DNA of 41,745 nucleotides from an uncultured Verrucomicrobiota bacterium (lineage in GTDB: Bacteria > Verrucomicrobiota > Verrucomicrobiia > Limisphaerales > UBA9464): NCBI GenBank assembly GCA_903916195.1, contig CAIWVP010000145.1, forward strand, positions 1 through 41,745, written 5' to 3'. The notes under the pieces were generated by a model. That model did no database searches, was not told the DNA's origin, and saw nothing but the letters and a program-made list of their open reading frames with translations. Within the stretch, counting starts at the first letter, position 1. Each line of letters starts with the position of its first letter. The translations under genes and the position numbers were made by a program. This document shows, in pieces, positions 1 through 41,745 of this stretch.

Positions 1-128
1 AAGATCATCCATGCGACCCGCGGACTCTCCGCGTTCTCCCGCACCGGTGGCAAGGTCCGACCATCGGCGGGGGCGATCGGTGGACCGCCTAGGGGAAAAC
101 GCCCGCGCCGCGGCAGATCCGCGTCAGG
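1..128. other. unassigned window edge
   Basis: These 128 bases lie downstream of the purN stop codon. One plus-strand frame is open from base 1, but its composition is not recognisable as any family. No terminator or RNA gene could be made out. It may be the tail of a neighbouring gene or plain intergenic DNA. Confidence 0.3.
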
Positions 129-773
129 TCACCGATCTTCCGCACGCGCCGCGAAACCGCTCGTGAGCCGTCCCCTCACCTTCACTTCGCCCCGCGCCAC
201 CGCGGCGATCGCCAAGGGATACAACTCGCGCTCCGCCTGCTGGATCCGCTCGTGCAATGTATCCGCCGTGTCGCCGTCCAGCACCGGCACGGCGCGCTGG
301 CCGATGATCGCCCCGGTGTCGATCCCTTGGTCGACATAGTGGACGGTGCAGCCGGTCACCTTGACGCCGTAGTCCAGCGCCTGCTTCCACGCGGCCAGTC
401 CCGGGAACGACGGGAGCAGCGATGGATGGATGTTCACGACGCGGCCCTCGAAGGCACGGAGGAACTCGCCCTTCAGGATGCGCATGAACCCGGCGAGCAC
501 GACGAGGTCGACCTCCGCCTCGCGCAGAGCCGCGATATAGGCGGTCTCGGCGGCCTCGTCCAACTTCGTCCTGAACTGCCCCGGCGCGAGATACCGTCCC
601 GGGATCCCGCGTTCCGCCGCGTGCCGCAGGATCCCCGCGTCGTCCACGTCGCTGGCGACGAGGACGACCTTCGCCGGGACCGAGCCGCCGGCGATCGCGT
701 CGGCGATGGCGACGAAGTTCGAGCCTTTGCCGGAGCCGAGCACGCCGAGGCGAAGCGGGATGGATTGCGACAT
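129..773 (-). CDS. purN: phosphoribosylglycinamide formyltransferase PurN
   Basis: The product (214 aa, the usual length) is the folate-dependent GAR transformylase that transfers a formyl group from 10-formyl-THF in step 3 of purine synthesis in the cytoplasm. The N-terminal GSGKGSNF loop binds the phosphate. [12 protein letters not shown] around residues 105-117 carries the catalytic Asn and His. A later [10 protein letters not shown] segment carries the catalytic Asp. The frame stays open for 59 codons upstream of the chosen start, but homology begins at [17 protein letters not shown], so the ATG complement at 771-773 was taken. It is divergent from the MetE-like gene and is the only purine synthesis gene here. 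Confidence 0.95.
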
Positions 774-918
774 GCCCGGAGATTGGCGCGTCGCCCCGCG
801 GGAAGGAAGCCGAACGATGCCACACGCAGCCGCCGCGATGAACGGGACGGGACGGAGGCCCCGGAGAATTCTCCCTTCGACAGCCCGCGTCGGGTCCGCG
901 AAAATGGCCTCCCATCCA

Positions 919-1983
919 ATGAGATCCAACCCGCTCCGCACCTCGGTCATCGGCAGCTATCCCTTCCCCGGTTGGCTGGAACTCGCCTCGGTCCAGCTCG
1001 ACCGCTTCGGTCCCGACGACCTCGCGGAGCTCCAGGAAGACGCCGTCACCTGCGCCCTGCACGACCAGCTCGCGGCCGGCCTGGACGTGGTGACGGATGG
1101 CGAGCAGACGCGGCTCGATTTCAACCTGTCCTTCTACGGCCACCTCGAAGGCATCGAGCTCGAATCCGCCTCGCCCCGTCGCTTCGGACCGCCCGCCCAC
1201 GACCAGCGCGGCAAGCACAAGGTGGTCGCACCGCTGCGCGCGCCGCGCGGCCTCGGCGCCGTCGAAGAATTCAAGCGCCTCGGACGCATCGCCGCCGCCG
1301 CACCAAACGCGTCGCGCGCGACGCTCAAGGCCTCGGTCCCCGGTCCGTACACGCTTTCGGGCCGCCTCCTGCCCGAGCCCGGACTCGGCTACGCGGACCG
1401 CTGGGCGCTGACCGAGGCGCTGCTGCCGATCGTCCGGGCGGAGCTCGAGGCCCTCGTGGCCGCCGGATGCACCGAGGTCAGCGTCGACGAGCCGAGCATG
1501 AGCTGCTACGCGCACCGCGAGGACCCTCGGCGGTTCGTCGACATCTTCAACCGCACGGTCGAGACCATCGCCGGACGCACCCGCGTCTGCACCCACCTCT
1601 GCTTCGGCAACTACAAGGCCCGCGCGATCGGGCCGCGACGGATCGCGCCGATGTTCCCGGCATTCCTCGATTTCAAGTGCGACGAGATGCACGTCGAGAT
1701 GGCCAGCCGCGAATTCGCCGAACTGGAGCTGATCTCCCGGATCGCCGACCGCTGCGACGTCGCTGTCGGTATCGTGGACGTGAAGAGCTACTATCTGGAG
1801 ACGCCCGACGAGATCGCCCGGCGCGTGAAACACTGCCTCGGGTCGGCGCCCGCCGACCGGCTCGTCTTCGCGCCCGACTGCGGTCTGAGCCAGACCGCCC
1901 GATGGGCCGCGAAGCGCAAGCTCAAGGCCATGTGCGAAGGCGTGGAGCAGGTCCGAAAAGAGCTCGGGATCCCAGCGGCCTGA
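919..1983 (+). CDS. MetE C-terminal-like cobalamin-independent methionine synthase family protein
   Basis: The product (354 aa) is a single barrel matching the C-terminal catalytic half of MetE (COG0620), without the N-terminal MetE barrel. The zinc ligands of the family are visible: THLC (His and Cys), the Glu in CDEMHVE, and the Cys in APDCGL. SVDEPSM is the conserved DEP strand. Short MetE-like proteins transfer methyl groups to a thiol; the methyl donor cannot be read from sequence and need not be methyltetrahydrofolate. The start is ATG at 919 ([15 protein letters not shown]); an ATG at 904 in the same frame adds five residues and cannot be excluded. The hydrolase gene follows after 36 nt and may share its transcript. 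Confidence 0.85.
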
Positions 1984-2019
1984 GGCACCCGCCGACCGGT
2001 CCGCACGAAACATCGCGAT

Positions 2020-2886
2020 ATGATCGAACCCGCGCTCACGGACGACGCCCTGCTGGCCGACATCGCCGCCGCGCGGCGCCAGCACGACCGTTTCCACCTG
2101 TGGTGGCTCGGACAAAGCGGCTTCCTCCTCCATTGGCGGGACCGCTTCGCGCTGCTCGATCCGTACCTCTCGGATTCGCTCACGCGAAAATATGCCGCGA
2201 CCGACAAGCCGCACGTCCGCATGACGCGCCTCGTCATCGCGCCGGAGCGTCTCGGTTTCATCGACGTCGTCAGCTCGTCGCACCACCACACCGACCATCT
2301 CGACGCGGAGACTTTGAAGCCGTTGGCCGGTGCGAACGCCGGGTTGGTGATGGTCTGTCCTGAAGCGAACCGCGCGATCGTCCGCGATCGGAGCAGCCTG
2401 CCCGACGCGCGGATCCTCGGCCTCGACGCCGCGGGACCTGCCGGATCCGTGCCGTGTGCCGCGGAGGTCGGTCCGTTCCGGTTCGAGGCCGTCCCCGCCG
2501 CGCACGAGGCCTTGGACACCGACATGGCCGGACACCACATCTACCTCGGCTTCGTCGTCCGGTTCGGACCGTGGTCGCTCTACCACTCGGGCGACACCGT
2601 GCGGTTTCCCAGGATGGCGGAAGGTCTGCGGCCGTCCGCGGTCGATGTCGCCATCCTGCCCATCAACGGGCGTGCGCCGGAACGCCGCGTCGCCGGCAAC
2701 CTCTCCGGTCCGGAAGCCGCCCAGCTCGCCCACGACATCGGAGCCGGCTGCGTGATCCCCTGCCACCACGAGATGTTCGAGTTCAACACGGCGCCGCCGG
2801 ACGCCTTCGAGACCGAGTGCGTCCGCTTGGGACAACCGTTCCGCACGCTGCGCGCCGGCAAACGTTGGACCTCCCCGGCGCGCTGA
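2020..2886 (+). CDS. UlaG-like MBL-fold metal-dependent hydrolase
   Basis: The product (288 aa) is a metallo-beta-lactamase-fold enzyme of the UlaG/lactonase-like group. The metal-binding SHHHTDHLD motif lies near residues 88-96, followed by HSGDT (about 190), PINGR, and a C-terminal PCHHEMFEFN with a further metal-ligand histidine. UlaG itself opens ascorbate-6-phosphate lactone, but this family is wide and the substrate here is unknown. It follows the MetE-like gene by 36 nt on the same strand. There is no signal peptide, so it is probably cytoplasmic. Confidence 0.85.
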   Translation: MIEPALTDDALLADIAAARRQHDRFHLWWLGQSGFLLHWRDRFALLDPYLSDSLTRKYAATDKPHVRMTRLVIAPERLGFIDVVSSSHHHTDHLDAETLKPLAGANAGLVMVCPEANRAIVRDRSSLPDARILGLDAAGPAGSVPCAAEVGPFRFEAVPAAHEALDTDMAGHHIYLGFVVRFGPWSLYHSGDTVRFPRMAEGLRPSAVDVAILPINGRAPERRVAGNLSGPEAAQLAHDIGAGCVIPCHHEMFEFNTAPPDAFETECVRLGQPFRTLRAGKRWTSPAR

Positions 2887-2928
2887 CGCCGCGGCGGTCG
2901 TTTGCCGCCGATGGGACGCAACTTCTGT

Positions 2929-2958
2929 TTGCCGTCGTCGCGCCTCGCTCCCTAGCTT
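2929..2958 (+). promoter_or_regulatory. candidate galE promoter
   Basis: TTGCCG (2929-2934) and TAGCTT (2953-2958) are separated by 18 nt. The galE ATG lies 11 nt after the -10-like box, so the transcript leader would be only about 5 nt. No Shine-Dalgarno is seen. Confidence 0.45.
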
Positions 2959-2969
2959 GCGGCCATAAG

Positions 2970-3941
2970 ATGAACGTCTTCGTCACCGGCGGTGCCGGCT
3001 ACATCGGATCGGTCTGCGTGGAGGAACTCTGCGATGCCGACCACACGGTCACCGTGTTCGACAACCTGACCGAGGGGCATCGTTCGGCGGTGGATCCGCG
3101 GGCCCGATTCATCCAAGGCGACTTCGGGGACCGTTCGCTCATCTTCGCGGCGGTGAAAGATTCCGGCGCCCAAGCTGTGATCCACTTCGCCGCAAACGCT
3201 CTGGTCGGCGAGTCGATGACCGACCCGTCGAAGTATTTCCGCAACAACGTCGCCAACGCCGTGAACCTCGCCGATGCCGCCGTGGCCGCAGGCGTCAAAA
3301 AGTTCGTCTTCAGCTCCACCTGCGCCACCTACGGCCCGCCGGACCGGGTCCCGATGGATGAATCGTTGCCGCAGCGCCCGATCAATCCCTACGGCGAGTC
3401 GAAGCTGATGTTCGAACAGGTGCTCAAGTGGTACCGGCAGATCCACGGGCTGGATTTCGTCGCCTTCCGCTACTTCAACGCCGCCGGCGCCAGCGCGCGG
3501 TTCGGTGAGCACCACCGGATCGAGACGCACCTTATCCCCAACATCCTCTACGTCGCCCAGGGCAAGAAGCCGCACGTGGAGATGTACGGCACCGATTATC
3601 CGACGCCTGACGGCACCTGCATCCGCGACTACATCCACATCGCCGACCTCGCCCAGGCGCACATGCTCGCGCTCGCGCCGGGCAAGAGCGGGTTCTTCAA
3701 CCTCGGCAACGGCGAAGGCTTCTCCGTGAAGGAGGTCATCGCCGCCTGCGAGCGTGTCACCGGCAAGAGCATCCCGGTGATCGCCAAGCCCCGTCGCGCC
3801 GGTGATCCGCCGAAGCTCGTGGCCGCCGCGGCCAAAGCGGTGGAGGAGCTCGGCTGGAAGCCCCGGTTCCCGCAGCTCGACGACATCGTCGCGACCGCAT
3901 GGGCGTGGCACCAGAAGCATCCCGACGGCTATCCGGATTGA
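2970..3941 (+). CDS. galE: UDP-glucose 4-epimerase GalE
   Basis: The product (323 aa) is a short-chain dehydrogenase-type epimerase that interconverts UDP-glucose and UDP-galactose with bound NAD. The Rossmann motif GGAGYIGS is at residues 7-14. FSSTCATYG holds the catalytic Ser/Thr and YGESK the Tyr-Lys pair. RYFNAAGA and the CIRDYIH segment are typical GalE substrate-loop signatures. The start is ATG at 2970, because upstream in-frame residues show no homology and overlap the hydrolase gene. lpxB follows on the same strand, consistent with sugar nucleotides for cell-surface glycans. Confidence 0.95.
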   Translation: MNVFVTGGAGYIGSVCVEELCDADHTVTVFDNLTEGHRSAVDPRARFIQGDFGDRSLIFAAVKDSGAQAVIHFAANALVGESMTDPSKYFRNNVANAVNLADAAVAAGVKKFVFSSTCATYGPPDRVPMDESLPQRPINPYGESKLMFEQVLKWYRQIHGLDFVAFRYFNAAGASARFGEHHRIETHLIPNILYVAQGKKPHVEMYGTDYPTPDGTCIRDYIHIADLAQAHMLALAPGKSGFFNLGNGEGFSVKEVIAACERVTGKSIPVIAKPRRAGDPPKLVAAAAKAVEELGWKPRFPQLDDIVATAWAWHQKHPDGYPD

Positions 3942-3994
3942 GCGCCCGGAGGCTCCCGTGACGCCGGCTTGCCTTCGCGCACCGGCCTCGCCGA

Positions 3995-5233
3995 ATGTCG
4001 CTGGGTCCAGTGAAGCCGCTCTCCATCATGGTCGTCGCCGGCGAGCCGAGCGGGGACGAACTCGCCGCCGAGCTCATCCGCGCCCTGCGGGCCGAAGCAG
4101 GACCGTTCGCACCGACGTTCTTCGGCGCAGGCGGCGAGAAGATGGCCACGGCCGGCGTCGAGATCGTGGTCGACCTGACCCGCCACGCCGTCATCGGCCT
4201 GCCGACGTTCGCCGAATACCGGAAGTTCCAGCGCCTCCGAGACGATCTGGTCGCCTTGGCCGCCGCACGCGCTCCGGATGTCGTGGTCGGTGTCGATTTC
4301 TTCGCCTTCAACGGCAGCTTGGCCGAGCGCATCCGCACGATGTCGGAGCGGATGTCCGGCCCTTTCCAGAACTGGCGGCCGAAGCTGGTACAATACGTCT
4401 CGCCGCAGGTCTGGGCATCGCGGCCCGGACGCGCCCGCCGCTTGGAGCGCACCCACGACCTCTTGCTGAGCATCCTGCCCTTCGAGCCGGCCTGGTACGC
4501 GGCGCACGCCCCGCGCCTCCGGGTCGAGTTCGTGGGGCATCCGATCGTCGAAAGGCACGGGACCGGGGAAGTTTCAGGTCTCAGGTTTCAGGTTCCAGGT
4601 TCCGTCGAAGGCGGCGTGCCGGACGGGACGGGGCACGCTTCCCCCGACCTGAAACCTGAAACCTCGAACCAGAAACTCCTCCTCCTTCCCGGCAGCCGCG
4701 CCGGCGAACTGCGCCGTCATCTCCCGGTGATGGTCGAAGCCGCCCGGCGCATCGAGGCGCAGACCGGCGTGACGTTGCAGATGGTGCTGCCGAACACCGC
4801 GTTGCTCGACCAGGCACGGCCGTTCCTGGCTCCCCTACCCCGCCTCCAGATCCAGATCGGAGGCCTGTCGGATGCGCTCCGTGCCGCGACCGTCGCGCTC
4901 GCTTCGACGGGCACGGTGACGCTTGAATGCGCTTGGTCCGGGGTCCCCACCGTCGCGATCTACCGGACCTCGCGGATCACTTATGAGCTCGGAAAGCGTC
5001 TGGTGACGGTGAAGTCCCTCGCCATGCCGAACCTGCTCGCCGGCGGGACGGTCATGCCCGAGTTCATCCAGCACGAGGCGACGCCGGAGAACCTGGCCCG
5101 GGCGACGCTCGCCCTGCTCGCCGATCCCGGCCGCCGTGCGACGATACGCGACCAACTGGCCGCCGTGGTCCGTTCGTTGGGCGGTCCGGGCGCGAGCCGA
5201 CGGGCCGCGCGAGCCGTCCTGTCGCTGCTCTGA
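3995..5233 (+). CDS. lpxB: lipid-A-disaccharide synthase LpxB with a palindromic-element insertion
   Basis: The product (412 aa) is the family 19 glycosyltransferase that joins UDP-2,3-diacylglucosamine to lipid X at the inner membrane. Family motifs are present: AGEPSGD near the N-terminus, VGVDFFAFN (the Asp is kept, the usual Pro replaced), SPQVWAS, FVGHP, LLPGSR, ASTGTVTLE and PNLLAGG. Between FVGHP and LLPGSR the normal linker is replaced by about 36 residues (193-228) encoded by a hairpin-forming repeat, so this linker is longer than in E. coli LpxB. The frame stays intact and all flanking motifs survive, so the protein is probably active. It converges with tgt, with only 4 nt between the stop codons. 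Confidence 0.92.
   Translation: MSLGPVKPLSIMVVAGEPSGDELAAELIRALRAEAGPFAPTFFGAGGEKMATAGVEIVVDLTRHAVIGLPTFAEYRKFQRLRDDLVALAAARAPDVVVGVDFFAFNGSLAERIRTMSERMSGPFQNWRPKLVQYVSPQVWASRPGRARRLERTHDLLLSILPFEPAWYAAHAPRLRVEFVGHPIVERHGTGEVSGLRFQVPGSVEGGVPDGTGHASPDLKPETSNQKLLLLPGSRAGELRRHLPVMVEAARRIEAQTGVTLQMVLPNTALLDQARPFLAPLPRLQIQIGGLSDALRAATVALASTGTVTLECAWSGVPTVAIYRTSRITYELGKRLVTVKSLAMPNLLAGGTVMPEFIQHEATPENLARATLALLADPGRRATIRDQLAAVVRSLGGPGASRRAARAVLSLL
4571..4676 (+). repeat. palindromic CAGGTTT-type element inside lpxB
   Basis: The left arm (4571-4604) is built from CAGGTTT-like heptamers. The right arm (4646-4676) is its reverse complement with about five mismatches over 31 nt. Inside lies a perfect 7 bp stem, GCGTGCC (4614-4620) with GGCACGC (4632-4638). 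The element is translated in frame as part of LpxB. A second copy of the same family lies at 32946-33067. No transposase gene accompanies either copy. Confidence 0.85.
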
Positions 5234-5237
5234 CCGC

Positions 5238-6389
5238 TCACGCAACGACGGTCGCGGCGGCGGCGGCCTTGGCCGCCCGCACCTTCTCCGTCGGGATGTA
5301 GGTCTCCGCGAACTGCCGCCGGAACCCGGCGAACGTGCCCGCCGCCAGATGCGCCCGGATCTGCCGCATCACCTCGAGGTAGTAGTGGCTGTTGTGGATG
5401 CTGACCAACCGCAGGCCGAGGATCTCGTCGACGTTCAGCAGATGCCGGATATAGGCGCGCGTGTGGTGGCGGCAGGCGAAACATTCGCAGCCTTCCTCGA
5501 TCGGCACGAAGTCCGCCTTCACCGCGCCTCCCTTGATGGCGAACGTGCCCTTGCTCGTGAAGGCGGTGCCGTTGCGGGCGACGCGGGTCGGCAACACGCA
5601 ATCGAACATGTCCACCCCGCGGGCCACGAGCTCGACCATCTGCGCCGGCGTGCCGAGACCCATCGCGTACCGGGCCTTGTGCGCCGGGAGATGCGGCTCG
5701 GAGATCTCGACGGCTTTCATCATCTCCGGCTCCGGTTCCCCGACGCTGACGCCCCCGATGGCGTAGCCGTCGAAATCCATCGCCACCAACTCCTCGGCGC
5801 ACTTCTGCCGCAGGTCGGGATGGTGCGTGCCCTGGACGATGCCGAAGACCATCTGACCCGGCGCCCGCGGCTGTGCCTTGCATTCGGCCGCCCAACGCAA
5901 GGTGCGCTTCACCGACTTGAGCACGTCCTCGCGCGGCGTGGTGTGCGGCGGGCATTCGTCGAAGACCATGGCGATGTCGGACCCCAACCACCGCTGGATC
6001 TCCATGCTCTCCTTCGGCCCGAGGAAGATGAGCGAGCCGTCGAGATGGCTCCGGAACTCGACGCCGTGCTCCTTCACCTTGCGGATCTTGCCGAGGCTGA
6101 AGACCTGGAAACCGCCCGAATCCGTCAGGATCGGCCCCGACCAATCCATGAATCTATGCAGTCCGCCGGCCTTCTCGATGATCTCGCGTCCGGGCCGGAT
6201 GCTGAGATGGTAGGTGTTGCCGAGCAGGACCTGGGTGCCCATCTCGAGCAGTTCCCGGTTGTCGAGCGCCTTCACGCTGGCCTGCGTGCCGACCGGCATG
6301 AAGACCGGCGTCTCGATGACCCCGCGGGTCGTGGTCAGCCGTCCGAGGCGGGCCCGGGACGAGGGATCGGTCTTCAACAATTCGAACAT
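5238..6389 (-). CDS. tgt: tRNA-guanine transglycosylase (queuine biosynthesis)
   Basis: The product (383 aa, normal length) exchanges guanine-34 of GUN-anticodon tRNAs for preQ1. The nucleophile region TDSGGFQVFSLG and VFDECPP are present near residues 90-160. VFGIVQG and the conserved GGVSVGEP follow. The C-terminal zinc site CECFACRHH, with a later His, is complete. The start is the ATG whose complement is 6387-6389 (MFELLKTD); the open upstream frame shows no homology. No other queuosine gene is in the window. Confidence 0.95.
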   Translation of the reverse strand: MFELLKTDPSSRARLGRLTTTRGVIETPVFMPVGTQASVKALDNRELLEMGTQVLLGNTYHLSIRPGREIIEKAGGLHRFMDWSGPILTDSGGFQVFSLGKIRKVKEHGVEFRSHLDGSLIFLGPKESMEIQRWLGSDIAMVFDECPPHTTPREDVLKSVKRTLRWAAECKAQPRAPGQMVFGIVQGTHHPDLRQKCAEELVAMDFDGYAIGGVSVGEPEPEMMKAVEISEPHLPAHKARYAMGLGTPAQMVELVARGVDMFDCVLPTRVARNGTAFTSKGTFAIKGGAVKADFVPIEEGCECFACRHHTRAYIRHLLNVDEILGLRLVSIHNSHYYLEVMRQIRAHLAAGTFAGFRRQFAETYIPTEKVRAAKAAAAATVVA

Positions 6390-6397
6390 CGGGGCCG

Positions 6398-6426
6398 AGC
6401 ATCCCACAGGCAGGCGACCGGGACAA
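6398..6426 (-). promoter_or_regulatory. candidate tgt promoter
   Basis: Reading the minus strand, TTGTCC (6421-6426) is followed after 17 nt by GATGCT (6398-6403), then 8 nt to the tgt ATG. This would give an essentially leaderless transcript. Confidence 0.45.
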
Positions 6427-6479
6427 CGCAGCGCGTCTTTTGATCGCAACGTCCGGGGTCGACCGGAGATCCAGAAAAG

Positions 6480-6658
6480 GTCGGCCCTTCGCGATGGCAA
6501 TCTGCATCAGCTGGCCCACGCCGGTCAGGTCGATGGTCGATAGTCGCGCACGGGTTCTTCTTCGCGATCTCGAGCTCGGCGTAGCCGGGCAGGAAGCTGC
6601 CGGAGTCGTCGCGCGGCCAGCCCAGTGCGGTCGGCGTGAGGTCGTCGGTGCCGAGAGT
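6480..6658 (-). pseudogene. fragment of pyruvate phosphate dikinase gene
   Basis: This stretch matches the C-terminal part of the intact ppdK of this window (about 10850-11022) at roughly 92% identity by eye, on the same strand. Translated pieces read [26 protein letters not shown] and [11 protein letters not shown], against [12 protein letters not shown] and so on in the intact protein. A 7 nt near-tandem duplication at 6532-6545 (GATGGTC then GATAGTC) shifts the frame. Neither the swivel His nor the catalytic Cys region is included. It is therefore a dead partial duplication about 4.2 kb from the source gene. Confidence 0.88.
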
Positions 6659-6901
6659 GGAAACGACAGGATCCAACGTCCGCCGGAGGCCACCACACCA
6701 AGCAACATCAGCCCACGGATCGCCAAGCGACGGTTGGCCCACGCGACTGGCGTCACCCAGGGTGATGGCATGGATATCCGAGCCTTCTTCCAGCCTGCCG
6801 CATCCATCACGGTCGCGAACCGTTGTACGAGCCGGCCCGTCGACGCCCTGCCCTTCCGCGGGACCAGGGACCGCGCGCAGCCATCCGGCAGGCCAGGAAG
6901 G
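6659..6901. other. non-coding or decayed stretch
   Basis: Between the ppdK fragment and the ArsR stop codon no frame resembles a known family. No hairpin terminator or RNA gene was recognised. Its position beside a broken gene copy suggests more decayed sequence. Confidence 0.4.
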
Positions 6902-7261
6902 TCAGCCGGCGAAGTGCGCGGCTTTCTCGGCCAGTTCCTTCTGCAGGCGCCCGCAGACGATGTCGCACAGCTCGAACAAGGATTCGTCGGCGATGAAGTA
7001 GTACACCTTCAGGCCGTCCTTGCGCCGACCGACCAAGCCGCCCTCGGCGAGCAGTCCGAGGTGCTTGGAGACATTGGCCTGCCCGGCTCCGGAGGCCTCG
7101 ACCAACTGGGTGACGGTCCTCTCCCCGCCGCGCAGTTCGTCGAGCAGCCGCAGCCGCATCGGCTCGGACAGCATCCGGAAGCGGGCCGCCACCAGTTCGA
7201 GCGCGCCGGGCGGAAGGCTCTTGGGCGCGCCGGCCTTCCTTTTCAAGGGAGCTGTTGACAT
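6902..7261 (-). CDS. ArsR-family transcriptional regulator of the sulfur operon
   Basis: The product (119 aa) is a winged-helix repressor. MLSEPMRLRLLDEL leads into the HTH, with the recognition helix in GAGQANVSKHLGLLAEGG, followed by the wing GLKVYYF. It lacks the ELCVCDL metal site of classic ArsR/SmtB. Instead a pair of cysteines spaced CxxxC lies in the last helix (ELCDIVCG). The gene is divergent from rhodanese and persulfide genes with 32 nt between start codons, and its own start overlaps their -35 box. Inference: it represses the divergent operon and senses (per)sulfide through the cysteines. Known sulfide sensors (BigR/SqrR) use differently placed cysteines, so this is not certain. 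Confidence 0.88.
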   Translation of the reverse strand: MSTAPLKRKAGAPKSLPPGALELVAARFRMLSEPMRLRLLDELRGGERTVTQLVEASGAGQANVSKHLGLLAEGGLVGRRKDGLKVYYFIADESLFELCDIVCGRLQKELAEKAAHFAG

Positions 7262-7282
7262 ATCACTGCATCGGCATATGGT
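7255..7282 (+). promoter_or_regulatory. sulfur-operon promoter with overlapping inverted repeat
   Basis: A consensus -35, TTGACA (7255-7260), and a -10-like TATGGT (7277-7282) are 16 nt apart. The inverted repeat CATAT (7259-7263)/ATATG (7276-7280) spans both boxes and is a plausible ArsR operator. The ATG of the rhodanese lies 11 nt after the -10, so the leader would be about 5 nt. Confidence 0.6.
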
Positions 7283-7293
7283 CGCATCACGTT

Positions 7294-7884
7294 ATGAGCA
7301 CATTACTGGACACCTCGAAGGAGCACAAAGCGAAACTCGGCGCCGCGGAACTGCGGTCCCTGCTCGCGGGCGGCGGTCCGCCGCAGTTGGTGGACGTGCG
7401 GGAGTCCGTGGAGTTCGCCGCCGGGCGCATCGCCGGAGCGCGGTCGGTGCCGCTGGCTGATGTGGGGCGCCGCGCGACGGAACTCGACCGCGCACGGCCC
7501 GTGGTCTGCATCTGCCGGTCAGGAAAACGCTCGGCGCAGGCGGCGGAGACGCTGACGGCGCTCGGCTTCCCCCACGTCCAACAACTCGAGGGCGGTCTGT
7601 CGGCGTGGGAGCAGGCCGGGCTGCCGGTGGAAAAGGACGCAGACGCTCCGTGGGCGCTGGAACGCCAGGTGCGGTTCGTCGCCGGGTCGCTCGTGTTGAC
7701 CGGGTTGGGCGTGTCCTTGGTCTGGCCGCCGGCCATCGGATTGTCGTGGTTCGTCGGCGCGGGGCTGATGTTCGCCGCCGTGATCGATTGGTGCGGCATG
7801 GGATTGTTGCTGGCGATGATGCCGTGGAACCGACAGCCCAAGACCTGCGTGACCACCTGCCGCCCGGGAGCAGGCCGACCATGA
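7294..7884 (+). CDS. rhodanese domain fused to DUF2892 membrane domain
   Basis: The product (196 aa) has an N-terminal rhodanese domain (about residues 15-110) with the active-site loop CRSGKRS. The C-terminal DUF2892-type domain holds two hydrophobic segments and the closing MPWN motif. Such proteins carry persulfide sulfur at the inner membrane. The ATG at 7294 (MSTLLDTSK) was chosen because upstream residues come from the promoter. It is the first gene of a four-gene operon; its stop overlaps the next start (ATGA). Confidence 0.9.
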   Translation: MSTLLDTSKEHKAKLGAAELRSLLAGGGPPQLVDVRESVEFAAGRIAGARSVPLADVGRRATELDRARPVVCICRSGKRSAQAAETLTALGFPHVQQLEGGLSAWEQAGLPVEKDADAPWALERQVRFVAGSLVLTGLGVSLVWPPAIGLSWFVGAGLMFAAVIDWCGMGLLLAMMPWNRQPKTCVTTCRPGAGRP

Positions 7885-8657
7885 CCGCGCTCGCCCTCAT
7901 CCTGGCCGTCGCCATCGGTTTGTCCTTGGGGCTGCTCGGCAGCGGCGGTTCGATCGTGACGCTGCCGGTCCTCGTGTATGCGGCGGGGGTGCCCATCACT
8001 TCGGCGGTGGGGATGTCGCTGGCCATCGTGGGCGGCACCAGCGCGGCGGCAGCGTGGCTGAAGCATCGGCAGGGCCTGGTCCATGGGCGCGCCACGATGC
8101 TCTTCGGCGTCACCGGCATGGCGGGCGCCTGGGTGGGCGCGCAGTTCACGAGGCTCGTCCCGCCGCCGGTGCTGATGCTGCTGTTCGCCGGGCTGATGAC
8201 GGTCATCGCCGTGCGGATGCTCGCCCAGCGCGGCGATGACACGGTCCAGCCGCTGCCGGACTGCCGGCCGGTCCGCTGCGGCACGGCCGGGCTGGTGGTC
8301 GGGATGCTGACGGGGTTCCTCGGCGTCGGCGGGGGATTCCTCCTCGTGCCGGCGATGATCCTCTTCGCGCGGCTGCCGATGCCGACGGCGGTCGGGACAT
8401 CGCTCGCCGTCGTCGCGGCGAACTCGGTCGCGGGTCTGGCCGTCCATCTGCGCCACGGCGGCCTGGATGTGCGCACCACGCTGGTGTTCCTCGTCGCGAC
8501 GCTGCTGGGGATGCTGGCCGGAGTCCGGTTGGGCGGACGGGTGCCGACGACGGTCCTGCGCCGGGCCTTCGGAGGGCTGGTCCTGGCCGTGGCCGGGTTC
8601 GTCATCGCCAAGAACTGGCAGGCGCTCGGCTCCACCCCGTCGTCGCATCAGCCGTGA
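7881..8657 (+). CDS. TauE/SafE-family sulfite/sulfur-anion exporter
   Basis: The product (258 aa) is an integral membrane protein with the two internal repeats typical of the family. One starts near the N-terminus (GLLGSGGSIVTLPVLVY) and one in the middle (GFLGVGGGFLLVPAMILF), with about eight hydrophobic segments. Family members move sulfite, sulfoacetate or related anions. Translational coupling to a rhodanese and a persulfide-dioxygenase-like gene suggests export of sulfite made during sulfide detoxification. The start overlaps the preceding stop, and the stop overlaps the next GTG start. Confidence 0.9.
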   Translation: MTALALILAVAIGLSLGLLGSGGSIVTLPVLVYAAGVPITSAVGMSLAIVGGTSAAAAWLKHRQGLVHGRATMLFGVTGMAGAWVGAQFTRLVPPPVLMLLFAGLMTVIAVRMLAQRGDDTVQPLPDCRPVRCGTAGLVVGMLTGFLGVGGGFLLVPAMILFARLPMPTAVGTSLAVVAANSVAGLAVHLRHGGLDVRTTLVFLVATLLGMLAGVRLGGRVPTTVLRRAFGGLVLAVAGFVIAKNWQALGSTPSSHQP

Positions 8658-9127
8658 CACCGACCTCCTCCACCCACGCAGGGCGCGGCACCGGATGGGT
8701 GGTCGTCCAGTTCGCGCTGATGGCGGCCCTGCTGATGGCGGGGCCCGTCTACCGCGCGACGTGGTCGGGTGGTTGGACGTGGCCTCTCGCGGGCGCGCTG
8801 CTGGCGATCGGTGCGTGGGCCGGGATCCTCGGCAAACGCGACCTCGGAGCGCAGCGCACGCCTTACGTCGCGCCCAAGGACGACGGCTGCCTGGTCACCA
8901 CCGGCATCTACGCGCGGGTCCGGCATCCGCTCTACCTCGGCGTCATCACGCTGGGGTTCTCGTGGGCCTTGCTTTGGCGGAGCGGTCCGGCACTCGCGCT
9001 CGCGGCGTTGCAGATACCGTTCCTCGACCTCAAGGCGCGCCGCGAGGAGCACTGTCTGCGCGAGCGATATGCCGGGTACGCCGGCTATGCGCGGCGCGTG
9101 AAGCGATTCATCCCCGGTCTCTACTGA
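8654..9127 (+). CDS. isoprenylcysteine carboxyl methyltransferase-like membrane protein
   Basis: The product (157 aa) has hydrophobic segments near residues 15-30, 42-58 and 95-120. It carries the ICMT/PEMT-family C-terminal signature: GIYARVRHPLYLG, then an acidic-basic ERYAGYAGYARRVKRFIPGLY-type end (quoted in part: YARRVKRFIPG). These enzymes bind S-adenosylmethionine and methylate small thiols, lipids or cysteine carboxylates. The substrate here is unknown, though its place inside a sulfur operon hints at a thiol. The GTG start at 8654 overlaps the exporter stop (GTGA). Confidence 0.82.
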   Translation: MTPTSSTHAGRGTGWVVVQFALMAALLMAGPVYRATWSGGWTWPLAGALLAIGAWAGILGKRDLGAQRTPYVAPKDDGCLVTTGIYARVRHPLYLGVITLGFSWALLWRSGPALALAALQIPFLDLKARREEHCLRERYAGYAGYARRVKRFIPGLY

Positions 9128-9158
9128 ATCCCGATCGATCCCCACCAAAGGAAACACC

Positions 9159-10547
9159 ATGTATCTCAAACGCTACTTCGTCGAAGGCCTTGCCCACGCC
9201 TCGTATCTCTTCGGCTCGGACGGCGAGGCCGCCGTCGTCGACCCCAAACGCGATGTGGACGACTACCTCGCCGACGCCGCTGCCGCCGGCCTGCGCATCG
9301 TGGCCGTGCTCAACAGCCATCCGCACGCGGACTTCGCCAGCGGTTTCCCGGAACTGGCGGCGGGCACCGGAGCGAAGCTTTACACCTCCCGTCTCGCGCC
9401 GGTGACCTACGACCGCGTCCCTGCCCGCGACGGAGACCGCATCCGGGTCGGATCGCTCGAGGTCGAGATGCTGGAGACGCCCGGCCATTCCCCCGACAGC
9501 CTGAGCTTTCTGGTGCGCGAAGGCGGGAAGCCCACCGTCGTGTTCACCGGCGACCTGCTCTTCGTGGGCGACGTCGGCCGTCCGGATCTGCGCGATGCGG
9601 ATTCCGATCCACGCCAACTCGCCGATGCGCTCTACGATTCGTTGCACGGCAAGCTCCTGTCGTTGCCCGACGACGTGAAGATCTACCCCGCCCATGGCGC
9701 CGGCTCGCTGTGCGGACGCGCGCTCGGTTCCGCGCCGTCCACCACCGTGGCGCAGGAGAAGCAGTCCAACTGGGCGGCGCAGATCAAGGACCGCGGGGAG
9801 TTCGCGGCCCGGATGCTGGCGGATCTCCCGGAGCGCCCGGCCTACTTCGGCTTCGATGTCGGCGTGAACCTCCGCGGCGCGACGCCCTACGGCGGACTGC
9901 CGCCGTTGCGCGCGTTGACCGAGGCCGGAGTCAAAGAAGCCGCCGCGGACGGAGCCGTGGTCATCGACACGCGCAGCGCGCCGTTCTTCGGCGCGGGACA
10001 TTTCCCCGGCAGCCTGGATATCGGCCTGGGCAGCGCGATGTTCTCGACGTGGGCGGGCTTCTTCGTCCCTGGTGGTTCCAAGATCGTGCTCGTCGTCGGG
10101 GATGCCGCCAACGCCGCCAAGGCCCGGCTCGAACTCGCCCGCATCGGATTCGACGACGTGCTCGGCTGCATCGAGGCCTCGCTCCTCAAGGAGACCCATC
10201 AGCTCTCGCAGCTCAGCGTCTGCGACCTGAAATCCTCGCTGAAGCAGGACGATGCGCCGTTCGTCCTCGACGTGCGCACGTGCGGCGAATGGCAGGGCGG
10301 CCACATCGGGACAGCGCGGCACATCCCGCTCCCGGCCTTGGTCAAGCGCCTGGCGGAGGTGCCGAAAGACCTTCCCGTGGCGGTCCTCTGCGGCAGCGGC
10401 TACCGCAGCACCATCGCCGCGAGCCTGCTCCTGCGCGCGGGCCACACGCGGTTGTCCAACGTGATGGGCGGCATGGGGGCCTACTCCGAGACGAGATGCG
10501 CCGACATGGCCCCGTCGGAGCTGGTCTTCGCCCCGGACAGCAACTGA
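9159..10547 (+). CDS. MBL-fold persulfide dioxygenase-like protein with two rhodanese domains
   Basis: The product (462 aa) starts with a metallo-beta-lactamase domain (about 1-240) with the iron/zinc motif HPHADF, ETPGHSPDS, TGDLLFVGDVGRPDL and YPAHGAGSLCG. It matches ETHE1/Blh-type enzymes that oxidise glutathione persulfide. The first rhodanese domain (about 255-350) has no Cys in its loop (LVVGDAA), which is usual for this family. The second (about 360-455) keeps the Cys in VLCGSGYRS. A clear ribosome site AAAGGA lies 7 nt before the ATG, unlike most genes here. It is the last gene of the sulfur operon, before a strong terminator. Confidence 0.92.
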   Translation: MYLKRYFVEGLAHASYLFGSDGEAAVVDPKRDVDDYLADAAAAGLRIVAVLNSHPHADFASGFPELAAGTGAKLYTSRLAPVTYDRVPARDGDRIRVGSLEVEMLETPGHSPDSLSFLVREGGKPTVVFTGDLLFVGDVGRPDLRDADSDPRQLADALYDSLHGKLLSLPDDVKIYPAHGAGSLCGRALGSAPSTTVAQEKQSNWAAQIKDRGEFAARMLADLPERPAYFGFDVGVNLRGATPYGGLPPLRALTEAGVKEAAADGAVVIDTRSAPFFGAGHFPGSLDIGLGSAMFSTWAGFFVPGGSKIVLVVGDAANAAKARLELARIGFDDVLGCIEASLLKETHQLSQLSVCDLKSSLKQDDAPFVLDVRTCGEWQGGHIGTARHIPLPALVKRLAEVPKDLPVAVLCGSGYRSTIAASLLLRAGHTRLSNVMGGMGAYSETRCADMAPSELVFAPDSN

Positions 10548-10556
10548 CATCCCGCC

Positions 10557-10592
10557 AAAAAAAAGCCGCTCCGGTTTCCCGGAGCGGCTTTT
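10557..10592. terminator. bidirectional rho-independent terminator
   Basis: A 10 bp perfect stem, GCCGCTCCGG (10565-10574) with CCGGAGCGGC (10579-10588), has a TTTC loop. It is flanked by eight A on the left and TTTT on the right. It lies between the convergent sulfur operon and ppdK and can end both. Confidence 0.95.
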
Positions 10593-10632
10593 GTTTCGGG
10601 TCCGCCTCGTCACCTCGGCGGCCACCGCAGGC

Positions 10633-13398
10633 TTACTTCTTCGCCTTTGCCTTCGCCTTCGGCGCGACGGCCTTCGCGGCCTGGCGCTTCTCCTCGATGG
10701 CGGCCTGGGCGGCGGCGAGGCGGGCGACGGGCACGCGGTACGGCGAGCAGCTCACGTAGCTCAGGCCGATCTTGTGGCAGAACTTCACGGAATCGGGCTC
10801 GCCGCCGTGCTCGCCGCAGATGCCGAGCTTGATGTCGGGACGCGTCTTGCGGCCCTTCTCGATGGCGATCTGCATCAACTGGCCGACGCCGGTCTGGTCG
10901 ATGGTCGCGAACGGGTTCTTCTTCACGATCTCGAGCTCGGCGTAGCCGGGCAGGAAGCTGCCGGAGTCGTCGCGCGACATGCCCAGCGCGGTCTGCGTGA
11001 GGTCGTTGGTGCCGAAGCTGAAGAACTCGGCGGTCTGGGCGATCTCGTCGGCCGTGAGCGCGCCGCGGGGGACCTCGATCATCGTGCCCACGCTGTAGGC
11101 GATCTTGGTCTTCCTCTCCTTCTGGACCAGCGCGGCGACCTCGTGGACGACGGCGACCTGGAGGTCGAGCTCCTTCTTGAACCCGACCAGCGGGATCATG
11201 ATCTCGGGCTTCGCCTTGTAGCCCTTCTTGTTCGCATCAGCAGCGGCCTCGAAGACGGCGCGGGCCTGCATGGCGGTGATCTCCGGGAACTTGATGCCGA
11301 GGCGGCAGCCGCGGAAACCGAGCATGGGGTTGAACTCATGCAACTCGTGGACGCGATGCATGATCTTCTCCACGGGCACGCCGAGCTTCCGGGCGAGGTC
11401 CATCTGCGCTTCCTTGGAGTTCGGGAGGAACTCGTGCAGCGGCGGGTCGAGGAAGCGGATGGTGGCGGGATAACCCTTCAGCTCCTTGAAGATGCCGAAG
11501 AAGTCCTCGCGCTGGTACGGGAGGAGCTTGGCGAGCGCGGCCTGACGGGCCTCGAGCGAATCCGCGAGGATCATCTCCCGCATCGCATCGATGCGGTCGC
11601 CCTCGAAGAACATGTGCTCGGTACGGGTGAGGCCGATGCCGACGGCGCCGAACGCGAGGGCGTTGGCGGTCTGCTCGGGGTTGTCCGCGTTGGTGCGGAC
11701 CTGCATGCGGGTGGCCTGCGCGCACCACTTCATGAGCTGCGCGTAGTTCTTGAACTTCTCGGTCGCCTGGGCGGCTTTGTTGCCGTTGATGAGGCCGGAG
11801 ACGATCTCGGACGGCGCGGTCTTGATCTGGCCGCCGTAGACGAGGCCGGAGGTGCCGTCGATGGAGAGGAAGTCACCTTCCTTGAACGTCTGGCCATCGA
11901 CCGTGACCGTCTTCTTGTCGTAATCGACCTGGAGCGCCGCGGCGCCGCAGACGCAGACCTTGCCCATCTGGCGGGCGACGAGCGCCGCGTGGGAGGAGAC
12001 GCCGCCGCGGGCGGTGAGGATGCCTTCCGCCGCGATCATGCCGCGCAAGTCCTCGGGCGAGGTCTCGACGCGCACGAGCAGGACCTTCTCGCCCTTGTCG
12101 GCCGCCTGGACGGCGCGATCGGCGTTGAAGTAGATCTTGCCGGTGGCGGCGCCGGGGCCGGCCGGGAGACCAGTGGCGATGGCCTTGGCCTTCTTGACCT
12201 CGGCGAGGTCGAAGATGGGCGCGAGCAGCTGTTCGAGCTGGTCGGCCGGGTTGCGCAGCACGGCGGTCTCCCAGTCGATGAGCTTCTCCTTGACCATGTC
12301 GGCCGCGAACTTGAGCGCCGCCATGGCGGTGCGCTTGCCGTTGCGCGTCTGGAGCATGAACAGCTTGCCCTCCTGCACCGTGAACTCGATGTCCTGGACA
12401 TCCTTGAAGTGCTTCTCGAGCGTCTTGCGGACCTCCATCAGCTCGGCGTAGCTCTTCGGCATCTGCTGCTTGAGCTTGAGCACGGGCTCCGGGGTGCGGA
12501 CGCCGGCGACCACGTCCTCGCCCTGGGCGTTGATGAGGAACTCACCGTAGAACTCGTTGACACCATTGGCCGGGTTGCGGGTGAAAGCCACGCCGGACCC
12601 GGAGGTCTCGCCCGTGTTGCCGAACACCATCGCTTGGACGTTGACGGCCGTCCCCCACTCGGTGGGGATGTTGTACTTGGCGCGGTAGACCTTGGCGCGG
12701 TCGTTCATCCAGGAGCCGAACACGGCACCGGCGGCACCGCGGAGCTGGTCCCACGGGTCGTTGGGGAACGCCTTGTTGGTCCGGACCTTGACGAGGGCCT
12801 TGAAGCGCTTGACGAGCTCCTGCTGGTCGGCCGCGGTCAGGTCGGAATCGACGATGTCGCGGTGGTAGGTCTCGTGCTTGAAGGTGTGGATCGTGTGCTC
12901 GAACGGGTCGTGGTCCTCGCCCTCGCACTTCTGCACGCCCATCACGACGTCGCCGTACATCTGGATGAACCGGCGGTAGCAATCCCACGCGAACCGCTCG
13001 TTGCCGGTCGCCTTGACCAGCGCGACCACGGATTGGTCGTTGAGGCCGAGGTTGAGGATGGTGTCCATCATGCCCGGCATGGAATCACGCGCGCCGGAGC
13101 GGACGGCGACGAGCAACGGCATGCCGGAGGTGGCGCCGAACTTCGTGCCCATGATCTTCTCCATGTTGGAGACGCCGGCCTCCATCTGGGACTGCAGCAC
13201 CTGCGGATAGGTGCGCTTGTTGGCGTAGAAATAGGTGCAGACCTCGGTGGTGATCGTGAACCCCGGGGGCACCGGCAGGCCGATGCGGGTCATCTCGGCG
13301 AGATTGGCGCCCTTGCCTCCGAGGAGGGCCTTCATGCTGCCGTCGCCGTCAGCCTTTTTGTTGCCCCAAGTGTAGACGTATTTCGTGGTCTTAGCCAT
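10633..13398 (-). CDS. ppdK: pyruvate, phosphate dikinase
   Basis: The product (921 aa) interconverts pyruvate, ATP and phosphate with PEP, AMP and pyrophosphate. The N-terminal ATP-grasp domain begins near [10 protein letters not shown]. The swivelling phospho-histidine is in [12 protein letters not shown] (about residue 466). The C-terminal PEP/pyruvate barrel contains [11 protein letters not shown] and the catalytic Cys in ICGEHGG. The C-terminus has an Ala/Lys-rich tail of about 20 residues. The gene is complete and monocistronic, with a terminator downstream and nadC divergent upstream. A frameshifted fragment of a second copy lies at 6480-6658. Confidence 0.97.
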
Positions 13399-13568
13399 GT
13401 GTCGTGTTTGCGTGATGCTGTTGCGTGGATCAGGCGCTTTGCGCCGGAAAACTGGACCGCGACCCTACCGATCGGCGCCGGAGCGTCAACGGGTAGAAAT
13501 CGCGGTGCAAGACCGGCACCGAGAAGTTTCCGGTTCTCCCCCGTCGCCGTTTTCGCCAGCCTGCCCGC

Positions 13569-14420
13569 GTGACCATGCTGGAAGACGCCGAGATCCGCGC
13601 CGCGGTGCGCGCCGCGCTCGCGGAGGACGTGGGCCCGGGCGACGTGACCACGCTCGCCTGCATCCCGCCGGATTCCCGCTCGACCGCGCTCATGAACGCC
13701 CGCCGCCCGCTGGTGCTCGCCGGGATCGCTTTCGCCGAGGCCGCCTTCCGCGACCTCTCGCCGGGAGTCTCGGTGGAGCGCCTCCGCGCGGACGGCGATC
13801 CCGTCCCCGAGGGCGCACCGGTCCTCCGCGTCTCCGGCCCGACGCGCGCGCTGCTGACCGGCGAACGGGTGGCGCTCAATTTCGTCCAACACCTCTCCGG
13901 CGTCGCGACGCTGACGGCACGGTTCGTCGATGCGCTCCGAGGTTCCAAGGCAAAGCTGCTCGACACGCGGAAGACCACGCCGGGCTGGCGGCGCTTCGAG
14001 AAGCACGCGGTCGCCTGCGGCGGCGGGACCAACCACCGGGTCGGGCTCTTCGACCTCGTCCTCATCAAGGACAACCACCTCGCGGCGCTCGCCGATGAGA
14101 AGCCGAACGCCATCGCCGCCGCGGTCGCGCGGGCACGTCGCCTCTATCCCCTGCTCAAGGTCGAGGTCGAGGCCGACACGCTCGCGCAGGTCGCCATGGC
14201 CGCGGAGGCCGGCGCCGACATCATCCTGCTCGACAACATGACGCCGATCCAGCTCCTCGAAGCCGTCGGGCTCGTCGCCGGACGCGCCAAGACCGAGGCC
14301 AGCGGCGGGGTCACGCTCGACACCATCGGCGCGATCGGCGCGACCGGGGTCGATTACATCTCCGTCGGTGCCGTCACCCACTCCGCGGACGCAGTGGACC
14401 TGGGATTGGATTTCGTATGA
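13569..14420 (+). CDS. nadC: nicotinate-nucleotide diphosphorylase (carboxylating) NadC
   Basis: The product (283 aa, normal length) converts quinolinate and PRPP to nicotinate mononucleotide in NAD synthesis. Signatures are EDVGPGDVTT near the N-terminus, DTRKTTPGWR (PRPP/quinolinate binding), CGGGTNHR, IKDNH and the C-terminal VDYISVGAVTHS. The frame starts with GTG at 13569; an ATG two codons later (13575) is equally possible. The stop overlaps the birA start in ATGA, so nadC, birA and coaX form a cofactor operon. Confidence 0.95.
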   Translation: MTMLEDAEIRAAVRAALAEDVGPGDVTTLACIPPDSRSTALMNARRPLVLAGIAFAEAAFRDLSPGVSVERLRADGDPVPEGAPVLRVSGPTRALLTGERVALNFVQHLSGVATLTARFVDALRGSKAKLLDTRKTTPGWRRFEKHAVACGGGTNHRVGLFDLVLIKDNHLAALADEKPNAIAAAVARARRLYPLLKVEVEADTLAQVAMAAEAGADIILLDNMTPIQLLEAVGLVAGRAKTEASGGVTLDTIGAIGATGVDYISVGAVTHSADAVDLGLDFV

Positions 14421-15532
14421 ACCGACACGGCGCCGATGCTCCCTCCTCGGAACCGCGACGAGGCCGCGTCCCGCCCCGACCGGAGGCCGTCGGCGCCACC
14501 CCGCCGCCGCTCCGGCCCACGCGTTCGCCCGCCCCCAAGGCCCCGGAGCCGGCCAGCCCGGACAGCCGGATCCTCTCCGCGATGCGGGACGCCGGGGCGA
14601 CCGGCGTCTCCGGCGCCGAGCTCGCGAAGCAGCTCAAGGTGAGCCGGGCCGCCGTCTGGGCCCGGATCGAGGACCTGCGCAAGGTCGGCTACGACATCGC
14701 CGCGAGCCCCCACCACGGCTACGTGCTCCGCGCGACGCCGGACCTGCTGCACGCCGACGACCTCCTGTCGCGGTTGGGCAGGGTGAAGACGATCGGCCGG
14801 GACATCCGCGTCTTCGGCGAGACCAGCTCGACCAACGACGTCGTCGAGAAACTCGCGCGCGACGGCGTGGGCGAAGGCATCGTCGTCTTCGCCGAGACGC
14901 AGACCAAGGGCCGCGGACGCCTCGGACGCCGCTGGGTATCGCCGCCCGGGAAAGGCCTGTGGTTCTCCGTGCTCCTCCGGCCGGACCTGCGTCCCCAGTC
15001 CGCCACGCAGCTCACGGTGATCTCCGCGGTGGCCGTCGCCCGCGCCATCGAGCGGCAGACCGGTCTCACGCCCGAGATCAAGTGGCCGAACGACATCGTC
15101 TTCGGCCATCGGAAGTGCGTCGGCATCCTGCTCGAGCTCGGCGCCGAGCTGGACCACATCCGCCACGTCGTCCTCGGCATCGGTATCGACGTGAACGTGG
15201 CGGAGGATGAACTGCCGGAAGAAGTCCGTCCCATCGCGACGTCGCTCCAGGCGGAGGCCGGGAGGCCGATCGACCGTCCGGAGCTCGCCGCGGCCGTCAT
15301 CCGTGAGCTCGATTCGGCTTACGCCCGGCTCAAGGCGGGCGATTTCCACGAGATCAGCGACGAATGGATGCGCCGCTGCACCACGCTCGGCAAACGCGTC
15401 CGCATCCGCGTCGGCGACCGCACCTTCTCCGGCACCGCGGAGGCGCTCGATGAAGAAGGCGCGCTGCTGGTCCGTAGCGAGCACGGCCGCCTCGAACGCA
15501 TCGTCGGCGGCGACGTGACGCTCGAGAAATGA
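14417..15532 (+). CDS. birA: biotin--[acetyl-CoA-carboxylase] ligase / bifunctional BirA
   Basis: The product (371 aa) has a Pro/Arg-rich N-terminal extension of about 50 residues. A winged-helix domain follows (GVSGAELAKQLKVSRAAVW, about 58-76). The catalytic domain carries the biotin-AMP loop GRGRLGRRW, then KWPNDIV, and ends in a small C-terminal domain. The HTH makes it a class II enzyme able to act as a biotin-operon repressor as well as to biotinylate AccB. The long basic extension is unlike E. coli BirA and may be unstructured. Its ATG overlaps the nadC stop. Confidence 0.94.
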   Translation: MNRHGADAPSSEPRRGRVPPRPEAVGATPPPLRPTRSPAPKAPEPASPDSRILSAMRDAGATGVSGAELAKQLKVSRAAVWARIEDLRKVGYDIAASPHHGYVLRATPDLLHADDLLSRLGRVKTIGRDIRVFGETSSTNDVVEKLARDGVGEGIVVFAETQTKGRGRLGRRWVSPPGKGLWFSVLLRPDLRPQSATQLTVISAVAVARAIERQTGLTPEIKWPNDIVFGHRKCVGILLELGAELDHIRHVVLGIGIDVNVAEDELPEEVRPIATSLQAEAGRPIDRPELAAAVIRELDSAYARLKAGDFHEISDEWMRRCTTLGKRVRIRVGDRTFSGTAEALDEEGALLVRSEHGRLERIVGGDVTLEK

Positions 15533-15565
15533 GACGACCACGGCCGGCACCTCCGGCCGCCCTGC

Positions 15566-16318
15566 ATGATCCTCCTCCTCGACATCGGCAACACCCACAC
15601 GCACATCGGCCTCGGCAACGCGTCCAAGGTGACCCGCGCCCGCGACCTCAAGACGGCCGACGTCATCGCCGGGAACATCGGACCAGAACTGGTGCGGTTC
15701 GTCGGGCGCTCGAAGCTGACCGGAGCCTGCTTCTGCTCCGTGGTGCCGGCGGCGACCGCGCCGGCGCAGACGGCGACGGGCGCGGAGTTCGGCCTGACCG
15801 CGCTCCAGCTCACGTCGGACACCTTGCGAGGCGTCGGCATCCGTTATCCGAAACCGCGCACCATCGGCCAGGACCGTCTCGCCAACGCGCTCGCGGCCCG
15901 GCACCACTTCGGCGACCCGGTCCTGGTGGTCGATTTCGGGACCGCGGTGACCTTCGACGTGGTGGATCGCGCCGGCGATTACATCGGCGGCATCATCGCG
16001 CCCGGGCTCGCCGCGATGACCGACTACCTGCATGAGAAGACCGCGCTGCTGCCGCGCATCCGTATCCGCGAACCACGGGCGGTCGTCGGCAAGGACACCG
16101 AGCAGGCGATGCTGGTCGGTGCGGTCCACGGTTATCGCGGCTTGGTGCGCGGGCTCATCGGCGAGCTGAAGCGCGACCTCCGCGCGCGCCGGCTCCCGGT
16201 CGTCGCCACCGGCGGCTACGCGAAACTCATCGCCCGCGGGTTGCCCGAGATCACCGCTGTCCGGCCCGATCTCACGCTCGAAGGCCTGCGGTTGCTCTGG
16301 CACGCGCACCACGGCTGA
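15566..16318 (+). CDS. coaX: type III pantothenate kinase CoaX
   Basis: The product (250 aa) phosphorylates pantothenate in coenzyme A synthesis. It shows the ASKHA-fold motifs DIGNTHTHIGL (phosphate loop), GQDRLANALA, DFGTAVTFD and the C-terminal ATGGYA. A 7 bp GC hairpin (15541-15559) fills the short gap after birA. Placing coaX after birA is common in bacteria, since both act on acyl-carrier cofactors. Confidence 0.95.
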   Translation: MILLLDIGNTHTHIGLGNASKVTRARDLKTADVIAGNIGPELVRFVGRSKLTGACFCSVVPAATAPAQTATGAEFGLTALQLTSDTLRGVGIRYPKPRTIGQDRLANALAARHHFGDPVLVVDFGTAVTFDVVDRAGDYIGGIIAPGLAAMTDYLHEKTALLPRIRIREPRAVVGKDTEQAMLVGAVHGYRGLVRGLIGELKRDLRARRLPVVATGGYAKLIARGLPEITAVRPDLTLEGLRLLWHAHHG

Positions 16319-16320
16319 AC

Positions 16321-16340
16321 CCTCGACCCGGGTCGAGGGC
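16321..16340. other. perfect 20 nt palindrome
   Basis: CCCTCGACCC is followed directly by its reverse complement, GGGTCGAGGG, 3 nt after the coaX stop. No T-run follows, so it is not a standard terminator. It could be a protein-binding dyad or a weak hairpin that ends the coaX transcript. Confidence 0.6.
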
Positions 16341-16384
16341 GACGGGCCGGACCTTGTCGGGCTTCCTTCTGCCATCCGGGGCCC

Positions 16385-16390
16385 TACCCT
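16385..16390 (+). promoter_or_regulatory. candidate -10 box of tilS
   Basis: TACCCT lies 7 nt before the tilS GTG, the same geometry as at several other start codons in this window. The -35 is unclear. Confidence 0.3.
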
Positions 16391-16397
16391 CCGCGCC

Positions 16398-17768
16398 GTG
16401 GACGGGCTTCTCCGACGATTTTGCGCGGATCTCCGGCGGCACTCGCTGCTACCGGAGGACGGCCGCGTCGTCGTCGCCGTCTCGGGCGGCACCGATTCAG
16501 TCGTGCTGCTGGACCTGTTCCACCGGGTCGCCGTCCGGGACGGTCTCCACCTGGTCGTCGCCCACGCGAACCATCAGCTCCGGGGCGACGCATCGGACCG
16601 CGACGAAACGTTCGTCCTCGGACTCGCGGCCCGGCTCGGACATCCGGCCGTTTCGGGCCGGCTCGACGTGCGGGCCGAGATGGCGCGGGCCCGGACTTCC
16701 GTGGAGATGAGCGCGCGAAAGCTGCGCCATGCGTTCTTGGCGCGGACCGCGGTGGAGCAACGGGCCTCGGTGATCGCCTTGGCCCATCACGCGGACGACC
16801 AGGCGGAACTGTTCCTTCTGCGGCTCCTCCGCGGTGCGGGCGGCGAAGGCTTGGGCGGGATGGCCTGGAACTCCCCATCGCCGGCAGATCCGTCACGGAC
16901 CTTGGTCCGGCCGCTGCTCGGTCTTCCGAAAGCGGACCTCGTCGCATATCTGAAGGCGAAGCGGCTGGAGTCCCGCGAAGACAGCTCGAACAAGGACCGC
17001 GACATCCTGCGCAACCGGGTCCGCCACGAGCTGCTGCCGGTGCTGGAACAGGATTTCACACCCGCGATCCGCGACGTGCTGTGCCGTGCTGCCGAAGTCG
17101 TCGGCACCGAGGCCGGCTTCGTGAGACAGGCCGCCGAGCAATGGTCGGCTGCGACCGGGCGCCCGGACTTCAGCTCGCTCCATCCTGCCCTTCAGCGCGC
17201 GGTCCTGCGCGAGCAACTGCGGGAAGCAGGACACGAGGGCGGGTTCGATCTCGTCGAGAAGCTGCGGCAGGGAAAGGCCGCGGTCACGGTCGCGGCGGGC
17301 GGACGCCTGGCGCACGACGGCAACGGGCGGATCCGCACCGGAGTGCGCCCCGCACCCCCCAAGTTCCGCGACGAAGCGCTCACCATCGACCTCGGCGCCG
17401 GGCGCGGGACGGTGGAATTCGGCGGCGGTCGGCTGGAATGGCGGATCCGGTCCGCGCCGGGCCCGAAGCGGTCGGCGGCTGCCGCGGGCCGCGAGCAACT
17501 GGACGCCGATCGGGTCGGGCCGGTGCTGCGGTTGCGCCATTGGCGGGCCGGCGACCGGTTCCGACCGCTGGGATCACCGGGCAACGCGAAGATCCAAGAC
17601 CTCTTCGTGGACCGCAAGATACCGGCCTCGGAACGGCGCGGACGGGTGCTGGCCGAAGCGACGGGCGGCGAGTTGTGCTGGATCGAAGGACTCCCGCCGG
17701 GCGAGGCCTTCAAGCTGACCCCGGCGACGGGACGACGGCTGGAACTGCGCTGGGTCCGCGAGGGCTGA
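16398..17768 (+). CDS. tilS: tRNA(Ile)-lysidine synthetase TilS
   Basis: The product (456 aa) modifies C34 of the CAU-anticodon isoleucine tRNA to lysidine using ATP and lysine. The PP-loop SGGTDS is at residues 30-35. AHANHQLRG, with the acidic DRDE, and ALAHHADDQAE follow. The C-terminal TilS-C domain is present (RHWRAGDRFRPLG, then KIQDLFVDRKIP). The start is GTG at 16398, just before the conserved N-terminal helix. It is full length compared with E. coli TilS (432 aa). Confidence 0.95.
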   Translation: MDGLLRRFCADLRRHSLLPEDGRVVVAVSGGTDSVVLLDLFHRVAVRDGLHLVVAHANHQLRGDASDRDETFVLGLAARLGHPAVSGRLDVRAEMARARTSVEMSARKLRHAFLARTAVEQRASVIALAHHADDQAELFLLRLLRGAGGEGLGGMAWNSPSPADPSRTLVRPLLGLPKADLVAYLKAKRLESREDSSNKDRDILRNRVRHELLPVLEQDFTPAIRDVLCRAAEVVGTEAGFVRQAAEQWSAATGRPDFSSLHPALQRAVLREQLREAGHEGGFDLVEKLRQGKAAVTVAAGGRLAHDGNGRIRTGVRPAPPKFRDEALTIDLGAGRGTVEFGGGRLEWRIRSAPGPKRSAAAAGREQLDADRVGPVLRLRHWRAGDRFRPLGSPGNAKIQDLFVDRKIPASERRGRVLAEATGGELCWIEGLPPGEAFKLTPATGRRLELRWVREG

Positions 17769-17839
17769 GATCGGGCTTCCGTCCTCGGCTGATGCACGGC
17801 GGTCGGTTTGGCCGGCTGCCGCACGGCCGGGCCGCGGCG

Positions 17840-18475
17840 TCACTTCAACGGCGCCGCATGGCCATCGGTGAACACGGCGTTCTTGGCACCGCTGGTGGCC
17901 GCGACGCCGGTGGTCTCGAGATCGTTGGTGTTGCCCTTGGCGCGCATGCCGCCGTTGTGCCAGTTCTCGAAGTCGTACATCAACGGCACGAGCTCGAGCT
18001 GCATGCGGGTGCTGGTACGGCCGAGCTTCCGCTTGTTGTAGATCGGGTTCCATTCATAGCTGGTCCCCTCGAGCTTGTAGTAGCCGTACTGCGTGCCTTT
18101 GCCTTGGTCGTCGTAGCGGTAGTCCAGAGGGCATTTGAAGACGCTGTTGGCCGACACGTTGGTGCTGGACGAAGAACCGGCATACTGCGCCAGCACATCG
18201 CTGATGCGCGGGAACTTGTTGGTGCCGTTCAGGGACGGCAACGGCTCGGCCGCCGGAAGATAGTCCTGGTTGTCGCCGGCGTAGCTCTGCAGGGCGATGC
18301 CCAGCTGACGGAGGTTGCTGATGCAGGCGATGTCGTTGGCCTTGCGTTTCGCCTTGCCGAGGGCCGGCAGGAGCATGCCCGCCAAGATGGCGATGATGGC
18401 GATGACGACGAGCAGCTCGATGAGCGTGAACGCGCGCCGGAGCGACGAGGCGGGGAGGGTGAAGGAAAAATTCAT
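17840..18475 (-). CDS. type II pseudopilin-like protein (prepilin N-methylation domain)
   Basis: The product (211 aa) begins with a short basic leader and the class III prepilin signature [19 protein letters not shown]. Ala instead of the usual Gly precedes the cleavage Phe, and the +5 Glu is present. After the helix comes [21 protein letters not shown] and a globular domain with FKCPLD and a final [10 protein letters not shown]. This C-terminus is typical of the large pseudopilin-like families of Planctomycetes and Verrucomicrobia. It is the last gene of the exporter operon, 42 nt after the STN gene. A prepilin peptidase and an assembly ATPase are not in the window. Confidence 0.9.
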
Positions 18476-18517
18476 GGCCGTGTGTGCTGGAGTGGTCGAG
18501 GTCTTGGATCGACAGGT

Positions 18518-19516
18518 TCAACGTCCGCCGGGTCCGCCGCCCCCGCGGCCGCCTCCCCCTCCGCCGGGCCCGCCACCGCCACCGAACCGACGGCCGCGCT
18601 GGGCGCGTTGCTCCGGGGTGCTGTTCTTGATGCCGTCGAGCATCCGCTGGGTCATGCGCGCCTGCATCTCCGGGGTCGGCTCGAAGTTCTGGAAGCGTTG
18701 GCGCATCTGCTCCATGTCGGGCCGCGGGATCGCCGCCATCGCCTCGCGGTCGGCCTCGGTCGGGCGGAACCCTCCGCGCGGCTCGATCGCATAGAACTTG
18801 GCCCACTTGCGGCCGACCCATTTGGCGAGCTGGGCGACCGCCTTGTCCATCGACGCCTCCTTGAGGTCCAGCTTGACCGGCCGCAGCGTGCCGTCCTCAG
18901 GAACGACCTTGACCTTCCCGAACTTCCGTAGCTCGGCGGCCGCCTCGACCGGGGTCTGGCCGGCGAACTCGAAGGTGACGGGCTTGGGGATCGCCGGGCC
19001 CTCGTTCATGCCGAACATACCCCCCGGCCCACCGCCGAAGCCGCCGAAGCCGCCGAAGCCGCCGCCAGGCCCACCCGCGCCCGGCACCGCGTTGGTGTCG
19101 CCGGACGCCATGCGGGCCGCGATCGCGGCGAAATTGGGTCGGACGTTCCAGTTGGTCCAGCCCGGCTGGGGCGACTCCACCTCGCCGGTGGCGACCCGTT
19201 TGGCGAGGGCGAGCTTGGCGCCGGTGGTGTAGAGCGGATAGGCGACCGACCAACGGCCCTCGCACTGGTCGACGATGAGGGCGAGCACGCCGACGAGCGG
19301 TTGGTCCTCGACCTGGAGGGTGACCCGGTTGGTGAGGTCCTTGTGGACCGTGATGCTCTCCCACGTCTGCCAGCGCAGCTTCTTCGCGACATCGGCCACC
19401 TTCATGTTGTGGACGTCGAGCGTGACGATGTTCTTGTGGGCCCGCCAGGCGAGGCGGCCGGCGGTCGCGGCGGCGAGCCCGACGGCGACCAGGACGAGGA
19501 TCTGGGAGCGTTTCAT
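18518..19516 (-). CDS. STN (secretin N-terminal)-like domain protein with Gly-rich tail
   Basis: The product (332 aa) has one N-terminal hydrophobic segment (residues 5-22), so it is probably anchored in or exported across the inner membrane. Two repeats resemble the STN domain of secretins and TonB-dependent receptors. The first is near 33-95 (LDVHNMKVADVAKKL, then VTLQVEDQPLVGVL). The second is near 180-250 (VTFEFAGQTPVEAAAEL, then VKLDLKEASMDKAVAQL). They are separated by a Gly/Phe-rich linker. A charged helical stretch with TPEQRAQRG precedes a C-terminal run of glycines. No secretin pore domain is seen. The function is unknown; the operon suggests work in the periplasm with the exporter. 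Confidence 0.75.
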   Translation of the reverse strand: MKRSQILVLVAVGLAAATAGRLAWRAHKNIVTLDVHNMKVADVAKKLRWQTWESITVHKDLTNRVTLQVEDQPLVGVLALIVDQCEGRWSVAYPLYTTGAKLALAKRVATGEVESPQPGWTNWNVRPNFAAIAARMASGDTNAVPGAGGPGGGFGGFGGFGGGPGGMFGMNEGPAIPKPVTFEFAGQTPVEAAAELRKFGKVKVVPEDGTLRPVKLDLKEASMDKAVAQLAKWVGRKWAKFYAIEPRGGFRPTEADREAMAAIPRPDMEQMRQRFQNFEPTPEMQARMTQRMLDGIKNSTPEQRAQRGRRFGGGGGPGGGGGGRGGGGPGGR

Positions 19517-19566
19517 GTTCGTAGGAGGTGACGCGCCGCGGAGGCACCGGTTACGCCGAAGGGAGA

Positions 19567-20781
19567 CTATTCGTAGCGCAGCGCGTCGATGGGGTCGAGA
19601 CGCGCGGCCTTCAGCGCCGGGAAGAAACCGAAGACGATGCCGATCACCGCGCTGACGCTGAAGGCGACGAGGACGGAACTACTGGTGATCAAGGTCGGAT
19701 ATCCCTGCTGCTGGGTCAGGACGGGCGCGACGACATATCCCGTGGCGATCCCCAGGGCGCCGCCGAACGCGCTCAGCAACACCGCCTCGGTGAGGAACTG
19801 GCCCAGCACGTCGCGGCCCCGCGCTCCGACCGCGAGCCGGATGCCGATCTCCCGGGTCCGCTCGGTGACGTTCACGAGCATGATGTTCATGATGCCGATG
19901 CCGCCGACCAGCAGCGAGATGCCGGCGAAGAAGCCGATCAACTGGGTCATGATCTTGTTGTTGGCGTTGAAGAAATCGCTGGTCTCCTGCTGGGTCCGGA
20001 CCATGAAATCGTCGTCCTTGCCCTCGGTGATCTGGTGGCGCTGCCGCAAGAGCTCGCTGATCTGCGCCTGGACCGCCGGGATGGCGGAGGGGGATTCCGC
20101 CTGCACGAAGATCGACCGGAACTTGGTGTCGCCGGAGAGGCGCTTCATCACGCTGGTATAAGGCACGAGCACCAGGTCGTCCTGGTCCTGGCCGAAACTC
20201 CCGGAACCCTTCGCCTCGAGCCAGCCGACGATGGTGAACGGGGCGTTCTTGATCCGGATGAGCTGGCCCACGGGGTCCACGTTCTCGCCGAACAACGTCT
20301 TCGCCGTCGTGCTGCCGATGAGGCAGACCTTGGCCGCGCCGCGGACGTCGGTGTCGGAGAAGTTCTCCCCGCCCCGCAGCGGCCACGAACGGGCGGTCAG
20401 GTACTCGGCGCTGACCCCGGAGATCTGCACCGAGGTGTTCTGGTTCCCGGCGTTGATCTGGCCCTGCGTGCGCGCCTCCGGGCTGGACGCGGCGACCCCG
20501 GGGACGTCCCGCCGCAAAGCCTCGTAGTCCTCGACCGACAGGTTCGGCGCCATGCCGAAGCCGCCGCGGACGCCGCCGCGGGACATGTTGCCGGACATCA
20601 CCGTGATGAGGTTCTGGCCCATGCTGGCGATACGCTTGTCCACCTCGGCCTTTGCGCCGGCGCCCATGCTGACGCCGACGATGACGGAGGCGATGCCGAC
20701 GATGATCCCGAGCATCGTGAGGAACGAGCGGAGGATGTTCCGGCGCAAGGCGCGGACCGCGATCCTGAGGATTCCGAACAT
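19567..20781 (-). CDS. MacB-type ABC transporter permease
   Basis: The product (404 aa) is the membrane half of a MacB-like exporter without a fused ATPase. An N-terminal transmembrane helix (residues 18-40) precedes a MacB_PCD periplasmic domain (about 45-270). The FtsX domain follows with three helices, VNVTERTREIGIRLAVGA, and the closing LDPIDALRYE. This type does not carry substrates through the membrane but drives a periplasmic adaptor. The ATPase gene ends 2 nt upstream, and the adaptor and STN genes share the operon. The ATG complement at 20779-20781 gives the canonical MFGILRIAVRALRRN start. Confidence 0.93.
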   Translation of the reverse strand: MFGILRIAVRALRRNILRSFLTMLGIIVGIASVIVGVSMGAGAKAEVDKRIASMGQNLITVMSGNMSRGGVRGGFGMAPNLSVEDYEALRRDVPGVAASSPEARTQGQINAGNQNTSVQISGVSAEYLTARSWPLRGGENFSDTDVRGAAKVCLIGSTTAKTLFGENVDPVGQLIRIKNAPFTIVGWLEAKGSGSFGQDQDDLVLVPYTSVMKRLSGDTKFRSIFVQAESPSAIPAVQAQISELLRQRHQITEGKDDDFMVRTQQETSDFFNANNKIMTQLIGFFAGISLLVGGIGIMNIMLVNVTERTREIGIRLAVGARGRDVLGQFLTEAVLLSAFGGALGIATGYVVAPVLTQQQGYPTLITSSSVLVAFSVSAVIGIVFGFFPALKAARLDPIDALRYE

Positions 20782-20783
20782 AG

Positions 20784-21545
<762 letters not shown>

Positions 21546-21567
21546 GTGGTTCGGGGTCCGGGTTCGT

Positions 21568-23088
21568 CTAGCGACGCCCGCCGCCGCCGAACGCGAACGG
21601 GTTCGCGGCCGGCGCGGACGCGGCGGCGGTCGTGGTCGCGGTGGTGCCCACGACCAGGACATCGCCTTCCTTCAGGCCTTCGCTGACCTCGGTGTTGGAG
21701 CTGTCGCTGATCCCGGTCTTGATCGAGACCGCCTTGAGCACGGGCTTGCCGGGCGCGGATTGCTCGGTGTCGAGCAGGTAGACCCTCCGGATGGCCGGTC
21801 CTTCGGGCGGGTTGCTGGAGCGCGGAGCGCCGCCGCCCATCCCGCCGGACCCTCCGCCCGGTCCGCCGCCTCCGGGACCGCCTCCGGGACCGCCTCCGGG
21901 ACCGCCGCCGCCTCCCGGCCCGCCGCCGGCGGCCATCATCGCGCGCATCTTCTCGCGCATCTGCCGGTACTGCTCCTTCTGGTCCGGGGTGAGGGAATCC
22001 TCGAACTTCTTGCGCTCGTCATCGGTGGGCCGGCGGCCTTCGGCCACCCAGGGCGGGACCGGCATGTCGCCCGACCCGCCCATCTGGACGGCGCCGTTCG
22101 TGCCCGCGGCCTTTGCCACGGCGTCGTTGGTCGAGCTGATGATCGTGCCGGTCGGCGGACGGAAGCGGAGCGCGTTGCTCGGGATCCGGATGATGTTCGT
22201 GCGCTGGGCGACGATGAGGGAGACGTTCGCCGTCATGCCTGGCCGCAGCTTCAGATCGCGGTTGTCCACCGCGACCACGGTCGTGTAGGTGACGACGTTC
22301 TGGTTGGTGACCGCGGCGAACCGGACCTGCCGGATCCGTCCGTTGAACTTGCGCCCCGGGAAGGCATCGACCGTGAAGTTCGCCTGCTGCCCTTCCTCGA
22401 CGCCGCCGACGTCGGCCTCGCTGACCGCGGCCTCGATCTGCATCTTCGCCAGGTCGTTCGCGATGGTGAACATCTCGGGGGTGTTGAAGCTGGCGGCGAC
22501 GGTCTGTCCGGCGTCCACCTTCCGGGAGATCACGATGCCGCTGATCGGCGCGGCGATGGTCGTGCGGTCGAGGTCGACCTTGGCGGAATCGACCGACGCC
22601 TGGCGGATCTTGATGTTGGCCTCGGCCTGGTGGAGCGCGACGAGGTTCTGCTGGTACTCGGACTCGGAGACGAGCTTCGCGGTGTAGAGCTCTTGGCTGC
22701 GCTTGAAGTTGAACTGCGCGAGCTCGAGCCCGGCCTGGGCGCTCGCGAGGTCGGCCACGGCGCGGGCCATCGAGCGCTCGTAGGTCGCGGGGTCGATCTT
22801 GGCGAGCACATCGCCTTCCTTGACCCGTGAATTGAAGTCGACGTTCAGCTCGGTGATGATCCCGGAGATCTGGCTGCCGACGGTGACGATCCGGACCGGA
22901 TTGAGCGCCCCGTTGGCCGTCACGGCCTGGACGATCTCGCCGCGGGTGACCGTGTTGGTGCGGAACTCGGGCGGTGATGCGGCCGCTTGCCGCTGGGATT
23001 GCCAGCGCCGGGCCGCGTAGCCGCCGCCGCCGAGCACCGCGAGGACGACCAGCCACTTCAGCCAGCCGGATTTGGAGGGGTTCGCCAT
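21568..23088 (-). CDS. MacA/HlyD-like periplasmic adaptor with Gly-rich insert
   Basis: The product (506 aa) is a membrane fusion protein with an N-terminal anchor (residues 11-27). A lipoyl half-motif (GSQISGIITELNVDFNS) is followed by a coiled-coil hairpin (about 105-165), a second lipoyl half (IAAPISGIVISRKVDAGQTV) and a beta-barrel. Between the barrel and the membrane-proximal end sits an unusual insert of about 110 residues. It is a charged helix (DDERKKFEDSLTPDQKEQY) followed by about 35 residues of Gly/Pro. It is longer than MacA of E. coli (371 aa) because of this insert. No TolC-type channel gene is nearby. Confidence 0.9.
   Translation of the reverse strand: MANPSKSGWLKWLVVLAVLGGGGYAARRWQSQRQAAASPPEFRTNTVTRGEIVQAVTANGALNPVRIVTVGSQISGIITELNVDFNSRVKEGDVLAKIDPATYERSMARAVADLASAQAGLELAQFNFKRSQELYTAKLVSESEYQQNLVALHQAEANIKIRQASVDSAKVDLDRTTIAAPISGIVISRKVDAGQTVAASFNTPEMFTIANDLAKMQIEAAVSEADVGGVEEGQQANFTVDAFPGRKFNGRIRQVRFAAVTNQNVVTYTTVVAVDNRDLKLRPGMTANVSLIVAQRTNIIRIPSNALRFRPPTGTIISSTNDAVAKAAGTNGAVQMGGSGDMPVPPWVAEGRRPTDDERKKFEDSLTPDQKEQYRQMREKMRAMMAAGGGPGGGGGPGGGPGGGPGGGGPGGGSGGMGGGAPRSSNPPEGPAIRRVYLLDTEQSAPGKPVLKAVSIKTGISDSSNTEVSEGLKEGDVLVVGTTATTTAAASAPAANPFAFGGGGRR
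21868..21905 (-). repeat. 12 nt tandem repeat in the adaptor gene
   Basis: The plus-strand unit CCTCCGGGACCG is repeated about three times and encodes Gly-Gly-Pro steps in the Gly-rich insert. Copy number could vary between strains without breaking the frame. Confidence 0.7.
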
Positions 23089-23182
23089 GGAAAATCGTCG
23101 ATCGGTCGTTGCGGTGGTTCCTGCGGATGCCCCGGTCTCTCGGGAACCTGTTCCTCGGGAGCCGGGCCGGGCCCGCGGGTCT

Positions 23183-23914
23183 CTACTTCGTCGCCGCGAG
23201 CTTCTGCTTCGCCTCGGCCGGGGCCTCGACCTTGGTGGTGCCGACCTCTTTGACCCGCACGGTCGTGGTCGGGCTCATGTTCATCTCGCCCATCGGGGTC
23301 TGCATCGTCATGTCGGTCGCCAGCTCGTAGCGCTGCAATTCACCGTCCTTGAGCCAGACACGCAAGGTGGCCTTGATCTTCGGGGCGCCAGGACCGCCGG
23401 CGCCGGGCCGGCCGCGGCCGAACGGCATCAAAGCGAGCGCTCCCTCCTCCGTGAGGTCGCCTTCAAGACGGCCTTTGACGAGCTTCACTTCTTTGACCTT
23501 GTCCACGAGGTCCACGAGTTCGTTGGCAGGCACCTTCGCACCCAGCAGGCGGCGACCCATCATCGCACTGAAATCGGGCGGACCGCCCCCCCCGAAGCCC
23601 GGCTCCGGCAGCTCGGCCGCGGTCTTCCAACCGGCTGCGAGTTTGACCGCGCCGTTGGTGCCCTTGAGCACCGCGGTCAGCCTGTCGCCGTTCATGTCCT
23701 GGCTGACGATGGCGAAACCGTCCTTCTCCGTCTTGCCCTCGAGCGGGCTCATCGGGAAGGGCAAGCCCTCGGTCTCGCTGGTCCAGGTGTAGTTCGCTTT
23801 CCCGGCCAAGGATCTCGCGGCGGCCTTGATGTCGTCCTTGGGCTCGCTGGCGAAGGCGTCCCCAAGGGCGGCGACGGCACCCAGAGCCACGAGGACCCGG
23901 AGGGTGCGCAGCAT
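23183..23914 (-). CDS. secreted protein of unknown function, first gene of exporter operon
   Basis: The product (243 aa) has a signal peptide (MLRTLRVLVALGAVAALGDAFASEP, cleaved near AFA-SEP; cited in part for orientation: ALGDAFAS). No family was recognised. The mature part is hydrophilic, with two short Gly/Pro-rich stretches (GFGGGGPPDF and GRPGAGGPGAP). It contains strands such as LRVWLKDGELQRYEL that resemble lipoprotein-carrier-like or outer-membrane lipoprotein-sorting folds. That similarity is only suggestive. A GTG at 23950 would add 12 residues before the signal; the ATG at 23914 fits a normal signal peptide better. It lies 94 nt upstream of the adaptor gene. Confidence 0.7.
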   Translation of the reverse strand: MLRTLRVLVALGAVAALGDAFASEPKDDIKAAARSLAGKANYTWTSETEGLPFPMSPLEGKTEKDGFAIVSQDMNGDRLTAVLKGTNGAVKLAAGWKTAAELPEPGFGGGGPPDFSAMMGRRLLGAKVPANELVDLVDKVKEVKLVKGRLEGDLTEEGALALMPFGRGRPGAGGPGAPKIKATLRVWLKDGELQRYELATDMTMQTPMGEMNMSPTTTVRVKEVGTTKVEAPAEAKQKLAATK

Positions 23915-24059
23915 GGAGGAGCGGCGCCGCAGATGCGTCGGATTGGTCACGGCGCTGGAGACTGCGGTCCCCGGGGCTGGTTACAGAAGGATTTTTTCCG
24001 GTGCAGGCCGGCGCCAAAGAGCCTTCGCCACGACACAGGACAGGTTGTCGGCGACACGC

Positions 24060-24108
24060 TAAAACGGATCGGGCCCGACGGCGGTCGTCCAACCGCGCCG
24101 GGCCCGAT
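24060..24108 (-). terminator. rho-independent terminator of moeB
   Basis: ATCGGGCCCG and CGGGCCCGAT form a perfect 10 bp stem around a GC-rich loop. On the minus strand it is followed by CCGTTTT. It lies about 40 nt after the moeB stop. Confidence 0.85.
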
Positions 24109-24147
24109 GTTCGTCGGTCCGAGATCCGCGCGACGGCGGATATCCGG

Positions 24148-25299
24148 TCAATACTTCGGCACGCCGTGGTCGATCTCGTCGCTCCACGCGCTGATGCCGC
24201 CCTTGACGCTCTTCACGTACTTGAAGCCCTGCTGGCGCAGGAATTCGAGGGCCTTCATCGAGCGTTTGCCCGACTTGCAGTGGAGATAGATCTGGGTGTT
24301 TGGATCCAGCTCGACGAAGCGCTGCGGCAGCGAGCCGAGCGGGATCTGCGGCACGCCTTCGACGTGGGCGATCTCGTATTCGTCCGGGTCGCGGACGTCG
24401 ACCACCTGGATGCCGAGCTTCGGGTCGTCGAGCGCGGCCTTCATCTGCTGGACGGTCACCTCGTCCGGATTGGAGCCGGCGACCACCGGTTCGGGCACGA
24501 CGCCGCAGAACATCTCGTAGTCGATGAGCTCCTTGACCGTGGGGTGGTCGCCGCAGACGGGGCATTTGGGGTCGCGGCGCAGCTTCAGCTCGCGGAACTT
24601 CATGTCCAGCGCGTTGAAGAGCAGCAACCGGCCGATGAGCGACGTGCCCTTGCCGATCGCGAGCTTGAGGATCTCAGTGGCCTGGATGCAGCCGATGATG
24701 CCGGGCAGCACGCCGAGGACGCCGCCCTCGGCGCAGCTCGGGACCATCCCGGGAGGAGGAGGCTCCGGATACAGGCATCGGTAGCAAGGCCCGCCCAGGT
24801 GCGGCGCGAAGACGCTGGCCTGGCCCTCGAAGCGGAAGATGGATCCATAGACGTTCGGTTTCTGGAGCAGCACGCAGGCGTCGTTCGTCAGGTAGCGGGT
24901 CGGGAAATTGTCCGTGCCGTCCACGACGATGTCGTAGGGGCGGATGATGTCCATGGCGTTGTCCGACGCGATCCGGGTCTTGTGCAGGACGACCTCGACG
25001 TTCGGGTTGAGCGCGTTGATCGTGACCTTCGCGGAATCCGCCTTGGAGAGGCCCACGTCGGCATCGGCGTGGAGGATCTGCCGCTGGAGGTTCGAATGGT
25101 CCACCGTGTCGAAGTCGACGATGCCCAGCTTGCCGATGCCCGCGGCGGCGAGGTACATGGCGATCGGTGACCCGAGGCCGCCCGCGCCGATGCACAGGAC
25201 GCTGGTGGAACGGATCTTCTTCTGGCCGGCGAGGCCGACTTCCGGAAGGATCAGGTGGCGCGAGTAACGACGGATTTCCTCGTTCGTAAGGTCGGTCAT
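24148..25299 (-). CDS. moeB: MoeB/ThiF-type adenylyltransferase with C-terminal rhodanese (MoeZ-like)
   Basis: The product (383 aa) activates the C-terminus of a small sulfur carrier (MoaD or ThiS type) as an acyl-adenylate. The rhodanese domain then donates sulfur. The Rossmann motif GAGGLGSP is near residue 38, NLQRQ and DGTDNFPTRY follow, and the zinc cysteines are CYRC and CPVC. The rhodanese domain (about 275-380) has the active loop HCKSGKRS. It is a single gene with its own terminator. A -10-like TACGCT (complement of 25312-25317) stands 12 nt before the ATG. Confidence 0.93.
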   Translation of the reverse strand: MTDLTNEEIRRYSRHLILPEVGLAGQKKIRSTSVLCIGAGGLGSPIAMYLAAAGIGKLGIVDFDTVDHSNLQRQILHADADVGLSKADSAKVTINALNPNVEVVLHKTRIASDNAMDIIRPYDIVVDGTDNFPTRYLTNDACVLLQKPNVYGSIFRFEGQASVFAPHLGGPCYRCLYPEPPPPGMVPSCAEGGVLGVLPGIIGCIQATEILKLAIGKGTSLIGRLLLFNALDMKFRELKLRRDPKCPVCGDHPTVKELIDYEMFCGVVPEPVVAGSNPDEVTVQQMKAALDDPKLGIQVVDVRDPDEYEIAHVEGVPQIPLGSLPQRFVELDPNTQIYLHCKSGKRSMKALEFLRQQGFKYVKSVKGGISAWSDEIDHGVPKY

Positions 25300-25385
25300 A
25301 AAAGAGCGGCGAGCGTAGAAGCCGCCGACCTGCGGGCAAGGGAAGTTTGCCGTCCCCCGCCCTGCCTTCCGACCCGCCGCGACCT

Positions 25386-26228
25386 ATGCACCGCAAGAAC
25401 CGCCTCCCCGATCCCGCCGCCACCGCCGCGCTCATCGCCAAGCGCACACCACTCCGGCCGGGACTCGGGATCGTGCTCGGCAGCGGCTTCGGCGCGATCG
25501 CCAAGGCCGTCACCGGCGGTCGGGAGTTCCCGTACCGCGACCTGCCAGGTTTCCCGGTGGGCTCGGTCCCGGGCCACGCCGGCCGCCTCATCATCGGCGA
25601 GTGGCTGGGCATCCCGGTGGCCATCCTGGCGGGCCGGGCCCACTTCTACGAGGGCTTCGACCTGGCGGAATCCACGTTCCCGATCCGCGTGCTCGCGGCG
25701 CTGGGGGTCGGGACGCTGCTGCTGACGAATGCATCCGGCGGGATCAACGCGAAGTTCCAGGTCGGCGATTTCATGGCGTTGACCGACCACATCAACTTCA
25801 TGGGGACGAACCCGCTGCGCGGTCCGGAACCGGCCGGGCTCAACCGCTTCGTCGACCTCACCGCGGCCTACGATCCCGCGCTGAAGGACGAGCTGAAGGC
25901 GGCCGCGAAGTCCATGAAGTCGCCGAAGGTGCGATGCCACGAGGGTGTGTACCTCGCGGTGAGCGGTCCAAGCTTCGAGACGCCGGCGGAGATCCGGGCG
26001 TTCCGCACCTTGGGTGCCGATGCCGTGGGGATGAGCACGGTGCCGGAAGCCATCGTGGCACGGCAGTGCGGGCTGAAGGTGGCCGGCCTGAGCTGCATCA
26101 CCAACGCCGCCGCCGGGCTCGGCGGCAAGGGGCAGACGGTGTCGCACCTCGACGTGCTCGAGCTCGCCCGCCAGCGCGAGGGCGTCGCCGCCGATCTGGT
26201 CGGCAAGTTCGTGTCGCGGATCGGTTGA
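25386..26228 (+). CDS. purine-nucleoside phosphorylase (trimeric PNP I family)
   Basis: The product (280 aa) cleaves purine nucleosides with phosphate in salvage. Signatures are GIVLGSGFG (phosphate loop), VPGHAGRL, AGRAHFYEG, TNASGGIN, the family motif SGPSFETPAEIR, GMSTVPEAIVARQ and the base-binding TNAAAG. The Asn there agrees with 6-oxopurine specificity. The start at ATG 25386 (MHRKNRLPD) was taken over an earlier in-frame ATG because homology begins there. It is divergent from moeB. Confidence 0.93.
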   Translation: MHRKNRLPDPAATAALIAKRTPLRPGLGIVLGSGFGAIAKAVTGGREFPYRDLPGFPVGSVPGHAGRLIIGEWLGIPVAILAGRAHFYEGFDLAESTFPIRVLAALGVGTLLLTNASGGINAKFQVGDFMALTDHINFMGTNPLRGPEPAGLNRFVDLTAAYDPALKDELKAAAKSMKSPKVRCHEGVYLAVSGPSFETPAEIRAFRTLGADAVGMSTVPEAIVARQCGLKVAGLSCITNAAAGLGGKGQTVSHLDVLELARQREGVAADLVGKFVSRIG

Positions 26229-26342
26229 GGTCCGTTGCGCGGGCGCTCCGCGTCCATCGCACCGACCATGGAAGGCGCCACTGGCGTCAACCGTCGCGGA
26301 GCCGCTGCCGACCGCCGGTCCGGTGTCCGCGCAAAGGATGTC

Positions 26343-26373
26343 TTGGCCGCCGGGCGTCCCCCTGGCCTAGGAT
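26343..26373 (+). promoter_or_regulatory. candidate promoter of the DHS-like/PfkB/ApbE operon
   Basis: TTGGCC (26343-26348) and TAGGAT (26368-26373) are 19 nt apart. The GTG start lies 6 nt after the -10-like box, so the mRNA would begin at or next to the start codon. Confidence 0.5.
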
Positions 26374-26379
26374 CGCGCC

Positions 26380-27480
26380 GTGCCCGCGCTCGACCTATCG
26401 CGTCTCAACGTCCTCCCGCTCTCCCAGCGGCGGAGCCTCACCCGGGTGGAGGACATCCTCGTGCAACCCGCCTCCGTGCCGGAGCCGTTGTCGCCGACCG
26501 CGGCGGCATCGGTTGCCGAGGCGGCGGGGCGCATCCGCGATGCCCGGGCGCGCGGCGCGCAGGTCGTGCTCATGTACGGCGCCCACCTCCTGCGGAACGG
26601 CGCGGCGCTCCTCCTCACCGACCTGATGGAGCGAGGCTTCATCACCCATCTCGCGACGAACGGCGCAGGCACCATCCACGACTGGGAGTACGCGTGGCTC
26701 GGTCGGTCCACCGAGAGCGTGGAGGAGAACGTCGCCGCCGGGACCTTCGGCACGTGGGACGAGACCGGCCGGAACATCCATCTCGCGTTGCTGGCGGGCG
26801 CGGTGTCCGGCCTCGGCTACGGCGGGGCGCTCGGCAAGTTCATCCATGAGGACGGCTGCACGGTCCCGCGGGCCGAAGAGCTCGCGCAGGTCGTGGCGCA
26901 GTTCCCCGCCGACCCGCTCGCCGCCTCATGCTGCGACCTGCTCGCGGTGATGCAGCGGCACGGGCTCGTGGAGGGACGCCACGAGATCGTGCACGGTTGG
27001 AAACAGGCGAGCATCCTCGCGCAAGCATGGCGGCTCGGCGTGCCGGTCACGGTGCATCCGGGCATCGGTTACGACATCATCTCATGCCATCCGATGTTCA
27101 ACGGCGCCGCCATCGGCCGCGCCGCAGCATCGGATTTCCGGACCTTCGCCGGCGCGGTGGAAGGCCTGGACGGCGGCGTGGTGATGTCGGTCGGGTCGGC
27201 GATCATGGCGCCGCAGGTCTTCGAGAAGAGCCTCAGCTGCGTCCACAACCTGCGCTTCCAGGAGGGCCGTCCGGCGGTCTCGGGCCACAGCATCTACGTG
27301 GTGGACCTGCAGGACGGCGGCGACTGGGACTGGACCGCCGGCGAGCCGCCGAAGACGAACCCCGCCTACTATCTCCGCTTCTGCAAGAGCTTCTCCCGGA
27401 TGGGCGGCGCGATGCGGTACCTCCAATGCGACAACCTCGCGTTCATCCACCATCTGCACAGAGAGCTGGTCCAGCCATGA
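26380..27480 (+). CDS. deoxyhypusine-synthase-like protein, function unknown
   Basis: The product (366 aa) appears to have an NAD-binding Rossmann-like fold related to deoxyhypusine/homospermidine synthase (moderate confidence). Visible blocks are VVLMYGAHLLRNG, THLATNGAGTIHDWEYAWLG, GTFGTWDETG, TVHPGIGYDIISCHP and GGVVMSVGSAIMAPQVFEK. The catalytic-lysine motif of true deoxyhypusine synthase is not recognisable, and bacteria lack eIF5A, so another reaction is likely. The stop overlaps the PfkB start (ATGA), pointing to a joint role with that sugar kinase. GTG start at 26380. Confidence 0.6.
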   Translation: MPALDLSRLNVLPLSQRRSLTRVEDILVQPASVPEPLSPTAAASVAEAAGRIRDARARGAQVVLMYGAHLLRNGAALLLTDLMERGFITHLATNGAGTIHDWEYAWLGRSTESVEENVAAGTFGTWDETGRNIHLALLAGAVSGLGYGGALGKFIHEDGCTVPRAEELAQVVAQFPADPLAASCCDLLAVMQRHGLVEGRHEIVHGWKQASILAQAWRLGVPVTVHPGIGYDIISCHPMFNGAAIGRAAASDFRTFAGAVEGLDGGVVMSVGSAIMAPQVFEKSLSCVHNLRFQEGRPAVSGHSIYVVDLQDGGDWDWTAGEPPKTNPAYYLRFCKSFSRMGGAMRYLQCDNLAFIHHLHRELVQP

Positions 27481-28490
27481 CTCCCGCCCGATTCGACGCC
27501 ATCACGTCCCGCTACCCTTCGCTCCGCGTCGCGGTCGTCGGCGATTTCTGCCTCGACCGCTACTTCGACATCGATCCGGAACGGCAGGAGATCTCCATCG
27601 AGACCGGGTTGCCGGTCCACGACATCCGCGGCGTGCGCTGCCAACCGGGTGGTGCCGGCACCATCCTGAACAACCTCGCCGCCCTCGGGACCGGCACGCT
27701 GCGGCCGGTCGGCCTCTGCGGCGACGACGGCGAAGGCTGGGAACTCCGCCGGGCGCTGGCCGCGCGTCCGGGCGTGGACCTCTCGGGGATCCTCACCGCG
27801 TCCGGTCGCCACACATTCACGTACACCAAACCGCTGGTCCACCGCGTCGGACGACCACCCGAGGAGCTCAGCCGGCTCGACCTCAAGAACTGGACCCCCA
27901 CGCCGGCTCCGCTCCGGGCCGCGCTCTCGGAAGCCATGGCTGCCGCCGTGGCCGGCAGCGACGCGGTGATCGTGCTCGACCAGGTGGACATCGCGGAGAC
28001 GGGTGTCGTGACGCCGGAACTGCTCCACGACATCGCCGAGGCGCTCGGCCGGTCCCCGGGGAAACCGTTCGTCGCCGACAGCCGTCGCGGGCTGAGCGAT
28101 TGGCCGGCGGTGGTCTTCAAGATGAACGCCAACGAGCTCGGCTCGCTGGTGGGTGCACCGGTCGGATCGATCGACGAGATCCGCCGCGCTTGCGCCGCGA
28201 TGGCGGTGCTCAACGGACAACCCGCCTTCGTCACGCTCGCGGAGCGCGGTATCATCGGCGCCTCGCCTTCGGGCGAGATCGAGCACGTGCCGTCGCTACC
28301 GGTGCGCGGACCGATCGATATCGTCGGCGCCGGCGATTCGGTCACGGCCAACCTCACCCTCGCGCTCGCCGCGGGCGCCTCCTTGCGCGAAGCCATGGAA
28401 CTGGCCATGGCCGCCGCGAGCATCGTCATCCACCAACTCGGCACCACCGGCACCGCGGACGTCGCCCGGTTGCGGGAGGTGCTGCTTTGA
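27477..28490 (+). CDS. PfkB-family sugar kinase, RfaE/HldE domain I-like
   Basis: The product (337 aa) is a ribokinase-fold kinase. The N-terminal GDFCLDRYFDIDPERQE and GGAGTILNNLAALG resemble the heptose-7-phosphate kinase domain of HldE. The C-terminal DIVGAGDSV supplies the catalytic Asp and anion hole. There is no nucleotidyltransferase domain, so it is not a bifunctional HldE. The substrate is probably a sugar or sugar phosphate. It is coupled to the deoxyhypusine-synthase-like gene by a 4 nt overlap and to the ApbE gene by a TTG/TGA overlap. Confidence 0.85.
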   Translation: MTPARFDAITSRYPSLRVAVVGDFCLDRYFDIDPERQEISIETGLPVHDIRGVRCQPGGAGTILNNLAALGTGTLRPVGLCGDDGEGWELRRALAARPGVDLSGILTASGRHTFTYTKPLVHRVGRPPEELSRLDLKNWTPTPAPLRAALSEAMAAAVAGSDAVIVLDQVDIAETGVVTPELLHDIAEALGRSPGKPFVADSRRGLSDWPAVVFKMNANELGSLVGAPVGSIDEIRRACAAMAVLNGQPAFVTLAERGIIGASPSGEIEHVPSLPVRGPIDIVGAGDSVTANLTLALAAGASLREAMELAMAAASIVIHQLGTTGTADVARLREVLL

Positions 28491-29539
28491 ACGGCGGACG
28501 CGAAGAGGCGCGGAGCCTCCGGGCCGGCTTCGCCGTGGCGATCGCGGCCCTGCTCGCGACGGTCTGGGCGGGCTGCGCGGCGCCTCGCGCGGTGCTCGGA
28601 CGCCATGAATTCCAGCGGCCGGAGATGGGGCTCCCGTTCCGCATCGTGCTCTATGCGCCGGACGGCACTTCCGCCACCAACGCGGCCGAAGCGGCCTTCG
28701 CCCGTATCGCGGAGCTGAACTCCAGTCTCAGCGACTACGACGACGCCTCGGAACTCAGCCGGCTCTCGCGCACCAGCGGCACGGGACAAGCGGTGCCCGT
28801 CGGGAGGGACCTGTGGAACGTGCTCGCGAAGGCGGCGCAGGTCTCCCGGGCCAGCGACGGCGCGTTCGACATCACGGTCGGTCCGCTCGTGCAGCTGTGG
28901 AAACGCGCGCGCCGCCAACGCGAGCTTCCCGCGCCGGCGCTGCTCGCGACCGCGAAGGCCTCGGTCGGATGGGACGCCGTCGTGCTGGATCCCGCCCGCC
29001 GCACCGCGATGCTGACGCTACCGAAGATGCGGCTGGATCCCGGCGGCATCGCCAAAGGCTACGCGCTCGACGAGGCGGCGAAGGTCCTCCGGGCGCGCGG
29101 TGTCGACCGCTTCTTGGTCAGCGGCGGGGGCGACATGGTGGCGGGCGGACCTCCCCCGGGCCGGCGGGGCTGGCGCGTCGAGGTCGGCGTCTACGACACC
29201 GACGGGGCGCCGGCGCCGCGGTTCGTCTCGCTCCGCGACCACGCGCTCGCCACCTCGGGCGACCAGTTCCAGCGCGTGGAGATCGGCGGCGTCCGGTATT
29301 CGCACATCGTCGATCCGCGCACCGGCATCGGCCTCACCGACCACAGCCTCGTCACCATGCTCGCGCCGGACGGCATCACCGCCGATGCCGTGTCGAAGGT
29401 CGTCAGCGTCGCCGGACCCGGACGCGGCCTTTCCCTGCTGAAGCGTTTCCCCGGTGTCGAAGCGTTCGTCGTGCGCCGGCCCGACGGCATCGTGGAGGAG
29501 CGCAGTTCGCCCGGCTTCGGCCGGTGGACGGAACGCTGA
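28487..29539 (+). CDS. FAD:protein FMN transferase (ApbE family lipoprotein)
   Basis: The product (350 aa) attaches FMN covalently to Thr in flavoproteins such as NqrB/C or RnfD/G outside the cytoplasm. A lipobox (VWAGC) follows a hydrophobic stretch near the N-terminus. ApbE motifs are LDPGGIAKGYALD, VSGGGD, TSGDQFQ with HIVDPRTG, and the metal-binding DGITADAVSK. The likely start is TTG at 28487, overlapping the kinase stop. No Nqr or Rnf genes are in the window. Why it is coupled to a kinase is unclear. Confidence 0.9.
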   Translation: MNGGREEARSLRAGFAVAIAALLATVWAGCAAPRAVLGRHEFQRPEMGLPFRIVLYAPDGTSATNAAEAAFARIAELNSSLSDYDDASELSRLSRTSGTGQAVPVGRDLWNVLAKAAQVSRASDGAFDITVGPLVQLWKRARRQRELPAPALLATAKASVGWDAVVLDPARRTAMLTLPKMRLDPGGIAKGYALDEAAKVLRARGVDRFLVSGGGDMVAGGPPPGRRGWRVEVGVYDTDGAPAPRFVSLRDHALATSGDQFQRVEIGGVRYSHIVDPRTGIGLTDHSLVTMLAPDGITADAVSKVVSVAGPGRGLSLLKRFPGVEAFVVRRPDGIVEERSSPGFGRWTER

Positions 29540-29607
29540 TCCGTGCCGACGGACACGGTCCGCCGCTGGAACCGGGACGCGGCGCCCAGGATGCCTTCCC
29601 TGGCCTG

Positions 29608-30549
29608 CTACTCGACGAGCACGCGTTCCCGCGCGAGCCAGTCCGGAAGCGCATCGGACAACGCCGCCGCCACCGTCGCGACGCCGAGGGATCCCAGGCC
29701 CGCGTCGCCCGAGACCAGCGAGAAGGCGTCGCTCCTCGGGCGCCAGAGAGTGGCGTCCGTCTCACCCCATAGCGCCAGTCCAGGAAGCCCGAGCGCGGCC
29801 GCCAGATGGGTGACCCCGGAATCGTGGCCCACGAACCCGACGCAACCGGCCAAGCGGACCGCGACCTCGGTCAAAGGCGCGCTCCGCAGGATCTCGGAGC
29901 GCCCGGTCGGCAACGCGGAAGCCAACCGCTCCAAGCGTCCCCCTTCCGCCTCGCCGCCGACCAGCAACAGGTCGATCGGCAGCGTCCCGAGGATGTGCCC
30001 GAGCAACGCGGCCCAGCGGTCTTCCGGCCAGTTCTTCCGTTCGCTTCCGGATCCGGGATGGACGGCCAGGCAAGGCCGCTTCGAGAGCGCGGCCGCGGCC
30101 AGCCGGATCCGCGGGACGGGATCCGCATCGAAGATGGCCAGCCGCTGCAAGGGCTCCAGCAGCTGGTCCGTCGCGTGGACCGGTCGGGAGCCGTCCGGAC
30201 GGTGCGGCCCTTGGATGATCTGCGCCTTGGTCACCTTCGCGAGGTTGTCGCGGAAGATCTCGTCGGGATCGAAGAGATAACTGACCACCACGTGGATCCC
30301 GGCGAACTCTTCCGAAAGCGCCGGATCCAGCGCGCCGCGCCGCGCGAAGAACCCGGCGAGCGGCCGCGACTCGATCGGCCGCGCCAGATCGGCCAACCCG
30401 CCGGCCGCGGCGAGCGCGACGACCTGCGGATAGCCGAGGACCTCCAAGCTCGCCGCAGGGAACTGTCGCCGGAGCGCGGCCAGCACAGGAAGGGTGAGGA
30501 TGAAATCGCCGATCGCGCCGCCGCGGATGATGAGGATGCGCCCGCGCAT
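29608..30549 (-). CDS. glycosyltransferase family 9 (heptosyltransferase-like)
   Basis: The product (313 aa) has the GT-B fold of ADP-heptose:LPS heptosyltransferases. The N-terminus reads RILIIRGGAIGDFILTLPVL. The C-terminal half contains LAVHPGSGSERKNWP, LLLVGGEAEG, GFVGHDSGVTHLAAALGLP and LWGET. Such enzymes add heptose to the lipopolysaccharide core at the inner membrane. The start is the ATG complement at 30547-30549. It converges with the ApbE gene and is divergent from psd. The acceptor is not known. Confidence 0.92.
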   Translation of the reverse strand: MRGRILIIRGGAIGDFILTLPVLAALRRQFPAASLEVLGYPQVVALAAAGGLADLARPIESRPLAGFFARRGALDPALSEEFAGIHVVVSYLFDPDEIFRDNLAKVTKAQIIQGPHRPDGSRPVHATDQLLEPLQRLAIFDADPVPRIRLAAAALSKRPCLAVHPGSGSERKNWPEDRWAALLGHILGTLPIDLLLVGGEAEGGRLERLASALPTGRSEILRSAPLTEVAVRLAGCVGFVGHDSGVTHLAAALGLPGLALWGETDATLWRPRSDAFSLVSGDAGLGSLGVATVAAALSDALPDWLARERVLVE

Positions 30550-30668
30550 GGTGGGCGCTTGATGCCGCACGGACGGTGTCCACGGCAACAGCGGATCCTC
30601 GGGCCCGGATTCCTGCCGCGGGCGGCATCCCACCTGCGGAGTCCCGTGTTCCCGGCCGCAACGCACGC

Positions 30669-30698
30669 TTCCCCTGCCCCGGCGCGGCCGGGTAGCTT
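30669..30698 (+). promoter_or_regulatory. candidate psd-pssA promoter
   Basis: TTCCCC (30669-30674) and TAGCTT (30693-30698) are 18 nt apart, with the GTG start 7 nt after the -10-like box. The same TAGCTT occurs before galE. Confidence 0.45.
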
Positions 30699-30705
30699 CA
30701 GTCCC

Positions 30706-31380
30706 GTGAAGCACAAAGGCAAAGCACTCAGCGCCGCCGCCGCCATGCTGGGCAAGGCGTTGATGGCCGTGATCTTGTTGGCGGGGACCTCCGCGTTCCT
30801 ATGGCCGAAGAATCTCCTGCTCGCGGCCGCGTTCTGCGGGCTCGGGCTGGTCTTCAGCGTGTTCACGCTCTGGTTCTTCCGCGATCCGGACGCGAAGGTG
30901 CCGTCCGACCCGCGGAGCGTCGTCGCGCCGGGCCACGGCAAGGTGGACGTCATCGACGAGACCACCGAACCGAACGTCATGGGCGGACGCTGCCAGCGGA
31001 TCTCGATCTTCCTCTCCGTCTTCGACGTCCACGTGCAGCAGGCGCCGATCGCCGGCACGGTGAGCTACCTGAAGCACACACCCGGCCTGTTCCTCAACGC
31101 GCTGAAGACCGAATCGGCCGCGCACAACGAGAACGTGCTCATCGGACTCCGACCGGAAGGCTCCGGCGCCCGGGCCATCGGCGTGCGGCTGATCACCGGG
31201 CTCATCGCGCGCCGCATCATCCCGTGGGTCCGGGTCGGCGATTTGACCGGCAAGGGCGAACGTATCTCGCTGATCCAGTTCGGTTCGCGGGTCGATCTCT
31301 ATCTGCCGCTCGACGCGACGGTCTCGGTGAAGCTCGGCGACCGCGTGGTCGGCGGCGAGACGGTCGTCGCCAAGCTCTGA
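30706..31380 (+). CDS. psd: phosphatidylserine decarboxylase proenzyme (short PSD-A type)
   Basis: The product (224 aa) decarboxylates phosphatidylserine to phosphatidylethanolamine. Two hydrophobic segments lie near the N-terminus, followed by WFFRDP, ISIFLSVFDVHVQ and NEN. The self-cleavage site is the Gly-Ser in IQFGSRVDLYLP, whose Ser becomes the pyruvoyl group. The GTG start at 30706 was chosen because a longer frame overlaps the glycosyltransferase gene. pssA follows after 2 nt, so the two-step pathway from CDP-diacylglycerol is one operon. Confidence 0.95.
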   Translation: MKHKGKALSAAAAMLGKALMAVILLAGTSAFLWPKNLLLAAAFCGLGLVFSVFTLWFFRDPDAKVPSDPRSVVAPGHGKVDVIDETTEPNVMGGRCQRISIFLSVFDVHVQQAPIAGTVSYLKHTPGLFLNALKTESAAHNENVLIGLRPEGSGARAIGVRLITGLIARRIIPWVRVGDLTGKGERISLIQFGSRVDLYLPLDATVSVKLGDRVVGGETVVAKL

Positions 31381-31382
31381 CC

Positions 31383-32264
31383 ATGGACACGCCGAAGCCC
31401 AGCGCACCGGCCGCCGAAGGTGCCGGCGAAGAGAAGCTGAAGATCTATCTCCTGCCGAACCTGTTCACGGCGGGCAACCTCTTCTGCGGTTTCCTCGCGC
31501 TCACCCGCATCGTCGAAGCCGACCCCGGAGCGGTCGATTTCAACTCCATCATCCGCCACGCCCTCGGCTACATCCTGCTCGCCTGCATCTTCGACCTGCT
31601 CGACGGGCGGGTGGCGCGGATGGGCGGCTACGAATCGCCCTTCGGCCGCGAGTTCGATTCGCTCGCGGACATCGTGAGCTTCGGCGTCGCGCCGGCGTTC
31701 CTCGTGCACCGCATCGTGCTGAAGCCCGTGTTCGTGAACCATCCCGAGGTCGGCTGGTTCATCGCCTCGCTGTACGTGATCTGCGGCGCCTTCCGCCTCG
31801 CGCGGTTCAACTGCCTCGCCGCCATGAGCAACGCCGGCGGCGGGAAATACTTCCTCGGCTTCCCCATCCCGATGGCCGCCGGCATGGTCGCTTCGCTCAC
31901 GATGTTCCTGATCTGGTTCGACGAGAAGGATTTCCCGGTCGGGACCTGGCGCTACGCGCTGCCGGTGATCCTGGTGTTCCTCTCGTTCATGATGGTGAGC
32001 GAGGTCAAGTACCCGACCTTCAAGAAGCTCGATTGGCGGACCCAGCGGCCGTTCGTGAAGACGCTGATCATCGCGCTCCTGATCGGCTCGTTCATCGTGC
32101 TCTGGCAGCAGATCCTGCCCGTGGTCGCGCCGCTGGTCTTCACCGCATACCTCGTCTACGGCTTCGTCCGCCCCAGCATCTCGCGGCGGATGCAAAAGGA
32201 GATCGAGGTGGACGACGACCCCGACGAGGGCGACGCGGACGGCGCGGCCGCGACGGGCAAATGA
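31383..32264 (+). CDS. pssA: CDP-diacylglycerol--serine O-phosphatidyltransferase
   Basis: The product (293 aa) makes phosphatidylserine from CDP-diacylglycerol and serine. The CDP-alcohol phosphotransferase motif reads DLLDGRVAR, with the later Gly, Asp and Asp in FGREFDSLAD. There are about seven hydrophobic segments and a highly acidic C-terminal tail (IEVDDDPDEGDAD). It sits between psd and a LysE-type gene, with a 4 nt overlap (ATGA) to the latter. Confidence 0.95.
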   Translation: MDTPKPSAPAAEGAGEEKLKIYLLPNLFTAGNLFCGFLALTRIVEADPGAVDFNSIIRHALGYILLACIFDLLDGRVARMGGYESPFGREFDSLADIVSFGVAPAFLVHRIVLKPVFVNHPEVGWFIASLYVICGAFRLARFNCLAAMSNAGGGKYFLGFPIPMAAGMVASLTMFLIWFDEKDFPVGTWRYALPVILVFLSFMMVSEVKYPTFKKLDWRTQRPFVKTLIIALLIGSFIVLWQQILPVVAPLVFTAYLVYGFVRPSISRRMQKEIEVDDDPDEGDADGAAATGK

Positions 32265-32935
32265 GGCTCGCCATGTTGGATTGGCAGGAACTCCCGTTGG
32301 ACGCCGGCCTCGGCATGCTGGCCGGCTTCATCACGTCCGCGCTCGGCGGACCGATCAACGTCACCATCGTGAACGAGAGCGCCCGCAGCGGCTTCCTGCG
32401 GGCCTTCCTCATCGCCGTCGGCGCGGTGCTGATGGAGACGATCTACTGCGCGATGGCGTTCGCCGGCTTCAGCTCGATCTTCCTCTCCCACACGGCCCAG
32501 GCGGTGATGCAGCTGACCAGCTTCGTGCTCGTGCTCTGGTTGGGGTTGAAGTACCTGCTGGCCGGCCACGTCCCCGGGGAAGGCCGCGTCGAGCGGATGG
32601 TCGAGAAACGGTTGAACCCGCACACGGCGTTCTGGATCGGTTTCGTCCGCGTCCTCGCGAACCCGGGCGTCCTGCTGCTCTGGCTCGGCATCACCGCGTC
32701 CTTGCTCTCCCATGGCGCGCTCGATCCCAACTGGTCCAGCAAGGGCGTGTTCTGCGCCGGCGTGGCCGCCAGCGGGTTGATCTGGTTCGCCGGTGTGAGC
32801 GCCGCGGTGTCGCGCGGGAAAGGACGCTTCTCGGTCAAGCTGCTGAGGACCATCTCGCAGGCCAGCGGCATCGTCCTGCTCATCACCGCCGTCGTCATCG
32901 CGGTGCGGCTCGTGCAGCTATTGGCGAAACGGTGA
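32261..32935 (+). CDS. LysE/RhtB-family membrane transporter
   Basis: The product (224 aa) has about six hydrophobic segments. It shows the family N-terminal pattern GPINVTIVNESARSGF, then FLIAVGAVLMETIYC and a middle NPHTAFWIGFVRVLANPG. LysE-type proteins export amino acids or similar small molecules; the substrate cannot be read. Overlap with pssA puts it in the phospholipid operon, so a lipid-linked or serine-related role is possible but unproven. The repeat at 32946 follows its stop by about 10 nt. Confidence 0.85.
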   Translation: MRLAMLDWQELPLDAGLGMLAGFITSALGGPINVTIVNESARSGFLRAFLIAVGAVLMETIYCAMAFAGFSSIFLSHTAQAVMQLTSFVLVLWLGLKYLLAGHVPGEGRVERMVEKRLNPHTAFWIGFVRVLANPGVLLLWLGITASLLSHGALDPNWSSKGVFCAGVAASGLIWFAGVSAAVSRGKGRFSVKLLRTISQASGIVLLITAVVIAVRLVQLLAKR

Positions 32936-32945
32936 GGCGGCGGGG

Positions 32946-33067
32946 TCAGGTTTCAGGTTTCAGGTTTCAGGTTTCAGGTTTCAGGGCCAAGGCGCAGGCG
33001 CCCATCGCCGTGGGCCGTGAGGCGGCAGGACCTACGACTTGAAACCTCAAACCTTAAACCTGAAACC
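32946..33067. repeat. palindromic CAGGTTT-heptamer element, second copy
   Basis: The left arm holds five perfect tandem CAGGTTT units (32947-32981). The right arm (33037-33067) is a diverged reverse complement. The centre is GC-rich. It has the same arms as the element inside lpxB, but a different centre. It lies between the LysE-type gene and the sigma factor gene. Confidence 0.85.
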
Positions 33068-33130
33068 CGCCCCGCCCCCGAGTCTCGTAGACAAATCTTC
33101 CCGTGCTGCGCGTCCTCCCGTTGTCCATCC

Positions 33131-33640
33131 ATGTCCCCGCGCCTCCTGGAACGCCTGTACGATGACCACGCCGATGCGTTGACGGGCTTCCTCATGGACC
33201 TGACCCGCGACCCCGCGGACGCGCGGGACGCCCTCCAAGAGATCTTCATCAAGCTCGCCACCCGCCCCGAGCTGCTCGACGGGGTGCGCGAGGAGCGGGG
33301 CTACCTGCTCCGCCTCGCGCACAACCTCGCCATCGACCTGATCCGTCGCCGCGCCGCCCGCTCCCGCGCGCACGATGGCCTGGCGGAAGAGTCGCCAGGT
33401 ATCTTCGCCACCACGTCCGATCCCGACGAGGCCGCCTTCCGCGATGAGCTCGCCAAAGCCCTCGGCGCGCTGCCCATCGAGCAACGCACGGTGGTCCATC
33501 TCAAGCTCTGGGAAGGCCTCACCTTAAAGGCGATCGCCGAGACCTTGAAGATCCCGCCGAACACAGCGGCCAGCCGTTACCGCTACGGCGTAGACAAACT
33601 GCGGGCCCTGCTACGTCCCCTTTACGACGAGATCCGGTGA
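33131..33640 (+). CDS. ECF-type RNA polymerase sigma factor
   Basis: The product (169 aa) has sigma region 2 (residues 8-75, with DARDALQEIFIKLA and the -10 binding YLLRLAHNLAIDLIRRR). Region 4 (about 110-165) carries the HTH LTLKAIAETLKIPPNTAASRYRYGVDKLR. It is probably a sigma-70 of the extracytoplasmic-function group controlling its own cluster. The start is ATG at 33131 (MSPRLLERLY); upstream codons are translated repeat. The next genes are a short one-TM protein and a large membrane protein. Confidence 0.93.
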   Translation: MSPRLLERLYDDHADALTGFLMDLTRDPADARDALQEIFIKLATRPELLDGVREERGYLLRLAHNLAIDLIRRRAARSRAHDGLAEESPGIFATTSDPDEAAFRDELAKALGALPIEQRTVVHLKLWEGLTLKAIAETLKIPPNTAASRYRYGVDKLRALLRPLYDEIR

Positions 33641-33728
33641 AACAGGAAAACCATGAAACGACACCCTGATCTGAAAGCAGGAAAGCAAGAACCACCGGGC
33701 CTCGCCGGTACCGTCGCCGGCCGCCGCC

Positions 33729-33855
33729 GTAGCGCAGGTTTTCAACCCGCGATGCGACGGCCTGTCGGAGGCGCGGGCTGTTTTCCGCACCTCGCGACCA
33801 AGGCGGCTTTGCCGAGTGGAACTCGGCGATACGGCAGATTGAAAATCTGCGCTAC
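33729..33855. repeat. REP-like inverted pair of GTAG hairpins
   Basis: The left end is GTAGC plus hairpin GCAGGTT-TTC-AACCCGC (33734-33750, one mismatch). The right end, read on the minus strand, is GTAGC plus GCAGATT-TTC-AATCTGC (33834-33855), a perfect stem. Between them lies a further perfect hairpin, GCCGAGT-GGA-ACTCGGC (33811-33827). A GTAG tetranucleotide 5' of a hairpin, in an inverted pair, is the layout of bacterial REP/BIME elements. It fills the gap between the sigma factor and the small TM gene. Confidence 0.85.
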
Positions 33856-33894
33856 GACTCCCGCCTCGGCCCCTCACGACACCGCCCTCCGCCC

Positions 33895-34362
33895 ATGAAG
33901 ACCCCTGACGATTTCGAGCAACAGCTCGCACGCACGCCGCGCCGCGCTGCGCCGCCGGAATGGCGGGCCGACATCCTCGCCAACGCCCATGCCGCCGCCG
34001 CGGCCCGCAGACTCGAAAGTCCGCGCTCACGAGCGGACGGACCTTCCAGGGCTCACAGCCCGTTGCTCCAGCTCTGGGTTTGGCTCACCGGCATCTCGCC
34101 GGCATGGCGGGCGCTCGCCGCCGTGTGGGCGGTCTGCCTCACGGTGAACCATTTCACCAGCAGTCCTCCCACCGGCTCGCTCGCTTCCCGCGGCGACCGC
34201 GGCAACCTCGCGCCGGAACAGATCGCCGCGGCCCGCGCGCAACGTGCCGAACTGCTCCAACTCGCCGGTCTCGTCGAGACGCGTTCGCCCGAACCCCAAC
34301 CCGCCCGCCCGCCGGGTCCGCGCAGTGGTCTCCGCCGTCCCGAACGGTCCAGCTTCGGTTGA
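33895..34362 (+). CDS. small single-TM protein after ECF sigma factor, possible anti-sigma factor
   Basis: The product (155 aa) has a hydrophilic N-terminus (MKTPDDFEQQLARTPRRAAP), one hydrophobic segment (about 62-88: LWVWLTGISPAWRALAAVWA) and an Arg/Pro-rich C-terminus. No ASD or zinc-finger motif is seen. Its place after the sigma factor suggests an anti-sigma role, by position only. Residues 42-56 are encoded by two adjoining hairpins (34019-34061), perhaps an inserted repeat. There is no other recognised homology. Confidence 0.65.
   Translation: MKTPDDFEQQLARTPRRAAPPEWRADILANAHAAAAARRLESPRSRADGPSRAHSPLLQLWVWLTGISPAWRALAAVWAVCLTVNHFTSSPPTGSLASRGDRGNLAPEQIAAARAQRAELLQLAGLVETRSPEPQPARPPGPRSGLRRPERSSFG
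34019..34061. repeat. twin hairpin inside the small TM gene
   Basis: GTCCGC-(8 nt)-GCGGAC (34019-34038) is followed by GGGCT-CAC-AGCCC (34049-34061). The translated stretch SPRSRADGPSRAHSP looks unlike the rest of the protein. It may be another palindromic element; no second copy was identified here. Confidence 0.4.
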
Positions 34363-34426
34363 ACCCGAAGTGCGAAGCCCAAGGTCCCGCCTCCACGCCT
34401 CACGTCCGTCTTTCCACTGATCTCCT

Positions 34427-36421
34427 ATGACTCTTCCCGAATATCTGCTCCGCAAGAACGAGCGCCCGATCACTTGGCTGTTCATCCGGAGCTGGATCCC
34501 CGCACGGACGGAACGCTACTCATGGCTGCGCGTCGCGGCATTCACCGTGAAATCAGCGTTGCTCGCCTCTCTTCTCCTCGGGGTGGCGGACGTCCTCTTC
34601 GAAGCGGTCTCGCGCCTGCTCGTCGACAACTCGGGGCCGGCGACCAACATGTTCTTCTGGTCGTTCTTCCTTCCGACGCTTGCCGAGTTCGCCGCCTGTT
34701 TAGGGCTGTGCTGGAGCGTCGTGTCACGCATCTGCTGGAACCAACGCGCCGCCCGGCTCGCAGCCTCGCCGGAAAGCCCTGAAGCCACCGCGCCCTGGCC
34801 GCGGCTCGGGTTGTTGCGCCGGAGCGCATGGGGCCTGCTCTACCGAACCGTGGTCGGCCTGGCGACACCGATGCTGCTCTTCCACGCGATTGAGAACACC
34901 CGCGGTGCGTGGGCCTGGCGACAGATGCGGGCCGAGCTGAAGGCAAAAGGCGAATGCATCGATTTGGCGTGCGTCATCCCGCCGTCGGCGCGCGACGAGG
35001 AGAACTTCTTCGCCACTCCGTTCTGGCAGCAGTTCAACCACAAGAAAGTCACCGACGCGAAAGGCCGCACCAGCACCCAGTGGGAGCAACCCACCCCTTT
35101 CGCCTACACCACCAACTTCGCGCTGCCCAACGAACCGGAGACGGTGAAGCGCATCAACGGGGTCGCCAAGGAACCCACCGATGGACGCGTCGATCTCGCC
35201 GCTTGGGCCGCGCAAATGCGCTCCGTGACCACCAATGCCGCCAAGGCCAGATCGGGTGGCAGACAGCTCACCTTTCCAATGCCCGCTGTGCCCGGTGATC
35301 CGGCGAAGGATGTGCTGTTCGCGCTCTCGAAGTTCGACACCACACTGAGCGAATTCGCCACCGCAGCGCCGCGTCCGCGCAACCGTTACCCGACCCACTA
35401 CGAGGACGGGTTCACCGCCTTGGTACCCCATCTTGCCGCGCTGAAGACCAGCGTCCAGATCTGCAAACTCCGCGCCGTCGCCCGGCTCGCCGCGGGCGAT
35501 TCCGCCGGGGCGGCGGCCGACACGATGCTCGCGTTCCGCCTTGGCGAATCCCTGCGGGAGGATCCATTGCTCATCTCCCAACTGGTGCGCTTCGGCTGCG
35601 ACATCATCGCGCTGCGGGCCTTGTGGGAAGGTATGGCGGACCATCGTTGGGACGACGCGCAGCTCGCTGCCTTCCAGGAGCTGCTCGGCCGGCGCGACTA
35701 CGCCAGCGGCATCGTCCACGCCTTCGAAGGCGAGCGAGCCATGGGCAACGAGATGATGGAGTGGTTGCTCCGGCATCGCGTGAACGGCGTGACCGAGCTC
35801 GATAGGTTGGGCAGCGATACTCCTGGAAATTCGGACGCCCCGTTGCCTTTGCTCCTCATCGTGCCGTCCGGCTGGTTGCGGCAGAACCAGATCGGCCTGC
35901 TGCGCGGCTACCAATTCATCATCGACCATGGACGGGAGGCCATGAACCGCACCAATCGCACCGTCGCGCTCGCAGGAGACCATCTCCGCAAGTTCGACAT
36001 CGACGACTACGTGGTCCAGATGAAGACCCACCCTTCGCCGTTCAATGTGCTCGGTGGAATGCTCCTGCCCGCCCTCGGGAAATCCACCGACAAAGCCAAC
36101 CGCGCCCAAGCCACCGCCGGGCTTGCGGTAGTCGCCTGCGCGCTGGAGCGGTATCGTCTCGCCCACGGCACGTTCCCCGCCTCCCTCGCCGAACTGGTGC
36201 CCGCCTATCTCCCCGCCGTGCCCACCGATTGGATGGGCGGCCAACCGCTCCATTACGAGCGCACCGACAACGGCTGGTTCCGCCTTTGGAGCATCGGCGG
36301 CAACGGCAAGGACGACGGTGGTACCTTCCGTAAATTGAACGACAACGGCCGCAGAGTGAGCGACGACCTCGACTGGCCGTGGCCTCTGCCGCTGCCTTCG
36401 CGCGACGCGCGGCTGTTCTGA
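34427..36421 (+). CDS. large membrane-anchored protein of the ECF cluster, function unknown
   Basis: The product (664 aa) has two strong hydrophobic segments near residues 33-60 and 73-100 and a third near 138-155. A long extracytoplasmic domain follows, with PSARDEENFFATPFW, YPTHYEDGF, and an alpha-helical repeat-like middle (RAVARLAAGDSAGAAADTML). It ends in a short domain: ALERYRLAHGTFPASLAEL, then a VPAYLPAVPTDW-type block. That end resembles the C-termini of many verrucomicrobial proteins found beside ECF sigma factors. No enzymatic motif is seen. Frequent Pro/Trp and normal codon use suggest a real gene. Confidence 0.75.
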   Translation: MTLPEYLLRKNERPITWLFIRSWIPARTERYSWLRVAAFTVKSALLASLLLGVADVLFEAVSRLLVDNSGPATNMFFWSFFLPTLAEFAACLGLCWSVVSRICWNQRAARLAASPESPEATAPWPRLGLLRRSAWGLLYRTVVGLATPMLLFHAIENTRGAWAWRQMRAELKAKGECIDLACVIPPSARDEENFFATPFWQQFNHKKVTDAKGRTSTQWEQPTPFAYTTNFALPNEPETVKRINGVAKEPTDGRVDLAAWAAQMRSVTTNAAKARSGGRQLTFPMPAVPGDPAKDVLFALSKFDTTLSEFATAAPRPRNRYPTHYEDGFTALVPHLAALKTSVQICKLRAVARLAAGDSAGAAADTMLAFRLGESLREDPLLISQLVRFGCDIIALRALWEGMADHRWDDAQLAAFQELLGRRDYASGIVHAFEGERAMGNEMMEWLLRHRVNGVTELDRLGSDTPGNSDAPLPLLLIVPSGWLRQNQIGLLRGYQFIIDHGREAMNRTNRTVALAGDHLRKFDIDDYVVQMKTHPSPFNVLGGMLLPALGKSTDKANRAQATAGLAVVACALERYRLAHGTFPASLAELVPAYLPAVPTDWMGGQPLHYERTDNGWFRLWSIGGNGKDDGGTFRKLNDNGRRVSDDLDWPWPLPLPSRDARLF

Positions 36422-36447
36422 TCCGGAACCATGCGGTGGAACGGAGC

Positions 36448-36580
36448 GTGGACGTTGGCATCCGTGAGGTTTTGTTACGCGTGGCTTGCCACCGCTTTCG
36501 GAGCGGACGAAAAGGTCCCGAAGTCATGGAGACGCGTCCGGTGGTCGAAAGCGGTAGCTCCGCTCTGCTTCGCCACCATT
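36448..36580. repeat. diverged copy of the GGAG hairpin element
   Basis: The order of blocks matches the tandem unit downstream: GTGAGGTTTTG, a hairpin GTGGC-TT-GCCAC, then GAAAGCGGTAG. Many substitutions are present. It probably represents an older insertion next to the younger tandem pair. Confidence 0.6.
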
Positions 36581-36581
36581 G

Positions 36582-36910
36582 CTCCAAGACGCTGGCGCGA
36601 CGACTCAAGCACCAGTGCGGACTCCGCGAGGTTTTGGAGTGCGCCAGTCCTCTGGCGCTTTGATCGGGGCTTGCGGAGGGAATAAGCGCCTCGTCACTTC
36701 AGAGGCCTGTCCGGTGGCCGAAAGCGGTAGAGGACTACCGCACTCCAAAACGCTGGCGCGACGACTCAAGCACCGGTGCGGACTCCGCGAGGTTTTGGAG
36801 TGCGCCAGTCCTCTGGCGCTTTGGTCGGGGCTTGCGGAGGGAATAAGCGCCTCGTCACTTCAGAGGCCTGTCCGGTGGCCGAAAGCGGTAGAGGTCTACC
36901 GCACTCCAAG
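36582..36910. repeat. tandem 161 bp unit of paired GGAG hairpins
   Basis: Two nearly identical 161 bp units (about 97% by eye) lie head to tail. Each has GGAG-T-GCGCCAG-TCCT-CTGGCGC (hairpin at 36641-36658 and 36802-36819) and, at its other end, GCGGTAG-NNNN-CTACCGC-A-CTCC (36724-36746 and 36885-36907). The second arm is the inverted counterpart, with stem changes compensated on both sides. This is REP/BIME-like. Short open frames through here translate the repeat and are not genes. Confidence 0.9.
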
Positions 36911-36959
36911 ACCTCGCGGAGTTCCCACGCCGCCCGCCGGCTGGCAGCCGACGCCAAGG

Positions 36960-37165
36960 AGAGATCGACAGTCCCCTCCAGGATCCTCGCCCTGCGCGAC
37001 CTGCGTCCCGGCGAGGAACTGACCTTCGATTACGGCTACGACATCGAGGACTACCGGGACCATCCCTGCCGCTGCGGCGCATCGGGATGCTGCGGCTACG
37101 TCGTCGCCGAGCCGTTGCGCGACCAGGTCCGCGATTTGGAAGCCGGGACCCAGCGCCGGAAGTGA
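36960..37165 (+). pseudogene. C-terminal remnant of a SET-domain protein
   Basis: The last ~65 codons read ILALRDLRPGEELTFDYGYD, then CRCGASGCCGYVV. These are the end of a SET domain with its GEELTFDY core and the post-SET zinc cysteines. The preceding NHSCxPN cofactor motif and all of the N-terminus are missing, and the frame runs straight into the tandem repeat. The remnant cannot bind S-adenosylmethionine as it stands. It was probably severed by repeat insertion or a deletion beside it. Confidence 0.85.
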
Positions 37166-37178
37166 AGGCCGTCCGGGC

Positions 37179-37457
37179 TCACGCCCCGCCGCGGACGCGC
37201 TGCTTCTTGGCTTCGAGGTCCTCTTCCAGCCGCTGTTTCTCCGCGGCGAACTCCGCGCGCAAGGTGTCGGCCTTCTCCGGATGTCCTGCCGCCCGGGCCG
37301 CGGCCAACTCATCGGCGAGAGCGATCTCGCGCTGGGCGACCTTCGAGCGGTGCAGCGATTCCAGGTCCGCGATGCGGGTCTTTTGGTCGGCGGAGAGCTT
37401 CTTGGCGGGAGCGCTCTTGCTCAACCGTTCCATCGCGAGTTCGTAGGCGGACTTCAT
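37179..37457 (-). CDS. small coiled-coil protein of unknown function
   Basis: The product (92 aa) begins MKSAYELAMERLSK and is almost wholly charged alpha helix (ALADELAAARAAG, then AEKQRLEEDLEAKKQR). It has neither membrane segment nor signal. From memory, similar short proteins with the MKSAYELAMERL start are widespread in Verrucomicrobia and Planctomycetes, which supports a real gene; no function is known. The ATG at 37457 was chosen over one 21 codons upstream on that basis. A GGGC-TCAC-GCCC hairpin overlaps its stop codon. Confidence 0.75.
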   Translation of the reverse strand: MKSAYELAMERLSKSAPAKKLSADQKTRIADLESLHRSKVAQREIALADELAAARAAGHPEKADTLRAEFAAEKQRLEEDLEAKKQRVRGGA

Positions 37458-37583
37458 GGCGCGACGAGACAACCACACATGGGCGCGGAAGGACATCGCG
37501 ACGTGGGCGACGGTCATCATGCGCCTGGCCGTCCAGGCGCCGCGGGGTTATCACGAGAACGAGGGCGTCCGCGTCATTCCCGG

Positions 37584-37614
37584 TTCGCCGTCCGACCGGA
37601 AGGTCCGGTAGCGT
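37584..37614 (+). promoter_or_regulatory. candidate uxaA promoter
   Basis: TTCGCC (37584-37589) and TAGCGT (37609-37614) are 19 nt apart. The GTG start lies 6 nt after the -10-like box, so the transcript would be leaderless. Confidence 0.4.
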
Positions 37615-37620
37615 CGGGCC

Positions 37621-39171
37621 GTGACTCCGCTCTCCGATATCTCCATCCGACTGCACCGCGACGACGACGTGGTCGTGCTCAAGCGTCCGGTGAAGGCCGG
37701 CCTCGCCTTCGCCGACACCGACGGCGGCACGGTCACGCTGAGGACCGACCTGCTCCGCGGCCACAAATTGGCGACGCGCGAGGTCCGCGACGGCGAGCCG
37801 TTGCGCCGGTACGGACAGGTGATCGGCTTCGCCCGCGGCGACATCGCGCCCGGCGACCACGTCCACACCCACAACCTCGTGGTCCGCGATTTCACGAGGG
37901 AGCACGAGTTCGGCACGGATGTGCGAACGCTGCCGCCGGTGCCGGCCGGCGAGGAGCGCGGGTTCCTCGGTTACTCCCGGCCCGGCGGACGCGTCGGGAC
38001 GCGCAACTACATCGCCGTCGTCTCCAGCGTGAACTGCTCGGCCAGCACGTCGCAGCAGGTGAGGGCGCGGTTCGCGCCGGAACAGCTCCGCCGCGATTTC
38101 CCCGGCGTGGACGGCGTGCTGGCCTTCACCCACAAGAGCGGCTGCTGCGTCCAGCCCGGCGAACCGCACGCGATGCTCCAGCGCGTGCTCGCCGGCATCG
38201 CGCGGCATCCGAACATCGCCGGCTACGTGATGATCGGCCTCGGCTGCGAGGGACATCAGGTCAGCGGCATCCGCGCGGACGGCAAGCTCGACCAGTTGAG
38301 GCCGGGAGAAGCGGCGCCGACCTTCCTGAACATCCAGCAGCAGGGCGGCGTGGCGAAGACCATCGAAGCCGCGGCCGCCGCGGTCGCCAGGCTGTTGCCG
38401 GTCGCCGACCTGGCGCGCCGCACGCCGCAGCCGCTGTCCAAGCTCGTGCTGGCGCTGAACTGCGGAGGATCCGACGGCGCGAGCGGCATCACCGCGAACC
38501 CGGCGCTCGGCATCGCCAGCGACGAGCTGGTCCGCCACGGCGGCACGAGCGTGCTGGCGGAGACGCCGGAGATCTACGGCGCGGAACATCTGCTCACGCG
38601 GCGCGCCATCACCCGCGAGATCGGCGAGAAGCTGGTCGCGCACATCCGCTGGTGGGAGCAGTACGTCAAGTTGTTCGGCGCCTCGATCGACAACAACCCG
38701 AGCCCCGGGAACAAGGAAGGCGGCCTGACCACGATCTACGAGAAGAGCCTCGGGGCGCTCGCCAAGGGTGGACAGGCGCCGTTGAGCGCCGTCTATCGCT
38801 ACGCCGAGCCGATCACGGCGCCGGGCTTCGCATTCATGGACACACCGGGGTTCGATCCGGTGAGCATGACCGGCCTGGTCTGCGGCGGCGCGAACGTGGG
38901 TGTGTTCACCACCGGCCGGGGCAGCGTGTACGGGTGCAAGCCGTCGCCGTGCCTCAAGGTGGCCACGACGACCACGCTCTACGATTGGATGCGCGACGAC
39001 ATGGACCTGAACGCGGGCACCATCCTCGACGGCACGGAGACGGTCGAACAGGTCGGCCAGCGGATCTTCGAGGCGATCCTCGCCATGGCGAGCGGCGAGC
39101 GGACCAAGAGCGAGGCGCAAGGGATCGGCGACGAAGAGTTCGCGCCGTGGATCCTCGGGCCGACCTTCTGA
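37621..39171 (+). CDS. UxaA-family altronate/galactarate-type dehydratase
   Basis: The product (516 aa) fits the altronate dehydratase/galactarate dehydratase family. These enzymes remove water from sugar acids to give 2-keto-3-deoxy acids. A SAF domain (about 15-95; RYGQVIGFARGDIAPGD) is followed by the main domain, with GYSRPGGRVGTRN, KSGCC, MIGLGCEG, LNCGGSDGASGITANPALG and GCKPSPCLKV. The exact sugar acid is not readable. No other uronate genes are nearby. The start is GTG at 37621. Confidence 0.9.
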   Translation: MTPLSDISIRLHRDDDVVVLKRPVKAGLAFADTDGGTVTLRTDLLRGHKLATREVRDGEPLRRYGQVIGFARGDIAPGDHVHTHNLVVRDFTREHEFGTDVRTLPPVPAGEERGFLGYSRPGGRVGTRNYIAVVSSVNCSASTSQQVRARFAPEQLRRDFPGVDGVLAFTHKSGCCVQPGEPHAMLQRVLAGIARHPNIAGYVMIGLGCEGHQVSGIRADGKLDQLRPGEAAPTFLNIQQQGGVAKTIEAAAAAVARLLPVADLARRTPQPLSKLVLALNCGGSDGASGITANPALGIASDELVRHGGTSVLAETPEIYGAEHLLTRRAITREIGEKLVAHIRWWEQYVKLFGASIDNNPSPGNKEGGLTTIYEKSLGALAKGGQAPLSAVYRYAEPITAPGFAFMDTPGFDPVSMTGLVCGGANVGVFTTGRGSVYGCKPSPCLKVATTTTLYDWMRDDMDLNAGTILDGTETVEQVGQRIFEAILAMASGERTKSEAQGIGDEEFAPWILGPTF

Positions 39172-39264
39172 CAGAAGGACCGGCCGGCCGATTCGTCGGT
39201 TGGCGCCTGGGTTTTCTGTCTTTCGCCTTGCGATGGCGGGGCGGTTTCCCGGTTCATCCGCCGC

Positions 39265-40044
39265 ATGGCTGATTGGATCTCCGTCGTTCTGCTGGGTCTC
39301 ATCGAGGGCATCACCGAGTTCTTGCCGGTCTCGTCGACCGGCCACCTGCTGCTCGCGGAGCACTGGCTCGGCCACCGCTCCGAGCTCTTCAACGTGGTCA
39401 TCCAGACCGGCGCCGTGCTCGCGGTGCTCGCCGTCTTCGCCGGCAGGGCCAAGGACCTGGTGCTCGGCTGGAGCCGCCCGGAAAACCGGGACTACCTGCT
39501 CAAGCTCGCCGCGGCGTTCGTGATCACCGCGATCGGTGGCCTGGCGTTGAAGAAGGCCGGGCTCAAGCTGCCGAAGGACCCCGCGCCCATCGCATGGGCG
39601 ACGCTCATCGGCGGCGTGGCGTTCGTCGGTGCCGAACGGTGGTTGCGCGGACGCAGGACGATCGTGGACGTCTCGTGGACCATCGCGCTGGCGATCGGCG
39701 CGGCGCAGCTGATCGCGGTGGCCTTCCCAGGTTCGTCGCGCTCGGGCACGACCATCCTGGTCGCGCTGCTGCTGGGGCTGGCGCGTCCGGCGGCCGTCGA
39801 GTTCTCGTTCCTGTTGGGGATCCCGACGCTGCTCGCGGCCGGCGCGAAGGAGACGCTCGACGCGCTGAAGGACAAGACCCCGCACGAGCCTTGGTCGCTC
39901 ATCCTGCTCGCCACCGCGGTCGCGGCGGTGACGGCGTTCGTCGTGGTGCGATGGCTGCTGGGCTACGTGCGCGGCCACACGTTCACGCCGTTCGGCTGGT
40001 ACCGGATCGCGGTGGGCGCGGCGATCCTGCTGTTCGTGAAGTAA
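39265..40044 (+). CDS. uppP: undecaprenyl-diphosphatase UppP/BacA
   Basis: The product (259 aa) dephosphorylates undecaprenyl pyrophosphate so that the lipid carrier can be reused for peptidoglycan and other surface polymers. It is an inner-membrane protein with about eight hydrophobic segments. Both signatures are present: EGITEFLPVSSTGHLLL at the N-terminus and FPGSSRSGTT in the middle. It is slightly shorter than E. coli UppP (273 aa). Flanking genes (lpxI and others) also concern the envelope. Confidence 0.95.
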   Translation: MADWISVVLLGLIEGITEFLPVSSTGHLLLAEHWLGHRSELFNVVIQTGAVLAVLAVFAGRAKDLVLGWSRPENRDYLLKLAAAFVITAIGGLALKKAGLKLPKDPAPIAWATLIGGVAFVGAERWLRGRRTIVDVSWTIALAIGAAQLIAVAFPGSSRSGTTILVALLLGLARPAAVEFSFLLGIPTLLAAGAKETLDALKDKTPHEPWSLILLATAVAAVTAFVVVRWLLGYVRGHTFTPFGWYRIAVGAAILLFVK

Positions 40045-40171
40045 GGATGGATCGTGACGGGCGGACATCGGTGACGTCCGGGCCCGGCGAACACGGTCCT
40101 TCCTGTCCTCCGGGTCTCTCGGCTAGAACATGCGGCAATCCGCGCGCGCCGCATCGCGCCGATCCGTTCCC

Positions 40172-40990
40172 ATGCCCGATATCGCCCCGCCGCTCGGCCT
40201 GATCGCCGGCTCCAAGTCGTTGCCGCTCCTCTTCGCGCGTGAAGCCCGCCGCGACGGACGCCGCATCGTCGCCGTCGCGTTCGAGGGCGAGACCGATCCG
40301 GCGCTGGCTCCGCTGGTCGACGACATCGTCTGGCTCCGCGTCGGACAGCTCGGAAAACTCATCTCCGCCTTCACCGACCGCGGCGTCGCGCAGTGCGTGA
40401 TGCTCGGGCAGATCGCGCCGAAGAACCTCTTCGACGTCCGACCCGACCTGCGGGCGATGGCGCTGCTCTTCCGGCTCAAGGAGAAGAACGCCCACACCGT
40501 CTTCGGAGCCATCGGCGACGAGCTCAAGAAGGACGGCGTCGAGCTGATCGAACCGCTGCGCTGGCTCAGGCCGTGGATGCCCGCCGCCGGTTACGCGAGC
40601 GGCCCGTCGTTGGACGCGGCCCGCCGCGCCGACATCGCCTTCGGCCATCACATCGCGAAAGAGGTCTCCCGCCTGGAGATCGGCCAGAGCGTGGTCGTGA
40701 AGAACGGGACGGTGCTCGCCGTGGAAGGGTTCGAGGGCACCGATGCCTGCCTCGAACGCGGCGGAAAGCTCGCCGGCAAGGATGGCGGCGCGGTCGCGGT
40801 GAAAGTGGCCAAGCCCGGCCACGACCTGCGCTTCGACATCCCTTGCATCGGACCGAGGACCATCGAGGTCTGCGCCGCCAACGGCATCCGCGTGCTCGCG
40901 GTGGAACCGGGCCGCACGCTGCTGCTCGACCAGCCCGAGATGGAGACGCTGGCCCGGGCCCGCAAGGTCACCGTCGCGACCACGGAGTGA
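40172..40990 (+). CDS. lpxI: UDP-2,3-diacylglucosamine pyrophosphatase LpxI
   Basis: The product (272 aa) hydrolyses UDP-2,3-diacylglucosamine to lipid X, the step before LpxB. The N-terminal LpxI_N domain has LGLIAGSKSLPLLFA and VMLGQIAPKNLF. The C-terminal LpxI_C domain has the catalytic region PGHDLRFDIPCIGPRTIE. LpxI replaces LpxH in many non-gammaproteobacteria. The start at ATG 40172 (MPDIAPPLG) was preferred to one 14 codons earlier. A -10-like TAGAAC at 40124 suggests its own promoter. Confidence 0.95.
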   Translation: MPDIAPPLGLIAGSKSLPLLFAREARRDGRRIVAVAFEGETDPALAPLVDDIVWLRVGQLGKLISAFTDRGVAQCVMLGQIAPKNLFDVRPDLRAMALLFRLKEKNAHTVFGAIGDELKKDGVELIEPLRWLRPWMPAAGYASGPSLDAARRADIAFGHHIAKEVSRLEIGQSVVVKNGTVLAVEGFEGTDACLERGGKLAGKDGGAVAVKVAKPGHDLRFDIPCIGPRTIEVCAANGIRVLAVEPGRTLLLDQPEMETLARARKVTVATTE

Positions 40991-41020
40991 GACGGGGCCT
41001 CCGCGAACGGCGCTCCCTCG

Positions 41021-41745
41021 TCACTTGAGCGAGGCAAGATACTCGACGAGGTCGCGGATCTCGAACGGCGTGAGCAGATCGGCCAAGCCTTCCGGCATCG
41101 CGCTCGGGCCGCGTTCGCGCTGGGCCACGTCGGCGCGGGCGACGCGGGAGATCGCCGGCGTCCCGGTGTCGTCCAGGACCTCGACCTCCAACGTGCTGCT
41201 GGATTCCCGCTTGAGCGTCCCGGCGAGGGTCCGTCCGTCGCGCAGGGTCAGGACCACGGTCTCGAATCCATCGGCCAGCTTGGCGCCCGGCTGGACGATG
41301 CTCTCCAGCAGGTAGGCGCGCGTCTGGCGCTTGCCGATGCCGTCGAGCTTCGGACCGACCGTACCGCCGTCCACGCCGACCCGATGGCAGCGCGAGCACT
41401 GGACGGTCTGGTTCCCGAAGAAGATGCCGCGTCCCCGCGACGCATCCCCGCCGACCAAGGTGTCGCGGAGCGCAGCGGACTTGGCCGCAGCAGCCGCTGC
41501 CGACGACGGCGCACGGGTCCTCGCCCGTGCGGCTTCCCGCACATCGAGCGCCAATTCCGGCGGGAGCCGGCCGGCCTCGAGCGAAGCCAGGAATCCGCGC
41601 GATGCCTCGTCGGCTTGGGTCCCGGGAAGTTTCGCCAACGCAGCCAGCGCGGCTTGGGCAAGTCCGATGTCGGACGCCTTACCGCCGACCAATCCGGCCA
41701 ACAACCCCACCGAATCCTCGCCTTCGAGCCGGTCGAGATGCGGCA
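41021..41745 (-). CDS. C-terminal part of a PVC-type heme-binding (c-type cytochrome) protein, truncated by the window
   Basis: The visible 241 residues are open to the window edge, so the N-terminus is missing. The upstream part is Ala/Leu-rich and HEAT-like. A cytochrome c motif CSRCH (about 147 residues from the C-terminus) follows GRGIFFGNQTVQ. Then come GPKLDGIG and YLLESIVQPGAKLADGFET, and it ends LTPFEIRDLVEYLASLK. This matches the putative heme-binding domain at the end of large Planctomycete/Verrucomicrobia dehydrogenases, which act in the periplasm. Confidence 0.9.
   Translation of the reverse strand, partial: PHLDRLEGEDSVGLLAGLVGGKASDIGLAQAALAALAKLPGTQADEASRGFLASLEAGRLPPELALDVREAARARTRAPSSAAAAAAKSAALRDTLVGGDASRGRGIFFGNQTVQCSRCHRVGVDGGTVGPKLDGIGKRQTRAYLLESIVQPGAKLADGFETVVLTLRDGRTLAGTLKRESSSTLEVEVLDDTGTPAISRVARADVAQRERGPSAMPEGLADLLTPFEIRDLVEYLASLK

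Follow-up and report, generated by a model that had tools for sequence, protein, structure and literature searches.

A heptamer hairpin within the lpxB reading frame

The window analyzed here, a stretch of 41,745 nucleotides, carries at positions 3995..5233 of the plus strand the gene lpxB, which encodes a lipid-A-disaccharide synthase of 412 aa (PF02684, E 6.7e-63; PDB 5w8s). Within its reading frame, and on the same strand, lies a hairpin composed of a left arm of four to five imperfect TTTCAGG-type heptamers (4571..4603), a spacer or loop region of 41 bases (4604..4644), and a right arm of inverted, likewise imperfect heptamers (4645..4675). An earlier reading of this DNA, made from its letters alone (hereafter the sequence-only reading), had placed a palindrome of CAGGTTT heptamers in the linker of lpxB. 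Direct reading bears this out, with inverted arms at 4571-4675, as do the 14-mer statistics: the window holds 12 matches, at no more than two mismatches, to a 14-mer of TTTCAGG type as against 0.05 expected, and 0 of 100 shuffles reach 12. The folding z-score of the hairpin stretch is -3.96. The palindrome stands, with the qualification that its arms in lpxB are imperfect.

Only one of the six frames across the hairpin is free of stop codons, namely that of lpxB itself, and the open reading frame continues through the insert, unshifted, as had been proposed. The further proposal that catalytic motifs are untouched is upheld only insofar as the flanking VGHP and LLPGSR motifs are intact. In translation the insert corresponds to residues 193-228 of LpxB. 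An AlphaFold run on 20 LpxB sequences gives a pLDDT of 87 overall and values below 50 at residues 191-221, which comprise most of the insert, and thus predicts that the insert-encoded stretch is largely disordered.

The LpxB linker in relatives

LpxB is present in 55 of 58 genomes, the present one included; 30 of these loci were taken, and the linker between VGHP and PGSR was readable in 29, belonging to the present genome (G000) and 28 relatives. The linker measures 56 residues in G000 and in the 91% identical relative G003, and 30-46 residues in the other 27. The hairpin is shared with G003 only, being absent from 27 of the 28 relatives with a readable linker. When these 29 linkers are compared together with two solved LpxB sequences, the insert residues are found only in G000 and G003, and no conservation of them in distant LpxB proteins is seen. 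The hairpin probably entered the linker in a common ancestor of these two genomes.

Between G000 and G003, lpxB differs in 100 of 1236 columns (three of which are the stop codon missing from the match); of the 64 columns of the hairpin arms 8 differ, and of the 41 of the spacer 9. Selection on the arms was considered and not adopted, as the count of differing third positions in the arm cores (0/14, vs 50/376 elsewhere) is not significant. The extent of the inserted stretch is ambiguous, because deletion of the whole hairpin would leave a linker of 21 residues, shorter than that of any relative (minimum 30). Part of the spacer may therefore be native, or native linker may have been lost. A candidate alignment of the spacer, as native linker, with the linker of G002 looked good by eye, gave p 0.16 over 500 shuffles, and was rejected; four of the 27 non-sharing linkers (G005, G062, G069, and G015) align to the spacer at p < 0.05, where one or two would be expected. 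In a genome of another family (G051, locus L069), a different heptamer pair is visible by eye within the same LpxB linker, GAATTCA on the left and TCGGAAA on the right, its arms being only partly complementary to each other.

A sister copy and related arms in the same genome and genus

A second copy lies between genes on the plus strand, with a left arm at 32941..32988, a spacer of about 48 bases at 32989..33036, and a right arm at 33037..33070. Upstream is a gene for a LysE-type translocator (32033..32935, plus strand, PF01810) and downstream an open reading frame for an ECF sigma factor (33017..33640, plus strand, PF04542/PF08281). Judging from the sequence, the true start of the latter is probably the ATG near 33131, which would place the gene behind the hairpin. 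The non-coding sister copy that had been suggested at 32946-33067 is thus real, its arms spanning 32941-33070, and its folding z-score is -8.67. An empty-site comparison for this copy found that the flanking genes are not neighbors in relatives, where they are separated on two contigs or stand at the end of one.

Further copies of the arms, on whose existence the sequence-only reading had staked its account, do exist: across the genome the TTTCAGG arm pattern with up to two mismatches matches 48 places, as against 8 for the reversed control. Four inverted heptamer pairs occur in 691 kb sampled from this genome: besides those of lpxB and the sister copy there are two pairs built of other units. 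At each of the periods 5, 6, 8, 9, and 10, 0-1 inverted pairs are found there. No inverted heptamer pairs were found in 150 kb of E. coli K-12. In relatives the same search gives a less clear picture, and inverted heptamer pairs do not prevail everywhere: 400 kb of G007, a member of the same genus, hold 0 inverted heptamer pairs and 3, 2, and 2 inverted pairs at periods 6, 8, and 10, while 400 kb of G061, partly chosen for TTTCAGG, hold one inverted heptamer pair, eight inverted pairs at period 6, and 11 heptamer pairs in direct orientation. A search for a 21-mer of the TTTCAGG unit, one mismatch being allowed, matches 5 of 96 relatives, the present genome included. G007 holds 158 matches to a GGACTTT array pattern that had served as the reversed control of this 21-mer search; the units in use among near relatives are thus different ones.

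TTTCAGG hairpins in other phyla and in other protein genes

A scan of GTDB genomes for a strict inverted TTTCAGG hairpin, in which the pattern demands a short spacer, returned at least 120 stretches. Many of the 80 matches listed are from Flavobacterium, the others including Acidobacteria, Pyrinomonadaceae, Anaerolineae, Planctomycetota, Kiritimatiellae, Desulfobacterales, Wenzhouxiangella, and Bacteroidales; Rickettsia is absent among these 80. In 20 of 20 genomes, each chosen for holding the strict hairpin, the 14-mer count runs from 4 to 382, the reversed control totaling 3. In the phylum of the present genome the strict hairpin occurs in 0 of 288 genomes, and the present genome itself fails the pattern because its arms are imperfect. 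The idea of a hairpin family belonging to Verrucomicrobia is not supported, the strict form having been found in none of these 288 genomes but in many other phyla.

Five of the 120 strict hairpins lie inside open reading frames that extend 50 residues or more beyond them in both directions, the other 115 lying outside such frames. Four of the five have Pfam support and, with names taken from Pfam and PDB matches, reside in UvrA, a copper-type P-ATPase, NuoG, and CoaBC. All four are read in the same frame as in lpxB, yielding the peptide FQV...LKPE. In CoaBC the hairpin encodes residues 147-170, in the interval that separates the domain at 1-141 from that at 175-358, a placement like that in LpxB; for the copper-type ATPase, the structure alignment stops before the hairpin.

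UvrA offers the opportunity to compare occupied and empty sites. The index protein shows a gap of 19 residues at the hairpin relative to PDB 2r6f. Thirteen genomes of the index Anaerolineae family were surveyed, 12 loci were read, and 11 of these were parsed (L450 was left out). Four alleles, including that of the index genome, bear the insert (+17, +18, +23, and +18 residues), one is decayed (+14), and six are empty. The difference between occupied and empty alleles is the whole hairpin, spacer included. No target-site duplication is evident by eye at the UvrA junction.

S23 genes between inverted heptamer arrays

S23 (PF05635), the 23S-rRNA intervening-sequence protein, is a four-helix bundle, and proteins of this kind are widespread. 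All 18 genomes searched for PF05635 hold it, at 2-27 copies each, many of these genomes having been chosen for such repeats; it occurs in 0 of 14 control genomes. By sequence S23 matches PDB 2gsc (XCC0516 of Xanthomonas) and 2rld. The family has been reported to form a pentamer of four-helix bundles, and its proteins are described as having no known function, in PMC4990558.

We scanned 73 S23 loci, 65 of which have an S23 open reading frame, and scored the 60 that remained after removal of duplicates and weak matches; these are partly dependent, as orthologs from sister species are included. The control set comprised 925 genes from three genomes of the same order as the present one. S23 genes are linked to inverted heptamer arrays: an inverted heptamer pair is present in the flanks of 33/60 S23 loci and of 0/925 control genes. 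At period 8 the corresponding numbers are 9/60 and 4/925, and at periods 5, 6, 9, and 10 inverted pairs occur at 0, 1, 0, and 0 of the 60 S23 loci; direct heptamer pairs occur at 7/60. With periods 6-8 pooled, inverted pairs are found at 43/60 S23 loci vs at most 4/925 controls, which leaves 17/60 S23 loci lacking an inverted pair even at these periods. Restricted to the order of the present genome, the figures are 16/31 at period 7 and 23/31 at periods 6-8. The sequence-only reading was right in describing an in-frame palindromic insertion and missed that hairpins of like build flank S23 genes. The association could also run in reverse, if S23 genes insert into hairpins already present or favor them.

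Six S23 loci of the present genome were scored, of which two have arms at period 7 and three at periods 6-8; TTTCAGG arms are found at 0 of the 7 S23 loci read there (of 8 matches). No S23 open reading frame was found in the 120 strict-hairpin loci either, as is to be expected of a pattern that demands a short spacer. The S23 stop codon falls within a 7- or 8-mer array in 26 of the 60 loci, and a perfect inverted TTTCAGG array presents TGA in every frame within three units. At L346, L351, L356, and L335 a complete small hairpin stands upstream of S23 and a further array behind the gene, so the full form may consist of hairpin, S23, and array. Neither a target-site duplication nor a product of excision was observed for the hairpin elements. 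Octamer-like arrays, for example CCCACTCG, accompany the S23 genes of L390 (G007) and L379 (the present genome), the unit length not being fixed at 7.

The two forms within one genome, and a site of changing unit

Arms of the TTTCAGG type occur with and without S23 in the Wenzhouxiangella genome G106, which with 382 TTTCAGG 14-mers ranks highest of the 20 genomes counted. A manual count over 312.8 kb gives 33 TTTCAGG arrays, 18 of which form nine inverted pairs, with 15 lacking a partner in the stretch read. One inverted pair encloses S23 (L437, 5784-6274), the other interiors measuring 48-239 bases. Two neighbors on the same contig have the same arms and TTTT junction without S23; by eye, an AAGG start and the TTTT junction are common to the S23-bearing copy and several S23-less copies of G106. 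Ends shared with a gene-bearing element in one genome, as expected of a MITE, are present in G106, and were not found in the present genome (7 of 8 S23 loci read). Eleven hand-picked elements were compared, comprising the nine G106 pairs, L176 (also G106), and L238 from another Wenzhouxiangella. Some of the interiors share short motifs, such as 72% over 68 bases, some of these matches being nested GGTTCCG repeats; the flanks, taken up to 150 bases, show no match to one another.

An intergenic site in Flavobacterium, matched in 96 of 101 genomes, was read at 30 loci, with the unit classes assigned by eye. Eight loci have GTTTCAR, ten AAAGTCN, four GTTTAAA, and three other units, while five are of a GGTTGAT type with an S23 gene; L335 and L336 are confirmed as S23 by HMM, and L330, L332, and the partial L343 by eye. 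The strict score detects inverted arms at 20 of the 30 loci, and seven of the ten that fail it (L328, L329, L334, L338-L340, and L344) are of the AAAGTC type. At L317, L333, and L325 the unit differs in both arms, from GTTTCAG to GTTTAAA, with the loop partly kept, again by eye. Such joint change of both arms suggests that slippage and strand-switching keep the arms alike.

Comparison with known systems

The sequence-only reading likened the insert to the Rickettsia palindromic elements. These are described in PMC10969869 as palindromic, in-frame insertions into unrelated genes (Ogata 2000, 2002, as cited there). The likeness is one of behavior, known by description: here, too, palindromic DNA sits in frame in unrelated genes and encodes a recurrent peptide (FQV...LKPE). 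In contrast to the Rickettsia elements, the arms here are tandem heptamers, the unit varies between elements, there is a link to S23, other taxa are involved, and few strict hairpins are in open reading frames (5/120). The comparison holds for in-frame insertion of a similar peptide into unrelated genes; the interpretation was of the right kind, and drawn too narrowly.

The 23S rRNA intervening sequence (IVS) of Coxiella has terminal inverted repeats, an S23 open reading frame, and tandem heptameric repeats beside it, according to PMC4990558. The lpxB and sister copies share with such IVS/S23 elements, which RNase III cuts out of the transcript, their inverted repeat ends. On the other hand, the elements considered here reside within a protein gene (lpxB, the frame of which is open throughout) and between genes, often without S23; the copy in lpxB and its sister enclose no S23 open reading frame, their spacers measuring about 41 and 48 bases, and the lpxB copy is not located in a 23S rRNA gene.

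Heptamer repeats have been described in other settings, too. PMC4692102 reports 70 and 75 inverted pairs of GGGAATC heptamers in two Xanthomonas genomes; these, too, are heptamer arrays partly in inverted pairs, but they are treated as G-quadruplex repeats, and the term S23 is absent from that paper, although one of the S23 structures (XCC0516, PDB 2gsc) is from that very species. TAACTGA heptamers are recorded in Beggiatoaceae, Cyanobacteria, and Bacteroidetes in PMC4679880, again a case of one heptamer common to distant phyla. Simple heptamer repeats (SSR/STRR) likewise have tandem 7-base units. Avd, of the diversity-generating retroelements, is a related four-helix bundle: its model NF033474 matches an S23 of the present genome at 3.8e-9, which is below the cut-off of that model, and homology of Avd and PF05635 is suggested in PMC10053308. 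Unlike Avd systems, the elements here occur without a reverse transcriptase in the present genome and in six of the eight others searched. Among the titles and abstract openings of the open-access literature searched, none connects inverted arrays of heptamers to S23 genes located outside rRNA.

Origin of the lpxB insert

We read the lpxB insert as a short copy, lacking S23, of a hairpin element that ends in inverted tandem arrays with a unit of 7-8 bases and in its full form encloses one S23 gene; we put the probability of this reading at about 60%. The S23 protein would bind the hairpin arms, as DNA or as RNA, and so help the element to spread, the copying or joining being done by the host's enzymes of replication or repair, while slippage and strand-switching between the arms would keep the two alike. 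Within genes, only stop-free copies of a length divisible by three would survive, preferably in linkers, and the insert in lpxB may have survived by virtue of its stop-free frame, its length, a multiple of three, and its placement in a mostly disordered loop. That S23 moves the element is something we infer; we know of no transposase-like activity of S23.

The principal rival is growth in place, in which a short native inverted repeat was expanded by 7-base slippage and its arms copied by strand-switching, with no mobile element at all. In the samples of the present genome and of G007, exact tandem arrays most often have period 7, although looser arrays of periods 6 and 9 outnumber it there, and an earlier survey recounted in PMC4679880 ranked heptanucleotide repeats first among long repeats in the majority of genomes. 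The long direct arrays in the G061 stretches (partly chosen for TTTCAGG), the by-eye unit changes in both arms of the Flavobacterium site with its partly kept loop, and, in lpxB itself, the linker length together with the four of 27 linkers aligning to the spacer at p < 0.05 would also fit such growth. What it leaves poorly explained is that S23 genes sit between such arms, that the insert in UvrA is an entire hairpin with its spacer, and that the TTTCAGG unit recurs at unrelated sites in unrelated phyla; we therefore think it unlikely, if a serious contender. Alternatively, a hairpin selected for its role as a functional RNA or as a terminator-like structure may have been caught in lpxB by accident. 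This would accord with the 115 of 120 strict hairpins that lie outside open reading frames extending 50 residues to either side and with the S23 stop codon inside an array at 26/60 loci; as the lpxB arms show no clear excess of conservation over the remainder of the gene between G000 and G003 and in-gene copies in UvrA decay, we hold this improbable.

More improbable still is a REP/REPIN-type element moved by a Y1 (RAYT) transposase or by a reverse transcriptase. REPs are marked by GTAG/CGTC tags, as the title of PMC3733652 has it. Y1 transposases are indeed present in 11 of 12 such genomes, the present one included; but G106, with the most TTTCAGG 14-mers of the 20 genomes counted, lacks a Y1 match, and reverse transcriptase (PF00078) is found in two of nine genomes, being absent from both the present one and G106. 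Finally, the linker of LpxB varies in length (30 to 46 residues in 27 relatives), and one might regard the insert as ordinary variation of a fast-evolving linker in which the heptamers are coincidental. This is scarcely credible in view of the 12 window matches vs 0.05 expected, the fold scores, the existence of the sister copy, and the other heptamer pair seen by eye in the G051 linker.

A broader proposal can also be entertained, which we advance tentatively and at somewhat less than even odds. S23 proteins would define a large, transposase-less class of mobile hairpins with inverted ends of 7-8 base units; the unit would be rewritten in both arms together, such that the palindrome is kept while the sequence drifts; copies lacking S23 would give rise to in-frame protein insertions in numerous phyla; and the rRNA IVS would be one specialized branch. 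The placement of S23 genes within inverted heptamer arrays gives these proteins, to which no function is assigned, a testable role, and suggests one source for the heptamer repeats that were reported independently from an rRNA IVS, from Xanthomonas, and from other bacteria. It also shows how conserved proteins may gain loops from selfish DNA in organisms other than Rickettsia.

Mixed and drifting heptamer arrays

Contig boundaries fall in or near TTTCAGG arrays at G000:C154:40-118, L429, L433, and L437, and short-read assemblies may thus break at these arrays, so that copy numbers may be underestimates. In G061 (L151, L149, and L165) long direct heptamer arrays are seen, along which unit variants drift, with few inverted pairs. 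The 400 kb of G007 (L124, L126) show AGATGGG, AGCATCC, and GGACTTT arrays side by side, and in the present genome single intergenic spots (L094, L095) mix several heptamers, namely GGTCTGG, TTTCAGG, and CGTCACG. Within the window, a weak array of GGTCGAT heptamers lies at 6526-6548, near the start of the tgt gene.
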